IMG/VR virus record: IMGVR_UViG_3300021363_000014
Coordinates: 1 to 37,150 of that record
DNA length: 37,150 nucleotides
Source of the DNA: a virus
Strand: one strand, 5' to 3'
Part shown: piece by piece, positions 1 to 37,150 of the stretch
Layout of the letters: each line of letters begins with the position of its first letter
Numbering within the stretch: the stretch's first letter is position 1
The notes under the pieces: model-generated
Told to the model about the DNA's origin: nothing
Databases searched by the model: none
What the model saw: only the letters and a program-made list of their open reading frames with translations
Position numbers and translations under genes: made by a program

Positions 1-2929
1 TACGAAGAATAGCCTGATCTCCGGTAGCGTATTGGACAGTGGCGGAAGTGTTGAGGTTAACATTAAGAACTTCTGTGGAGGCTGTTAGATTAGTGTGAGC
101 ACCATTGGCAACTAGGAGGGTTGGTACTCCTATCGACGTTGATAACCCTATACTTGTAATATTTACTATCGCCGTTTGGGTTGTCCCCGAACTACCAAAA
201 GTCCAATGGCTAACACCGGACGCGAATGAATTTCTAACAACAGCACCGGCCGCTGAATTGTTGACCCAAAACTGTATGGGACTATTTACTTGTGTTCCAA
301 TATTTAGCCCTCCATTGAGGGAGGAACTTAAAACTGCTGTATTTGCTATGAACAAGTTGGAAGAAGTAAACCCTGCGGAAAAAGCAGCTAAAGTTATTCC
401 CGTACTCAAGGCCGCTGAATTACTAAGTACAATAGAGGAAAAGGCCCCTGTTCCATTTGTATTGTTAATAATTGAAAGTCTAGTAACGGCATTCTGGTCG
501 GTTCTAATTAAAAGCGCATCGGGAATAGTTGGTACAGGAAATGCTGAAAAATTCCCAATAATCACTCCTCCATTCTGAAACCTCGCTGCAATATTGACCG
601 GCGTTGTTCCCCCTGAAAACGTAGGCGCAACATCTAATCCTACTTGAACGCTTGAAGTTCCTACAGCGGCAAGGGATGGATTAATCAAGTATCCAGTAAC
701 ACCTAACCCAGAAGCTGCCGTTAATGTCCCGCCAAATTGTATGTGAGCATCTGCGGCGGCTGTAGCGGTCCAAGTGCCATTGAAGATATGTTGATTCTTG
801 ACATTGCTGGTTATTGTAGCTACTCCAGTAAGCGTGGAAGTCCCGGTAAGTAACCAACCCCCGCCCCCACCAGAAGCCGACAATGTATGTGTAGCGTGCG
901 TATAAGTCAGCCCGCTTCCAATGGTCAGGAATTGCACAGTATTATCCGTATCATCCCATCCAAGTAAGGTATTAGCACCAGGATCAGTAAGGTTAGAAGC
1001 CGTGCCACCATTGGCAAGAGGCAGTATTCCAGTTACTCCAGAGGTTAGCGAGACACTCCCCCACGTGGGTAGTCCACCACTAACGGTTAGAACATTTCCA
1101 GTGGAACCTATTCCCCTTCGTACAAGGTTGCCGGAAGAATTTCTGTAATAAGTATCGCCAGTTGCGTCAGAGCCAAAATTAGCAGTCCACACTCCGGCTT
1201 CACTAATACTTAATCGTAGACTACCTGGGTAAGATGTTCCTATGTATACATTCAATCCTCTTGGACCGCTTCCTGTAGGACTAGCATCGTCACCAAATGT
1301 GAGGTAATTTCCAGTCCCTCCGTGCATCGTTATGTTTGATCCGCCAAAGCCAGGATTAGACCCATCTACTTGCAGTCTGTATTGATTATCGCTAGTAAAT
1401 GAGTTTTGAATAACTATTATTCCAGGGTCCATACTGAGTTGTGACTCTGGTGTAAAAGATATAGTGGAAACCCTGACGCGAAGGTTACTAAGTGCACTCG
1501 AAGCCCCTAACCCTAGATTAAAATTGCCATCTATAGAGGTGTTTTGCGTTAATGCCCCCCCTAACTTAACAACTCCCGCCGTGTTAGTAAGTCCATTCGA
1601 AAACGATAGTGGTGATCCACCCACCAAGGCATCGGCATACTCCTTATCAACCAACGAATGTGTTTGTGTTACATACCCCGTGGCTGCGTACTCCAATCCT
1701 TTTAATGATGTACGAGTATCAGTGAATAGTGCAGAAGTTCCTGTGATGTCAAGTTTGGTGATATGAACACCACTTAATCCACCTGAACCTCCAGCTATAT
1801 GAACTCCAGTGGCATCTAGAAGAGTTTCCGCACTAGTGCCTAGACTTGGGTCAATGTGAGTAAGTTGAAGAACAGCAATATTTGCTAGTAACTTGGAAAA
1901 TTGTGTATAACCCGAGTTGCCGGCTACTACGTCGAAGATTCCGAGCGGTATAGAAGTATCTCCCCAGCGCACATTATAGGCGCCATCAATACTTACATTT
2001 TGCTGTAAGTAATTTACGCCCTTTATAAGCGTGCCAGCATTCTCTGAGGTAGAGTACCAAAGTCCAGATGTGCATATACCTAAAAAACTTGTTATGCAAT
2101 GGTATTGAAAATACGCTGTTTCATTTCTATTTAGCAAATCAAAATTTCCAGGACCGGCAGCTATATTAAATCTATCGCTGCCACCAGAAGAAACAGTGAC
2201 ATAAGTTGTAGAACTTATAGCAACTACTTTTACGCCTATAGTTGTACCCTCTGACGGCATAGTTGGTAAAGTAATACCAATAACACTCCCTGTCGCGTTA
2301 ACCGGTACAAATTCACCTGGCGCAGCAGTATAATTAGAGGTCTTTACAGAAGTTGGAACTAATAAAGATTGCTTTAAACCCAGTGCATAATTTAAATCTG
2401 TTTGATCACTTAACGTACCGGTGATAGTACCCCAAGTTCCCCCACTACCTCCCCCACCGCTACTGCTTATTTGAATAATAAACTCAGCTCCATCATAAAT
2501 TAACCAATACGGAGCACCTGATATAATATCGTCAGTACCTACAGAAACTATTGACCCTGATAAAACCTTTTTTATATTTTTTGGGGTTAACCCGTTTAAA
2601 GACAGTGTTGCGCCTGCTGAACTATTAGCATGAAATTTTACTTTGATACTATAAAACGAAGTGTATGAAACGATAGCCGGGGTTACTGTAGCAGTATAGG
2701 CTGTACTTGTTCCTCCAGTATTAACCCCAGCATATTGATTATTATTAACTTTAGACGCGTTCTCATCCAAAAGAAAAGTACCAACACGTAAAGGGGTATT
2801 GGCATCTGGAACGGTTTCGTTTTTAATCTGCTGGGCTTGCGTGGTTAACGCAGCGTCAGTTTTTGGTGTCTGTGAAAAAATTTCGCCGAACGAAACCAAA
2901 AATGCGAAAAGTATAAATATTTTTTTCAT
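1..2929 (-). CDS. Tail fibre / receptor-binding protein, C-terminus beyond window
   Basis: The minus strand is open from an ATG at 2929 to the window edge, giving 976 codons and no stop, so the C-terminus is missing. The N-terminus (MKKIFILFAFLVSFGEIFSQ) looks like a signal peptide cut after FSQ, which is odd for a virion protein. A Gly-rich linker near residue 160 leads into GTITGTLSDQTDLNYAL, a sequence style common in Bacteroidota phage fibres. Two related repeats, SIDGAYNV (about residue 315) and SIDGNFNL (about 466), suggest a trimeric beta-rich shaft. The composition is rich in Gly, Thr, Ser and Asn. It is the last visible gene of the late operon, 10 bases after the previous one. Whether it ends in an S74-type chaperone cannot be seen. 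Plus-strand reading frames here are shadows. Confidence 0.8.
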   Translation of the reverse strand, partial: MKKIFILFAFLVSFGEIFSQTPKTDAALTTQAQQIKNETVPDANTPLRVGTFLLDENASKVNNNQYAGVNTGGTSTAYTATVTPAIVSYTSFYSIKVKFHANSSAGATLSLNGLTPKNIKKVLSGSIVSVGTDDIISGAPYWLIYDGAEFIIQISSSGGGGSGGTWGTITGTLSDQTDLNYALGLKQSLLVPTSVKTSNYTAAPGEFVPVNATGSVIGITLPTMPSEGTTIGVKVVAISSTTYVTVSSGGSDRFNIAAGPGNFDLLNRNETAYFQYHCITSFLGICTSGLWYSTSENAGTLIKGVNYLQQNVSIDGAYNVRWGDTSIPLGIFDVVAGNSGYTQFSKLLANIAVLQLTHIDPSLGTSAETLLDATGVHIAGGSGGLSGVHITKLDITGTSALFTDTRTSLKGLEYAATGYVTQTHSLVDKEYADALVGGSPLSFSNGLTNTAGVVKLGGALTQNTSIDGNFNLGLGASSALSNLRVRVSTISFTPESQLSMDPGIIVIQNSFTSDNQYRLQVDGSNPGFGGSNITMHGGTGNYLTFGDDASPTGSGPRGLNVYIGTSYPGSLRLSISEAGVWTANFGSDATGDTYYRNSSGNLVRRGIGSTGNVLTVSGGLPTWGSVSLTSGVTGILPLANGGTASNLTDPGANTLLGWDDTDNTVQFLTIGSGLTYTHATHTLSASGGGGGWLLTGTSTLTGVATITSNVKNQHIFNGTWTATAAADAHIQFGGTLTAASGLGVTGYLINPSLAAVGTSSVQVGLDVAPTFSGGTTPVNIAARFQNGGVIIGNFSAFPVPTIPDALLIRTDQNAVTRLSIINNTNGTGAFSSIVLSNSAALSTGITLAAFSAGFTSSNLFIANTAVLSSSLNGGLNIGTQVNSPIQFWVNNSAAGAVVRNSFASGVSHWTFGSSGTTQTAIVNITSIGLSTSIGVPTLLVANGAHTNLTASTEVLNVNLNTSATVQYATGDQAILR

Positions 2930-2939
2930 ATATATAGTA

Positions 2940-4154
2940 TTATGCAAATGGTGCTGAAAACTCATCACTAAAAACCCCGCTAGCAGAAAGAATATCTCCT
3001 TTAGATATATTCACTAAAACTGAATCAGCTTGCGTTAGTAAAACTTTCGCCGTGGATAAAAGAGACGCTTCACTAAGTGATCTCTGATATTCATCTCCTT
3101 GTTTCTTCCACGGTAATTCATCTATTTCCACGTAATCGCACATTAAAATCTGCTCTATTTTTTTATGCATGAATTCTGGTAAAAACTCAATTATATTCAA
3201 AAGCCTCTTGGTTACCATTTGTTTACGTAAAGATACTATAATTCCGGTAGATAAATTATAATCCTCGGAATCTACAGGGTGTGTTTCTTCATAAAAAACA
3301 GCATTAAGCCTTATATAAAATTCCTGATTTGCCCCCTCGAATGCAATACCATGAAAATCATCACTATTTGTATACTTAATAGTTAACGAAGGTTTCGCAT
3401 CGTATGATACCACGCGTAGACAGTCAGATACAGCTAACACAAGCTCGCTTACCGGATCATACACGTCGAGTGTAATTATTGCATCTTTGGCTTCTGGAAA
3501 AATTGACCAAAGCCAGTTTATATATTGATGTGTAGAGTGTGGCCTAACATTTATAAAATCTAAAGTCGCGATTAAAACTCCGTCCGCATACATACGCAGC
3601 TTAGGAGATATTCCTCTTGACTCAGTAACGTAGTCCCACCATACACCAATATATCCGTTAGGTTGGTTACCAGTATTTCCATCTGCCAACGACTGTACTA
3701 CATATTGCGCAGTCCCAAGACCGAAATAAGCTAAAGCACGATCGCCGGTATTATATGTCGTTCCAAAATCATAATCTATTGGCGCGCCTATTAACGGACT
3801 ATGATCCCAATGTGTAGATGGCGAACCAGGGGAAGAATTTAATGGGTTAGGCTCGTTATTTATATTGCCATCCTCTGTGGATACCCAGCGAGTTTGAGTT
3901 GTAGGATCATAAACTTTATCCCCAGTTTGATAAGTAACCGTAGCATCCCAATCCTCTAACAGTGCTTCGTTAAATGCAATATCTAACCGATTATAAAGCG
4001 ATTCTAAAAAATCAAATGTCTGTAAATATTTTTTCTTCGGTATAAGTTTAATTTTAGTCTGGTTAAACGTGAGTTTATCCGGCGACCATAATTGTATCGG
4101 ATTAAGGTTAGAAACCCCTAAAATTATAGCAGCCGTATTTGGATCAACTATCAT
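2940..4154 (-). CDS. Distal tail protein with two CBM5/12-like modules
   Basis: A 404-residue protein of the tail-tip region. Residues about 68-118 and 127-176 look like tandem small carbohydrate-binding modules of the chitinase (CBM5/12) type: each has Y-x2-GD-x-V/A, an aromatic-rich centre, an N-x2-P turn and a closing tryptophan. Such modules would suit binding of a surface polysaccharide. The rest (residues 180-404) is not recognised. The start codon overlaps the stop of the upstream gene (ATGA at 4151-4154), indicating translational coupling. Its position between the 727-residue tail protein and the fibre suggests a baseplate or side-fibre role. The module assignment is by motif only. 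Confidence 0.6.
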   Translation of the reverse strand: MIVDPNTAAIILGVSNLNPIQLWSPDKLTFNQTKIKLIPKKKYLQTFDFLESLYNRLDIAFNEALLEDWDATVTYQTGDKVYDPTTQTRWVSTEDGNINNEPNPLNSSPGSPSTHWDHSPLIGAPIDYDFGTTYNTGDRALAYFGLGTAQYVVQSLADGNTGNQPNGYIGVWWDYVTESRGISPKLRMYADGVLIATLDFINVRPHSTHQYINWLWSIFPEAKDAIITLDVYDPVSELVLAVSDCLRVVSYDAKPSLTIKYTNSDDFHGIAFEGANQEFYIRLNAVFYEETHPVDSEDYNLSTGIIVSLRKQMVTKRLLNIIEFLPEFMHKKIEQILMCDYVEIDELPWKKQGDEYQRSLSEASLLSTAKVLLTQADSVLVNISKGDILSASGVFSDEFSAPFA

Positions 4155-6334
4155 ACTGTCCTAAATAGTATAAAGTTAGCCTTTCTTTCGAATAAAAAAA
4201 AGTCTATATTATCAATAAAATACGGCACATGATCTGCATTAGTCTTACTTATACCGATTGACTTATTCGGGGAGTCGCGTATAAGTTTATATTGGTCCCA
4301 GTTTAATGGATAACCCTCAAACTTTATAACCTCGATACCATGTAGTACCGCACCCGTGATTTCCATATCTTGATTTTCCACAACTGTAACAACGCTTATG
4401 CAATCACCGGCAAATAATGTAATAGAGGCAGTAAAATTTCCAAGGCCCGAAATAAACTTAAAAAAATTACCTATATACTGCGCTGCCCCAATAAACAAAG
4501 TAGGCATATGGCGCAGAAAGTTTCTTCCGGGAGTTAATTCTTTATTATAACGCAATTCTGGATCATATAGATTCGCAGCAGCAAAATAATCCACCTTTGC
4601 TTCATAACTTAAAACATCGAATATAGATCGTAGTTCCTTAATTGCAAGTACAAACTTGTCATTATCCGTATCAAATGTCTCACTAAGTTTTTCTATCGCT
4701 CTACGGGTAAGTTCAAACATCAATGATGCAGCAATCCAGGAACAAAGAATGGAAATTTTTTTACCCACATATTTAAATGGTGGCACGTATGTATGCTGTG
4801 TCTGTGGGTCATCGATCAGCGAACCGCCTGCTGTTAGTTGCCATTTTCCATAGCCTATGTCTACGCCATTATTTATTGCATCCGTTTTAAATGTAGATAT
4901 ATAGTTATTTACGTAACTAAGATCAATAGAATTACTACTTGAATCAAAAAAATGTGCAGCCTCCTCTATTCTTACTTTTAATACCCCTGCGACTTTTTCA
5001 TAACCAAGACCTATATTCCATATTGCGTTAGCCGCTGCAAAACGTTCAGATAAGTTATCAGTAAATGGCTTAGCCGTAAAATTATACCCACGAAGATGGA
5101 GACCAAGCATATTGACGAAATCTCTTCCGCAGCCTATAGAAAAAAAATCGCTATAAAAATTATCGCCTCCCGTTATGCGTTTAATAATTGCATCAAATCC
5201 CTCACCTACTCGTATTGCTTTTGTTGTCGATGATGGAAAAGTAGTATGTGCTATTATATTTATAAAAGAAGAATCTCCATAAACATCATCCGGAACTACA
5301 TAAGCATCAAATGGAACTACCGTTCTAAGATAATGCATTAAAATATAAATACGCGTTCCTTTTTTTATATCTAACTCAACAAACGAACCAAAAAACCAAG
5401 TTCTCCCGTCCGTTCCATCTACTCCTAAATTTACTGCATCTATAATAGTAGCTGCTGACGCATCGGGAAATGGAACAGCGTCATCTAATCGAATATAGTA
5501 AAATCTAATACCATTACCCGACGGAAAAATTAAATTGTCATTTGCCGGTATTCTGTATTGATATGCAGCGTCAGATGATAGATAAACAGAAAAATCAATT
5601 TCGTATTTTGTTGCTGTCTCGTCTGCTTCGATTAACTCAAATATTCCATAATCAGAATAAGGTATAGTTGGGCCTGTTACTTTAAAAGGATTTGGTGTAT
5701 AGTTATATTTTGTTTTAAACTCATCAAACACTTTTTTAGGAAAATCAAGTGGTGCGGCTAAATAATCCGTCCAAGCTCCAGTAGGAGCAGCAAAGGTATA
5801 AACCTGATCCACAAAATCATCATCGGTCGTATTCCACATCTCCATTCTACATACCCGTCTGATAACTTGCGTGGTCAGTGTTACATCAAGTAATGTCGCA
5901 GCAGCTATAGCATTCCCATCTAAGTCTACGGCCGACTGCACATCTACATCCGTATCTACACGACTTAATAGTTTGGTCCAAACATCGTCTTTCCTACTAC
6001 CCAACTTTATTTTATATTCGGACGAATTGGAAAGTGCAGAGATTGCCGGCAAATCTAAGATACCTTCGTGAAAAGTTTCCCACGTCACGCCAAAGTCGCT
6101 TGACACTTCTATAAGTACAGTTAATAGGGTATCAATTCCAAGTGCCTTTGCGGCGTTTATAAAATCCACAGCGGTCAATACATACGTTAATTGCGTTTCA
6201 AAATTCTCCACTACACTTTTAAACGTGGGATTTCTGGTAAGCGTTAATGGAGCTTCTTGGACACCTTGCGGCTCCACTACAACTAAAGACCCGGCGGGTG
6301 AAGTAAGTGTGACACGAAAATTATACTTATTCAT
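4151..6334 (-). CDS. Tail hub / baseplate protein (putative)
   Basis: A 727-residue protein with no recognised catalytic motif. The N-terminal about 130 residues (beta-rich, with SSDFGVTWETFHEGILDLP) resemble the beta-sandwich start of distal tail or hub proteins. The middle has alternating aromatic and Ser/Thr segments, and the C-terminus returns to a beta-rich region. It directly follows the tape measure gene, 6 bases apart, which is where siphovirus hub and tail-associated proteins lie. It overlaps the next gene by 4 bases. The assignment rests mainly on gene order; similarity to Dit/Tal folds would need structure prediction. Confidence 0.5.
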   Translation of the reverse strand: MNKYNFRVTLTSPAGSLVVVEPQGVQEAPLTLTRNPTFKSVVENFETQLTYVLTAVDFINAAKALGIDTLLTVLIEVSSDFGVTWETFHEGILDLPAISALSNSSEYKIKLGSRKDDVWTKLLSRVDTDVDVQSAVDLDGNAIAAATLLDVTLTTQVIRRVCRMEMWNTTDDDFVDQVYTFAAPTGAWTDYLAAPLDFPKKVFDEFKTKYNYTPNPFKVTGPTIPYSDYGIFELIEADETATKYEIDFSVYLSSDAAYQYRIPANDNLIFPSGNGIRFYYIRLDDAVPFPDASAATIIDAVNLGVDGTDGRTWFFGSFVELDIKKGTRIYILMHYLRTVVPFDAYVVPDDVYGDSSFINIIAHTTFPSSTTKAIRVGEGFDAIIKRITGGDNFYSDFFSIGCGRDFVNMLGLHLRGYNFTAKPFTDNLSERFAAANAIWNIGLGYEKVAGVLKVRIEEAAHFFDSSSNSIDLSYVNNYISTFKTDAINNGVDIGYGKWQLTAGGSLIDDPQTQHTYVPPFKYVGKKISILCSWIAASLMFELTRRAIEKLSETFDTDNDKFVLAIKELRSIFDVLSYEAKVDYFAAANLYDPELRYNKELTPGRNFLRHMPTLFIGAAQYIGNFFKFISGLGNFTASITLFAGDCISVVTVVENQDMEITGAVLHGIEVIKFEGYPLNWDQYKLIRDSPNKSIGISKTNADHVPYFIDNIDFFLFERKANFILFRTV

Positions 6335-6340
6335 ACACCC

Positions 6341-9226
6341 TTAGTAAGTCCATTTAGAACGAGTAACTTGTCTGCTACCATCCCGTTTAACATATGCTTT
6401 TAAAATCTCCCCATTCTGTTCTATTAAATCAGGCTGGCGAGTTTTATATAATGCGTCTATAATAGATTTAGTATCTACAATTATAGGCTGTATTTGTCGT
6501 TCTCCGGTCGCTGAACGCGTCACGGCGGACATAGCGAGCGCGGACATGGTTTCGTCGTTAGTCAAAACTTCCGTACCGCGCGCTAAGTTTAATATCTCCG
6601 GACTTGAAACTATAAACGGTCTACGCCCAGGTTCTCGTACTAGTTCCATTCCGTGGCCGACTATGGCAGGACCGCCAGGGTGGTTACTTGTACCAATCTC
6701 GTATGAGGGTAATGGAGCGGCGGCAATAGCGGCCAATTGCAACGCGGCAACGGCCCCGATAAGTACGGCAAATACGGTCGCTACCGGATATGGAAACTCT
6801 TCGTACGCCTGCGCGATTCCAGCCGCCGTAGAACTTATAACCTTAAATTCTGATGCTATTTTATCAAACTTAGCTTGCTTACGCTTTATTGCATTTTGTT
6901 TTTCAGTTTCTGCTGCAAGCTCTTTTGTGTATTTTCTATCAAGTGTGGCAATAGCGTTTTTATTATCTCCTGCTGCCTTTACAGACTGCTCATGTTCGCT
7001 AGTTAATAAATCAATACGTGCCTGCGATGCTGCAACCGCAGCTTGGTATTGTGCATCCCCAAGTCCTTGTATGGCATTACTAAGGTCAGAAACAATCTTA
7101 ATCGTTTCTTGCTTTGCCTTTTTATACAGCGCAACTTTTTGGTCTGCTGTTAACTGTGTTTGTTTTACTTCTGTATCTGAAAACTGTTTTTGTAAATCTT
7201 GTAAAGTTTTATACTGCTCAGCAGTTAACATACCAGTAACAGCCTGATATGTCATTAAGTTATCAATTTGAGTTTTATACTCCGCTAGCTCAATATCAAT
7301 AATACGTGTAGAAGACTGCTTTTGTAATTCTAATTTTTGTTTTTCATACGCAACAACTCCAATAGACCCTGAATTAAATTTAGTATTCAGAGCAGTCATA
7401 CCACTGTTAAAATCTTCAACGGCTAACCTTTTACGTAACTCTAGCCAGTACTTTCCATTGTCTATTATAATTTTTCCAATAGCTTCCCGCTCATCTCTTG
7501 CAGCCTTTTCTTTATCACTTAAAGCTTGCTCATTAATCGCGCTATTTTGAGATTGATATTCTTTATCCTCTTTAAGTTTACTTTCTTTAAGCTCACGCTC
7601 AAGTTCTACCAACTTTATAACATTACCTCCACTTTCTTCGAATATCTTATCTTGCTCATCCGATGTAAGTTGTATACGTTTTATAGCCGCCTCTTTCGCC
7701 GTAGCGAGTTCTTTAGATGCGGCCACGGTAGCAAGCCCTACCATAGCTTCGCTAGATTGCTGCGCTGCCTGTATTTGCTGTTCAGCAGTAAATTCCTGGT
7801 TACCTATAATCCGCTTATTAATGTCAATAATATCTTTATAAGTATTTTCACGAAATTTTATAATTGCATCCTGTGCGGCTTTTTCCGTATCAATTTCACG
7901 TTGCGATGTTTCTTGTGTAATTGTATTTATTGTTTGTGAGGCCCGCCGCTGCCCCTGGAATAATTCGGACTCGATATGAATACGTTTTTCCTTAAGATTA
8001 GATAACTTTTGCTCAGCTTCGTAATTATCTGCCCCAACTTTTATTTCTCCTTTTGCAATTTCTTGCTCAAGGTCGTTCTGTTTTAATTTAAGCTGTATTT
8101 CTTTTTCAATAGCCTTACGTTGATCGAGTGCAGCATCGAATCTATCTTGGTCGCTTTTCCTAATTTTATCTCTAGAATCAAACAAATCTTTAGCCTTACG
8201 TTTCTCTTGCTCCGCTATTTCAATACCAATACTTAATTCTTCTTTACGCTGTTCAATTTGTTTATCCGTTAACTCCGCTGTTTCAACCGCTTTCTTTATA
8301 TAATCGGCAGCCAAATTATTTAATCCTAATTGATTTAATGTTACGAATATAAATCCAGCAACTGCGTGATCTTGTAATCCTAAAGCATTGGAAATACTTT
8401 TACCTAAATCCGCAAATTTATCCTTTACCACTTCAATAGCTGCCGCCCAATCTCCAGCCGATTTAGCCGCAACATCTTCACCCTCTACACTTCGTTCAAA
8501 AAAACTTTCCAAAGCCGTTTTTACTAAAAAAAATCCGGCAGCTAAACCAGCCAATCCCAAAGTAATAGGACTAGCAATTATTGTTAATAATTTAGTTCCA
8601 AAACTAGCCGTTGCCTCTCCTGCCTCTACCGCTTCCGGCGCAATAGATTTTAACGCCGGTATTAATTTTTCAATCTCCTCACGATACGCGCCTACATGTC
8701 CTTGCGCTTGCCCCATACTATCACGAATCGCTTTAACCCCTTTATCTTGGTTCTGAATAACCCCTAACAAGTCTTTACCTGATTTAGAGTTACGTTCTTG
8801 CTCCGTCCTTAGCGCGGCATACGCCGTACGGTTTTTATTTAACGCTTGCTCGAGTTGGGTAAGCGACGAATTAGCCGCGGTCATGGATTTAGTCCACGAA
8901 TCTTGCGTTGCCAACGCCTGCTTATTTTCATCTTTTAGTTTTTGTAAAGCTAATTGTGATGCCCTATAAGAATCGGTATTTTTCGCGCTTTCTTTTGAAA
9001 TCGCATCCATCACCTTAAGCTGTTCTTTTTGTTCGGCGGTTAAATCCTGTATTCCTTTTTTAACCTTTTCCGTCGACCCACCATTCCCCAGAGCATCCGA
9101 CATTTGCTTAGACTTAGAAATAATATTATCCTGGGCAACGAGTACCGCCTCCAATGCTTTAGTAAGAATCATCGGCGCCTGGATCGCGTCATCACTTATA
9201 ATATCTTTTCGTTCAAGTTGTCCCAT
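6341..9226 (-). CDS. Tail tape measure protein
   Basis: A 961-residue, mostly alpha-helical protein rich in Ala, Lys, Glu and Gln with long coiled-coil stretches (residues about 60-180 and 320-800). Hydrophobic segments lie near residues 217-238 (ITLGLAGLAAGFFLVKTA) and near 815-840, as is usual for tape measures, which insert into the host membrane. The C-terminal part has the typical GGPAIVGHGMELVREPGRRP patch followed by a Leu/Thr-rich segment. It is by far the longest complete gene of the tail module and sits between tail assembly and hub genes. By the family rule of about 1.5 angstrom per residue, the tail would be near 140 nm. Start MGQLERKD has no Shine-Dalgarno sequence. Confidence 0.85.
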   Translation of the reverse strand: MGQLERKDIISDDAIQAPMILTKALEAVLVAQDNIISKSKQMSDALGNGGSTEKVKKGIQDLTAEQKEQLKVMDAISKESAKNTDSYRASQLALQKLKDENKQALATQDSWTKSMTAANSSLTQLEQALNKNRTAYAALRTEQERNSKSGKDLLGVIQNQDKGVKAIRDSMGQAQGHVGAYREEIEKLIPALKSIAPEAVEAGEATASFGTKLLTIIASPITLGLAGLAAGFFLVKTALESFFERSVEGEDVAAKSAGDWAAAIEVVKDKFADLGKSISNALGLQDHAVAGFIFVTLNQLGLNNLAADYIKKAVETAELTDKQIEQRKEELSIGIEIAEQEKRKAKDLFDSRDKIRKSDQDRFDAALDQRKAIEKEIQLKLKQNDLEQEIAKGEIKVGADNYEAEQKLSNLKEKRIHIESELFQGQRRASQTINTITQETSQREIDTEKAAQDAIIKFRENTYKDIIDINKRIIGNQEFTAEQQIQAAQQSSEAMVGLATVAASKELATAKEAAIKRIQLTSDEQDKIFEESGGNVIKLVELERELKESKLKEDKEYQSQNSAINEQALSDKEKAARDEREAIGKIIIDNGKYWLELRKRLAVEDFNSGMTALNTKFNSGSIGVVAYEKQKLELQKQSSTRIIDIELAEYKTQIDNLMTYQAVTGMLTAEQYKTLQDLQKQFSDTEVKQTQLTADQKVALYKKAKQETIKIVSDLSNAIQGLGDAQYQAAVAASQARIDLLTSEHEQSVKAAGDNKNAIATLDRKYTKELAAETEKQNAIKRKQAKFDKIASEFKVISSTAAGIAQAYEEFPYPVATVFAVLIGAVAALQLAAIAAAPLPSYEIGTSNHPGGPAIVGHGMELVREPGRRPFIVSSPEILNLARGTEVLTNDETMSALAMSAVTRSATGERQIQPIIVDTKSIIDALYKTRQPDLIEQNGEILKAYVKRDGSRQVTRSKWTY

Positions 9227-9232
9227 ATACTT

Positions 9233-9967
9233 TTACGAGCCTTGCGATTTAGGCGATTTTTGATTACGTTTCTTTAAAATTCTTTGATATTCATTAAATG
9301 CCGCCAAGGTTATACTATCTTGTACGCAAAAACCAAGCGCTGCATTGAGATTTGCCATAATTTCTTCGTATGTAACTTTTTTTCCAAACCCCTCGAGCTT
9401 AGCAAACCGTTCCATTTCCTTAGTCTTCATCTCAATTCGTGTCACAAGATTGTTGGAACGAGTCAAAGCATTGGTAAGACTATCAGCATAGGTCACGCTA
9501 TTTATAGCCGTGATTTGTTTTTGAATATCTTCAATCAGTGCATCATTCAACTCCCCACTAATCAAAGCTCGATTATATAATTCCATTTGCTTAGTCACGT
9601 CACCTTTAGTCTGTATAACATAACCCTTACTTTGTAAATCTTCGATAATTTCAGTATCTACTTGAAAACAAAGTTTCATGATTTGCCCCTTATCCACATT
9701 ATATTGTGCAAGCAGTTGACCGTAGCTTATAAGCAAATCTTTATACGTGCTATACTCCATTTGTCCCGTTAATTCGCTATTAGCTTCTACAATTGTATCC
9801 CACTGTTCCCTAAGTTCTTCGTCTGAAAATTTACCTTCTTTAACCAGTAACCCGTATGTTCCATTTTCTGCTACGGTTAAATAAGTACGTAGCGGAATAT
9901 CTTCATACTTGTAACATACCTTGTAAGAAGGCAACTGTTTCCGGTTTAATATCTTCGACAATCTCAT
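9233..9967 (-). CDS. Tail assembly protein of unknown fold upstream of tape measure
   Basis: A Lys/Glu-rich, largely helical protein of 244 residues from the chosen start (MRLSKILNRK). The frame stays open to another ATG at 10003, which would add 12 residues and overlap the upstream gene by 101 bases instead of 65. Even the shorter form overlaps unusually far. The position between the major tail protein and the tape measure is where siphoviruses encode tail assembly chaperones, often as frameshifted pairs. The C-terminus ends in a very basic tail (KKRNQKSPKSQ). No family is recognised, so the assembly role is inferred from position only. Confidence 0.6.
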   Translation of the reverse strand: MRLSKILNRKQLPSYKVCYKYEDIPLRTYLTVAENGTYGLLVKEGKFSDEELREQWDTIVEANSELTGQMEYSTYKDLLISYGQLLAQYNVDKGQIMKLCFQVDTEIIEDLQSKGYVIQTKGDVTKQMELYNRALISGELNDALIEDIQKQITAINSVTYADSLTNALTRSNNLVTRIEMKTKEMERFAKLEGFGKKVTYEEIMANLNAALGFCVQDSITLAAFNEYQRILKKRNQKSPKSQGS

Positions 9968-10346
9968 CTTTACTTTTTTGAGTAAAACCAAAAATGCCAT
10001 CATAATGCGCTGTTAATTTTGCAGTCTTTGTATCGGTGGCGAATGTGGAAACTGGAAATTTTTCGGCTTCGAGAAAAAACGAATCCTGGAAATCTCCACT
10101 TAACCTTACGTCTACCTTACCACCGGCCAACGGGTTTAATGATTGCTTAAACCGCGCATACGGTTCACTACGGTACGTTCCCAACACTCCACCCTCCGCG
10201 TTTTGTCCGTGCATTAACTGATTTGTATTAAGGTCAATAAGTTGCGATTTATGATCACGCACAATTCTAAGTAAACCATCGTCTACCTTTTGTTCGGAAA
10301 ACGCCTTAAGCTTTGCAATCCACTCTTCAAGTTTTCCAGCAACCAT
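9903..10346 (-). CDS. Minor tail / tail assembly protein (putative)
   Basis: A 147-residue protein: a helical N-terminus (residues 1-35), a basic central part (YARFKQSLNPLAGGKVDVRL) and a C-terminal part with FGFTQKSKDEIVEDIKPE, reminiscent of the end of gp10-like or virion-morphogenesis proteins, though the match is loose. It is the first gene after the 171-base structured intergenic region behind the major tail protein. It overlaps the next gene by at least 65 bases in a different frame. Function is inferred from context. Confidence 0.55.
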   Translation of the reverse strand: MVAGKLEEWIAKLKAFSEQKVDDGLLRIVRDHKSQLIDLNTNQLMHGQNAEGGVLGTYRSEPYARFKQSLNPLAGGKVDVRLSGDFQDSFFLEAEKFPVSTFATDTKTAKLTAHYDGIFGFTQKSKDEIVEDIKPETVAFLQGMLQV

Positions 10347-10367
10347 ACTATACTTAATTTAAAGTAA

Positions 10368-10528
10368 GGGCAGGCAACCACTCCCGCCCCTACGTTTGTA
10401 ACCTTACGGGGTTACGTTCAACTACTACAACCTTTAGCTAACGGGCAGACAGCTAAGCCCACCCGTTATATGCCTACCGTACACGGCAGGTCTTTGTCTC
10501 GTCTCTATTCCAGATCATTAAGGAATAG
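10368..10528 (-). ncRNA. Array of five stem-loops between major tail protein and next gene
   Basis: This stretch holds no gene but five consecutive hairpins. Arms: 10505-10511/10522-10528 (7 bp, overlapping the major tail protein stop), 10473-10479/10484-10490 (7 bp), 10439-10445/10462-10468 (7 bp perfect), 10398-10403/10410-10415 (6 bp perfect) and 10368-10374/10383-10389 (7 bp). The second and fifth each contain one pair that is G-U in the minus-strand RNA but A-C on the plus strand, which favours a structure in the late transcript. No U-run follows the last hairpin, so it is not a simple terminator. A role in RNA processing, stability or setting expression of the major tail protein is possible. 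Confidence 0.55.
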
Positions 10529-11405
10529 ATGGTACAGTTACGGCCCCAAGCGACTCATACAACTTAATACTCAAAGATGCGGGCACCTTAATATTAATTG
10601 TCATAAGAGCAACAAAGGCAGCAGCTGATGTCAAATTATAAACACCATCAGCATAAGGAGCCGTGGCAATCACGATCGGTACACCGGCAGACGTAAATGC
10701 TTCAAAGTCCGCCGCAACCAATCCGCTCACAGCCGTTCCGTCGCAATCCGTCTTAACGGTTACATGAATGGAACTGGTAGTGCGGGCCGGGGGAGTAGAA
10801 AGCTCTACATTAACGTCAATCAATTCAGACAATGCACTGTAAAACGTCGAGCCATTCACACGTGCGCCGCTTGCATTAAATTCCTCGCTATCGAGCAGCG
10901 TGATCTTAAACGGCGAGAAACTTGGTACCGTTCCATCCGATACTTTGATATTTTCCAGGTTCGCAAGCGAAAGAGTAAAGCCTTGAAAATTACCCGTCGC
11001 CGTTCCATCGTCTGTCATGCCATAGATATTCTTTTTAGCATCGACGAGAAACGCACGCTGGTTGTCTCCGCTGTGGGTAAACAATGCTTTGTGTGTGCAA
11101 AGAGATTCAATGAAATGGAACCTCCACGAGTACTTACCATTCGTTACAAAATTATCTGCCCAAGGATTCGATTCGTAAACCGGCTCCGTTGACTGATCAT
11201 CCACGCCTTTAAAGGGCGGGTACTTATGAATCCTTACATCGGGATCGTCGATCAACGCCGCGATCCAGTTTGCAGCTACAATAGACTCAGCCGCAGTGAA
11301 TTTAAATGACATTGACGTCGTTATCATTCCTATCCACCGGCTTGGTAAGTCCTTACAAAGCTGCAACCCAAGATTCTTTTTTTGGGGTACACAAACTTCT
11401 GCCAT
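10518..11405 (-). CDS. Major tail protein with C-terminal Ig-like domain
   Basis: A 295-residue beta-rich protein placed after the head-tail completion genes and before the assembly/tape measure genes, the usual place of the tail tube subunit. Residues about 1-205 would form the tube domain. Residues about 208-290 (from SIHVTVKTDCDGTAVSGL) look like a separate Ig-like or Big-type surface domain, common at the C-terminus of major tail proteins. The start MAEVCVPQKKNL follows an A-rich leader. The stop lies within the first hairpin of the downstream array. Identification is by position, size and domain layout rather than a clear motif. Confidence 0.65.
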   Translation of the reverse strand: MAEVCVPQKKNLGLQLCKDLPSRWIGMITTSMSFKFTAAESIVAANWIAALIDDPDVRIHKYPPFKGVDDQSTEPVYESNPWADNFVTNGKYSWRFHFIESLCTHKALFTHSGDNQRAFLVDAKKNIYGMTDDGTATGNFQGFTLSLANLENIKVSDGTVPSFSPFKITLLDSEEFNASGARVNGSTFYSALSELIDVNVELSTPPARTTSSIHVTVKTDCDGTAVSGLVAADFEAFTSAGVPIVIATAPYADGVYNLTSAAAFVALMTINIKVPASLSIKLYESLGAVTVPSIP

Positions 11406-11443
11406 AATTTTATTTTTTAGAGTTTTTTAGTACAACATTTCTC

Positions 11444-12001
11444 CTACAAACAATCATTTCCTGTTGACCTAATTCGTAGATCAACTAATTCAACAGCGTC
11501 CAGGGGATCGTTAAAAATATACTTCTCGTTAGCCTCAAGTCCAGCAACGCCATAAAACGGGCGGTCCCATTTAGTATGGGGCGGAGTCTGCATGGTGTCT
11601 TCCCACACAAACAACCCAGAGTCTGTAAGCTTTTCAAAAAACACTTCCACCAACGGGTAAAGGATTGGTTTTATCACATGCTCATAACGTTTTTCAGCAG
11701 TATAATTTTCCTGCGTAAAATGGAGAAACGCAATGTTAAGCGTGTATTCTACTAACTGCCCGGCGTTCTGAGTCTCTGGAAAATCCATCCGTAGCGCAAC
11801 GAGCGGATATTTTTGATACTTATACGTCGAATCTTTATTCTTAGTTAGCAAATTGTTTGCGATCTCCAGCCTATGACCATACATATAAAATGGAAACAAC
11901 GTATTTATCTTGGCGTTATTGATTAAAGCTATGACTCTTGCGTCAGTGCGCATAGCCGTTATAACTTCACCAATATCGTCTACAAGTACTCGCATCCCCA
12001 T
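11444..12001 (-). CDS. Tail terminator / head-tail completion protein (putative)
   Basis: A 185-residue mixed alpha/beta protein directly upstream of the major tail protein, where tail terminator proteins normally lie. The order helix, beta strands (YPLVALRMDFPE, LVEYTLNIAFLHF) and long helix (YEHVIKPILYPLVEVFFEKL) suits the gpU-like alpha/beta fold of tail terminators. It is 3 bases from the preceding gene. It is known to me only as a Bacteroidota phage-type hypothetical; the role is inferred. Confidence 0.5.
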   Translation of the reverse strand: MGMRVLVDDIGEVITAMRTDARVIALINNAKINTLFPFYMYGHRLEIANNLLTKNKDSTYKYQKYPLVALRMDFPETQNAGQLVEYTLNIAFLHFTQENYTAEKRYEHVIKPILYPLVEVFFEKLTDSGLFVWEDTMQTPPHTKWDRPFYGVAGLEANEKYIFNDPLDAVELVDLRIRSTGNDCL

Positions 12002-12004
12002 TCT

Positions 12005-12718
12005 TTATAGGTCAAAAACATTTTGCGGCATCGGCGGACAAAATTCATTCGCCAAATAAGCCTGCATGGTACCGTATTGATTCGCAGCAAACAAATCGTT
12101 AAACGTTGTGCCACTATAATACAAATAACCATACAGCCCACTCGATATCCCGCTTATCTTAAGCCTACCAATTGCAAACAAGCTGTATTTATTCCAACCC
12201 CTTACAATATTATCCCCCGAACTCACCACCTCACTATTCTCACTACTTGGTATTACGACTCCGAGCTGCGTTTGCTGCTTTACCATCGCCGTCGTATAAA
12301 GGGCGTAGACCATTGGCACGAGCATCGCGTGCATACCCACCCACTTATACGGATAGTTTGCATACGAATAATCGGTACCGTTTTTTAACAGCATCCATCT
12401 ATTATTGGTTTCAATCTTATGCCAGTTAGCACCCTCCACCACTACGGCCACGTTATCAGCAGTAAGAGACTGCCAAACATCGTTACCGAAAGCAACCTGG
12501 GCACCAACAGCATAACCGTTCGGCGTAACCTTCTGCACCCAATCGGGTATCAGGGCTAATGCCGCTGTCATGGCGTCGTAAAAAAAGTCGCCGAGCATCT
12601 CTCGTAATTGCTCCTCCACATTGGCGTTAACAAAGTTCAAAAACCCGTTAGGATTCTGATCTAAGTTTGGCAATGCATAGGGAACTATATTGAAATCGTC
12701 GGCAACTATGTCAAACAT
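12005..12718 (-). CDS. Head-tail connector protein with inserted CBM5/12-like module
   Basis: A 237-residue protein with a helical N-terminus (residues 26-58) and C-terminal helical part (110-175), fitting an adaptor that follows the capsid genes in Bacteroidota phages. Residues about 66-101 (NGYAVGAQVAFGNDVWQSL, ending in a Trp) look like a small carbohydrate-binding-type module inserted between the helices, similar to the two modules in the distal tail protein at 2940-4154. Gene order (capsid, small head protein, this gene, terminator, tail tube) supports a connector. Family membership is inferred. Confidence 0.5.
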   Translation of the reverse strand: MFDIVADDFNIVPYALPNLDQNPNGFLNFVNANVEEQLREMLGDFFYDAMTAALALIPDWVQKVTPNGYAVGAQVAFGNDVWQSLTADNVAVVVEGANWHKIETNNRWMLLKNGTDYSYANYPYKWVGMHAMLVPMVYALYTTAMVKQQTQLGVVIPSSENSEVVSSGDNIVRGWNKYSLFAIGRLKISGISSGLYGYLYYSGTTFNDLFAANQYGTMQAYLANEFCPPMPQNVFDL

Positions 12719-12746
12719 GTAAGATAAGTTAAGCAGTCTTATTTAC

Positions 12747-13397
12747 TTAGTGTTTCATTATTTTAGCTGTAAATGTCGCCACCATCGTTGCCGATCCAGT
12801 CCAGCTTACTGCGTACCATAAATATGGGCTGTCAGGTAACCGTATGGAATAGTTAGACGATGCATCAGCGGCAGTAATAACTGTAATAGCGGTCTGCGTC
12901 TCACGCGTTGGAATAGCCTTAAAATTTACACCGTCAAGACTTCCAAGCAACGTAATCGACCCGGCGACCGTACCGCTCACTTTAGTTACTACAACCTGAA
13001 CAGTTACAGTGCCGGGCCCGCTTACACGCGATTTAGTATAAAGTACCCCCGTCCCTGTATTTGTTACTGTATCTTTAATCGTAACTGAAGCCTGCAATAA
13101 TGCTTGGCTAAAAGTATTCGTTGCATTGTAAAGATCAGCATATACGGAAGTTTGTGCGTACGAACACATACTAGTGAGTATAAACAATACAAATGCCGCC
13201 ATTTTCACCCATCCACGAGTGACCAACTCTTTAGCTTTTTTTGATCCCACATGATACTTTGTACCTGTTTCATGATAAATGTCAGAATCTGTAGCTATAA
13301 CCTCGACCGGAAAATCAACTGACGCATCTTTAGACACGCTTAGTTGCTTCGTATCCGGTCTTTCTTTTTCTTCTTGTTCTACTTTTTCCTTTGCCAT
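12747..13397 (-). CDS. Head-associated protein with internal signal-peptide-like segment (possible gene fusion)
   Basis: A 216-residue reading frame made of two unlike parts. Residues 1-65 form a charged protein ending in GSKKAKELVTRGWVK, like small phage head proteins that end at such a point. Residues 66-82 (MAAFVLFILTSMCSYAQ) read as a complete signal peptide with its own ATG at 13202, followed by a Thr/Val-rich beta domain (83-216) that could be a head decoration protein. It could be one fused protein, or two products if the internal ATG is used. It is placed after the major capsid gene. Confidence 0.65.
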   Translation of the reverse strand: MAKEKVEQEEKERPDTKQLSVSKDASVDFPVEVIATDSDIYHETGTKYHVGSKKAKELVTRGWVKMAAFVLFILTSMCSYAQTSVYADLYNATNTFSQALLQASVTIKDTVTNTGTGVLYTKSRVSGPGTVTVQVVVTKVSGTVAGSITLLGSLDGVNFKAIPTRETQTAITVITAADASSNYSIRLPDSPYLWYAVSWTGSATMVATFTAKIMKH

Positions 13398-13433
13398 AGT
13401 ATTTTTAATTTTTCGGTGTTAAAAATTTTTTGC

Positions 13434-14879
13434 CTAAGCCGCAGCAATTTGTGACTTAATATCGGCTAAGTCATCATATACAAAACCAGCTGCATCATTT
13501 TCGCTGTGATAAGAATGCAACCGCATTTCAGCAATCGCAGTAATCAAGTTAAGCGTAAAGTCTGCATTCTCCCATCCAAACTGCATTGAAAAATCTTTAT
13601 ATATAAGATTTTTAAAACAATCAATAGCGATAGCTTGAACAAAGCCTACTGGTACGTTATAATCTTCTACAATCGTTGCGCCGGGAACTTGCCGCAAATT
13701 TAAATTCATGTAAGAACCTTGTGAAACCGCTTTTTCCATATCCATATTAGCGGTATCAATCGGATTCATGAAAATTACAATCGGACTATTGATAAACGCT
13801 TTATGAATCTGTGCAACAATAGCACGGCAGCAATCCCAATTATTTGGATTTTGGGTAGACAACCCCGAAGTAGTGAAACCCAAAGAAAAAGTTTGCACAC
13901 CTCCAGGAACTGTACCGGATTCAACGCCCGTCATAAGCGCAGTATTCACAGCAATCTTAAGCTGGTATGCTAACTCAATTTGAATAAAGGAAGTCATACC
14001 GTCAATATCATCAAGAAGTTCCGTTGCAATCTTCATAGATACGGCAACCTTCTTAGCAATTGACTTTTCAACTTCAAGTGTAAACGATACGCCCGGCTTA
14101 GCAATACCGGGACCGATAAAAGCAGCGATACCAGATGCGGCAGGAACCTTCTTATTTACCCAAGGTAACGTTTCCAACCCTGTACGCCCCTTAGTAAGAT
14201 AATCCCAAAATGTTGGCGACGTTCTACGAATATCAAATACCTCACCGCCCATACGAATCACAGAACCAGCGGCAATAGTAATTGTATCGCTAATTGTATT
14301 CGCGGGGGTCATTGGCGAATTCGCAGCCTTAATTTCCATAACAGGTACAGCCAAACCACGTTCTCCACTCTTAATCCGCCCAATTATATCCTTGTTTTTT
14401 GTATGCCAAGAAACAACTTGCGCACGAATAGACTCATCTATAGGTTGATTAGCAAGCTGCCCTTTCATTGCAGTAATTGCCTCGCCCTGCGCCACAAGTA
14501 TTTTCATAACACCTTTATCAGCATCAAGCAGCGCCTTTACCTGACCAACATCAAGACCTTCAAAGGCTTTTACCTTAGCATCAATCACCGCAGTGATTTC
14601 CTCCTTAGTCAAAGATTCAGGACCTTCAATAGATAACCGCTTTTCCAGCATTTCTAGGTATTTATACCCATCGCTATCTTTTTCCAACCCGTCTTTTTTA
14701 AACTTAATAGCCGGCGCGATGGCCAGCGTAGCAAGCCCAGCAACAGGATGCAACCAAATGCCCACGATAACGGCAAATGTAAACAATCCAACGGCAAACA
14801 AACCCCAACCCAATTTTATTTTCGGGAATTTGAATAGCCTTTTGAACGCTGTTAAATTTTTTCCAAACTCATTTTTCAT
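13434..14879 (-). CDS. Major capsid protein, HK97 fold, with N-terminal membrane-like segment
   Basis: A 481-residue protein directly downstream of the prohead protease. Residues about 85-190 are a charged, helical scaffolding-like delta region. The capsid domain follows (SGERGLAVPVMEIKAANSP onward) with a typical late-strand pattern and an E-loop-like region around 250-275. Unusually, residues about 24-60 (LGWGLFAVGLFTFAVIVGIW, then a second hydrophobic stretch) form one or two predicted transmembrane helices. These would normally be removed together with the delta region by the protease. Start MKNEFGKN follows an A-rich leader. Confidence 0.8.
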   Translation of the reverse strand: MKNEFGKNLTAFKRLFKFPKIKLGWGLFAVGLFTFAVIVGIWLHPVAGLATLAIAPAIKFKKDGLEKDSDGYKYLEMLEKRLSIEGPESLTKEEITAVIDAKVKAFEGLDVGQVKALLDADKGVMKILVAQGEAITAMKGQLANQPIDESIRAQVVSWHTKNKDIIGRIKSGERGLAVPVMEIKAANSPMTPANTISDTITIAAGSVIRMGGEVFDIRRTSPTFWDYLTKGRTGLETLPWVNKKVPAASGIAAFIGPGIAKPGVSFTLEVEKSIAKKVAVSMKIATELLDDIDGMTSFIQIELAYQLKIAVNTALMTGVESGTVPGGVQTFSLGFTTSGLSTQNPNNWDCCRAIVAQIHKAFINSPIVIFMNPIDTANMDMEKAVSQGSYMNLNLRQVPGATIVEDYNVPVGFVQAIAIDCFKNLIYKDFSMQFGWENADFTLNLITAIAEMRLHSYHSENDAAGFVYDDLADIKSQIAAA

Positions 14880-14905
14880 ACTCGAATGTTTTTTAAGTTT
14901 TGCAC

Positions 14906-15616
14906 CTATAGTGCCATTTCTTTTAAGTTCAATTTAAATCCATCTAACATAAACAAATTATCCCCGGAAGTCGTGGTACGAGCGTCATCAGATGTTTGCG
15001 AGTCAAAGTTTTGCAAAAATGATTTTTCGGTTTTTGTTTCTTTGAGTGCCTTTATTTGTTTAATAATAGATTCAATTTCACGCCCGCGTTTATTTGATAC
15101 ATCAAACTTGCGGAGGTATTCTTCAAGATGCTCCACATTTACATCGGCTGATTTAATATCAATTAAGCCAGTTTCCGGATTCATGCCATAGAATACCGTA
15201 CTATACTCATACATCTTAAGTTCCAATATTTCTTCCGCGCTTTTTTCCAACGGCTTACCCTTAATCGTATCATAGCCATAAGAATGTTCAAGCGTTTTTC
15301 CATGTGCGTTAAAAAATTTATAATCCGAAAAAAGATCGCGTGCAACCTGCTTCTCTAAATTCAACGCACTCTCCACTACCGCGTGCGTATCGGTCTCATA
15401 CATTTTTACCGGAACACCAACCACGCCAGCATACTTTAAAGTATGGTCTACAAGATGCTTAATCCGGTTCGCGCCTTCGTTAAACGTTTTCAAAAATGCT
15501 CCTTTGCGAACAATATCGCCACCCATGTCTTTATTATTAAACTTAGATATAGAAATCGTTACAATACCCTTGTCTGCAACATCCAGCACATCGGATTTAA
15601 ACACTTTTGTTTTCAT
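14906..15616 (-). CDS. Prohead maturation protease, HK97/S78-U35 type
   Basis: A 236-residue protein with the herpes-protease-like layout of HK97 prohead proteases: GDIVRKGAF (residues 33-41), a histidine motif KHLVDHT (53-59), and the serine motif EHSYGY (110-115, Ser112). It cleaves the scaffold region of the capsid protein during assembly. The C-terminal 80 residues are charged and disordered. Position between portal and capsid genes is canonical. The start overlaps a possible 43-residue upstream gene by 20 bases. Confidence 0.85.
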   Translation of the reverse strand: MKTKVFKSDVLDVADKGIVTISISKFNNKDMGGDIVRKGAFLKTFNEGANRIKHLVDHTLKYAGVVGVPVKMYETDTHAVVESALNLEKQVARDLFSDYKFFNAHGKTLEHSYGYDTIKGKPLEKSAEEILELKMYEYSTVFYGMNPETGLIDIKSADVNVEHLEEYLRKFDVSNKRGREIESIIKQIKALKETKTEKSFLQNFDSQTSDDARTTTSGDNLFMLDGFKLNLKEMAL

Positions 15617-15728
15617 TTTTCTTTTTAATTTTTGCGGCTAGCTTATCCTGATAACTCCTATAGTCGCGATTATCTTTACGCTTTTGCCTCTTTATTTCGT
15701 TTTGCAGTATGTTTAACTTGACTTGCAT
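15597..15728 (-). CDS. Small basic protein of 43 residues (possible)
   Basis: An ATG at 15728 opens a 43-codon frame, rich in Lys, Arg and Asn, ending in TAA at 15597, overlapping the protease start by 20 bases. Its ATG lies inside the first copy of a 21 bp direct repeat at the portal C-terminus. It fills the gap between portal and protease. Without the repeat, the portal frame would run into this same DNA in another frame, so this may be a coincidental frame rather than a gene. Confidence 0.3.
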   Translation of the reverse strand: MQVKLNILQNEIKRQKRKDNRDYRSYQDKLAAKIKKKNENKSV

Positions 15729-15772
15729 TCAATTGATATTGCTTTAATTACCATTCAATTGATATTGCTTTA
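15726..15772. repeat. Tandem 21 bp direct repeat at portal C-terminus
   Basis: The sequence CATTCAATTGATATTGCTTT plus A occurs at 15726-15746 and again at 15752-15772, with identical copies separated by 5 bases (period 26). As 26 is not a multiple of three, the duplication shifts the portal frame; the portal stop codon (15744-15746) lies in the left copy. See findings. Confidence 0.9.
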
Positions 15773-17204
15773 TTGGTGGCTGATTTTCTATTTGACTCGC
15801 TTGCGCAGTAGCGTTTGCAGCCGCTTGCTCATCAGCAGCTTTCTTCGCCTCACTCTGACTATATAACTTATCTCCCTCTGGCCCTATATTTGGCATACCA
15901 ATATACTCAAGCCATTGATTCTTTGTTATAATATCATTAACATAAGAAATTTGCAAACCTGTAGATGCAGCCTGCATAGCACGTCCAGCATTTAACTCGT
16001 CTTCCTGGAAAATAGCTAACTCACTATAATCCGTACAAATCTTGCAGGAATTATCAGCGGCCTTAAAAAACTGATTATACTTTGCCATATCCCGATAGTT
16101 ATTAGGGATCACATTGTTATCATAGAATTTTTTATGCGCTGACTCTTGATTAGAATATGTAGCGTCCGAATCTTCAAATAATACAAATGGAAAACCAAAA
16201 CGTTGACATATTGCTCGTGCACTTGCTAAAACAGTTTCTTTCGTGCCAAGCCCTTTTACGTCAAATGACATCGGATTCCACTTTAACGCTATTTTACTTA
16301 CCACATACTGGTATTGATCCCACGACATTCCATACTTAGCCAAGTCCGCTTGTATATCTTTTTTCTGATCATTGGTCATCGGTATATAACCAGCCACACT
16401 ATCCTTAGTCGCTGCCGCGTCATGGGATATAAAACCAAGCGGGCCTTTCTTACGCAACAAAACATTGTCCGCTTCCATTGCCGCACAAAGGTTACTAACC
16501 GCCATGTCTAGACCTACAAGGCGGGATTGCGGAAGCAAAAAATTATTTTCAAATGATTGTACAAAACTATCTTCAATAATGAATATTGAATTTGGTGGAA
16601 GGACAATAGTTTGCCCCATAATACTTACGGAGTATTCTTTAACAAACTCTTCAATCTTAGTTTGATATAAATATTTTCCGGTAGGCATGCATTTAAACAA
16701 CCAGGGCGGGAGATTAATCATTGCCTTTGCATAATCTGGTTGGTCTTCAAATCCCGCAGGGACTATTGGCATAACAGGACAATAACCATACGTTTTCTTA
16801 TATGCTACCTGCTGTCCACGAAATTGCTCCCATGATTGTAACGGATTTGGATTAAGTAATAAGGCTCGCATACGAGTTGACCAGGGATTTGTCGCCTCGT
16901 TTTCTTTACCCTTTCCCTCACTTCTCAATATTTCCACTTCGCCACTTATATCGCTTTCGGCCATACGATCAATAACAGACGCAAGTGGGTAACAATAATC
17001 GTAAGCCCATTTTTGTTGCATCGGCATACGCAAACCTAACCAGACAGCTTCCTGCCCCTTAAGCCGCATAATATCCCCATTACCATCAGTTGGAATAAAA
17101 TCAATGTCACTACCCATTCGACCAAAAGCATTTGGCCCGGCAATAGTTCCGAATAAATTATTAAAGAATGAATTTAATCCGGTAAAGCCTCTATCTACTG
17201 CCAT
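15744..17204 (-). CDS. Portal protein, HK97-like
   Basis: A 486-residue portal subunit, the dodecameric ring through which DNA enters the head. Diagnostic parts are PNPLQSWEQFRGQ (about 124-136), the wing/clip region, and the conserved stem segment around residues 330-375 (LGTKETVLASARAICQRFGF, then ATYSNQESAHKKFYDNNVIP). It lies after the terminase genes and before the protease. The C-terminus is Ala/Gln-rich and ends within a tandem repeat that probably altered its last residues. The start is 7 bases after a 32-codon upstream frame. Confidence 0.85.
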   Translation of the reverse strand: MAVDRGFTGLNSFFNNLFGTIAGPNAFGRMGSDIDFIPTDGNGDIMRLKGQEAVWLGLRMPMQQKWAYDYCYPLASVIDRMAESDISGEVEILRSEGKGKENEATNPWSTRMRALLLNPNPLQSWEQFRGQQVAYKKTYGYCPVMPIVPAGFEDQPDYAKAMINLPPWLFKCMPTGKYLYQTKIEEFVKEYSVSIMGQTIVLPPNSIFIIEDSFVQSFENNFLLPQSRLVGLDMAVSNLCAAMEADNVLLRKKGPLGFISHDAAATKDSVAGYIPMTNDQKKDIQADLAKYGMSWDQYQYVVSKIALKWNPMSFDVKGLGTKETVLASARAICQRFGFPFVLFEDSDATYSNQESAHKKFYDNNVIPNNYRDMAKYNQFFKAADNSCKICTDYSELAIFQEDELNAGRAMQAASTGLQISYVNDIITKNQWLEYIGMPNIGPEGDKLYSQSEAKKAADEQAAANATAQASQIENQPPIKQYQLNGN

Positions 17205-17211
17205 CTATGAG

Positions 17212-17310
17212 CTAACGTTTTGTAAACCATGTGCGCACAATAGCTAAAAAAATACGCTCTAAAATTTTAGCGGCCAGTATCCCAGCCGCTATTTTTAAGA
17301 CCAACAACAT
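17212..17310 (-). CDS. 32-residue hydrophobic/amphipathic small protein
   Basis: The ATG at 17310 shares one base with the upstream stop codon (TAATG) and the frame ends in TAG at 17212, 7 bases before the portal start, so it fits exactly between its neighbours. The peptide is Ile/Leu/Ala-rich (LKIAAGILAAKILERIFLAI) with a basic end (RTWFTKR), consistent with a membrane-active or membrane-anchored helix. The family is not recognised. A real gene is likely from the spacing, but the size makes it uncertain. Confidence 0.45.
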   Translation of the reverse strand: MLLVLKIAAGILAAKILERIFLAIVRTWFTKR

Positions 17311-17528
17311 TATACAGCTGGATCCGTAGAATCAGTTTCAGCATCAAGCACCTGAAACTTTGCCTTTGCTACCGCCACAAGATCAGCTACCTCTTTAGTC
17401 TCTTTCGAAGAAAGGCCACCACTTGCTGCATCCAACTTCGCTTTGATAAAATCCAAATCCTTTTGCACCCCGTCCGCCGCATCGTTCATTGCCTGAAGAT
17501 CGGCTTTAATGTCATCAAGTTGTCCCAT
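17310..17528 (-). CDS. Small coiled-coil protein between terminase and portal
   Basis: From the start at 17528 (MGQLDDIKADLQ) this encodes 72 residues, mainly one amphipathic helix with heptad-like Leu/Ala spacing and an acidic C-terminus. An in-frame ATG at 17594 would give 94 residues; the shorter start is preferred because it follows an A-rich leader like other genes here and because short coiled-coil phage proteins usually begin this way. Function unknown; small coiled-coil proteins near portal genes occur in many phages. Confidence 0.6.
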   Translation of the reverse strand: MGQLDDIKADLQAMNDAADGVQKDLDFIKAKLDAASGGLSSKETKEVADLVAVAKAKFQVLDAETDSTDPAV

Positions 17529-17657
17529 GATTTTTTTGGTTTGTGTTAAAATTTCATTTAATAAACTTCGCTTAGTTAGTCTACTATAACCCATAGCTAA
17601 GATATTTAAACAAAATTAAACAAATTTTAGTCAAATAAAAAGCTGTAGCCAAAAACC

Positions 17658-18884
17658 CTATTCCTGGTGCCAAAAATGCGTATAAATAGCATACCGAATA
17701 GCATCCATAAGGTGGTTTACTTTATCAATCGGAGTATTCGTAGGCTTACCCGTGTCGGGGTCCATCATCCACATATACCGTTGCCTCTCATGTTCAATAT
17801 TCTTTGAGCTTGCCGTAAAGTATATTTCATACTCATTAACTTTCGCTATACCAGCCCGTATACTCCCTGCTCCTTTACGCGCTGCAATAGTCATAAGATC
17901 AAACTGCCGTAACTGTCTAATCATATCCCCATCATGCTCACAATATATAGGCATTTCATCTGTATACTTATTCGCCTTATATAATGCTTTTAGTTGTGTC
18001 GCAGTCACGGCTGGCAAGTAACACAACTCATGCACGTATATTTTATTACCAATCCGCCTGCAATCTATTGCCGCCGTCGGGTCCACTGTATATCCAAAAT
18101 CTACGCCGCCAAATTTTCTTTCTTCTTGCCACGGAAAATCCTTATCAAGTATTTGTTTCCAATTCGGATATATTAATCCAATAAGATTTCCAGTACGTCC
18201 ACGTGCGTACACATTCCAAAGGTCTTTGTCTTTTATATTTTCTGTTTTTGCATGATCCTTTTCGTCCAGGAACGGATTATGCCTATGATCCGATATCCAG
18301 GTTTCTACCGTAGCATACAAATCATTTCCATCTTTTGTAGTACCAATCAATTTCTCATGTGCCCAAAACGGCGCGCTTGGATTATAGTCTATAACAGTTC
18401 GTACCCGAGTACGTTTTGCATATTGCCAAAATATAGGGTAAGCAACCCCGTTGGCCTCATTAACGAAAAGATATTGCCGCTTACCTTGCTTCGCACTCTG
18501 CTCATCAGTCGCACCTAGAAACTCCATAATCCAACCAGTATTAAAAGTCACCACACGCTCACCCTGGTTCCAATTAACAATCGCCTTATTTATAAATTCA
18601 TTAGAATGATAAATGGATTCGGCGATACGATACGCGCCCTTCTTACTATCGGGTATAGACTTATTAACAATCGAAATTATTGGGTCAATCTTTGGCGGTA
18701 CTGTAGTAGAGGCGATAATAAATAACTCCTGCATCGTAGCATAAGTTTTACCACTGTCCGTCCCACCTTGTAGAATAACTATATCAGCTTGAGACTCGTG
18801 AATCTTTTGGAAAACTGGACCTGTTTCAAATATCCCATCGGGATTGACTAGCGAAGGGCGCGATAAAATTAATTCTTTACCCAA
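17658..18884 (-). CDS. terL: Terminase large subunit
   Basis: A 408-residue packaging motor. ATPase part: Walker A QGGTDSGKT (residues 39-47) and Walker B QYLFVNEAN (137-145). Nuclease part: GGVDFGYTVDPTA (259-271, Asp262), a central acidic CEHDGD (315-320) and a last motif NHLMDAIRYA (390-399, Asp394). This layout matches PBSX/Terminase_3-type large subunits. It is 5 bases downstream of the small subunit. Family length is typical. Confidence 0.9.
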   Translation of the reverse strand: MGKELILSRPSLVNPDGIFETGPVFQKIHESQADIVILQGGTDSGKTYATMQELFIIASTTVPPKIDPIISIVNKSIPDSKKGAYRIAESIYHSNEFINKAIVNWNQGERVVTFNTGWIMEFLGATDEQSAKQGKRQYLFVNEANGVAYPIFWQYAKRTRVRTVIDYNPSAPFWAHEKLIGTTKDGNDLYATVETWISDHRHNPFLDEKDHAKTENIKDKDLWNVYARGRTGNLIGLIYPNWKQILDKDFPWQEERKFGGVDFGYTVDPTAAIDCRRIGNKIYVHELCYLPAVTATQLKALYKANKYTDEMPIYCEHDGDMIRQLRQFDLMTIAARKGAGSIRAGIAKVNEYEIYFTASSKNIEHERQRYMWMMDPDTGKPTNTPIDKVNHLMDAIRYAIYTHFWHQE

Positions 18885-18889
18885 GTAAA

Positions 18890-19585
18890 CTAATCTTTAA
18901 TATCTTTTTCATTCGACGCAAGCGCAGGCGCGTTATTGTATACATTGATTTGTACGTTCATCGTAGTTCCAATCCCTTTACCCGTTACTTCTATTTTACT
19001 TGGTGCGTCATACCCCATTAACATAGCCAACTCCTTCAACGACTTTTGCTTATCACACAACTTTAACTTAACATAGTCAACCTGTATCTCCACCTCCTCC
19101 GGATTCCCATCATCGTCCAGACCTTCACCTTCTGCTACCTCACGCCGTGTCTGTGTTGTAATTTCTTCAATACAGTATTTTTGCTCCTCTGTAAGTTTAT
19201 CAAAATCATTTAACGTTATCCATGTATCATGTAAGTGCGCTATGGAACTACGCGCGATCTTAAGATGCTGCTCAATTATCCAAGACTTAGATATGCCGAT
19301 GTTAAACTCTACATTATCACTAAGGTATTTACAGTAAGCCTGTATGCGTTTACGCCTTACTATCTGCGATGCATTGGTTTTCGCATTATTATCTCCGGCG
19401 TTAGGATATAGAACCTGGTACGCACGCCTTCCATTCCAATCCAATATGTATTCTTTGCAGAATGCGCGATCCTTATCACTAAGGCTCTTAAACATATCGG
19501 GCTCCACCTCTCCATCCTCGTCTATAACATCGACTGCCTTAGACTCCTGTACTTTACCCACTGCCTTAGATTTCTTACCCTTCAT
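18890..19585 (-). CDS. terS: Terminase small subunit
   Basis: A 231-residue protein with a Terminase_2/XtmA-like DNA-binding N-terminus: residues about 35-90 contain LSDKDRAFCKEYILDWNG and a helix-turn-helix followed by KRIQAYCKYLSDN. The middle is helical (oligomerisation) and the C-terminus contains a short beta-rich tail (TTMNVQINVYNNAP) likely to contact the large subunit. The ATG overlaps the upstream small gene (ATGA). The N-terminal 30 residues are charged and disordered. Confidence 0.85.
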   Translation of the reverse strand: MKGKKSKAVGKVQESKAVDVIDEDGEVEPDMFKSLSDKDRAFCKEYILDWNGRRAYQVLYPNAGDNNAKTNASQIVRRKRIQAYCKYLSDNVEFNIGISKSWIIEQHLKIARSSIAHLHDTWITLNDFDKLTEEQKYCIEEITTQTRREVAEGEGLDDDGNPEEVEIQVDYVKLKLCDKQKSLKELAMLMGYDAPSKIEVTGKGIGTTMNVQINVYNNAPALASNEKDIKD

Positions 19586-19767
19586 TGCTTCGGTAGATTA
19601 GTCCCGCATCGTACCAACACCACACTATCTTTGGGCGAGATTTTTTCAGCCTTTAAAAATTTTTCACCTTGTGGCCTGACGTCCCCCGCACTACACGCGG
19701 TGCAAATCATAATCAATGTTACAAACCATAATATAACCAGTACTACAATTGCAATAACTTTTATCAT
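19582..19767 (-). CDS. Small membrane protein or lipoprotein
   Basis: A 61-residue protein. Residues 3-22 form a strong hydrophobic segment (IKVIAIVVLVILWFVTLIMI) followed by CTACSAGD; Cys25 could be a lipoprotein cysteine although the lipobox is poor. The remainder is a short charged tail. Its stop overlaps the terminase small subunit start (ATGA), and its own start overlaps the stop of a 27-codon frame. It could be an inner-membrane protein, for example a lysis-related one, but nothing proves that. Confidence 0.6.
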   Translation of the reverse strand: MIKVIAIVVLVILWFVTLIMICTACSAGDVRPQGEKFLKAEKISPKDSVVLVRCGTNLPKQ

Positions 19768-19847
19768 GACAAATTAATTTTCTTCTTACTACTATGGCCG
19801 CAAAATATTCCTTCGCAATTAATAGCTTCGTTACCTTTATTAAACAT
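19764..19847 (-). CDS. 27-residue Cys-containing peptide (possible)
   Basis: ATG at 19847, TGA at 19764, overlapping the next ATG as ATGA. The peptide contains NCEGIFCGHSSKKK, with two Cys and a His that could bind a metal. The coupling and lack of any other use of this 99 base gap support it, but the small size leaves doubt. A 60-codon frame in another phase over the same DNA looks like noise. Confidence 0.35.
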   Translation of the reverse strand: MFNKGNEAINCEGIFCGHSSKKKINLS

Positions 19848-19866
19848 AGCAATTGTAATTTAGTAC

Positions 19867-20076
19867 TCACCACAACGGATTATTTTTCTTTGGGCAGTGC
19901 TGTCCTGGTATTCTTGCTTTCTTCATTAAACCACAACCACAAAGTCCACATGTCCCTTTAGTATTATACATTGGACACGGCCCCTGCCGACACAATTTTA
20001 AGCGCTGCTCCATCAAACTCTCATTCGCATTTACTAATTGTAATACTGTGCCTTGTACTATCCCCACTACATCCAT
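19867..20076 (-). CDS. Small Cys-rich zinc-ribbon-like protein
   Basis: A 69-residue protein with five to six cysteines arranged as C-x4-C (LCRQGPCP), then GTCGLCGCGLMKKAR and HCPKKN. This resembles small phage proteins of Bacteroidota with a CGCGL-x-KAR core, likely a zinc-binding knuckle; function unknown. It is the first gene of the late operon, directly behind a terminator-like hairpin (20090-20157). Confidence 0.7.
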   Translation of the reverse strand: MDVVGIVQGTVLQLVNANESLMEQRLKLCRQGPCPMYNTKGTCGLCGCGLMKKARIPGQHCPKKNNPLW

Positions 20077-20080
20077 AACT

Positions 20081-20157
20081 TAAAATTAAAAAACCATTCC
20101 GGCAAACGAACAATTCTAAGCCCTGCGCTGGGCGTTCGTCCTCTAGGGAATGGTTTT
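20081..20157 (-). terminator. Terminator-like hairpin preceding the late operon
   Basis: Arms 20147-20157 and 20090-20100 pair perfectly over 11 bp (minus strand: AAAACCATTCC with GGAATGGTTTT), and the minus strand continues into TTAATTTT. The 46-base interior folds further: 20106-20111/20134-20139 (6 bp) and 20120-20123/20130-20133 (4 bp). It sits 5 bases before the U-rich leader of the first late gene (ATG 20076). This is an intrinsic terminator or attenuator in a leader position. On the plus strand only TTTT follows. Confidence 0.65.
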
Positions 20158-20232
20158 ACGGTTGTTTCACCATGATGTAAAATTACTATAAATTTTAGGG
20201 CTTTGCTAATGCCTACCATTTTGCTTAAAGTC

Positions 20233-20469
20233 CTCGGTAACAAAAAAAGTCCCGTAAGGGTAGTCTATACAAAATATTGTGTGGCTACTCTTAGAGAATA
20301 TTTTTTGTTATCGAGTTACCGAGTTGGTTATCAAGCAGTTATAAGCGACTCGGTAACAAGGGTAACAAAAACCTAAACCCATACTGTGTACTTTTGACCT
20401 AAAAATTTGCTGTTTTTTCTCGGTAACAAAAACCTATACAGCCCTAAAAAGTAAGTTTTTGTTACCGAG
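20233..20469. repeat. Three inverted-repeat pairs of one CTCGGTAACAAAAA family
   Basis: Part of a 420-base gene-free region (20077-20496). Pairs: 20233-20247/20301-20315 (15 bp, one mismatch), 20315-20324/20348-20357 (10 bp perfect) and 20419-20433/20455-20469 (15 bp perfect, 21-base spacer). A further GGTAACAAAAACC half-copy lies at 20361-20373. The spacers differ but the arms share one sequence. No U-run follows on the minus strand. Candidates: replication origin iterons next to the primase-helicase gene, or operators for late transcription. Confidence 0.75.
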
Positions 20470-20496
20470 TTTTACCATCAATTTCATTAAATTTTG

Positions 20497-22896
20497 TTAA
20501 ACATTACTTCGCCCTACTTTAATAACATGTAGATATATACCGCGTTCCGAGTCTCCATTTTGCAGTTTATATAATGTTTCAACTATTCCTATATTCTTTA
20601 AATCTTCGGCAAAGTGTTTACGAATTTGTATTTTAATCTCTGGTACATAACCGCCCTCTTCAGTCACGAGCCATTCCCGATATAAGCCATACATTTTCGA
20701 TATACTTATAAGTTCTATATCAAGTTTAGGGTTTTGTTTTTGTAATTTTTGTAACGCCGTAAACTTATTACTTTTTTCCTCGCTTACTTTAGGTACAATG
20801 TATCGTGACCTAAACCACAGTATTGCATCTTTATCCCGCATATGAAAGTCCTCAGTAGCTTTGCGCATTGCGTCTGTTATTTTAATTTGCCCGCCATTCT
20901 CGATTAGGTGTTTGATTCCAATATTTAGTATATGGTTAAAAATACCTGCTAGTTCATTGTCATATATCGCAGGCATTACAGCGTTATCTTTTTCCACCCT
21001 CACATCCATTGCAATAGTAATAAGACGGCGGGCAACAGCCGGATTAAAAACACTATAGCTAAATCTATTCATAGCAATAAGCAATCTGCCATAATTTTTT
21101 ACAGGCCTCCTTGTTACGTGCATCTGCCATCCTGGTAACGGCTCTTGTGCTGCGACCTTTAATAACATCTCTAATTTTTGAAATGGTTGAGAGTCAAAAT
21201 CGTATGCAAGTAATTTATTCTCCATCTGCATCGCTTGCGTTTGTGCCTCTGCCGTCCCACCGAATAATATACCCGCCGATACTGCGGCAGAATTTTCGAG
21301 CCCAATGACCCGGCGCGTGATTTCAATGAGCGACGATTTGCCCGTACTTGTATCGCCAACCAATAGCATAATGATATCTGCTCTATGCTTGGAAAGACAA
21401 GACGCCACAAATGCAAAGTAAGCTGTGTGTAACGTCTTGTCCGGTATCTGAGTGTTAATCCACTGGTCAAACTTAGGACAAAGCGCCGCCGGTTCGTAGC
21501 AGTACGGTAAAAGTGTAGTGAAATTATAGGACGACTCATGGTCAAGCAATTTACGTTTACCAGTCTTTATATTTACATGTAACACCCCGTTCTCAAGATT
21601 AATGAATACCCCGTCATGTAAATTACCCGTACGTGGTTCTAACGCATCCCGCATCGTTATTAACTTTAACTCCCGTATAGCCATATCCAAATACGGCAAC
21701 GTCCTGAGTAATTTACGGTAACGATCTTCCACGTCACTACGATCCACAAAATTATTAAGCAGGTCCACCACATATTTAGCGTTACGCTTAATCCAATGCG
21801 TCTGCTCAAAAATATAGAAGCTTGCCTGATCTATGCAGCATATTTCAACGTGTTGGAGGAACGCAGACACGAGCGTATGGACATGCTCGGGCATCCTTTC
21901 TTTCTTACTAAGCGTTAACTCAAACTCTTTAGAACTTGGTAAAGGGTGGGCCTTAAGCGTTGCCAAAGTGCTAAGATCGTTGAGACCGTTATCCGCGCAT
22001 ATTTTAAAAAACGTAGCGATAGTGATTTTACGATCACGCGGAGTCGCCTCGCCATTACAAAAGTTTTCATATTGTGTCTCTATTGTGTCTGCGTTATACT
22101 TAGGACTAAACTGGCTTAACCTGTTAAACATATCATAACCCTTCACACCGAATGCGTTTGCAAACGCTTTACCAATCTTAAACCATTCCGGGTTGTCACC
22201 CGTAATATCTAGTTCCTTATCCTCTAGTTGTTTAACGTATGCCTCGGCTTGGTCCCAGGTCTCTTGGTCGGCGGGGCCGTGTTGGCGAATTTTTTTTGGC
22301 TTAGAATTTTTTTCGGCCTTACGGTATGGCTGGAGAATGGAAATAAGCTGCGCGTGTTGTTTGGTGGTAAGCGGCTTAAGTTTTAATAAATCTCCGTGTT
22401 CAAGTTGGTACTTCTTAGAATTACTAAGGTAGCATGCAATAAACCGCTTCGAATAATATAGTTCGATCCAGTTAGCTCCACCTAGTCCCGTCCAATCCGG
22501 CTGATTGTCTTCACGTTTTTCGTAAAGGAAGTATATGTGATACCCATCCGATTTGGTTTTTTCTACTACGACATTGGCGGCCATTTTTTTAATAATGGAA
22601 TTTTTTAGCGCCAAAGTCTCTGCGGGCGTTACTTTCTTAGTATCCAAGTCAATGCAACATAGATTGCCATGCCCCAGGTAGAACCCGCAATGACTGCGTG
22701 ATAGGATCGACGCGCTAAAGGTAGAATGGTACACGGTTAGAAGTGGGTCAGCCATTTCTGCCGCGTACCCCCATTTAATCTTATTGGTCGGGTTTGGCTT
22801 ACGTTTCCATCCTATCGGGGCATTGGTGGCACGCGCCGCGCGCAGAATAACAAAGCCACGGTCGTATAGTTTTTTAATTTCTTGTTCGTTGGACAT
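20497..22896 (-). CDS. Primase-helicase (AEP-like primase, PriCT-2, SF3 helicase)
   Basis: A 799-residue replication protein. Residues 1-190 look like an archaeo-eukaryotic primase/polymerase domain: CIDLD (81-85) gives the acidic pair and SDGYHIYF (117-124) the catalytic His. Residues about 228-305 resemble a PriCT-2 domain (DNPEWFKIGKAFANAFG). Residues about 340-690 form a D5_N plus SF3 helicase: Walker A VGDTSTGKSS (513-522) and Walker B-like LLAYDFD (562-568). It initiates DNA synthesis and unwinds the template. Its ATG shares a base with the upstream stop (TAATG). The gene-free region with iteron-like repeats lies just behind it. Confidence 0.85.
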   Translation of the reverse strand: MSNEQEIKKLYDRGFVILRAARATNAPIGWKRKPNPTNKIKWGYAAEMADPLLTVYHSTFSASILSRSHCGFYLGHGNLCCIDLDTKKVTPAETLALKNSIIKKMAANVVVEKTKSDGYHIYFLYEKREDNQPDWTGLGGANWIELYYSKRFIACYLSNSKKYQLEHGDLLKLKPLTTKQHAQLISILQPYRKAEKNSKPKKIRQHGPADQETWDQAEAYVKQLEDKELDITGDNPEWFKIGKAFANAFGVKGYDMFNRLSQFSPKYNADTIETQYENFCNGEATPRDRKITIATFFKICADNGLNDLSTLATLKAHPLPSSKEFELTLSKKERMPEHVHTLVSAFLQHVEICCIDQASFYIFEQTHWIKRNAKYVVDLLNNFVDRSDVEDRYRKLLRTLPYLDMAIRELKLITMRDALEPRTGNLHDGVFINLENGVLHVNIKTGKRKLLDHESSYNFTTLLPYCYEPAALCPKFDQWINTQIPDKTLHTAYFAFVASCLSKHRADIIMLLVGDTSTGKSSLIEITRRVIGLENSAAVSAGILFGGTAEAQTQAMQMENKLLAYDFDSQPFQKLEMLLKVAAQEPLPGWQMHVTRRPVKNYGRLLIAMNRFSYSVFNPAVARRLITIAMDVRVEKDNAVMPAIYDNELAGIFNHILNIGIKHLIENGGQIKITDAMRKATEDFHMRDKDAILWFRSRYIVPKVSEEKSNKFTALQKLQKQNPKLDIELISISKMYGLYREWLVTEEGGYVPEIKIQIRKHFAEDLKNIGIVETLYKLQNGDSERGIYLHVIKVGRSNV

Positions 22897-23231
22897 TAGT
22901 AAATCTCTAACTTAAGTTTTTCTGTTCCGTGGTCCTCATTTGATTTATGCAGCCCTAATAAAAAATCAGTTAAGCTTTTCTTAGCATCGTAATATTCTCC
23001 GTCATTAGCCAGTTCAAAACTTCTTGTTACATTTTCAATTCCTACACCTGTCACTATCCTAACTGTTTTTGTTTTTGTCATTGCGGCTAGGGAAGATGGG
23101 GATAAGGTAAGCGGGAGTTTTCTAAGGTATGTAAGACACCTTTCAGAGTTTTCTTGGTAATAATCCGTTAGATATTTCATTGGAACGTTCCAGGGAGCAG
23201 GGCGGCAAGTGATTAGTTTTGTGTGTGTCAT
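22896..23231 (-). CDS. Hypothetical protein upstream of primase-helicase
   Basis: A 111-residue protein with no recognised motif. The N-terminus has a Pro/Trp segment (CRPAPWNVPMKYLTDYY); the C-terminus is charged. It is translationally coupled to the primase-helicase (TAATG), which suggests a replication accessory role. The start ATG at 23231 follows an A-rich leader. Confidence 0.6.
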   Translation of the reverse strand: MTHTKLITCRPAPWNVPMKYLTDYYQENSERCLTYLRKLPLTLSPSSLAAMTKTKTVRIVTGVGIENVTRSFELANDGEYYDAKKSLTDFLLGLHKSNEDHGTEKLKLEIY

Positions 23232-23247
23232 TTGATTTGTTTTTTAG

Positions 23248-23364
23248 TTAAGTTTTTTTATAGTTGGCTATTCTATCCGCAATCTCAATTTTCTTTAAAG
23301 CAGTATAGGCTTTTGATTTTTTAGGCGTGTATCCTAACGATTCAAGTGTATGGTCGTTACTCAA
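23248..23364 (-). CDS. Small 38-residue frame, non-ATG start, possibly a gene remnant
   Basis: In the 179-base gap upstream of the 111-residue gene, the minus strand has a frame reading NDHTLESLGYTPKKSKAYTA and KKIEIADRIANYKKT, with a codon-like composition. The only possible starts are TTG at 23364 or GTG at 23376, and an in-frame TAA lies just upstream. It may be a small gene with a rare start or the C-terminal remnant of a longer one. Confidence 0.3.
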   Translation of the reverse strand: MSNDHTLESLGYTPKKSKAYTALKKIEIADRIANYKKT

Positions 23365-23410
23365 TATTGCCCACACAGTCCGTTAACGTAGCATCGTTTT
23401 TGCCAAATTT

Positions 23411-23794
23411 TTATATAGCCTTTAATTTTTTCAACCATAGGTCTATTGTTTGTTGTGCCTCGTTATCTGCCTTTACTCTTTGTTGTTCACTAAGCAGGTG
23501 CCAAGCTTGCCGTGTAATATACTCGGGGCAACCAAGGGCAAAAGAGCAGGCGCAATGACCAAGAAAAGCACGTTTATTTATAGATGGATTGGTAAGACTA
23601 TTTAACATAGTGTTTGGCCACTGCTTTATAACAGCGCGCATTGCCGCCCCATATATCTTATGGTTGCCCATAAAAAGAATTGCCCTTTGAAGCATTACAG
23701 GCTCGTCTCTTTGCGGTAACGTGTGCCACATACCGTTTAGCCAATCTTCCCATTGCCAATAGGGTACCCAAACTTGTTTAATCCCGTTTCCCAT
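23411..23794 (-). CDS. Conserved phage protein with W-E-D-W-x-NGM motif
   Basis: A 127-residue protein starting MGNGIKQVWVPYWQWEDWLNGMW (key residues W9, W13, W16, N18-G19-M20). I recognise this N-terminal pattern from uncharacterised phage proteins found next to ParB-like genes; no activity is known. The remainder is helical with Cys residues at about 83-85 and 91. It overlaps the upstream ParB-like gene by 17 bases, so it belongs to the same operon. Confidence 0.65.
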   Translation of the reverse strand: MGNGIKQVWVPYWQWEDWLNGMWHTLPQRDEPVMLQRAILFMGNHKIYGAAMRAVIKQWPNTMLNSLTNPSINKRAFLGHCACSFALGCPEYITRQAWHLLSEQQRVKADNEAQQTIDLWLKKLKAI

Positions 23795-24317
23795 TTGATT
23801 TTTTTGAGTCCCAACTAGTGGAAAATTCCTGATTTAAAAACAAAGCGGCGAGGCCGGTAATCTGCTTAAGCCTTAGTAATTCGTCACGATCCATTCCTAT
23901 ATGCCTAAGTATCCAGGCATCGCTCATTCCAGCCTCGACAAGCTCGGCAACAATATTACTCATTAGTTCAATAGAGTGCGATCCCCTAGCCCTGTTATGG
24001 CGAATCGTAGAGGCCATACGATTTGACTCATCTTTATTAATAACGACCACGGGCAGCATACCGCCTTCTCTATCGAATATTCTTTTTGATGTTTGCATAA
24101 CGGTGTATCGATGGTAGCCGTCTACAATCTCATACACGTCCTCTTTTTTGAGATAATAACAAACTATCGGCATGGTAAAACCATCTTCCCATATACTGAG
24201 CTCTAGTAATTTCATTTCAGGTGGAGCAACCGAATTAGGATTATAGCTATTGGCCCTAAGCTTTTTGATTGAAACAGACTTAACATTATAAACTGGACTT
24301 GATAATGTATTTTTCAT
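23778..24317 (-). CDS. ParB-like / IbrB-like protein (second copy)
   Basis: A 179-residue protein with a ParB N-terminal-like fold: NSYNPNSVAPPEMKLLELSI (residues 23-42), then IVDGYHRYTVM (64-74), where G-x-H-R replaces the G-x-R-R of canonical ParB and resembles IbrB-type proteins. The C-terminal half has a helix-turn-helix-like region (MSDAWILRHIGMDRDELLRL). IbrB homologues accompany PAPS-reductase-like IbrA, and here the PP-loop gene is two genes upstream. ParB folds can bind CTP or act as nucleases. It overlaps its upstream neighbour as ATGA. Confidence 0.75.
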   Translation of the reverse strand: MKNTLSSPVYNVKSVSIKKLRANSYNPNSVAPPEMKLLELSIWEDGFTMPIVCYYLKKEDVYEIVDGYHRYTVMQTSKRIFDREGGMLPVVVINKDESNRMASTIRHNRARGSHSIELMSNIVAELVEAGMSDAWILRHIGMDRDELLRLKQITGLAALFLNQEFSTSWDSKKSNGKRD

Positions 24318-24862
24318 TTTGGGGTTGTTAATAAAAATATCGGTCTTTTGAAATTATTTTTTAAATGACTATCGCCGTAGCCTATAATTTTTCCTTTAGG
24401 TTTCCGGTAATTGGTTTTAGTTTTTACCATGGCTGAATCTTTGAGGGCTAATTCTAAGATGGTATTATTTCCTAAATTAGAAAATTCTTTTACCCATTCA
24501 TTAGAATCGCCGGGAAGATGGTGAAGAACCGATAGCGCGAGTACAACATCGAAATGGATTAGCTTTGTTAACGTTTTTAGATTAACTAACGAAAGTTTTT
24601 TATTAACAAAAAAGATATTAGGGTTATTTTTAACCAGGGTTTCACGCATTTCAAACTGATGGAACTCGAAAGACATAACGGTACATTGAAAATCTTCGGT
24701 AAGTCTCAGACCAAAGTAATTCATGTTTGCGCCTATGTCGCATACAGTGAATGGCTGCTTAAGTCGGCTACAAAAATTTTTAATTATTTCATACCTAGCA
24801 ACGCATTCTCTTACTCCTGTTTCTACCTTATTACCTTGTTGCCAAGAGTCCTGATATTTCAT
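24314..24862 (-). CDS. Class I SAM-dependent methyltransferase
   Basis: A 182-residue protein with a Rossmann methyltransferase core: motif I TVCDIGANMNYFGLRL (residues 39-54) and a post-I acidic end (SFEFH, about 64-68). The motif IV region reads FDVVLALSVLHHLPG, the form of small-molecule, RNA or protein methyltransferases, not the DPPY or NPPY of DNA amino-methyltransferases. The substrate is unknown. It overlaps both neighbours by 4 bases (ATGA), placing it inside the ParB/PP-loop cassette. It is shorter than usual methyltransferases at the C-terminus. Confidence 0.75.
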   Translation of the reverse strand: MKYQDSWQQGNKVETGVRECVARYEIIKNFCSRLKQPFTVCDIGANMNYFGLRLTEDFQCTVMSFEFHQFEMRETLVKNNPNIFFVNKKLSLVNLKTLTKLIHFDVVLALSVLHHLPGDSNEWVKEFSNLGNNTILELALKDSAMVKTKTNYRKPKGKIIGYGDSHLKNNFKRPIFLLTTPK

Positions 24863-26163
24863 TTTGCTGCTTTTAATTCAATATACTTTTCCAATCCCGC
24901 ATCTTTAAGTTTTCTTTTTTCCGATGTTCTAGAAACACTCATATAGGTTAGGCCCCAATCGTTTTTTAATATTGTTATACAAACCGCTTTCCACGAAGGG
25001 CAAATTCTAAAACTATGGGGGATATTTGTTTCATCGGGGATATCAGATTTAATTTTAATAATTTCGTACACATCGGGCTTGGTGCATAATTTGGAAATTT
25101 TTTTTGTATTCTCAATTTTTATTCCTTCGGCAATCATTTGTTTAATCACACGTGGGTTTCTCCCGTAACCTTTATTTTTCCAACTATCCCTAAGTCGGTT
25201 TAGATGGAAGAGAAATTTTTTTTTAGTATCCCCGGGTAACGTGCTAAGTAGAAATTCTGCGTATTCTTTCCAAGTAAAGTGTTTGGGTTTAGTAATTTTT
25301 CGCCAGCCCATTGCACTGGTACCTCCGTATATTCCGCCAAAGTTACAACCGTTAACGCGTCCTACCATCCTCCCCCAAGTATTAGGGTCAATTACCCTGT
25401 ATAATTTTAAGTTGTCTTGGCCACTTTGATGGAAAGGACTTGCGAGTCGCATCTGGTCAATGGTTAGACCGGCTTGGTAATATAGGTCGTAAGTTTTATT
25501 ATAATCAAATCCAAATTTTGCATTTGCTCTCCAAATATCCTCGGTTTGCCAATCGTATATAGGGTAAAAATTACATGTGCTTTTGTCGATTGTTTTAGAA
25601 TAAACTAAGCCCTTATGCATATATCGACGATGCTGCGAAGTAAATATAGCTCGGCGTGTTAAGGATTCTTCCGCTCGTATGCCAATGAGTACCGCGGTGC
25701 TTCCGTAGGTTTTGGAGAACCACTCAGCAAACCAGATACGGGTGTCGAAACCTTTTGTGTTTTTTACAAAATGGAAAGGACAGTTATCTTGATTAATTAC
25801 ATAATCGTATTCCGGCATTGATCTAACCCAAATATTTTTTTTCTTATCATCCCACGGAGTCCAACGAGTTTCGTACATAGATACCGAACAAGCTGCGGAG
25901 ATTGGTAAGCATAGCCAATATTTTTTATCAATCTTAATTTCTTTAAACATACGATCCGCGTACTCATGGGTAAATCGATGGTCTGCTTCGTAGTCTTCAT
26001 AATAAAAAGCGAGCTTATGGAGAAGCTTATTTTTAAGCGCGTATTGGTAAGCAAGATTTAGCAGTACGCCGCTATCTTTTCCGCATGAAAACGCAACTAA
26101 TACGTTATCGAAGTCTTTAAAAATTAATTTAAGTCTTTCGTTTGTCGCATTATATACGTTCAT
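24859..26163 (-). CDS. PAPS-reductase-like PP-loop protein (IbrA / DUF3440 type)
   Basis: A 434-residue protein. PP-loop FSCGKDSGV (residues 25-33) binds ATP; a second signature GIRAEES (161-167) and YPIYDWQTEDIW (200-211) match PAPS reductase / DndC-type adenylating enzymes. The C-terminal part (260-420, WGRMVGRVNGCNFGGIYG) matches DUF3440 as in IbrA. There is no CxxC pair for iron-sulfur binding in an obvious place. Such enzymes adenylate substrates to prepare them for sulfur transfer or reduction. The start is coupled to the upstream ParB-like gene (TAATG). Confidence 0.85.
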   Translation of the reverse strand: MNVYNATNERLKLIFKDFDNVLVAFSCGKDSGVLLNLAYQYALKNKLLHKLAFYYEDYEADHRFTHEYADRMFKEIKIDKKYWLCLPISAACSVSMYETRWTPWDDKKKNIWVRSMPEYDYVINQDNCPFHFVKNTKGFDTRIWFAEWFSKTYGSTAVLIGIRAEESLTRRAIFTSQHRRYMHKGLVYSKTIDKSTCNFYPIYDWQTEDIWRANAKFGFDYNKTYDLYYQAGLTIDQMRLASPFHQSGQDNLKLYRVIDPNTWGRMVGRVNGCNFGGIYGGTSAMGWRKITKPKHFTWKEYAEFLLSTLPGDTKKKFLFHLNRLRDSWKNKGYGRNPRVIKQMIAEGIKIENTKKISKLCTKPDVYEIIKIKSDIPDETNIPHSFRICPSWKAVCITILKNDWGLTYMSVSRTSEKRKLKDAGLEKYIELKAAK

Positions 26164-26768
26164 TATTTAATTGTTTTGATAGCCCGTAGAACGGTTTCGG
26201 TAGTAGACTTGGTTCTAAATTTTTTCATTAGTCGTTCCTCCACTATTCTAAAATCTTTCTCTTGCGCGGTTGTAAAAAGTAATTGTACAACCATTAAATC
26301 TTTCTTCGCTGGTTCAACTTCCACTATAGGTGGTTTTTTAGGTTCGTTACTCCGGGGTGTCTTATTCCCCATTTTATTTAAAAGTTTTTCAGGTACCACC
26401 ATACTGTAACGCTCTAAAAAATCTTTCGAGGTGCCGAGATCTCTTTCAATTTTTTTGATGTCCACATCTCCAGCGGTTGAATAGTCGAATATCGCTGACA
26501 TTTCCGTAAACTGTTTTTGACTTAGTTTACGATCTGGAACCGATACCCAAATTTTTTTCTCCTTCCTTGCTTTCATTTCTTCAAGCCTGGAATTGCCGTC
26601 AATAAGTGTGAGGTCTGTGTTGCAAACTATCGTACCTGCAAGGCCGAAATTTTTCAAGCTTTCTTTAAAACGCTCAGCGCCAAGTGCGTTTTTAATTTTG
26701 TAATTGACGGGCGTAGGTTTGATTTTGTTAATATCAACCAGTTTAGGTGACCATGTAATTGTATTCAT
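26163..26768 (-). CDS. ParB-like protein (first copy)
   Basis: A 201-residue protein. Residues 1-70 have a ParB/Srx-type fold: NKIKPTPVNYKIKN, GLAGTIVCN and LTLIDGNSRLEEM (the DGNSR replaces the GERR box). Residues 85-130 are helical; the tail (130-201) contains a Pro/Lys linker and a basic end (MKKFRTKSTTETVLRAIKTI). It heads the cassette with the PP-loop enzyme and is coupled to it (TAATG). It differs clearly from the second ParB-like protein, so this is not a recent duplication. Confidence 0.75.
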   Translation of the reverse strand: MNTITWSPKLVDINKIKPTPVNYKIKNALGAERFKESLKNFGLAGTIVCNTDLTLIDGNSRLEEMKARKEKKIWVSVPDRKLSQKQFTEMSAIFDYSTAGDVDIKKIERDLGTSKDFLERYSMVVPEKLLNKMGNKTPRSNEPKKPPIVEVEPAKKDLMVVQLLFTTAQEKDFRIVEERLMKKFRTKSTTETVLRAIKTIK

Positions 26769-26773
26769 ATTAT

Positions 26774-28495
26774 TTATTGTTTAAGTAAGTTGCTTGCAAT
26801 TCTAGGTTCTACGTTAATCAATCCTTTAATACCAGTGATATAGTCTGCGGTTTTTTCCATTACATCTTTAAGAATCGCGCTAGCTTTTTTGCCTAAGGTT
26901 TTTGGAACTTCTAGGATAATTTCGTCATGCCAGACAAAAACGATTGGTAACTCTTTGGGGATGGAAATCATTGCAAGCTTAACCATGTTTGCGCCCGCCG
27001 CCTGCACCGGATTATTTTTGCCTTGGTTCGCTACTTTCCATTCCTCATTCTCTTTTAATAATCTACGTCTGCGATAGGGATCGGCAGAGTAGCTAACTCC
27101 TGTTCTTACAGCCTGCTTTGCATTATTATTTAACCAACGGACCACAGACGGAATAGCCCGTTTATGTTGTTTAACGATAGCCGATGCAGTTTTTTCATCG
27201 TATCCGGTTTGCTCCATGAATTTATAAACGCCGCCACCATACGCAAGCATGAAGTTATTGATTTTTGCATCTTGCCGAAATTTAATATGTGCTTTGCATT
27301 GGCATTTTTTTGGAAACGTGCAGCCCTTTTCTTTCCCGGCAACCCACTTATCCCTAAATACTATACTAGCGGTAAGAGCGTGTATGTCGTCCTTTCGCAG
27401 CATAGCGTCAATCCAAATACGTTCGTTTGCCTTAGCCGCCATTATACCAATCTCCTGGCCGGAGTAGTCGCCAATAACAAACACATGACCTTTTTTCGGG
27501 ACAAAAGCTGATCGGTGTAGGCCTTCGGTTTTTAAACCATGTATGGGAGGATTGGAGACCGCGAAGCGTCCAGTACTTAATATTTGTTCCCAAGAGCAGC
27601 GTATACGATTATCCGTATCTACAGAATCAAGCCAGCTTAAGCCATATTTGGAAATTTGTGTGAATAATTCACGGGTTTCAATAAAGGTTCGTAACGTATT
27701 GTTATTGGTACGGGCGAGGGTATTCTGTAGATCGTCGAAGGAATTAATAAGTATTCCTTTAGAGAAGAAGTATTCTTTTACTTGCTTCGGACTGTTCCAA
27801 TTACCTACAGTCTTCGGAAGTTCCGTTAATAATTTATCGTACCTAGCCTGGTTATCTAAAGTAATTTTACGCCAGATATTTTTATCAAATCCCAAACCTA
27901 GAACTTTCATTTGTATCACACGTTCCACCACTTTGTTTTCCAGCAGCGCCACTTCTAGTTGCCCGTCCCGTGTTAGTAGAAACTCTTGTGCCTTTCTTAT
28001 AGGCAACAGCACCTCCGCATCGTACCCCGCATATTTAATTTCAGGTTTCGTAAATGCCAATCCTTTTGGTCGATCAATAAAATTGGTACGAATAGTTTTA
28101 TCTGTTTCCGGCAACCCGTAACGAGTTACCATATACTTTAAACTTGAGGAGTATTTTTTTAACTGTTCTTCGCGTTCGGGGGTTGGGGCACCCTTACTTC
28201 GCGATACGTTCAAACCGATAATAACCTGTTCACATAATTTTGTATCCCATATATTTTCAATCTTGATCCCGGTATTTAGTTCAATGTACGGACCGTCAAA
28301 TTCTGCCGACTGGATAACTTTACATATCGCCGGGTCTTCCAGTATATGCTTAATTTCATTAAAGTAGTTGGTTTTCCCAAAGCAGTTATGCCAAACTTTT
28401 ACTTTTTTACCATCGTAGTAACTAAGCATCCAAATAGTTCCATTATACGGATGCAATCCCGTGGTCTCTATATCTACAGCGGCATATTTTTGCAT
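26774..28495 (-). CDS. DNA polymerase, family A, with 3'-5' exonuclease
   Basis: A 573-residue replicative polymerase. Exonuclease: VDIETTG (residues 7-13, Asp8 and Glu10), later AEFDGPY (64-70) and YAGYDAEV (155-162, the Exo III region). Polymerase: motif A IGDYSGQEIG (341-350), motif B RQDAKINNFMLAYGGG (407-422) and motif C VWHDEIILEV (521-530). An insert just before motif B holds Cys392, Cys398, Cys400 and His403, which may bind a metal. It is shorter than bacterial Pol I, as is common in phages. It is the first minus-strand gene after the divergent control region. Confidence 0.9.
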   Translation of the reverse strand: MQKYAAVDIETTGLHPYNGTIWMLSYYDGKKVKVWHNCFGKTNYFNEIKHILEDPAICKVIQSAEFDGPYIELNTGIKIENIWDTKLCEQVIIGLNVSRSKGAPTPEREEQLKKYSSSLKYMVTRYGLPETDKTIRTNFIDRPKGLAFTKPEIKYAGYDAEVLLPIRKAQEFLLTRDGQLEVALLENKVVERVIQMKVLGLGFDKNIWRKITLDNQARYDKLLTELPKTVGNWNSPKQVKEYFFSKGILINSFDDLQNTLARTNNNTLRTFIETRELFTQISKYGLSWLDSVDTDNRIRCSWEQILSTGRFAVSNPPIHGLKTEGLHRSAFVPKKGHVFVIGDYSGQEIGIMAAKANERIWIDAMLRKDDIHALTASIVFRDKWVAGKEKGCTFPKKCQCKAHIKFRQDAKINNFMLAYGGGVYKFMEQTGYDEKTASAIVKQHKRAIPSVVRWLNNNAKQAVRTGVSYSADPYRRRRLLKENEEWKVANQGKNNPVQAAGANMVKLAMISIPKELPIVFVWHDEIILEVPKTLGKKASAILKDVMEKTADYITGIKGLINVEPRIASNLLKQ

Positions 28496-28587
28496 GGCAT
28501 GGTTGTTTGCGGGCCTTAAATATACCTAAATTTCGATATTTGTATAAATTTTTAAGTTATTAATTTTTATTTTCCTTTATTATATAG

Positions 28588-28614
28588 TATGTTTGCCTAG
28601 CCTTAAAGGTTAGG
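28588..28614 (+). promoter_or_regulatory. Early promoter -7 element with adjoining palindrome
   Basis: TATGTTTG at 28588-28595 matches the Bacteroidota -7 consensus TAnnTTTG, 38 bases before the SSB start; no TTG element is seen at the usual upstream distance. Directly downstream, 28596-28603 and 28607-28614 form an 8 bp inverted repeat (one G-T) with a 3-base loop, at the expected transcription start, suggesting an operator or a 5' RNA hairpin. Confidence 0.5.
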
Positions 28615-28633
28615 GCTATAAACAATAAACGCA

Positions 28634-29206
28634 ATGAGTAAACAAACAAAAAACACAAAACAAGCAAACGATGACGCGTTTGTATCCGACGATGTTGTTG
28701 GGTCTGGTAAAGCCTCGTACTTCAAATTGGAGACTGGTGACAATGAGGTCCGGCTTATTTCTAAACCCATAACCGGGTGGATCGCATGGGGCGAAGACGA
28801 GGAAGGCAACAAGAAGCCAACGCGTACGCCGATTACCGAAGAGCCGGACGACGAGTCCGACGGAGAAAATCCACCAAAGAAGTTTATGGCATGCGTGGTT
28901 ATCGACGCAGCCGACGACGAGGTGAAGATTTGGGAGATTACGCAACAGTCAATTATCAAAGCGATTAAAGCGTTAAGTTCCAACCCGAAATGGGGTAACC
29001 CCTTCACTTACAGCCTGTCTATTGAGAAAAAGGGTGAAGGTATGAAGACACGGTACACTGTGAACCCGAATCCGAAGGCTCCAATTTCCAAAGCCGCCAT
29101 TAAAGTCGCCAGTGAGAAGCCTTGTAACCTGGACGCGCTATACGAAGGTGCGGACCCCTGGGATGAAAAGAACCATGACACGGTAACGGAGTACCATTTT
29201 AAGTAA
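28634..29206 (+). CDS. ssb: Single-stranded DNA-binding protein
   Basis: A 190-residue phage SSB. The pattern SYFKLETGDNEVRLISKPI (residues 28-46) and KFMACVVID with VKIWEITQQSIIKAI (about 83-112) is typical of gp32/gp2.5-like OB-fold proteins. An acidic loop (EEPDDESDGENPP, about 68-80) is inserted. It protects ssDNA during replication with the polymerase and primase-helicase. First plus-strand gene after the divergent promoter region, and followed by a strong terminator, so it is probably made in excess. Confidence 0.8.
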   Translation: MSKQTKNTKQANDDAFVSDDVVGSGKASYFKLETGDNEVRLISKPITGWIAWGEDEEGNKKPTRTPITEEPDDESDGENPPKKFMACVVIDAADDEVKIWEITQQSIIKAIKALSSNPKWGNPFTYSLSIEKKGEGMKTRYTVNPNPKAPISKAAIKVASEKPCNLDALYEGADPWDEKNHDTVTEYHFK

Positions 29207-29236
29207 CGTGAGTTTGGTTGAGTAGTTTGTAAGCAA

Positions 29237-29268
29237 GAGGCGGCTGAGATTGGCCGCCTTTTTTTTAA
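29237..29268 (+). terminator. Intrinsic terminator after SSB gene
   Basis: AGGCGGC (29238-29244) pairs with GCCGCCT (29253-29259), a 7 bp GC-rich stem with an 8-base loop, followed by an unbroken run of T to 29266. It lies 31 bases behind the SSB stop. It would let only part of the transcripts reach the downstream genes. Confidence 0.85.
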
Positions 29269-29288
29269 AGTCAAAAATTTTTACCGAA

Positions 29289-29579
29289 ATGAAAAGAAGT
29301 GAGTTTTTACGTAAAGGTTTACTCGCATTAGTTGCTACAGGAATAGGATTAAATGAGGTAAAAAGCGTCGAGGTAGAAAAATTTACTTGGGTAAAGAAAG
29401 TAAAAAAGATCGCCCAATTTAGAATAACACGTGAGGCCTTAAAAGACGGTCATTACTTTGCGTGGCTGCTTGACGAGTATAAGGTATATGGAAGGATACT
29501 AACTTACGAAATAGGAATGATGGATGATGATTTTACAAAAGACTTACTAACCGTTCGTATAGAATATGCCAACAGTTGA
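29289..29579 (+). CDS. Small hypothetical protein with N-terminal hydrophobic segment
   Basis: A 96-residue protein from ATG 29289 (MKRSEFLRKGLLALVATGIG). An upstream in-frame ATG at 29250 lies inside the terminator and is rejected. Residues 8-20 are hydrophobic behind basic residues, like a weak signal or anchor sequence. The rest is charged (FRITREALKDGHYFAWLLDE) and not recognised. It overlaps the nuclease gene by 14 bases. Confidence 0.6.
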   Translation: MKRSEFLRKGLLALVATGIGLNEVKSVEVEKFTWVKKVKKIAQFRITREALKDGHYFAWLLDEYKVYGRILTYEIGMMDDDFTKDLLTVRIEYANS

Positions 29580-30210
29580 GTTCAATGACGATAAACCCGC
29601 CCTAGCATACATCCGTAAACGTGGTTACGCTTCATACTCTAGTATAAAGAATGTTAGAGATGCGGTTATACCTTCATACGCAGACGAGGCGTGGTTTAAA
29701 TTTGGAAAGGAACTACACTCTAGGTTCCTGGAGGGTGTTAAGTTATTTACGTTATCCGTAGAGGAAGAAGTCAGGCTAACGTTAATGTTAGATAAATTGG
29801 ATCGGCATCCCATTGTGCAGCGACTTTTGGCAAAATCGAAAAACGAAATTGCGTTTGGGCCGCGAAAAGTACTGGAAAAGTATAAATGTATAGACGGAGG
29901 GATTGTAGTGCCTGACATAATGGGACTGCCTGTACTTGGTTATATTGACATAGCCAACCGTCCAGATAACTTAGCCGATTTAAAGACTACGCGGTTAAGT
30001 AACATGAAAGCGTTCGTGGAATCAATGGATCTGCTTCAAGCCGCCCTATACTTAGAGGCGACTAAGGCAAAGGATTTTTACTATATCGGTATATGCAAAC
30101 AAGCACCATATACTGTGATGGTGTTTAGCGCGAAAGAATACCCGGAACGGTTAGTGGAAGCTAGAAAGGAAATGGTAAGACTATTGAAATATATAAAAAG
30201 TGAGTTATGA
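29566..30210 (+). CDS. PD-(D/E)XK nuclease, RecB/Cas4-like
   Basis: A 214-residue protein. The active site pattern is visible: GYIDIA (125-130, Asp128), then ADLKTTR (137-143, with D138 and K140), and the helix motif LLQAALYLEA (156-165, Gln158) as in RecB-family nucleases. His51 in FGKELHSRF may be the N-terminal metal-site residue. Such phage proteins are exonucleases of recombination modules (compare DUF3799-type proteins). It follows the SSB module and precedes other nuclease genes. Confidence 0.75.
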   Translation: MPTVEFNDDKPALAYIRKRGYASYSSIKNVRDAVIPSYADEAWFKFGKELHSRFLEGVKLFTLSVEEEVRLTLMLDKLDRHPIVQRLLAKSKNEIAFGPRKVLEKYKCIDGGIVVPDIMGLPVLGYIDIANRPDNLADLKTTRLSNMKAFVESMDLLQAALYLEATKAKDFYYIGICKQAPYTVMVFSAKEYPERLVEARKEMVRLLKYIKSEL

Positions 30211-30398
30211 CTACTGTACAAAAAATCGCCAGAATTCGAACGCTTTCCATCCTACATACGAAACAGATGCTTCGTGTTGGAAATGCTGAAAAGCGTATGG
30301 CGGCATTCAGGCACGAGCAAATAAAATTGTTACGGTCGATCCCTAAAGGGGATTGTGTTTTGTATGCAGAGAAGATTGCTAAATATATATGCGTATGA
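30207..30398 (+). CDS. Small basic helical protein
   Basis: A 63-residue, Arg/Lys-rich protein with no recognised motif (KIARIRTLSILHTKQMLRVG then RMAAFRHEQIKLLR). It is coupled to both neighbours: its ATG overlaps the nuclease stop (ATGA) and its TGA overlaps the next ATG. It may bind nucleic acid, judged only from its charge. Confidence 0.6.
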   Translation: MTTVQKIARIRTLSILHTKQMLRVGNAEKRMAAFRHEQIKLLRSIPKGDCVLYAEKIAKYICV

Positions 30399-31459
30399 AA
30401 CATATAATAGCCTCAACAATGTCTGATTTTCATGCGGCACAACTTAAGTCAGAGCAAGAGCAACGATTTTTATGGTTTAGCGGCAAGCTGGAAAAAACTT
30501 CTACTGAGTGCTATATTAAAGAAGATGACCAGTGGATAGTTTTTGCAGACATGGTATATAAAATTATGTTTAATAAAAAGCTGTTTGCTTTGCCGAAAAG
30601 ACAAGCAGGTTTTTCTTTTAATAAAACTACAAGAGAGTTTAAACTTTGGTTCGGAACTTCATTACCAACACTAGAATTAAAAGAGTTTTTTCTTTACTAC
30701 AAAAAAGAATGGGTTATTAAGCATAAGATAAATACTTTTTTAACTAAAGGATTAATGGAAAAAATAGTAAAAGATGAGATAACAAATCCTACCGATGCGT
30801 GTAAGTATATTATAAAAATGAACCGGCTTGAAAAAAGTACTTCGGTTAAATTTCTTTTAAGATGGATTGAGGCTGGAAATAACAAGTATGATTTAATGAG
30901 GGCAAAATTTTGTGCCAAAGACTTAAATCATTTTTTAAATCCGGTCGATAACAAATTAGGGGTTAATAATATTGTAGATGATTGTTTTAAGCAAGCTGCT
31001 ATCCTACAAGAGAAAATAGATTTTAAATGGAGTTTATCTAGATTAAACGAAGTGCATAGCCAATGGACCAAGCAAATAATGGCTATGGAGATCAGTTTTA
31101 TTGGTTCTGTAACACTTAATTATAAAAATCTTCCAGCGTTCCTACCAGATGTAGAGGTAATACAAACGCAACAAAGACTATTTGAGGAAGGCTTTAATAT
31201 GAAGCACTGTATATATACAAACTATTTAAAACAATGGAAAAGAGGGGATTATATTGTTTTACATTTTAAGACTGACGATTCAATTACAGCAGGTATTTGC
31301 TTAAACGATGATGGTAAAGCAGAAATTGATCAGCTTTGTCATAAAAGTAATAAGGCTTTAAGTGCATTAGAAGTGCGGCAAACTAGAGCAATTATTCAGC
31401 CGCATCTTAAAAAATTAACAGCCTCTATGAAAAGCATTAAAAAGCAAAAAGTAAACTAA
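30395..31459 (+). CDS. PcfJ-like protein
   Basis: A 354-residue protein. The start at 30395 is preferred to 30389 because it forms an ATGA overlap. Residues about 262-330 carry the PcfJ-type pattern: FEEGFNMKHCIYTNYLKQW, then DYIVLHFK, TAGICLNDDGKAEIDQLCHK and a final helix. PcfJ-like proteins occur in mobile elements and phages with unknown activity. The N-terminal 200 residues are helical. The gene is visibly richer in A and T than its neighbours, which suggests recent acquisition. Confidence 0.7.
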   Translation: MKHIIASTMSDFHAAQLKSEQEQRFLWFSGKLEKTSTECYIKEDDQWIVFADMVYKIMFNKKLFALPKRQAGFSFNKTTREFKLWFGTSLPTLELKEFFLYYKKEWVIKHKINTFLTKGLMEKIVKDEITNPTDACKYIIKMNRLEKSTSVKFLLRWIEAGNNKYDLMRAKFCAKDLNHFLNPVDNKLGVNNIVDDCFKQAAILQEKIDFKWSLSRLNEVHSQWTKQIMAMEISFIGSVTLNYKNLPAFLPDVEVIQTQQRLFEEGFNMKHCIYTNYLKQWKRGDYIVLHFKTDDSITAGICLNDDGKAEIDQLCHKSNKALSALEVRQTRAIIQPHLKKLTASMKSIKKQKVN

Positions 31460-31887
31460 TGAAGATATACGTCGATACCCGCGAACAATTAGCATACTGG
31501 CCCAAGCATAAAATAAAACTTGATGTTGGCGATTATACCACGCAACGCTTACACAAGGTTTTTCATATCGAACGCAAGTCGCTCCAAGATTTGTACGGAA
31601 CCTTGGTTCAGGGTAATCAACGATTCAAGGCCGAACTTTTTTGCGCTGCTTGGCATCGTATCTCCATTTGCGTATATGTTGAGGGCACACGCGATGCGTT
31701 TATAAATAAGCGTTTCCCCAAAGGCGACGAAAGGAAGTTTTCTACTGATGGGCTGGATAAGTTGATTAAGACCTTTGAACGTAAGTACCATTTACAATTT
31801 CATTGGCACCGGAATCGCGCGCATTGCAGGCGAGAGGTGGAAAAACGATTGCAAATGGAAGAAAAACGCCTAAAATCGACTAAATAA
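31459..31887 (+). CDS. ERCC4-type nuclease
   Basis: A 142-residue protein with the XPF/ERCC4 nuclease motif set: VDTREQ (residues 5-10), LDVGDY (21-26) and the core IERKSLQDL (37-45). Metal-dependent cut of branched or flap DNA fits a role in phage recombination or replication-intermediate processing. The C-terminus is basic (KRLQMEEKRLKSTK). Its start shares a base with the upstream stop (TAATG). Confidence 0.85.
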   Translation: MKIYVDTREQLAYWPKHKIKLDVGDYTTQRLHKVFHIERKSLQDLYGTLVQGNQRFKAELFCAAWHRISICVYVEGTRDAFINKRFPKGDERKFSTDGLDKLIKTFERKYHLQFHWHRNRAHCRREVEKRLQMEEKRLKSTK

Positions 31888-31918
31888 GGCCTTTTACAGC
31901 CCAAAAATAAATATGCAA

Positions 31919-31955
31919 ATTTTGGCATACAAATAACTTATTCGTTGTATATTTA
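31919..31955 (+). promoter_or_regulatory. Weak candidate promoter
   Basis: A TTG within ATTTTGGC near 31919 and TATATTTA (31948-31955, one mismatch to TAnnTTTG) are 23 bases apart, inside the 17-23 range known for Bacteroidota promoters. It lies in the 88-base gap before the 68-residue gene, about 21 bases from the start codon. The match is imperfect. Confidence 0.3.
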
Positions 31956-31975
31956 CATAACGAAAAATTAACCAC

Positions 31976-32182
31976 ATGAAAACAACGCAAAATAAAGCCT
32001 TTGAAATAGTAATTAAACAAATTGGCAAAAGGATTGAAGTTGTTAATAAATTTTATACCGGCCAAGTTCTTAGCCCTGCTTGTGGTTATGCTGATATGAG
32101 CCAAGAACAATACGACGCGAAATTTACGGATTCTGAAAACCATCCGTCTAATTACGGGGGTGGGTGGCCTGAAATAGAATAA
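31976..32182 (+). CDS. Small hypothetical protein
   Basis: A 68-residue protein with an N-terminal helix (NKAFEIVIKQIGKRIEVVNK) and an acidic, Tyr/Gly-rich C-terminus (SNYGGGWPEIE). No family recognised. It starts a series of very small genes and is followed by a weak terminator-like hairpin at 32235. Confidence 0.55.
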   Translation: MKTTQNKAFEIVIKQIGKRIEVVNKFYTGQVLSPACGYADMSQEQYDAKFTDSENHPSNYGGGWPEIE

Positions 32183-32234
32183 GACTTCGCGCACACTCCT
32201 CGATTGCGCTGATAAATGTAATGAGGAACGGTCC

Positions 32235-32261
32235 AAGCGTACCAGTAAACGCTTAATTTTT
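32235..32261 (+). terminator. Weak terminator-like hairpin
   Basis: AAGCGT (32235-32240) pairs with ACGCTT (32249-32254), a 6 bp stem with an 8-base loop, followed by AATTTTT. It stands 52 bases behind the 68-residue gene. Confidence 0.45.
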
Positions 32262-32303
32262 GGTTCATACGGCTCGGCTCAAAAGAGTATTCCGTGTAAC
32301 CAA
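32260..32303 (+). ncRNA. Strong 12 bp stem-loop in leader of small gene
   Basis: 32260-32272 pairs with 32292-32303 over 12 bp with one bulged C (32266) and one U-G pair. The U-G pair would be A-C on the other strand, so the structure fits plus-strand RNA. A further CTC/GAG (32273-32275/32285-32287) extends it. Confidence 0.5.
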
Positions 32304-32310
32304 TCCTTTA

Positions 32311-32360
32311 GAGTACAGACGCGCGACTAACGGCGCTACAGTTCGATCTGATCTGTACTC
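32311..32360 (+). ncRNA. Stem-bounded element with two inner hairpins
   Basis: GAGTACAGA (32311-32319) pairs perfectly with TCTGTACTC (32352-32360), 9 bp, enclosing GCGC/GCGC (32321-32324/32333-32336) and CAG-ttcgat-CTG (32339-32350). The closing stem ends 7 bases before the ACTATC motif of the next gene. The inner TTCGATC is like a tRNA T-loop, but no full T-arm forms. Confidence 0.45.
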
Positions 32361-32367
32361 CACATTT

Positions 32368-32378
32368 AAAAACTATCA
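32368..32378 (+). promoter_or_regulatory. ACTATCA leader motif, copy 1
   Basis: AAAAACTATCA ends 2 bases before the ATG at 32381. It is one of five such motifs placed in front of small genes or the tRNA-like element between 32.3 and 33.6 kb. Confidence 0.55.
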
Positions 32379-32380
32379 GT

Positions 32381-32584
32381 ATGAAAAAGAAGGTAATGAC
32401 TATTGATTGCACACCGACATGGCAAGCAGCGGCACAAATTTACTTAGCTGTTTTAGAGAACGGGTCGGAGGAAGGTAAAAAACAAGCGCGTGAGGGTATT
32501 ATGCACATGGCAAGAATCGCACAAGCGTTTGTGGGAATTTCCAGCGCGCATACGCCGGATAATGTTATCAAAACCAGGGTTTGA
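32381..32584 (+). CDS. Small conserved phage protein
   Basis: A 67-residue protein with TIDCTPTWQAAAQIYLAVLE (residues 7-26), a pattern known to me from hypothetical phage proteins (CTPTW followed by an amphipathic helix and AVLENG). Function unknown. The start is defined by the ACTATCA leader motif. Confidence 0.65.
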   Translation: MKKKVMTIDCTPTWQAAAQIYLAVLENGSEEGKKQAREGIMHMARIAQAFVGISSAHTPDNVIKTRV

Positions 32585-32599
32585 TAGTCCTTGGTTTTA

Positions 32600-32638
32600 C
32601 CACGTAACGTCGAAGCGCCGTAAGGTTTCGCGCCGTGG
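32600..32638 (+). ncRNA. Two-helix RNA hairpin between small genes
   Basis: CCACG (32600-32604) pairs with CGTGG (32634-32638); inside, CGAAGC (32611-32616) pairs with GTTTCG (32625-32630), including one G-U that is only possible on the plus strand. It lies between the 67-residue gene and the tRNA-like element. Confidence 0.4.
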
Positions 32639-32643
32639 GTTAT

Positions 32644-32654
32644 ACAAACTATCA
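32644..32654 (+). promoter_or_regulatory. ACTATCA leader motif, copy 2, before tRNA-like element
   Basis: ACAAACTATCA with no start codon behind it; instead the tRNA-like element begins 6 bases downstream at 32660. This argues that the motif is not only a ribosome-binding feature. Confidence 0.5.
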
Positions 32655-32659
32655 TTTAA

Positions 32660-32754
32660 AGGTGGTTAACCAAGCGGTCTACGGTCGGGGTAAAAGAACA
32701 TGGCTAAACTGTTCGCTGCCTCTTAGTACACTGGTTCGAATCCAGTACCACCTG
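32660..32754 (+). tRNA. tRNA-like element with abnormal, enlarged anticodon arm
   Basis: A 95-base element. Acceptor: 32660-32666 pairs with 32747-32753 over 7 perfect bp, discriminator G. T8 and A9 are in place; the D-arm ACC-aagcggtctac-GGT has A14, G15 and the GG pair of class II tRNAs. T-arm ACTGG-TTCGAAT-CCAGT (32730-32746) is perfect. Between the D-arm and T-arm no 7-base anticodon loop with U33 forms; instead GGGGT/GCCTC (32687-32691/32718-32722) and GAACA/TGTTC (32696-32700/32710-32714) build a long arm with a 9-base loop. It could be a decayed tRNA or a tRNA mimic. No CCA is encoded. Confidence 0.5.
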
Positions 32755-32762
32755 CTAACTTT

Positions 32763-32774
32763 ATAAAACTATCA
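32763..32774 (+). promoter_or_regulatory. ACTATCA leader motif, copy 3
   Basis: ATAAAACTATCA ends 3 bases before the ATG at 32778, at the same spacing as copy 4. Confidence 0.55.
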
Positions 32775-32777
32775 TAT

Positions 32778-32966
32778 ATGAAACACAAAATTTTTCAAAC
32801 ATTGCCGGATGAAAAGCTATTACAGAATGACTGCCTTAGAAACAGTTATAAAATATCGCTAGATTCAGACGTTGAAATAGAGGTATTATATGACATAGAA
32901 AGTGTAGAGTCAAAAGAATTAGCGTATAAAGTAATTTCTAAAATCGCAGACGCGCTACCTTTATGA
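32778..32966 (+). CDS. Small hypothetical acidic protein
   Basis: A 62-residue acidic protein (SLDSDVEIEVLYDIESVESK in its middle). No motif recognised. The start follows the ACTATCA leader motif and the stop overlaps the next gene as ATGA, so the two are co-translated. Confidence 0.6.
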   Translation: MKHKIFQTLPDEKLLQNDCLRNSYKISLDSDVEIEVLYDIESVESKELAYKVISKIADALPL

Positions 32967-33232
32967 AATATTCAATCAAAGAACAAATCGGAGCCGTGAA
33001 TTGGGCACGCAAGGTGGTTAAGCAAGTTGTACCGACGGAAAAGAAACTGGAGCAGCTTAACGATGCAGCTAGTACCCTATCGGCTTTAAATTTTATCGGA
33101 CAGGATATTGTACTCATTGCGCCGGAACTTATACAAGAAGTTAAAAAGCTGATCCAGGCATGGGACGTATCAGAAACAATCGACGCACATATGTTTAAGA
33201 TTGTGGAGATTATAAATCGTTTACCTAAGTAA
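32963..33232 (+). CDS. Small helical hypothetical protein
   Basis: An 89-residue, mostly helical protein (NWARKVVKQVVPTEKKLEQL, then LIQEVKKLIQAWD). No family recognised. It is coupled to the upstream gene by an ATGA overlap. Confidence 0.6.
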   Translation: MKYSIKEQIGAVNWARKVVKQVVPTEKKLEQLNDAASTLSALNFIGQDIVLIAPELIQEVKKLIQAWDVSETIDAHMFKIVEIINRLPK

Positions 33233-33238
33233 AGTAAT

Positions 33239-33250
33239 TTAAAACTATCA
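33239..33250 (+). promoter_or_regulatory. ACTATCA leader motif, copy 4
   Basis: TTAAAACTATCA ends 3 bases before the ATG at 33254, supporting that start codon for a 50-residue gene. Confidence 0.55.
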
Positions 33251-33253
33251 ACC

Positions 33254-33406
33254 ATGAAAAATCCCCTCAAGCAATATTGTTTCGTTAATCGTACGTTCAA
33301 GAAGTATTGGAGCGTATGGGAACTAGCCTATCCGGGCTACGTGGATGAAAAACAATGGCAATTGGTAAGTGTTTCGAAACTTAACCGGTTAGTCCCAACC
33401 AACTGA
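33254..33406 (+). CDS. 50-residue hypothetical protein
   Basis: ATG at 33254 to TGA at 33404-33406. The protein is basic and aromatic (QYCFVNRTFKKYWSVWELAY, then GYVDEKQWQLVS). The ACTATCA motif directly upstream and the next start codon 1 base after its stop support it. No family recognised. Confidence 0.55.
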   Translation: MKNPLKQYCFVNRTFKKYWSVWELAYPGYVDEKQWQLVSVSKLNRLVPTN

Positions 33407-33407
33407 A

Positions 33408-33548
33408 ATGGAAACACAAAAAACTATCCCGTATCTGATTGCAGATTTGCATTTTCGTATCACACTTTTGTGTATCAAACGCGGCGCAGTACACTTTACG
33501 TATGATTGTGCAACCGGAAGTAAAAAATATTGGTATATACCTAACTAA
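33408..33548 (+). CDS. 46-residue hypothetical protein
   Basis: ATG at 33408, one base behind the previous stop, to TAA at 33546-33548. It reads METQKTIPYLIADLHFRITL and ends KKYWYIPN. Short, mixed beta-type composition; no family recognised. An internal AAAACTATC at 33418-33426 is probably a coincidence within its codons. Confidence 0.5.
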   Translation: METQKTIPYLIADLHFRITLLCIKRGAVHFTYDCATGSKKYWYIPN

Positions 33549-33556
33549 AACTATCA
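33546..33556 (+). promoter_or_regulatory. ACTATCA leader motif, copy 5
   Basis: TAAAACTATCA overlaps the stop of the previous gene and its last A is the first base of the ATG at 33556. Confidence 0.5.
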
Positions 33557-33651
33557 TGGAACAGCATACATTAACCCTAGACCAACAAAGGATTTTTGAC
33601 ATTGTAGAAAATTCGTCGCGCAATATTCTTATATGTGGAAAACTTTTTTAA
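33556..33651 (+). pseudogene. N-terminal stub of a Pif1/Dda-like helicase
   Basis: A 31-codon frame behind an ACTATCA motif reads LTLDQQRIFDIVENSSRNIL and ICGK, then ends LF-stop. The sequence is what begins Pif1/RecD/Dda-type helicases (a Q motif followed by a strand and then GxAGTGKS), but it stops exactly where the Walker A loop should start. No continuation coding for GTGKS is visible in the next bases in any frame. A deletion most likely removed the rest; the DNA behind contains tRNA-like fragments. Confidence 0.55.
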
Positions 33652-33751
33652 GGGGCAAAAAATTTCGGCCTAAAGATGTGTGGGAATCCGGGACCACAGT
33701 GAGCAACGATCCGGTGAGGTTCCAACGGGGTACCAAGAAGAGCAAACGTTA

Positions 33752-33883
33752 TATGGTCGCCCGATTAATGCGGGTTAGTGTCAAAGGTGGAAGATCAAAT
33801 GCCCGGTTCGATTCCGGAAACCGTAACGGTATGGTGCATTTAGGTTTGGCCAGCCAATTTAGGTTCGAATCCTGGGGCACTAC
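33752..33883 (+). other. tRNA-like fragments (two T-arm-like hairpins)
   Basis: Between the helicase stub and the MerR-like gene are two T-loop hairpins with TTCRANY loops: CCGG-TTCGATT-CCGG (33803-33817) and TTTAGG-TTCGAAT-CCTGGG (33858-33876, partly wobble). For the first, 33752-33757 and 33820-33825 could close an acceptor-like 6 bp stem at a normal tRNA distance, with CCCG/CGGG (33760-33763/33771-33774) as a D-arm-like hairpin, but no anticodon arm. For the second, 33832-33837/33877-33882 closes a 51-base element with TTGG/CCAA inside. These look like decayed or minimal tRNAs. An 87-codon frame across this DNA is rejected as coding. Confidence 0.35.
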
Positions 33884-33885
33884 AG

Positions 33886-34149
33886 ATGAAAAATAATGTT
33901 AGTAAAATCTACTGGACCCTGGACGAACTTCGCTGGGAGCTTCGCCAGCCGGTCAGTCACCTACGTTTCTGGGCGCACACATTCGGCTTAGGCTCACGTA
34001 AGGGCGAAGGCATACAGGGTAATGGTGGAACTATATATTTTAATCCAGCGGAACGATTAAAGATGCGAAGAGCCACGAAGTTATACAGGACTGGTTACTA
34101 TACGTTAAAAGGAATTGAACGGCATTTAACTAAAAAAGGGTTTGCATAA
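33886..34149 (+). CDS. MerR-like DNA-binding protein
   Basis: An 87-residue protein with a winged helix of the MerR kind: IYWTLDELRWELRQPVSHLR (residues 8-27), then FWAHTFGLG and the wing IYFNPAERLKMRRATKLYR (50-68), ending in YYTLKGIERHLTKKG. Such single-domain proteins act as excisionases or transcription regulators in phages. There is no clear promoter upstream; the start follows the tRNA-like fragments by 2 bases. Confidence 0.7.
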   Translation: MKNNVSKIYWTLDELRWELRQPVSHLRFWAHTFGLGSRKGEGIQGNGGTIYFNPAERLKMRRATKLYRTGYYTLKGIERHLTKKGFA

Positions 34150-34161
34150 AATTATTATTGT

Positions 34162-34323
34162 ATGGCACGAAAAAACATAACAGGTATATCGTTCTGTGGC
34201 TGGGAACTAAAAACTAAAGAAGAACAAGCGGTGAAGAAATGGCTAAAGGATAAGGGTATAAGCGCGAAACATTTTATGCGATATTTAATTAGGCAACATT
34301 TAAAAAAAGAAAAACTAAGCTAA
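34162..34323 (+). CDS. 53-residue basic protein, possibly DNA-binding
   Basis: ATG at 34162 to TAA at 34321-34323. The second half (KEEQAVKKWLKDKGISAKHF then LIRQHLKKE) is a pair of basic helices with spacing like a ribbon-helix-helix protein without a clear N-terminal strand. Directly downstream of the MerR-like gene, so it may be a second regulator. Identification is weak. Confidence 0.5.
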   Translation: MARKNITGISFCGWELKTKEEQAVKKWLKDKGISAKHFMRYLIRQHLKKEKLS

Positions 34324-34327
34324 AGTT

Positions 34328-34516
34328 ATGCGTATAATTTGTTTACTTGTAATAATGTGTGGATGTTCGCAAAAAACATATACCAGTTCTTTAGTAGATC
34401 AAAGAAAAAAGCATACGCAAAAAATAACATCTAAGGATGTTAAGAATACCAGGTTAGTTATGTTTACCTGTATTGCATTAGGTATTTATATTCATTCAAT
34501 TTTTGTAAAAGACTAA
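34328..34516 (+). CDS. Small lipoprotein with C-terminal membrane segment
   Basis: A 62-residue protein. The N-terminus RIICLLVIMCGC gives a short signal peptide with Cys13 (MCGC) as a likely lipid attachment site. The last part (LVMFTCIALGIYIHSIF, about 43-59) is a transmembrane helix. This is the layout of a unimolecular spanin, but the middle (about 30 residues) is too short to cross the periplasm. Possible lysis or superinfection-related role; unproven. Confidence 0.55.
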   Translation: MRIICLLVIMCGCSQKTYTSSLVDQRKKHTQKITSKDVKNTRLVMFTCIALGIYIHSIFVKD

Positions 34517-34538
34517 TAAACGTATTACCACCACAACT

Positions 34539-35177
34539 ATGACAGCCGTGCAGAAAAAAAATCAGGGGCTTTTGGCCGATAAAATTTCAAAAACGAAAAA
34601 TTTTTCGCCAACAAAGCCCAACACTGTTTCCACCGCAGTAGTGATAGCAAGCCTAGAGAAACAAGCCGCTCCATCCATCCGCCGGGTAACAGATTTAAAA
34701 ATCAAGACTAAGGGTGATTTTGAGTTAGCGGCCACGCTTGTTAAGCAATTAAAAGGATACAGTGCGTTGGCAAAACAGGAAGAAGATACTATGGTTAATC
34801 CTGCGAAGGCTACCATCAAGGCTATACAGGCACACTTCAAACCGTTTCAAAATAAGGTGGCGGAAATTGAGATGGAAGTTAAGGCAAAGATGAGCGAATT
34901 TTTAGTGGAACAAAAAAAATTATCGGCCAAGGCGGAACAGGATTTTGAGGATGGTAAGATCAAAAAGATTTCCACCATCGTTGCGAAGCAAGCGGAATTG
35001 CGCGTGGATAATGGAACAGCACAAGTACGGAAGGTTTGGACCTTGTTTATAGACAACGAGTCTAAAATACCCCGCGAGTACTTAGAGCCGGCAACTGATC
35101 TTATTCGCTCAGCTTTGAAAGACGGTAAGACCGTACCTGGGTGTAGATGGGAACAGGTAGATAGTATCGCTATATGA
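34539..35177 (+). CDS. Coiled-coil phage protein, possibly recombination-associated
   Basis: A 212-residue protein with a Pro/Lys-rich start and a long helical core: FELAATLVKQLKGYSALAKQ (about 62-81), ATIKAIQAHFKPFQNKVAEI, then a charged coiled coil to about 150. The layout, a helical pair with F-x-P between, resembles phage proteins found beside RecT/ERF or SSB genes. No enzyme motif is visible. Start MTAVQKKN follows ACAACT. Confidence 0.55.
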   Translation: MTAVQKKNQGLLADKISKTKNFSPTKPNTVSTAVVIASLEKQAAPSIRRVTDLKIKTKGDFELAATLVKQLKGYSALAKQEEDTMVNPAKATIKAIQAHFKPFQNKVAEIEMEVKAKMSEFLVEQKKLSAKAEQDFEDGKIKKISTIVAKQAELRVDNGTAQVRKVWTLFIDNESKIPREYLEPATDLIRSALKDGKTVPGCRWEQVDSIAI

Positions 35178-35296
35178 AATATACGTGGGGCAATCATGGG
35201 TTTTTTTGCAACGTACTTTTAAGCGCTATTGCCGGACAGTTGGTTGGTATAGTAATAGCAATTTTAGCTTGCTATATAGTATTTACGAACTTATAA
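35174..35296 (+). CDS. 40-residue membrane protein
   Basis: The ATG overlaps the previous stop (ATGA at 35174-35177) and the frame ends in TAA at 35294-35296. It has one transmembrane helix (LLSAIAGQLVGIVIAILACY) with a short N-terminal part (MKYTWGNHGFFCN). Role unknown. Confidence 0.5.
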   Translation: MKYTWGNHGFFCNVLLSAIAGQLVGIVIAILACYIVFTNL

Positions 35297-35345
35297 GCGA
35301 TTGAATCAATAAAATAAAAGAGTAAATATTTAAAATAAATAAACT

Positions 35346-35534
35346 ATGGGACTACTTGATTTAATTTCAGACCTCGCAAGCGCAACAGTTAAGACCGCGC
35401 TAACTCCTATTGCAATAGTGAAGGACGTCGTAAACGTTGTCACCGGAGAAGAGCCTGACGCAACAAAGAAACTGCTTAAATCAGCAGCAAAGGACGTTGA
35501 CGAAGCGGCAAAAGAAATAACGGATAAATTCTAG
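35346..35534 (+). CDS. Small conserved phage protein (MGLLDL family)
   Basis: A 62-residue protein starting MGLLDLISDLASATVKTALT and containing PIAIVKDVVNVVTGEEPDAT, a sequence pattern recurring in many unrelated phages. The first half is an amphipathic helix that may touch membranes, the second a charged helix. Function unknown. The leader AATAAACTATGG resembles the ACTATC motifs. Confidence 0.7.
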   Translation: MGLLDLISDLASATVKTALTPIAIVKDVVNVVTGEEPDATKKLLKSAAKDVDEAAKEITDKF

Positions 35535-35573
35535 CCACCTGACCCCTATCGAACACTATAAAATGGAGATACG

Positions 35574-36083
35574 ATGAAGCCAATATTTTCAAGAGAATGG
35601 GCAATGCCGAATAAATGGACTTTTAAAATAAAGCCCATAAAAAACCTTATTGAGCGCTATGTGGGTAATGGGAAAAACTGGATAGACCCGTTTTCAGGCG
35701 AATCTCATTTTACTGAGATTACCAATGACTTAAATCCTGATCGAAAGGCACAGTACAATCTTAAATGTGAGGACTTTATTAAGCTACTACCAGGGCCATT
35801 CAAAGGTTGTCTTTTCGATCCCCCTTATTCCAACGAGCAAACAAAGCGGTCTTACGAATCGTTGGGGATAAGATACACTTTTGAGGATAGTCATGGACTT
35901 TTTCAAAGTGAAAAGAAATTGATTGCGCCTAAAATAAAAAACAATGGATTAGTAATATGTTGCGGGTGGAACAGTAACGGATTTGGCAAAAAACTAGGGT
36001 TCCAATTAATAGAGGTTTTACTGGTAGCTCACGGCTCTATGCATAATGACACAATTGTAACAGTTGAAAGAAAGCAACCTTAA
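35574..36083 (+). CDS. DNA adenine methyltransferase-like protein
   Basis: A 169-residue protein with motif I-like WIDPFSGESHFTEITND (residues 36-52) and the catalytic DPPYSNEQ (82-89), typical of N6-adenine or N4-cytosine amino-methyltransferases. It is short and lacks a separate target recognition domain, as in phage orphan methyltransferases. It may protect phage DNA from host restriction. The gene and those to its right use spacing and leader sequences unlike the left part of the plus-strand operon. Confidence 0.75.
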   Translation: MKPIFSREWAMPNKWTFKIKPIKNLIERYVGNGKNWIDPFSGESHFTEITNDLNPDRKAQYNLKCEDFIKLLPGPFKGCLFDPPYSNEQTKRSYESLGIRYTFEDSHGLFQSEKKLIAPKIKNNGLVICCGWNSNGFGKKLGFQLIEVLLVAHGSMHNDTIVTVERKQP

Positions 36084-36095
36084 CCCCCTCCCCCC

Positions 36096-36527
36096 ATGCT
36101 CCTAAGTGAGAATGAGATGAAACAGATTGAAAGCGAGGCTAAGAGTTGGGCCGTTTCAATGATAACCGGACTCCCCGTCAATAATGAACGAGCGTGGGAA
36201 GAAATTTATAAGGCTATCTCAAAGCATCAGGCCGAGAAATACCAAACCAAGGTTGAGCGGTTGAAAGAAGATATTCAAAACATGGAAACGATTGAAGGGT
36301 CGTATAAGGAAATTCTCGCCTCCCGTGATTCAGAACTTAGGGAATTGAGAGAGGTAGCGCAAAATTTGGTACAGTTGATTGAGAATGAACCAAAAGAATC
36401 TGATTATCACCGTCATCGGGCACCGGGATTTAATGATTTTATTTCCGCAGATGCTAGATGGAACAAAGAAAAAAATAAAGCCCTCGCAGCTTATCGCAAA
36501 ATTAATGCCCTTCCCTTCACCCCCTAA
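36096..36527 (+). CDS. Coiled-coil hypothetical protein
   Basis: A 143-residue protein with a charged helical body (KVERLKEDIQNMETIEGSYK and SRDSELRELREVAQNLVQLI). The C-terminus has a conserved-looking HRHRAPGFNDFISADARW patch. An alternative start is Met8 (36117). Function unknown. Confidence 0.55.
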   Translation: MLLSENEMKQIESEAKSWAVSMITGLPVNNERAWEEIYKAISKHQAEKYQTKVERLKEDIQNMETIEGSYKEILASRDSELRELREVAQNLVQLIENEPKESDYHRHRAPGFNDFISADARWNKEKNKALAAYRKINALPFTP

Positions 36528-36552
36528 TCAAGGACACTAAACGGAATAGAAT

Positions 36553-36837
36553 ATGAAAACAGGAATAGAACGTATTGCGATTGAACGCGCAGAACAGATT
36601 GATAAGCATGGGCGAACCATAGGAAAAGACCTTGCCCACAATGGAAAATTTCAGTTAGCCCTTGCCGCATCGTGGCTTGTAGCCCCAGATATTTTCGAGG
36701 GTGATGCTTTCGACAGATGCCCCGATGAATGGGATGAAAACCTTTGGAATAAAATGTGCTCAAAGGGTTACCATGAACGCCTGATTATTGCCGGTGCCCT
36801 TATTGCCGCTGAAATCGACCGCCTTCAAAACTCTTAA
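36553..36837 (+). CDS. Conserved phage protein, MazG-adjacent type
   Basis: A 94-residue protein with IERAEQIDKHGRTIGKDLAH (residues 10-29) and a C-terminal ERLIIAGALIAAEIDRLQ (75-92). This pattern is common in phage hypothetical proteins and resembles a helical, MazG-like metal-dependent fold (E-x2-E at the start, E and D near the end). Activity not shown. Confidence 0.65.
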   Translation: MKTGIERIAIERAEQIDKHGRTIGKDLAHNGKFQLALAASWLVAPDIFEGDAFDRCPDEWDENLWNKMCSKGYHERLIIAGALIAAEIDRLQNS

Positions 36838-36856
36838 AGCCTAGCGCATAGACACC

Positions 36857-37075
36857 ATGAAAACACCGACTTTTAAACTTACTAAAGGGCAAGTATATAC
36901 AACCGACGCTCAACTAAACATTGTGCCTGGAGAGGGTAATCACACATCAGGAACTTATCTATGGATAGGCGATGACGACAATGGATGCTACGGCACAATT
37001 TCAGGGGTAAAGACGCTTGAGAAATTAGCAATGGGTATTCTAAGGCATTTAGGACATAAGGTAACGCTGCGATGA
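36857..37075 (+). CDS. Small hypothetical protein
   Basis: A 72-residue protein, beta-rich with an acidic loop (YLWIGDDDNGCYGTISG). No family recognised. Its stop overlaps the next start (ATGA at 37072-37075). Confidence 0.55.
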   Translation: MKTPTFKLTKGQVYTTDAQLNIVPGEGNHTSGTYLWIGDDDNGCYGTISGVKTLEKLAMGILRHLGHKVTLR

Positions 37076-37150
37076 AAAATATTTTATTCCACTCCGGCGA
37101 ATTTTGGTTTAATGAGAAGGGTTTTCCGCAATTGCTTGATTTTGGTCTGC
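37072..37150 (+). CDS. Hypothetical protein, cut by window end
   Basis: ATG at 37072 overlapping the previous stop; 26 codons are visible, reading MKNILFHSGEFWFNEKGFPQ before the window ends. Too little to identify. Confidence 0.45.
   Translation, partial: MKNILFHSGEFWFNEKGFPQLLDFGL

Follow-up and report, generated by a model that had tools for sequence, protein, structure and literature searches.

Five coupled genes in the window, that is, the whole 37,150-nt stretch of viral DNA analysed (IMG/VR record IMGVR_UViG_3300021363_000014, positions 1 to 37,150), are best read as a methyltransferase variant of a phage IbrA/IbrB module. In this module, IbrA would adenylate a substrate, IbrB would deliver it, an accessory enzyme would tailor it and a nucleic acid, most likely DNA, would end up modified. 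We put the probability of this reading at roughly one in two. The cassette and its surroundings consist of the following features, listed in the direction of the coupled genes:

26774..28495, minus strand: DNA polymerase A (DNA_pol_A, E=5e-39), genomic context, 5 bases upstream of the cassette
26163..26768, minus strand: P0005, 201 aa, orphan ParB-like protein and first gene of the coupled run (best match phrog_620, E=4.3e-8)
24859..26163, minus strand: P0004, 434 aa, IbrA-type PP-loop enzyme (PAPS_reduct plus DUF3440), identified by family scans and motifs
24314..24862, minus strand: P0003, 182 aa, class I methyltransferase of WbdD type, between the PP-loop and ParB genes
23778..24317, minus strand: P0002, 179 aa, IbrB-type ParB-like protein (phrog_2159, ParB, E=2.4e-78)
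23411..23794, minus strand: P0001, 127 aa, predicted all-helical third partner without known family
23248..23438, minus strand: two-frame pieces, remnant of a small gene copying the DUF3440 C-terminal domain
20497..22896, minus strand: primase/helicase (PriCT_2 and D5_N), genomic context, downstream of the cassette

The sequence-only reading had described 23411-26768 as five coupled genes, which is what we find, all of them on the minus strand. P0005 and the PP-loop gene share one base (TAATG), four-base ATGA overlaps join the PP-loop gene to the methyltransferase gene and the latter to the ParB gene, and the ParB gene overlaps P0001 by 17 bases. That reading had also called a methyltransferase between PP-loop and ParB genes less usual. 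Our locus survey recovered the order PP-loop, methyltransferase, ParB in three other distinct phages (L003, L004 and L008). Since this order recurs, the layout is not due to chance. The view of the cassette as a coupled unit with an unusual methyltransferase insertion is supported. Among relatives, the module is flanked by replication or recombination genes; a single-protein search found no close relatives of the window's DNA polymerase in viral contigs. PD-(D/E)XK genes lying beside the module at three loci (L002, L006 and L007) were considered as parts of it and rejected as neighbours belonging to the replication module, because both the nuclease family and its place vary.

The assignment of the core pair is clear. 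P0004 matches DUF3440 with E=2.6e-57 and 194 bits (cut-off 25), as well as PAPS_reduct (E=6.6e-12 in the family scan), and its SFxGKDS, GIRxxES and YDWxxEDxW motifs are invariant or nearly so, both among 26 and among 212 relatives. Its best matches among solved structures, which cover only the N-terminal 65-70 residues, are adenylyltransferases, namely CysD (E=2.5e-7) and FAD synthase (E=2.7e-5). P0002, in which the motifs NPNxVAPPEM, DGxHR and RHNRARGxH are conserved among 24 relatives, adjoins the IbrA-type gene with the methyltransferase gene alone intervening. The cassette's ParB domain resembles the ParB part of phage DNA methyltransferases (phrog_498, E=1.8e-12) and misses the cut-offs of ParB partition models (25.8 vs 26.3 for Pfam ParB_N, 16.6 vs 58.45 for TIGR00180). 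Two different ParB-like proteins had been noticed in the cassette and both are indeed present, but the second, P0005, fares poorly as a component. It is only weakly ParB-like, with a further match to phrog_498 (E=5.9e-7), no Pfam match, and a similarity to the IbrB set to which hhalign assigns a probability of 1.8%. No relatives of it were found in viral contigs, phage records or solved structures (PDB), and because it was found in no surveyed relative we do not count it as an established member of the system.

P0001, by contrast, had been regarded as a gene that merely trails the other four. While its 17-base overlap stands, its genomic linkage indicates that it is a recurrent third partner and not a bystander. 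An independent search with P0001 found it linked to a PP-loop or ParB gene in 76 of 77 new loci, and it is fused to an IbrB-type ParB at two loci (L044 and L055). Its AlphaFold model is all-helical (pLDDT 96) and has no fold match in the PDB. In most relatives, P0001 is followed by an intact small gene whose product copies the DUF3440 C-terminal domain; what the window retains of it is split between two frames (23361-23438 and 23248-23382) and lacks the middle. Short ORFs that precede the PP-loop gene, which could have been taken for split PP-loop genes, proved to be such C-terminal copies following P0001.

Around this core, the accessory enzyme is exchanged from relative to relative: the IbrA/IbrB pair is constant and the tailoring enzymes share its operon. 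One such enzyme is a cupin resembling ectoine synthase (EctC; E=1e-32 to 1e-42, with the metal-site region kept), and PP-loop and ParB genes are present at 79 of 80 phage cupin loci. Fusions of this cupin to a ParB-type protein occur in 4 of 24 cupin clusters and also in L251, where a single 499-aa protein combines cupin, methyltransferase and ParB. At another locus (L168), a homologue of the hydroxylase EctD (E=1.4e-55) and a second methyltransferase, a kind unrelated to the WbdD-type P0003, lie between the PP-loop and cupin genes. A dedicated GNAT gene either precedes and overlaps the PP-loop gene or is placed between the PP-loop and ParB genes; the GNAT matches at Bacteroidota loci are real and immediately precede the PP-loop gene, as a sample checked by position and sequence confirmed. 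In roughly half of the clusters, no accessory enzyme is recognised.

Taken as a pathway, these components suggest the following scheme. IbrA would activate a substrate by AMP transfer, and IbrB, binding DNA and NTP, would carry substrate or enzyme to the DNA coming from the neighbouring polymerase. A small group would be installed on the target and completed by the accessory enzyme: the cupin would close a ring, the GNAT acetylate, the EctD homologue hydroxylate and, in the window's branch, the WbdD-type methyltransferase add a methyl cap. The pathway would end in modified nucleic acid of the phage, most likely DNA, which might shield the phage from host nucleases or alter phage gene expression. 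For DNA, the ParB domain and the replication-module setting speak indirectly. Nucleic-acid modification, as initially proposed for the cassette, is the best reading, although probably not by the sulfur route then envisaged, there being no universal cysteine. A more specific version, which we put forward only tentatively, is a DNA or nucleotide hypermodification widespread in phages, in which IbrA adenylates, IbrB and P0001 target DNA, and an amino-acid-like group is attached before the cupin closes a ring or the WbdD-type enzyme adds a cap.

The target might instead be RNA, with tRNA the likeliest, the PP-loop enzyme activating a base carbonyl as TilS and TtcA do and the accessory enzymes finishing the base. 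tRNA is the substrate of many PP-loop enzymes, and P0003 matches CmoB, an enzyme of the tRNA wobble position (E=6e-7), albeit at 28.6 bits where the model's cut-off is 209. We nevertheless consider an RNA target unlikely, as the ParB partner suggests DNA and none of the cassette proteins showed an RNA-binding domain. Another reading, and a fairly improbable one, takes IbrA and IbrB as transcription co-activators, the accessory enzymes merely adjusting a regulatory protein or its ligand. The two names derive from the activation of prophage eib genes in E. coli. Records annotate the proteins accordingly, and the role is cited in the literature (PMC4541368), but activation may be the effect of a modification, and a regulator leaves the linked EctC, EctD, GNAT and methyltransferase enzymes unexplained.

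The methyltransferase itself deserves closer scrutiny. In family scans, P0003 matches phrog_9361 (E=4.5e-19) and, under the Pfam cut-off, Methyltransf_12 (E=7e-4). Its closest solved relative is WbdD, by profile (E=2e-5) as well as by fold (E=4e-8, TM 0.64), the latter match relying on a low-confidence model (pLDDT only 58). WbdD normally depends on a kinase as its partner; scans of the cassette and of 10 other window genes revealed no kinase. The methylation target of WbdD is a phosphate (PMC3482155). Identities above 50% to P0003 are confined to other phage copies of the cassette, and a single-protein search of viral contigs found no close relatives. Because the WbdD-type methyltransferase, which forms a single clade on the tree, entered the module only once, it might, within that clade alone, be a passenger that contributes nothing to the IbrA/IbrB pathway, and its closest described homologues do sit with a kinase and glycosyltransferases in mycobacteriophage clusters. 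This is, however, improbable in light of the ATGA coupling at both ends of the gene, a gene order conserved in four distinct phages, and purifying selection (pN of about 0.08 at saturated pS; synonymous sites are saturated for most genes in the window pairs). Moreover, the neighbourhood survey confirmed the co-occurrence of methyltransferase and PP-loop/ParB pair on a second count: because an unrelated methyltransferase was independently recruited as well, once inside the single cupin-methyltransferase-ParB polypeptide, methylation appears to be a true part of the tailoring.

Two readings fare worse. That the module produces a small soluble compound, ectoine-like or a modified nucleotide, which aids infection or blocks host defence, is suggested by EctC and EctD homologues belonging to a soluble compatible-solute pathway; it is very unlikely given that no EctB was seen at the loci read gene by gene, that the EctC-like cupin is fused to ParB, and that the core is constant while the accessory enzyme varies. 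Thiolation of DNA, RNA or a nucleotide followed by methylation, the chemistry at first ascribed to the PP-loop enzyme, draws on remote similarities to DndC (PADLOC E=5.6e-8, TIGR03183 E=4.7e-6) and LarE and on the joint rise of ybdM/ybdN and cys genes in an E. coli ybdO deletion (PMC9068703), but appears disfavoured, and hardly probable at all, because none of the cysteine columns of 212 PP-loop proteins is universal and adenylyltransferases are the closest matches among solved structures. In these proteins no column reaches 95%, the best (C85) stands at 89% and is missing from a whole clade, and the sulfur-carrying cysteine of TtcA, ThiI or LarE is not conserved; neither ParB nor P0001 relatives have an invariant cysteine, and no cysteine desulfurase was found among the cassette proteins. 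P0004 also misses the model cut-offs of DndC (25.8 vs 290.4 bits), LarE (19.5 vs 150 bits) and CysH (PAPS reductase; 16.5 vs 165.1 bits), and the catalytic cysteine that CysH has near its C-terminus finds no universal counterpart among the PP-loop proteins.

While the core pair is known, our findings point to an accessory-decorated variant that, as far as the literature we found goes, has not been described before: searches on IbrA/IbrB, DUF3440, COG3969 and ectoine synthase/ParB, with partial coverage and few subscription journals, returned no published description of this cassette. IbrA/IbrB genes are dispersed in phages and prophages under the label "co-activator of prophage gene expression," which carries no chemistry. 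The survey recasts them as a testable enzyme system in which activation and targeting fall to an unchanging core accompanied by a third partner of no recognised fold; the enzymes that finish the product can be exchanged, and the reactions known for them constrain what it may be. The cupin form occurs in cultured phages, among them Mycobacterium phage Gaia and Pseudoalteromonas phage XCL1123, and the product can therefore be sought directly. If the proposal is right, this would be a new phage nucleic-acid modification, of relevance to anti-restriction, sequencing artefacts and enzyme discovery.

Among known systems, IbrA/IbrB (YbdN/YbdM) consists of the same two families, a DUF3440 PP-loop protein and a ParB-like protein, adjacent and coupled. 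The cassette adds an intervening methyltransferase, P0001 and an extra ParB-like protein, and its relatives bear a cupin, GNAT, EctD or other methyltransferase; no such accessory partners of IbrAB are described in the literature found. The methyltransferase domain of WbdD, the terminator of the E. coli O9a O-antigen, is the best profile and fold match of P0003, which in contrast has no kinase domain or neighbour and lies in a cassette without glycan genes. Dnd/Ssp systems have in common with the cassette the PP-loop superfamily, through DndC, and ParB-like proteins, through the ParB-superfamily DndB, whereas the cassette's PP-loop protein lacks conserved cysteines for an Fe-S cluster or sulfur transfer, and no DndA, DndD or DndE family was found among the seven cassette and flank proteins. 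Two further systems offer precedents for the proposed modification. In Dpd (DpdA/DpdB), the ParB-like ATPase DpdB takes part in the insertion of 7-deazaguanine, an odd base, into DNA (PMC12839542); the cassette has no TGT homologue and uses a PP-loop protein as its core enzyme. Finally, although its enzyme families are different and the cassette contains no CmoX-like DNA cytosine enzyme, the phage cytosine hypermodification by CmoX/CmoY is a two-step process with an AMP-forming step, and ParBc proteins adjoin it (PMC12783734).

The cassette in this virus record of 37,150 bases is a run of five coupled genes flanked by DNA polymerase A on one side and primase/helicase on the other. Its successive junctions (TAATG, ATGA, ATGA and a 17-base overlap) bear out the arrangement described in the sequence-only reading.

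Features of the cassette, in coupled gene order, and of the adjoining remnant
Minus strand: P0005, ParB-like protein
Minus strand: P0004, PP-loop/DUF3440 protein
Minus strand: P0003, methyltransferase
Minus strand: P0002, ParB protein
Minus strand: P0001, all-helical protein
23248-23438, minus strand: split remnant of a small DUF3440 C-terminal-domain gene, in two frames, with ~17 middle codons missing

P0004 is of the IbrA type (DUF3440 match, 194 bits) and P0002 of the IbrB type (phrog_2159), a kind of pair already known by name, while P0005 is an orphan. A search with P0004 returned 59 viral loci and a profile search 80 genome loci; 215 phage records had a match, and the PP-loop and ParB genes occur together in nearly all loci having enough sequence. 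In Fusobacterium phage phiFN37 (L065:5283-9269), IbrA/IbrB, another ParB-like gene and then an annotated queuine tRNA-ribosyltransferase share the same region.

P0001 is a partner in this module. Its profile retrieved 80 viral loci, 77 of them new, and 76 of these 77 have a PP-loop or ParB gene on the same contig; the lone other ends at a contig edge, with the small DUF3440-C gene still present. In two relatives (L044 and L055), the ParB protein carries the P0001 domain at its C terminus, and on the PP-loop tree a supported clade of P0001-carrying phages includes the cassette. The predicted fold of P0001 is helical and confident (pLDDT 96), with no fold match in the PDB and one good match among viral models, a nameless 116-residue protein. 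The small gene copying the DUF3440 C-terminal domain, which comes after P0001, is intact in most relatives; its broken state in the window may reflect either decay or an assembly error, which cannot be told apart.

A P0003-type methyltransferase, 55-57% identical to P0003, also lies between PP-loop and ParB in L003, L004/L005 and L008/L009, that is, in at least four distinct phages including the window. Protein-changing differences among these relatives are rare (pN 0.07-0.09) and synonymous sites almost saturated, so selection keeps this gene; its carriers form one clade on the PP-loop tree, hence it was acquired a single time.

Other relatives carry different small-molecule-type enzymes within this same operon. 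An EctC-like cupin occupies the PP-loop/ParB interval or is fused at the ParB N terminus. Aligned to solved ectoine synthases, it retains what we presume to be the EctC metal ligands and lacks the tryptophan that we take to bind substrate. A cupin-only search of phage found PP-loop and ParB at 79 of 80 loci, and the remaining one has the beginning of a ParB domain in the cupin's frame. In Bacteroidota loci a GNAT gene sits immediately upstream of PP-loop, and in others it lies between PP-loop and ParB; many of L078-L135 (genome loci, Bacteroidota among them) have a dedicated GNAT gene that overlaps with the IbrA-type gene at the latter's start, so IbrAB is often a three-gene set there. In one run (L168:1301-5450), PP-loop is followed by an EctD-like hydroxylase (E=1.4e-55), then by a second methyltransferase, which is not related to P0003, and then by EctC-like cupin, ParB and P0001, an ectoine-pathway-like gene set on a phage contig. 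Elsewhere (L251:3932-5431), an ectoine-synthase-like cupin, this same second methyltransferase (phrog_21658) and a ParB domain form one 499-residue protein, followed by P0001. Among PP-loop clusters at 90% identity (n=133), the cupin occurs in 24, a GNAT in 44 and the WbdD-type methyltransferase in 2, and 63 lack all three, shares that are biased because loci were gathered via similarity to the window's proteins. The earlier grouping as a modification cassette is supported and widened; in the literature searched, we found no description of the methyltransferase-bearing form, the P0001 partner and the exchangeable tailoring enzymes.

The coupling, linkage and fusion of the genes and the selection on them are observed; what the module modifies, and how, we infer. 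RNA is a possible target, but DNA is preferred, given the similarity of the ParB domain to the one in phage DNA methyltransferases, the position of the module amid replication and recombination genes, and the presence of ParB-like proteins alongside two known DNA modification pathways (PMC12839542; PMC12783734).

As to chemistry, the PP-loop enzyme would adenylate its substrate without sulfur transfer: its best solved matches, sulfate adenylyltransferase and FAD synthase, both transfer AMP. Thiolation, as first proposed, is disfavored, since sulfur transfer requires a cysteine or cluster, and we found no universal cysteine column in 212 PP-loop proteins (the best, at 89%, is missing in an entire clade) and no invariant cysteine in ParB or P0001.

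The best solved match of P0003 is WbdD, both by profile (E=2e-5) and by fold (E=4e-8, from a low-confidence model, pLDDT 58); the match to CmoB (E=6e-7) falls far under that model's cut-off. WbdD methylates the phosphate produced by its own kinase domain (PMC3482155), whereas no kinase is seen among the cassette genes of the window. Mycobacteriophage homologues of P0003 are flanked by an annotated kinase and by glycosyltransferases; in L062:3486-5210 and L069:3510-5193 the row runs kinase, WbdD-type methyltransferase, glycosyltransferase, and in Baka it lies near the major capsid gene. This row resembles a split glycan-capping set of the WbdD type.
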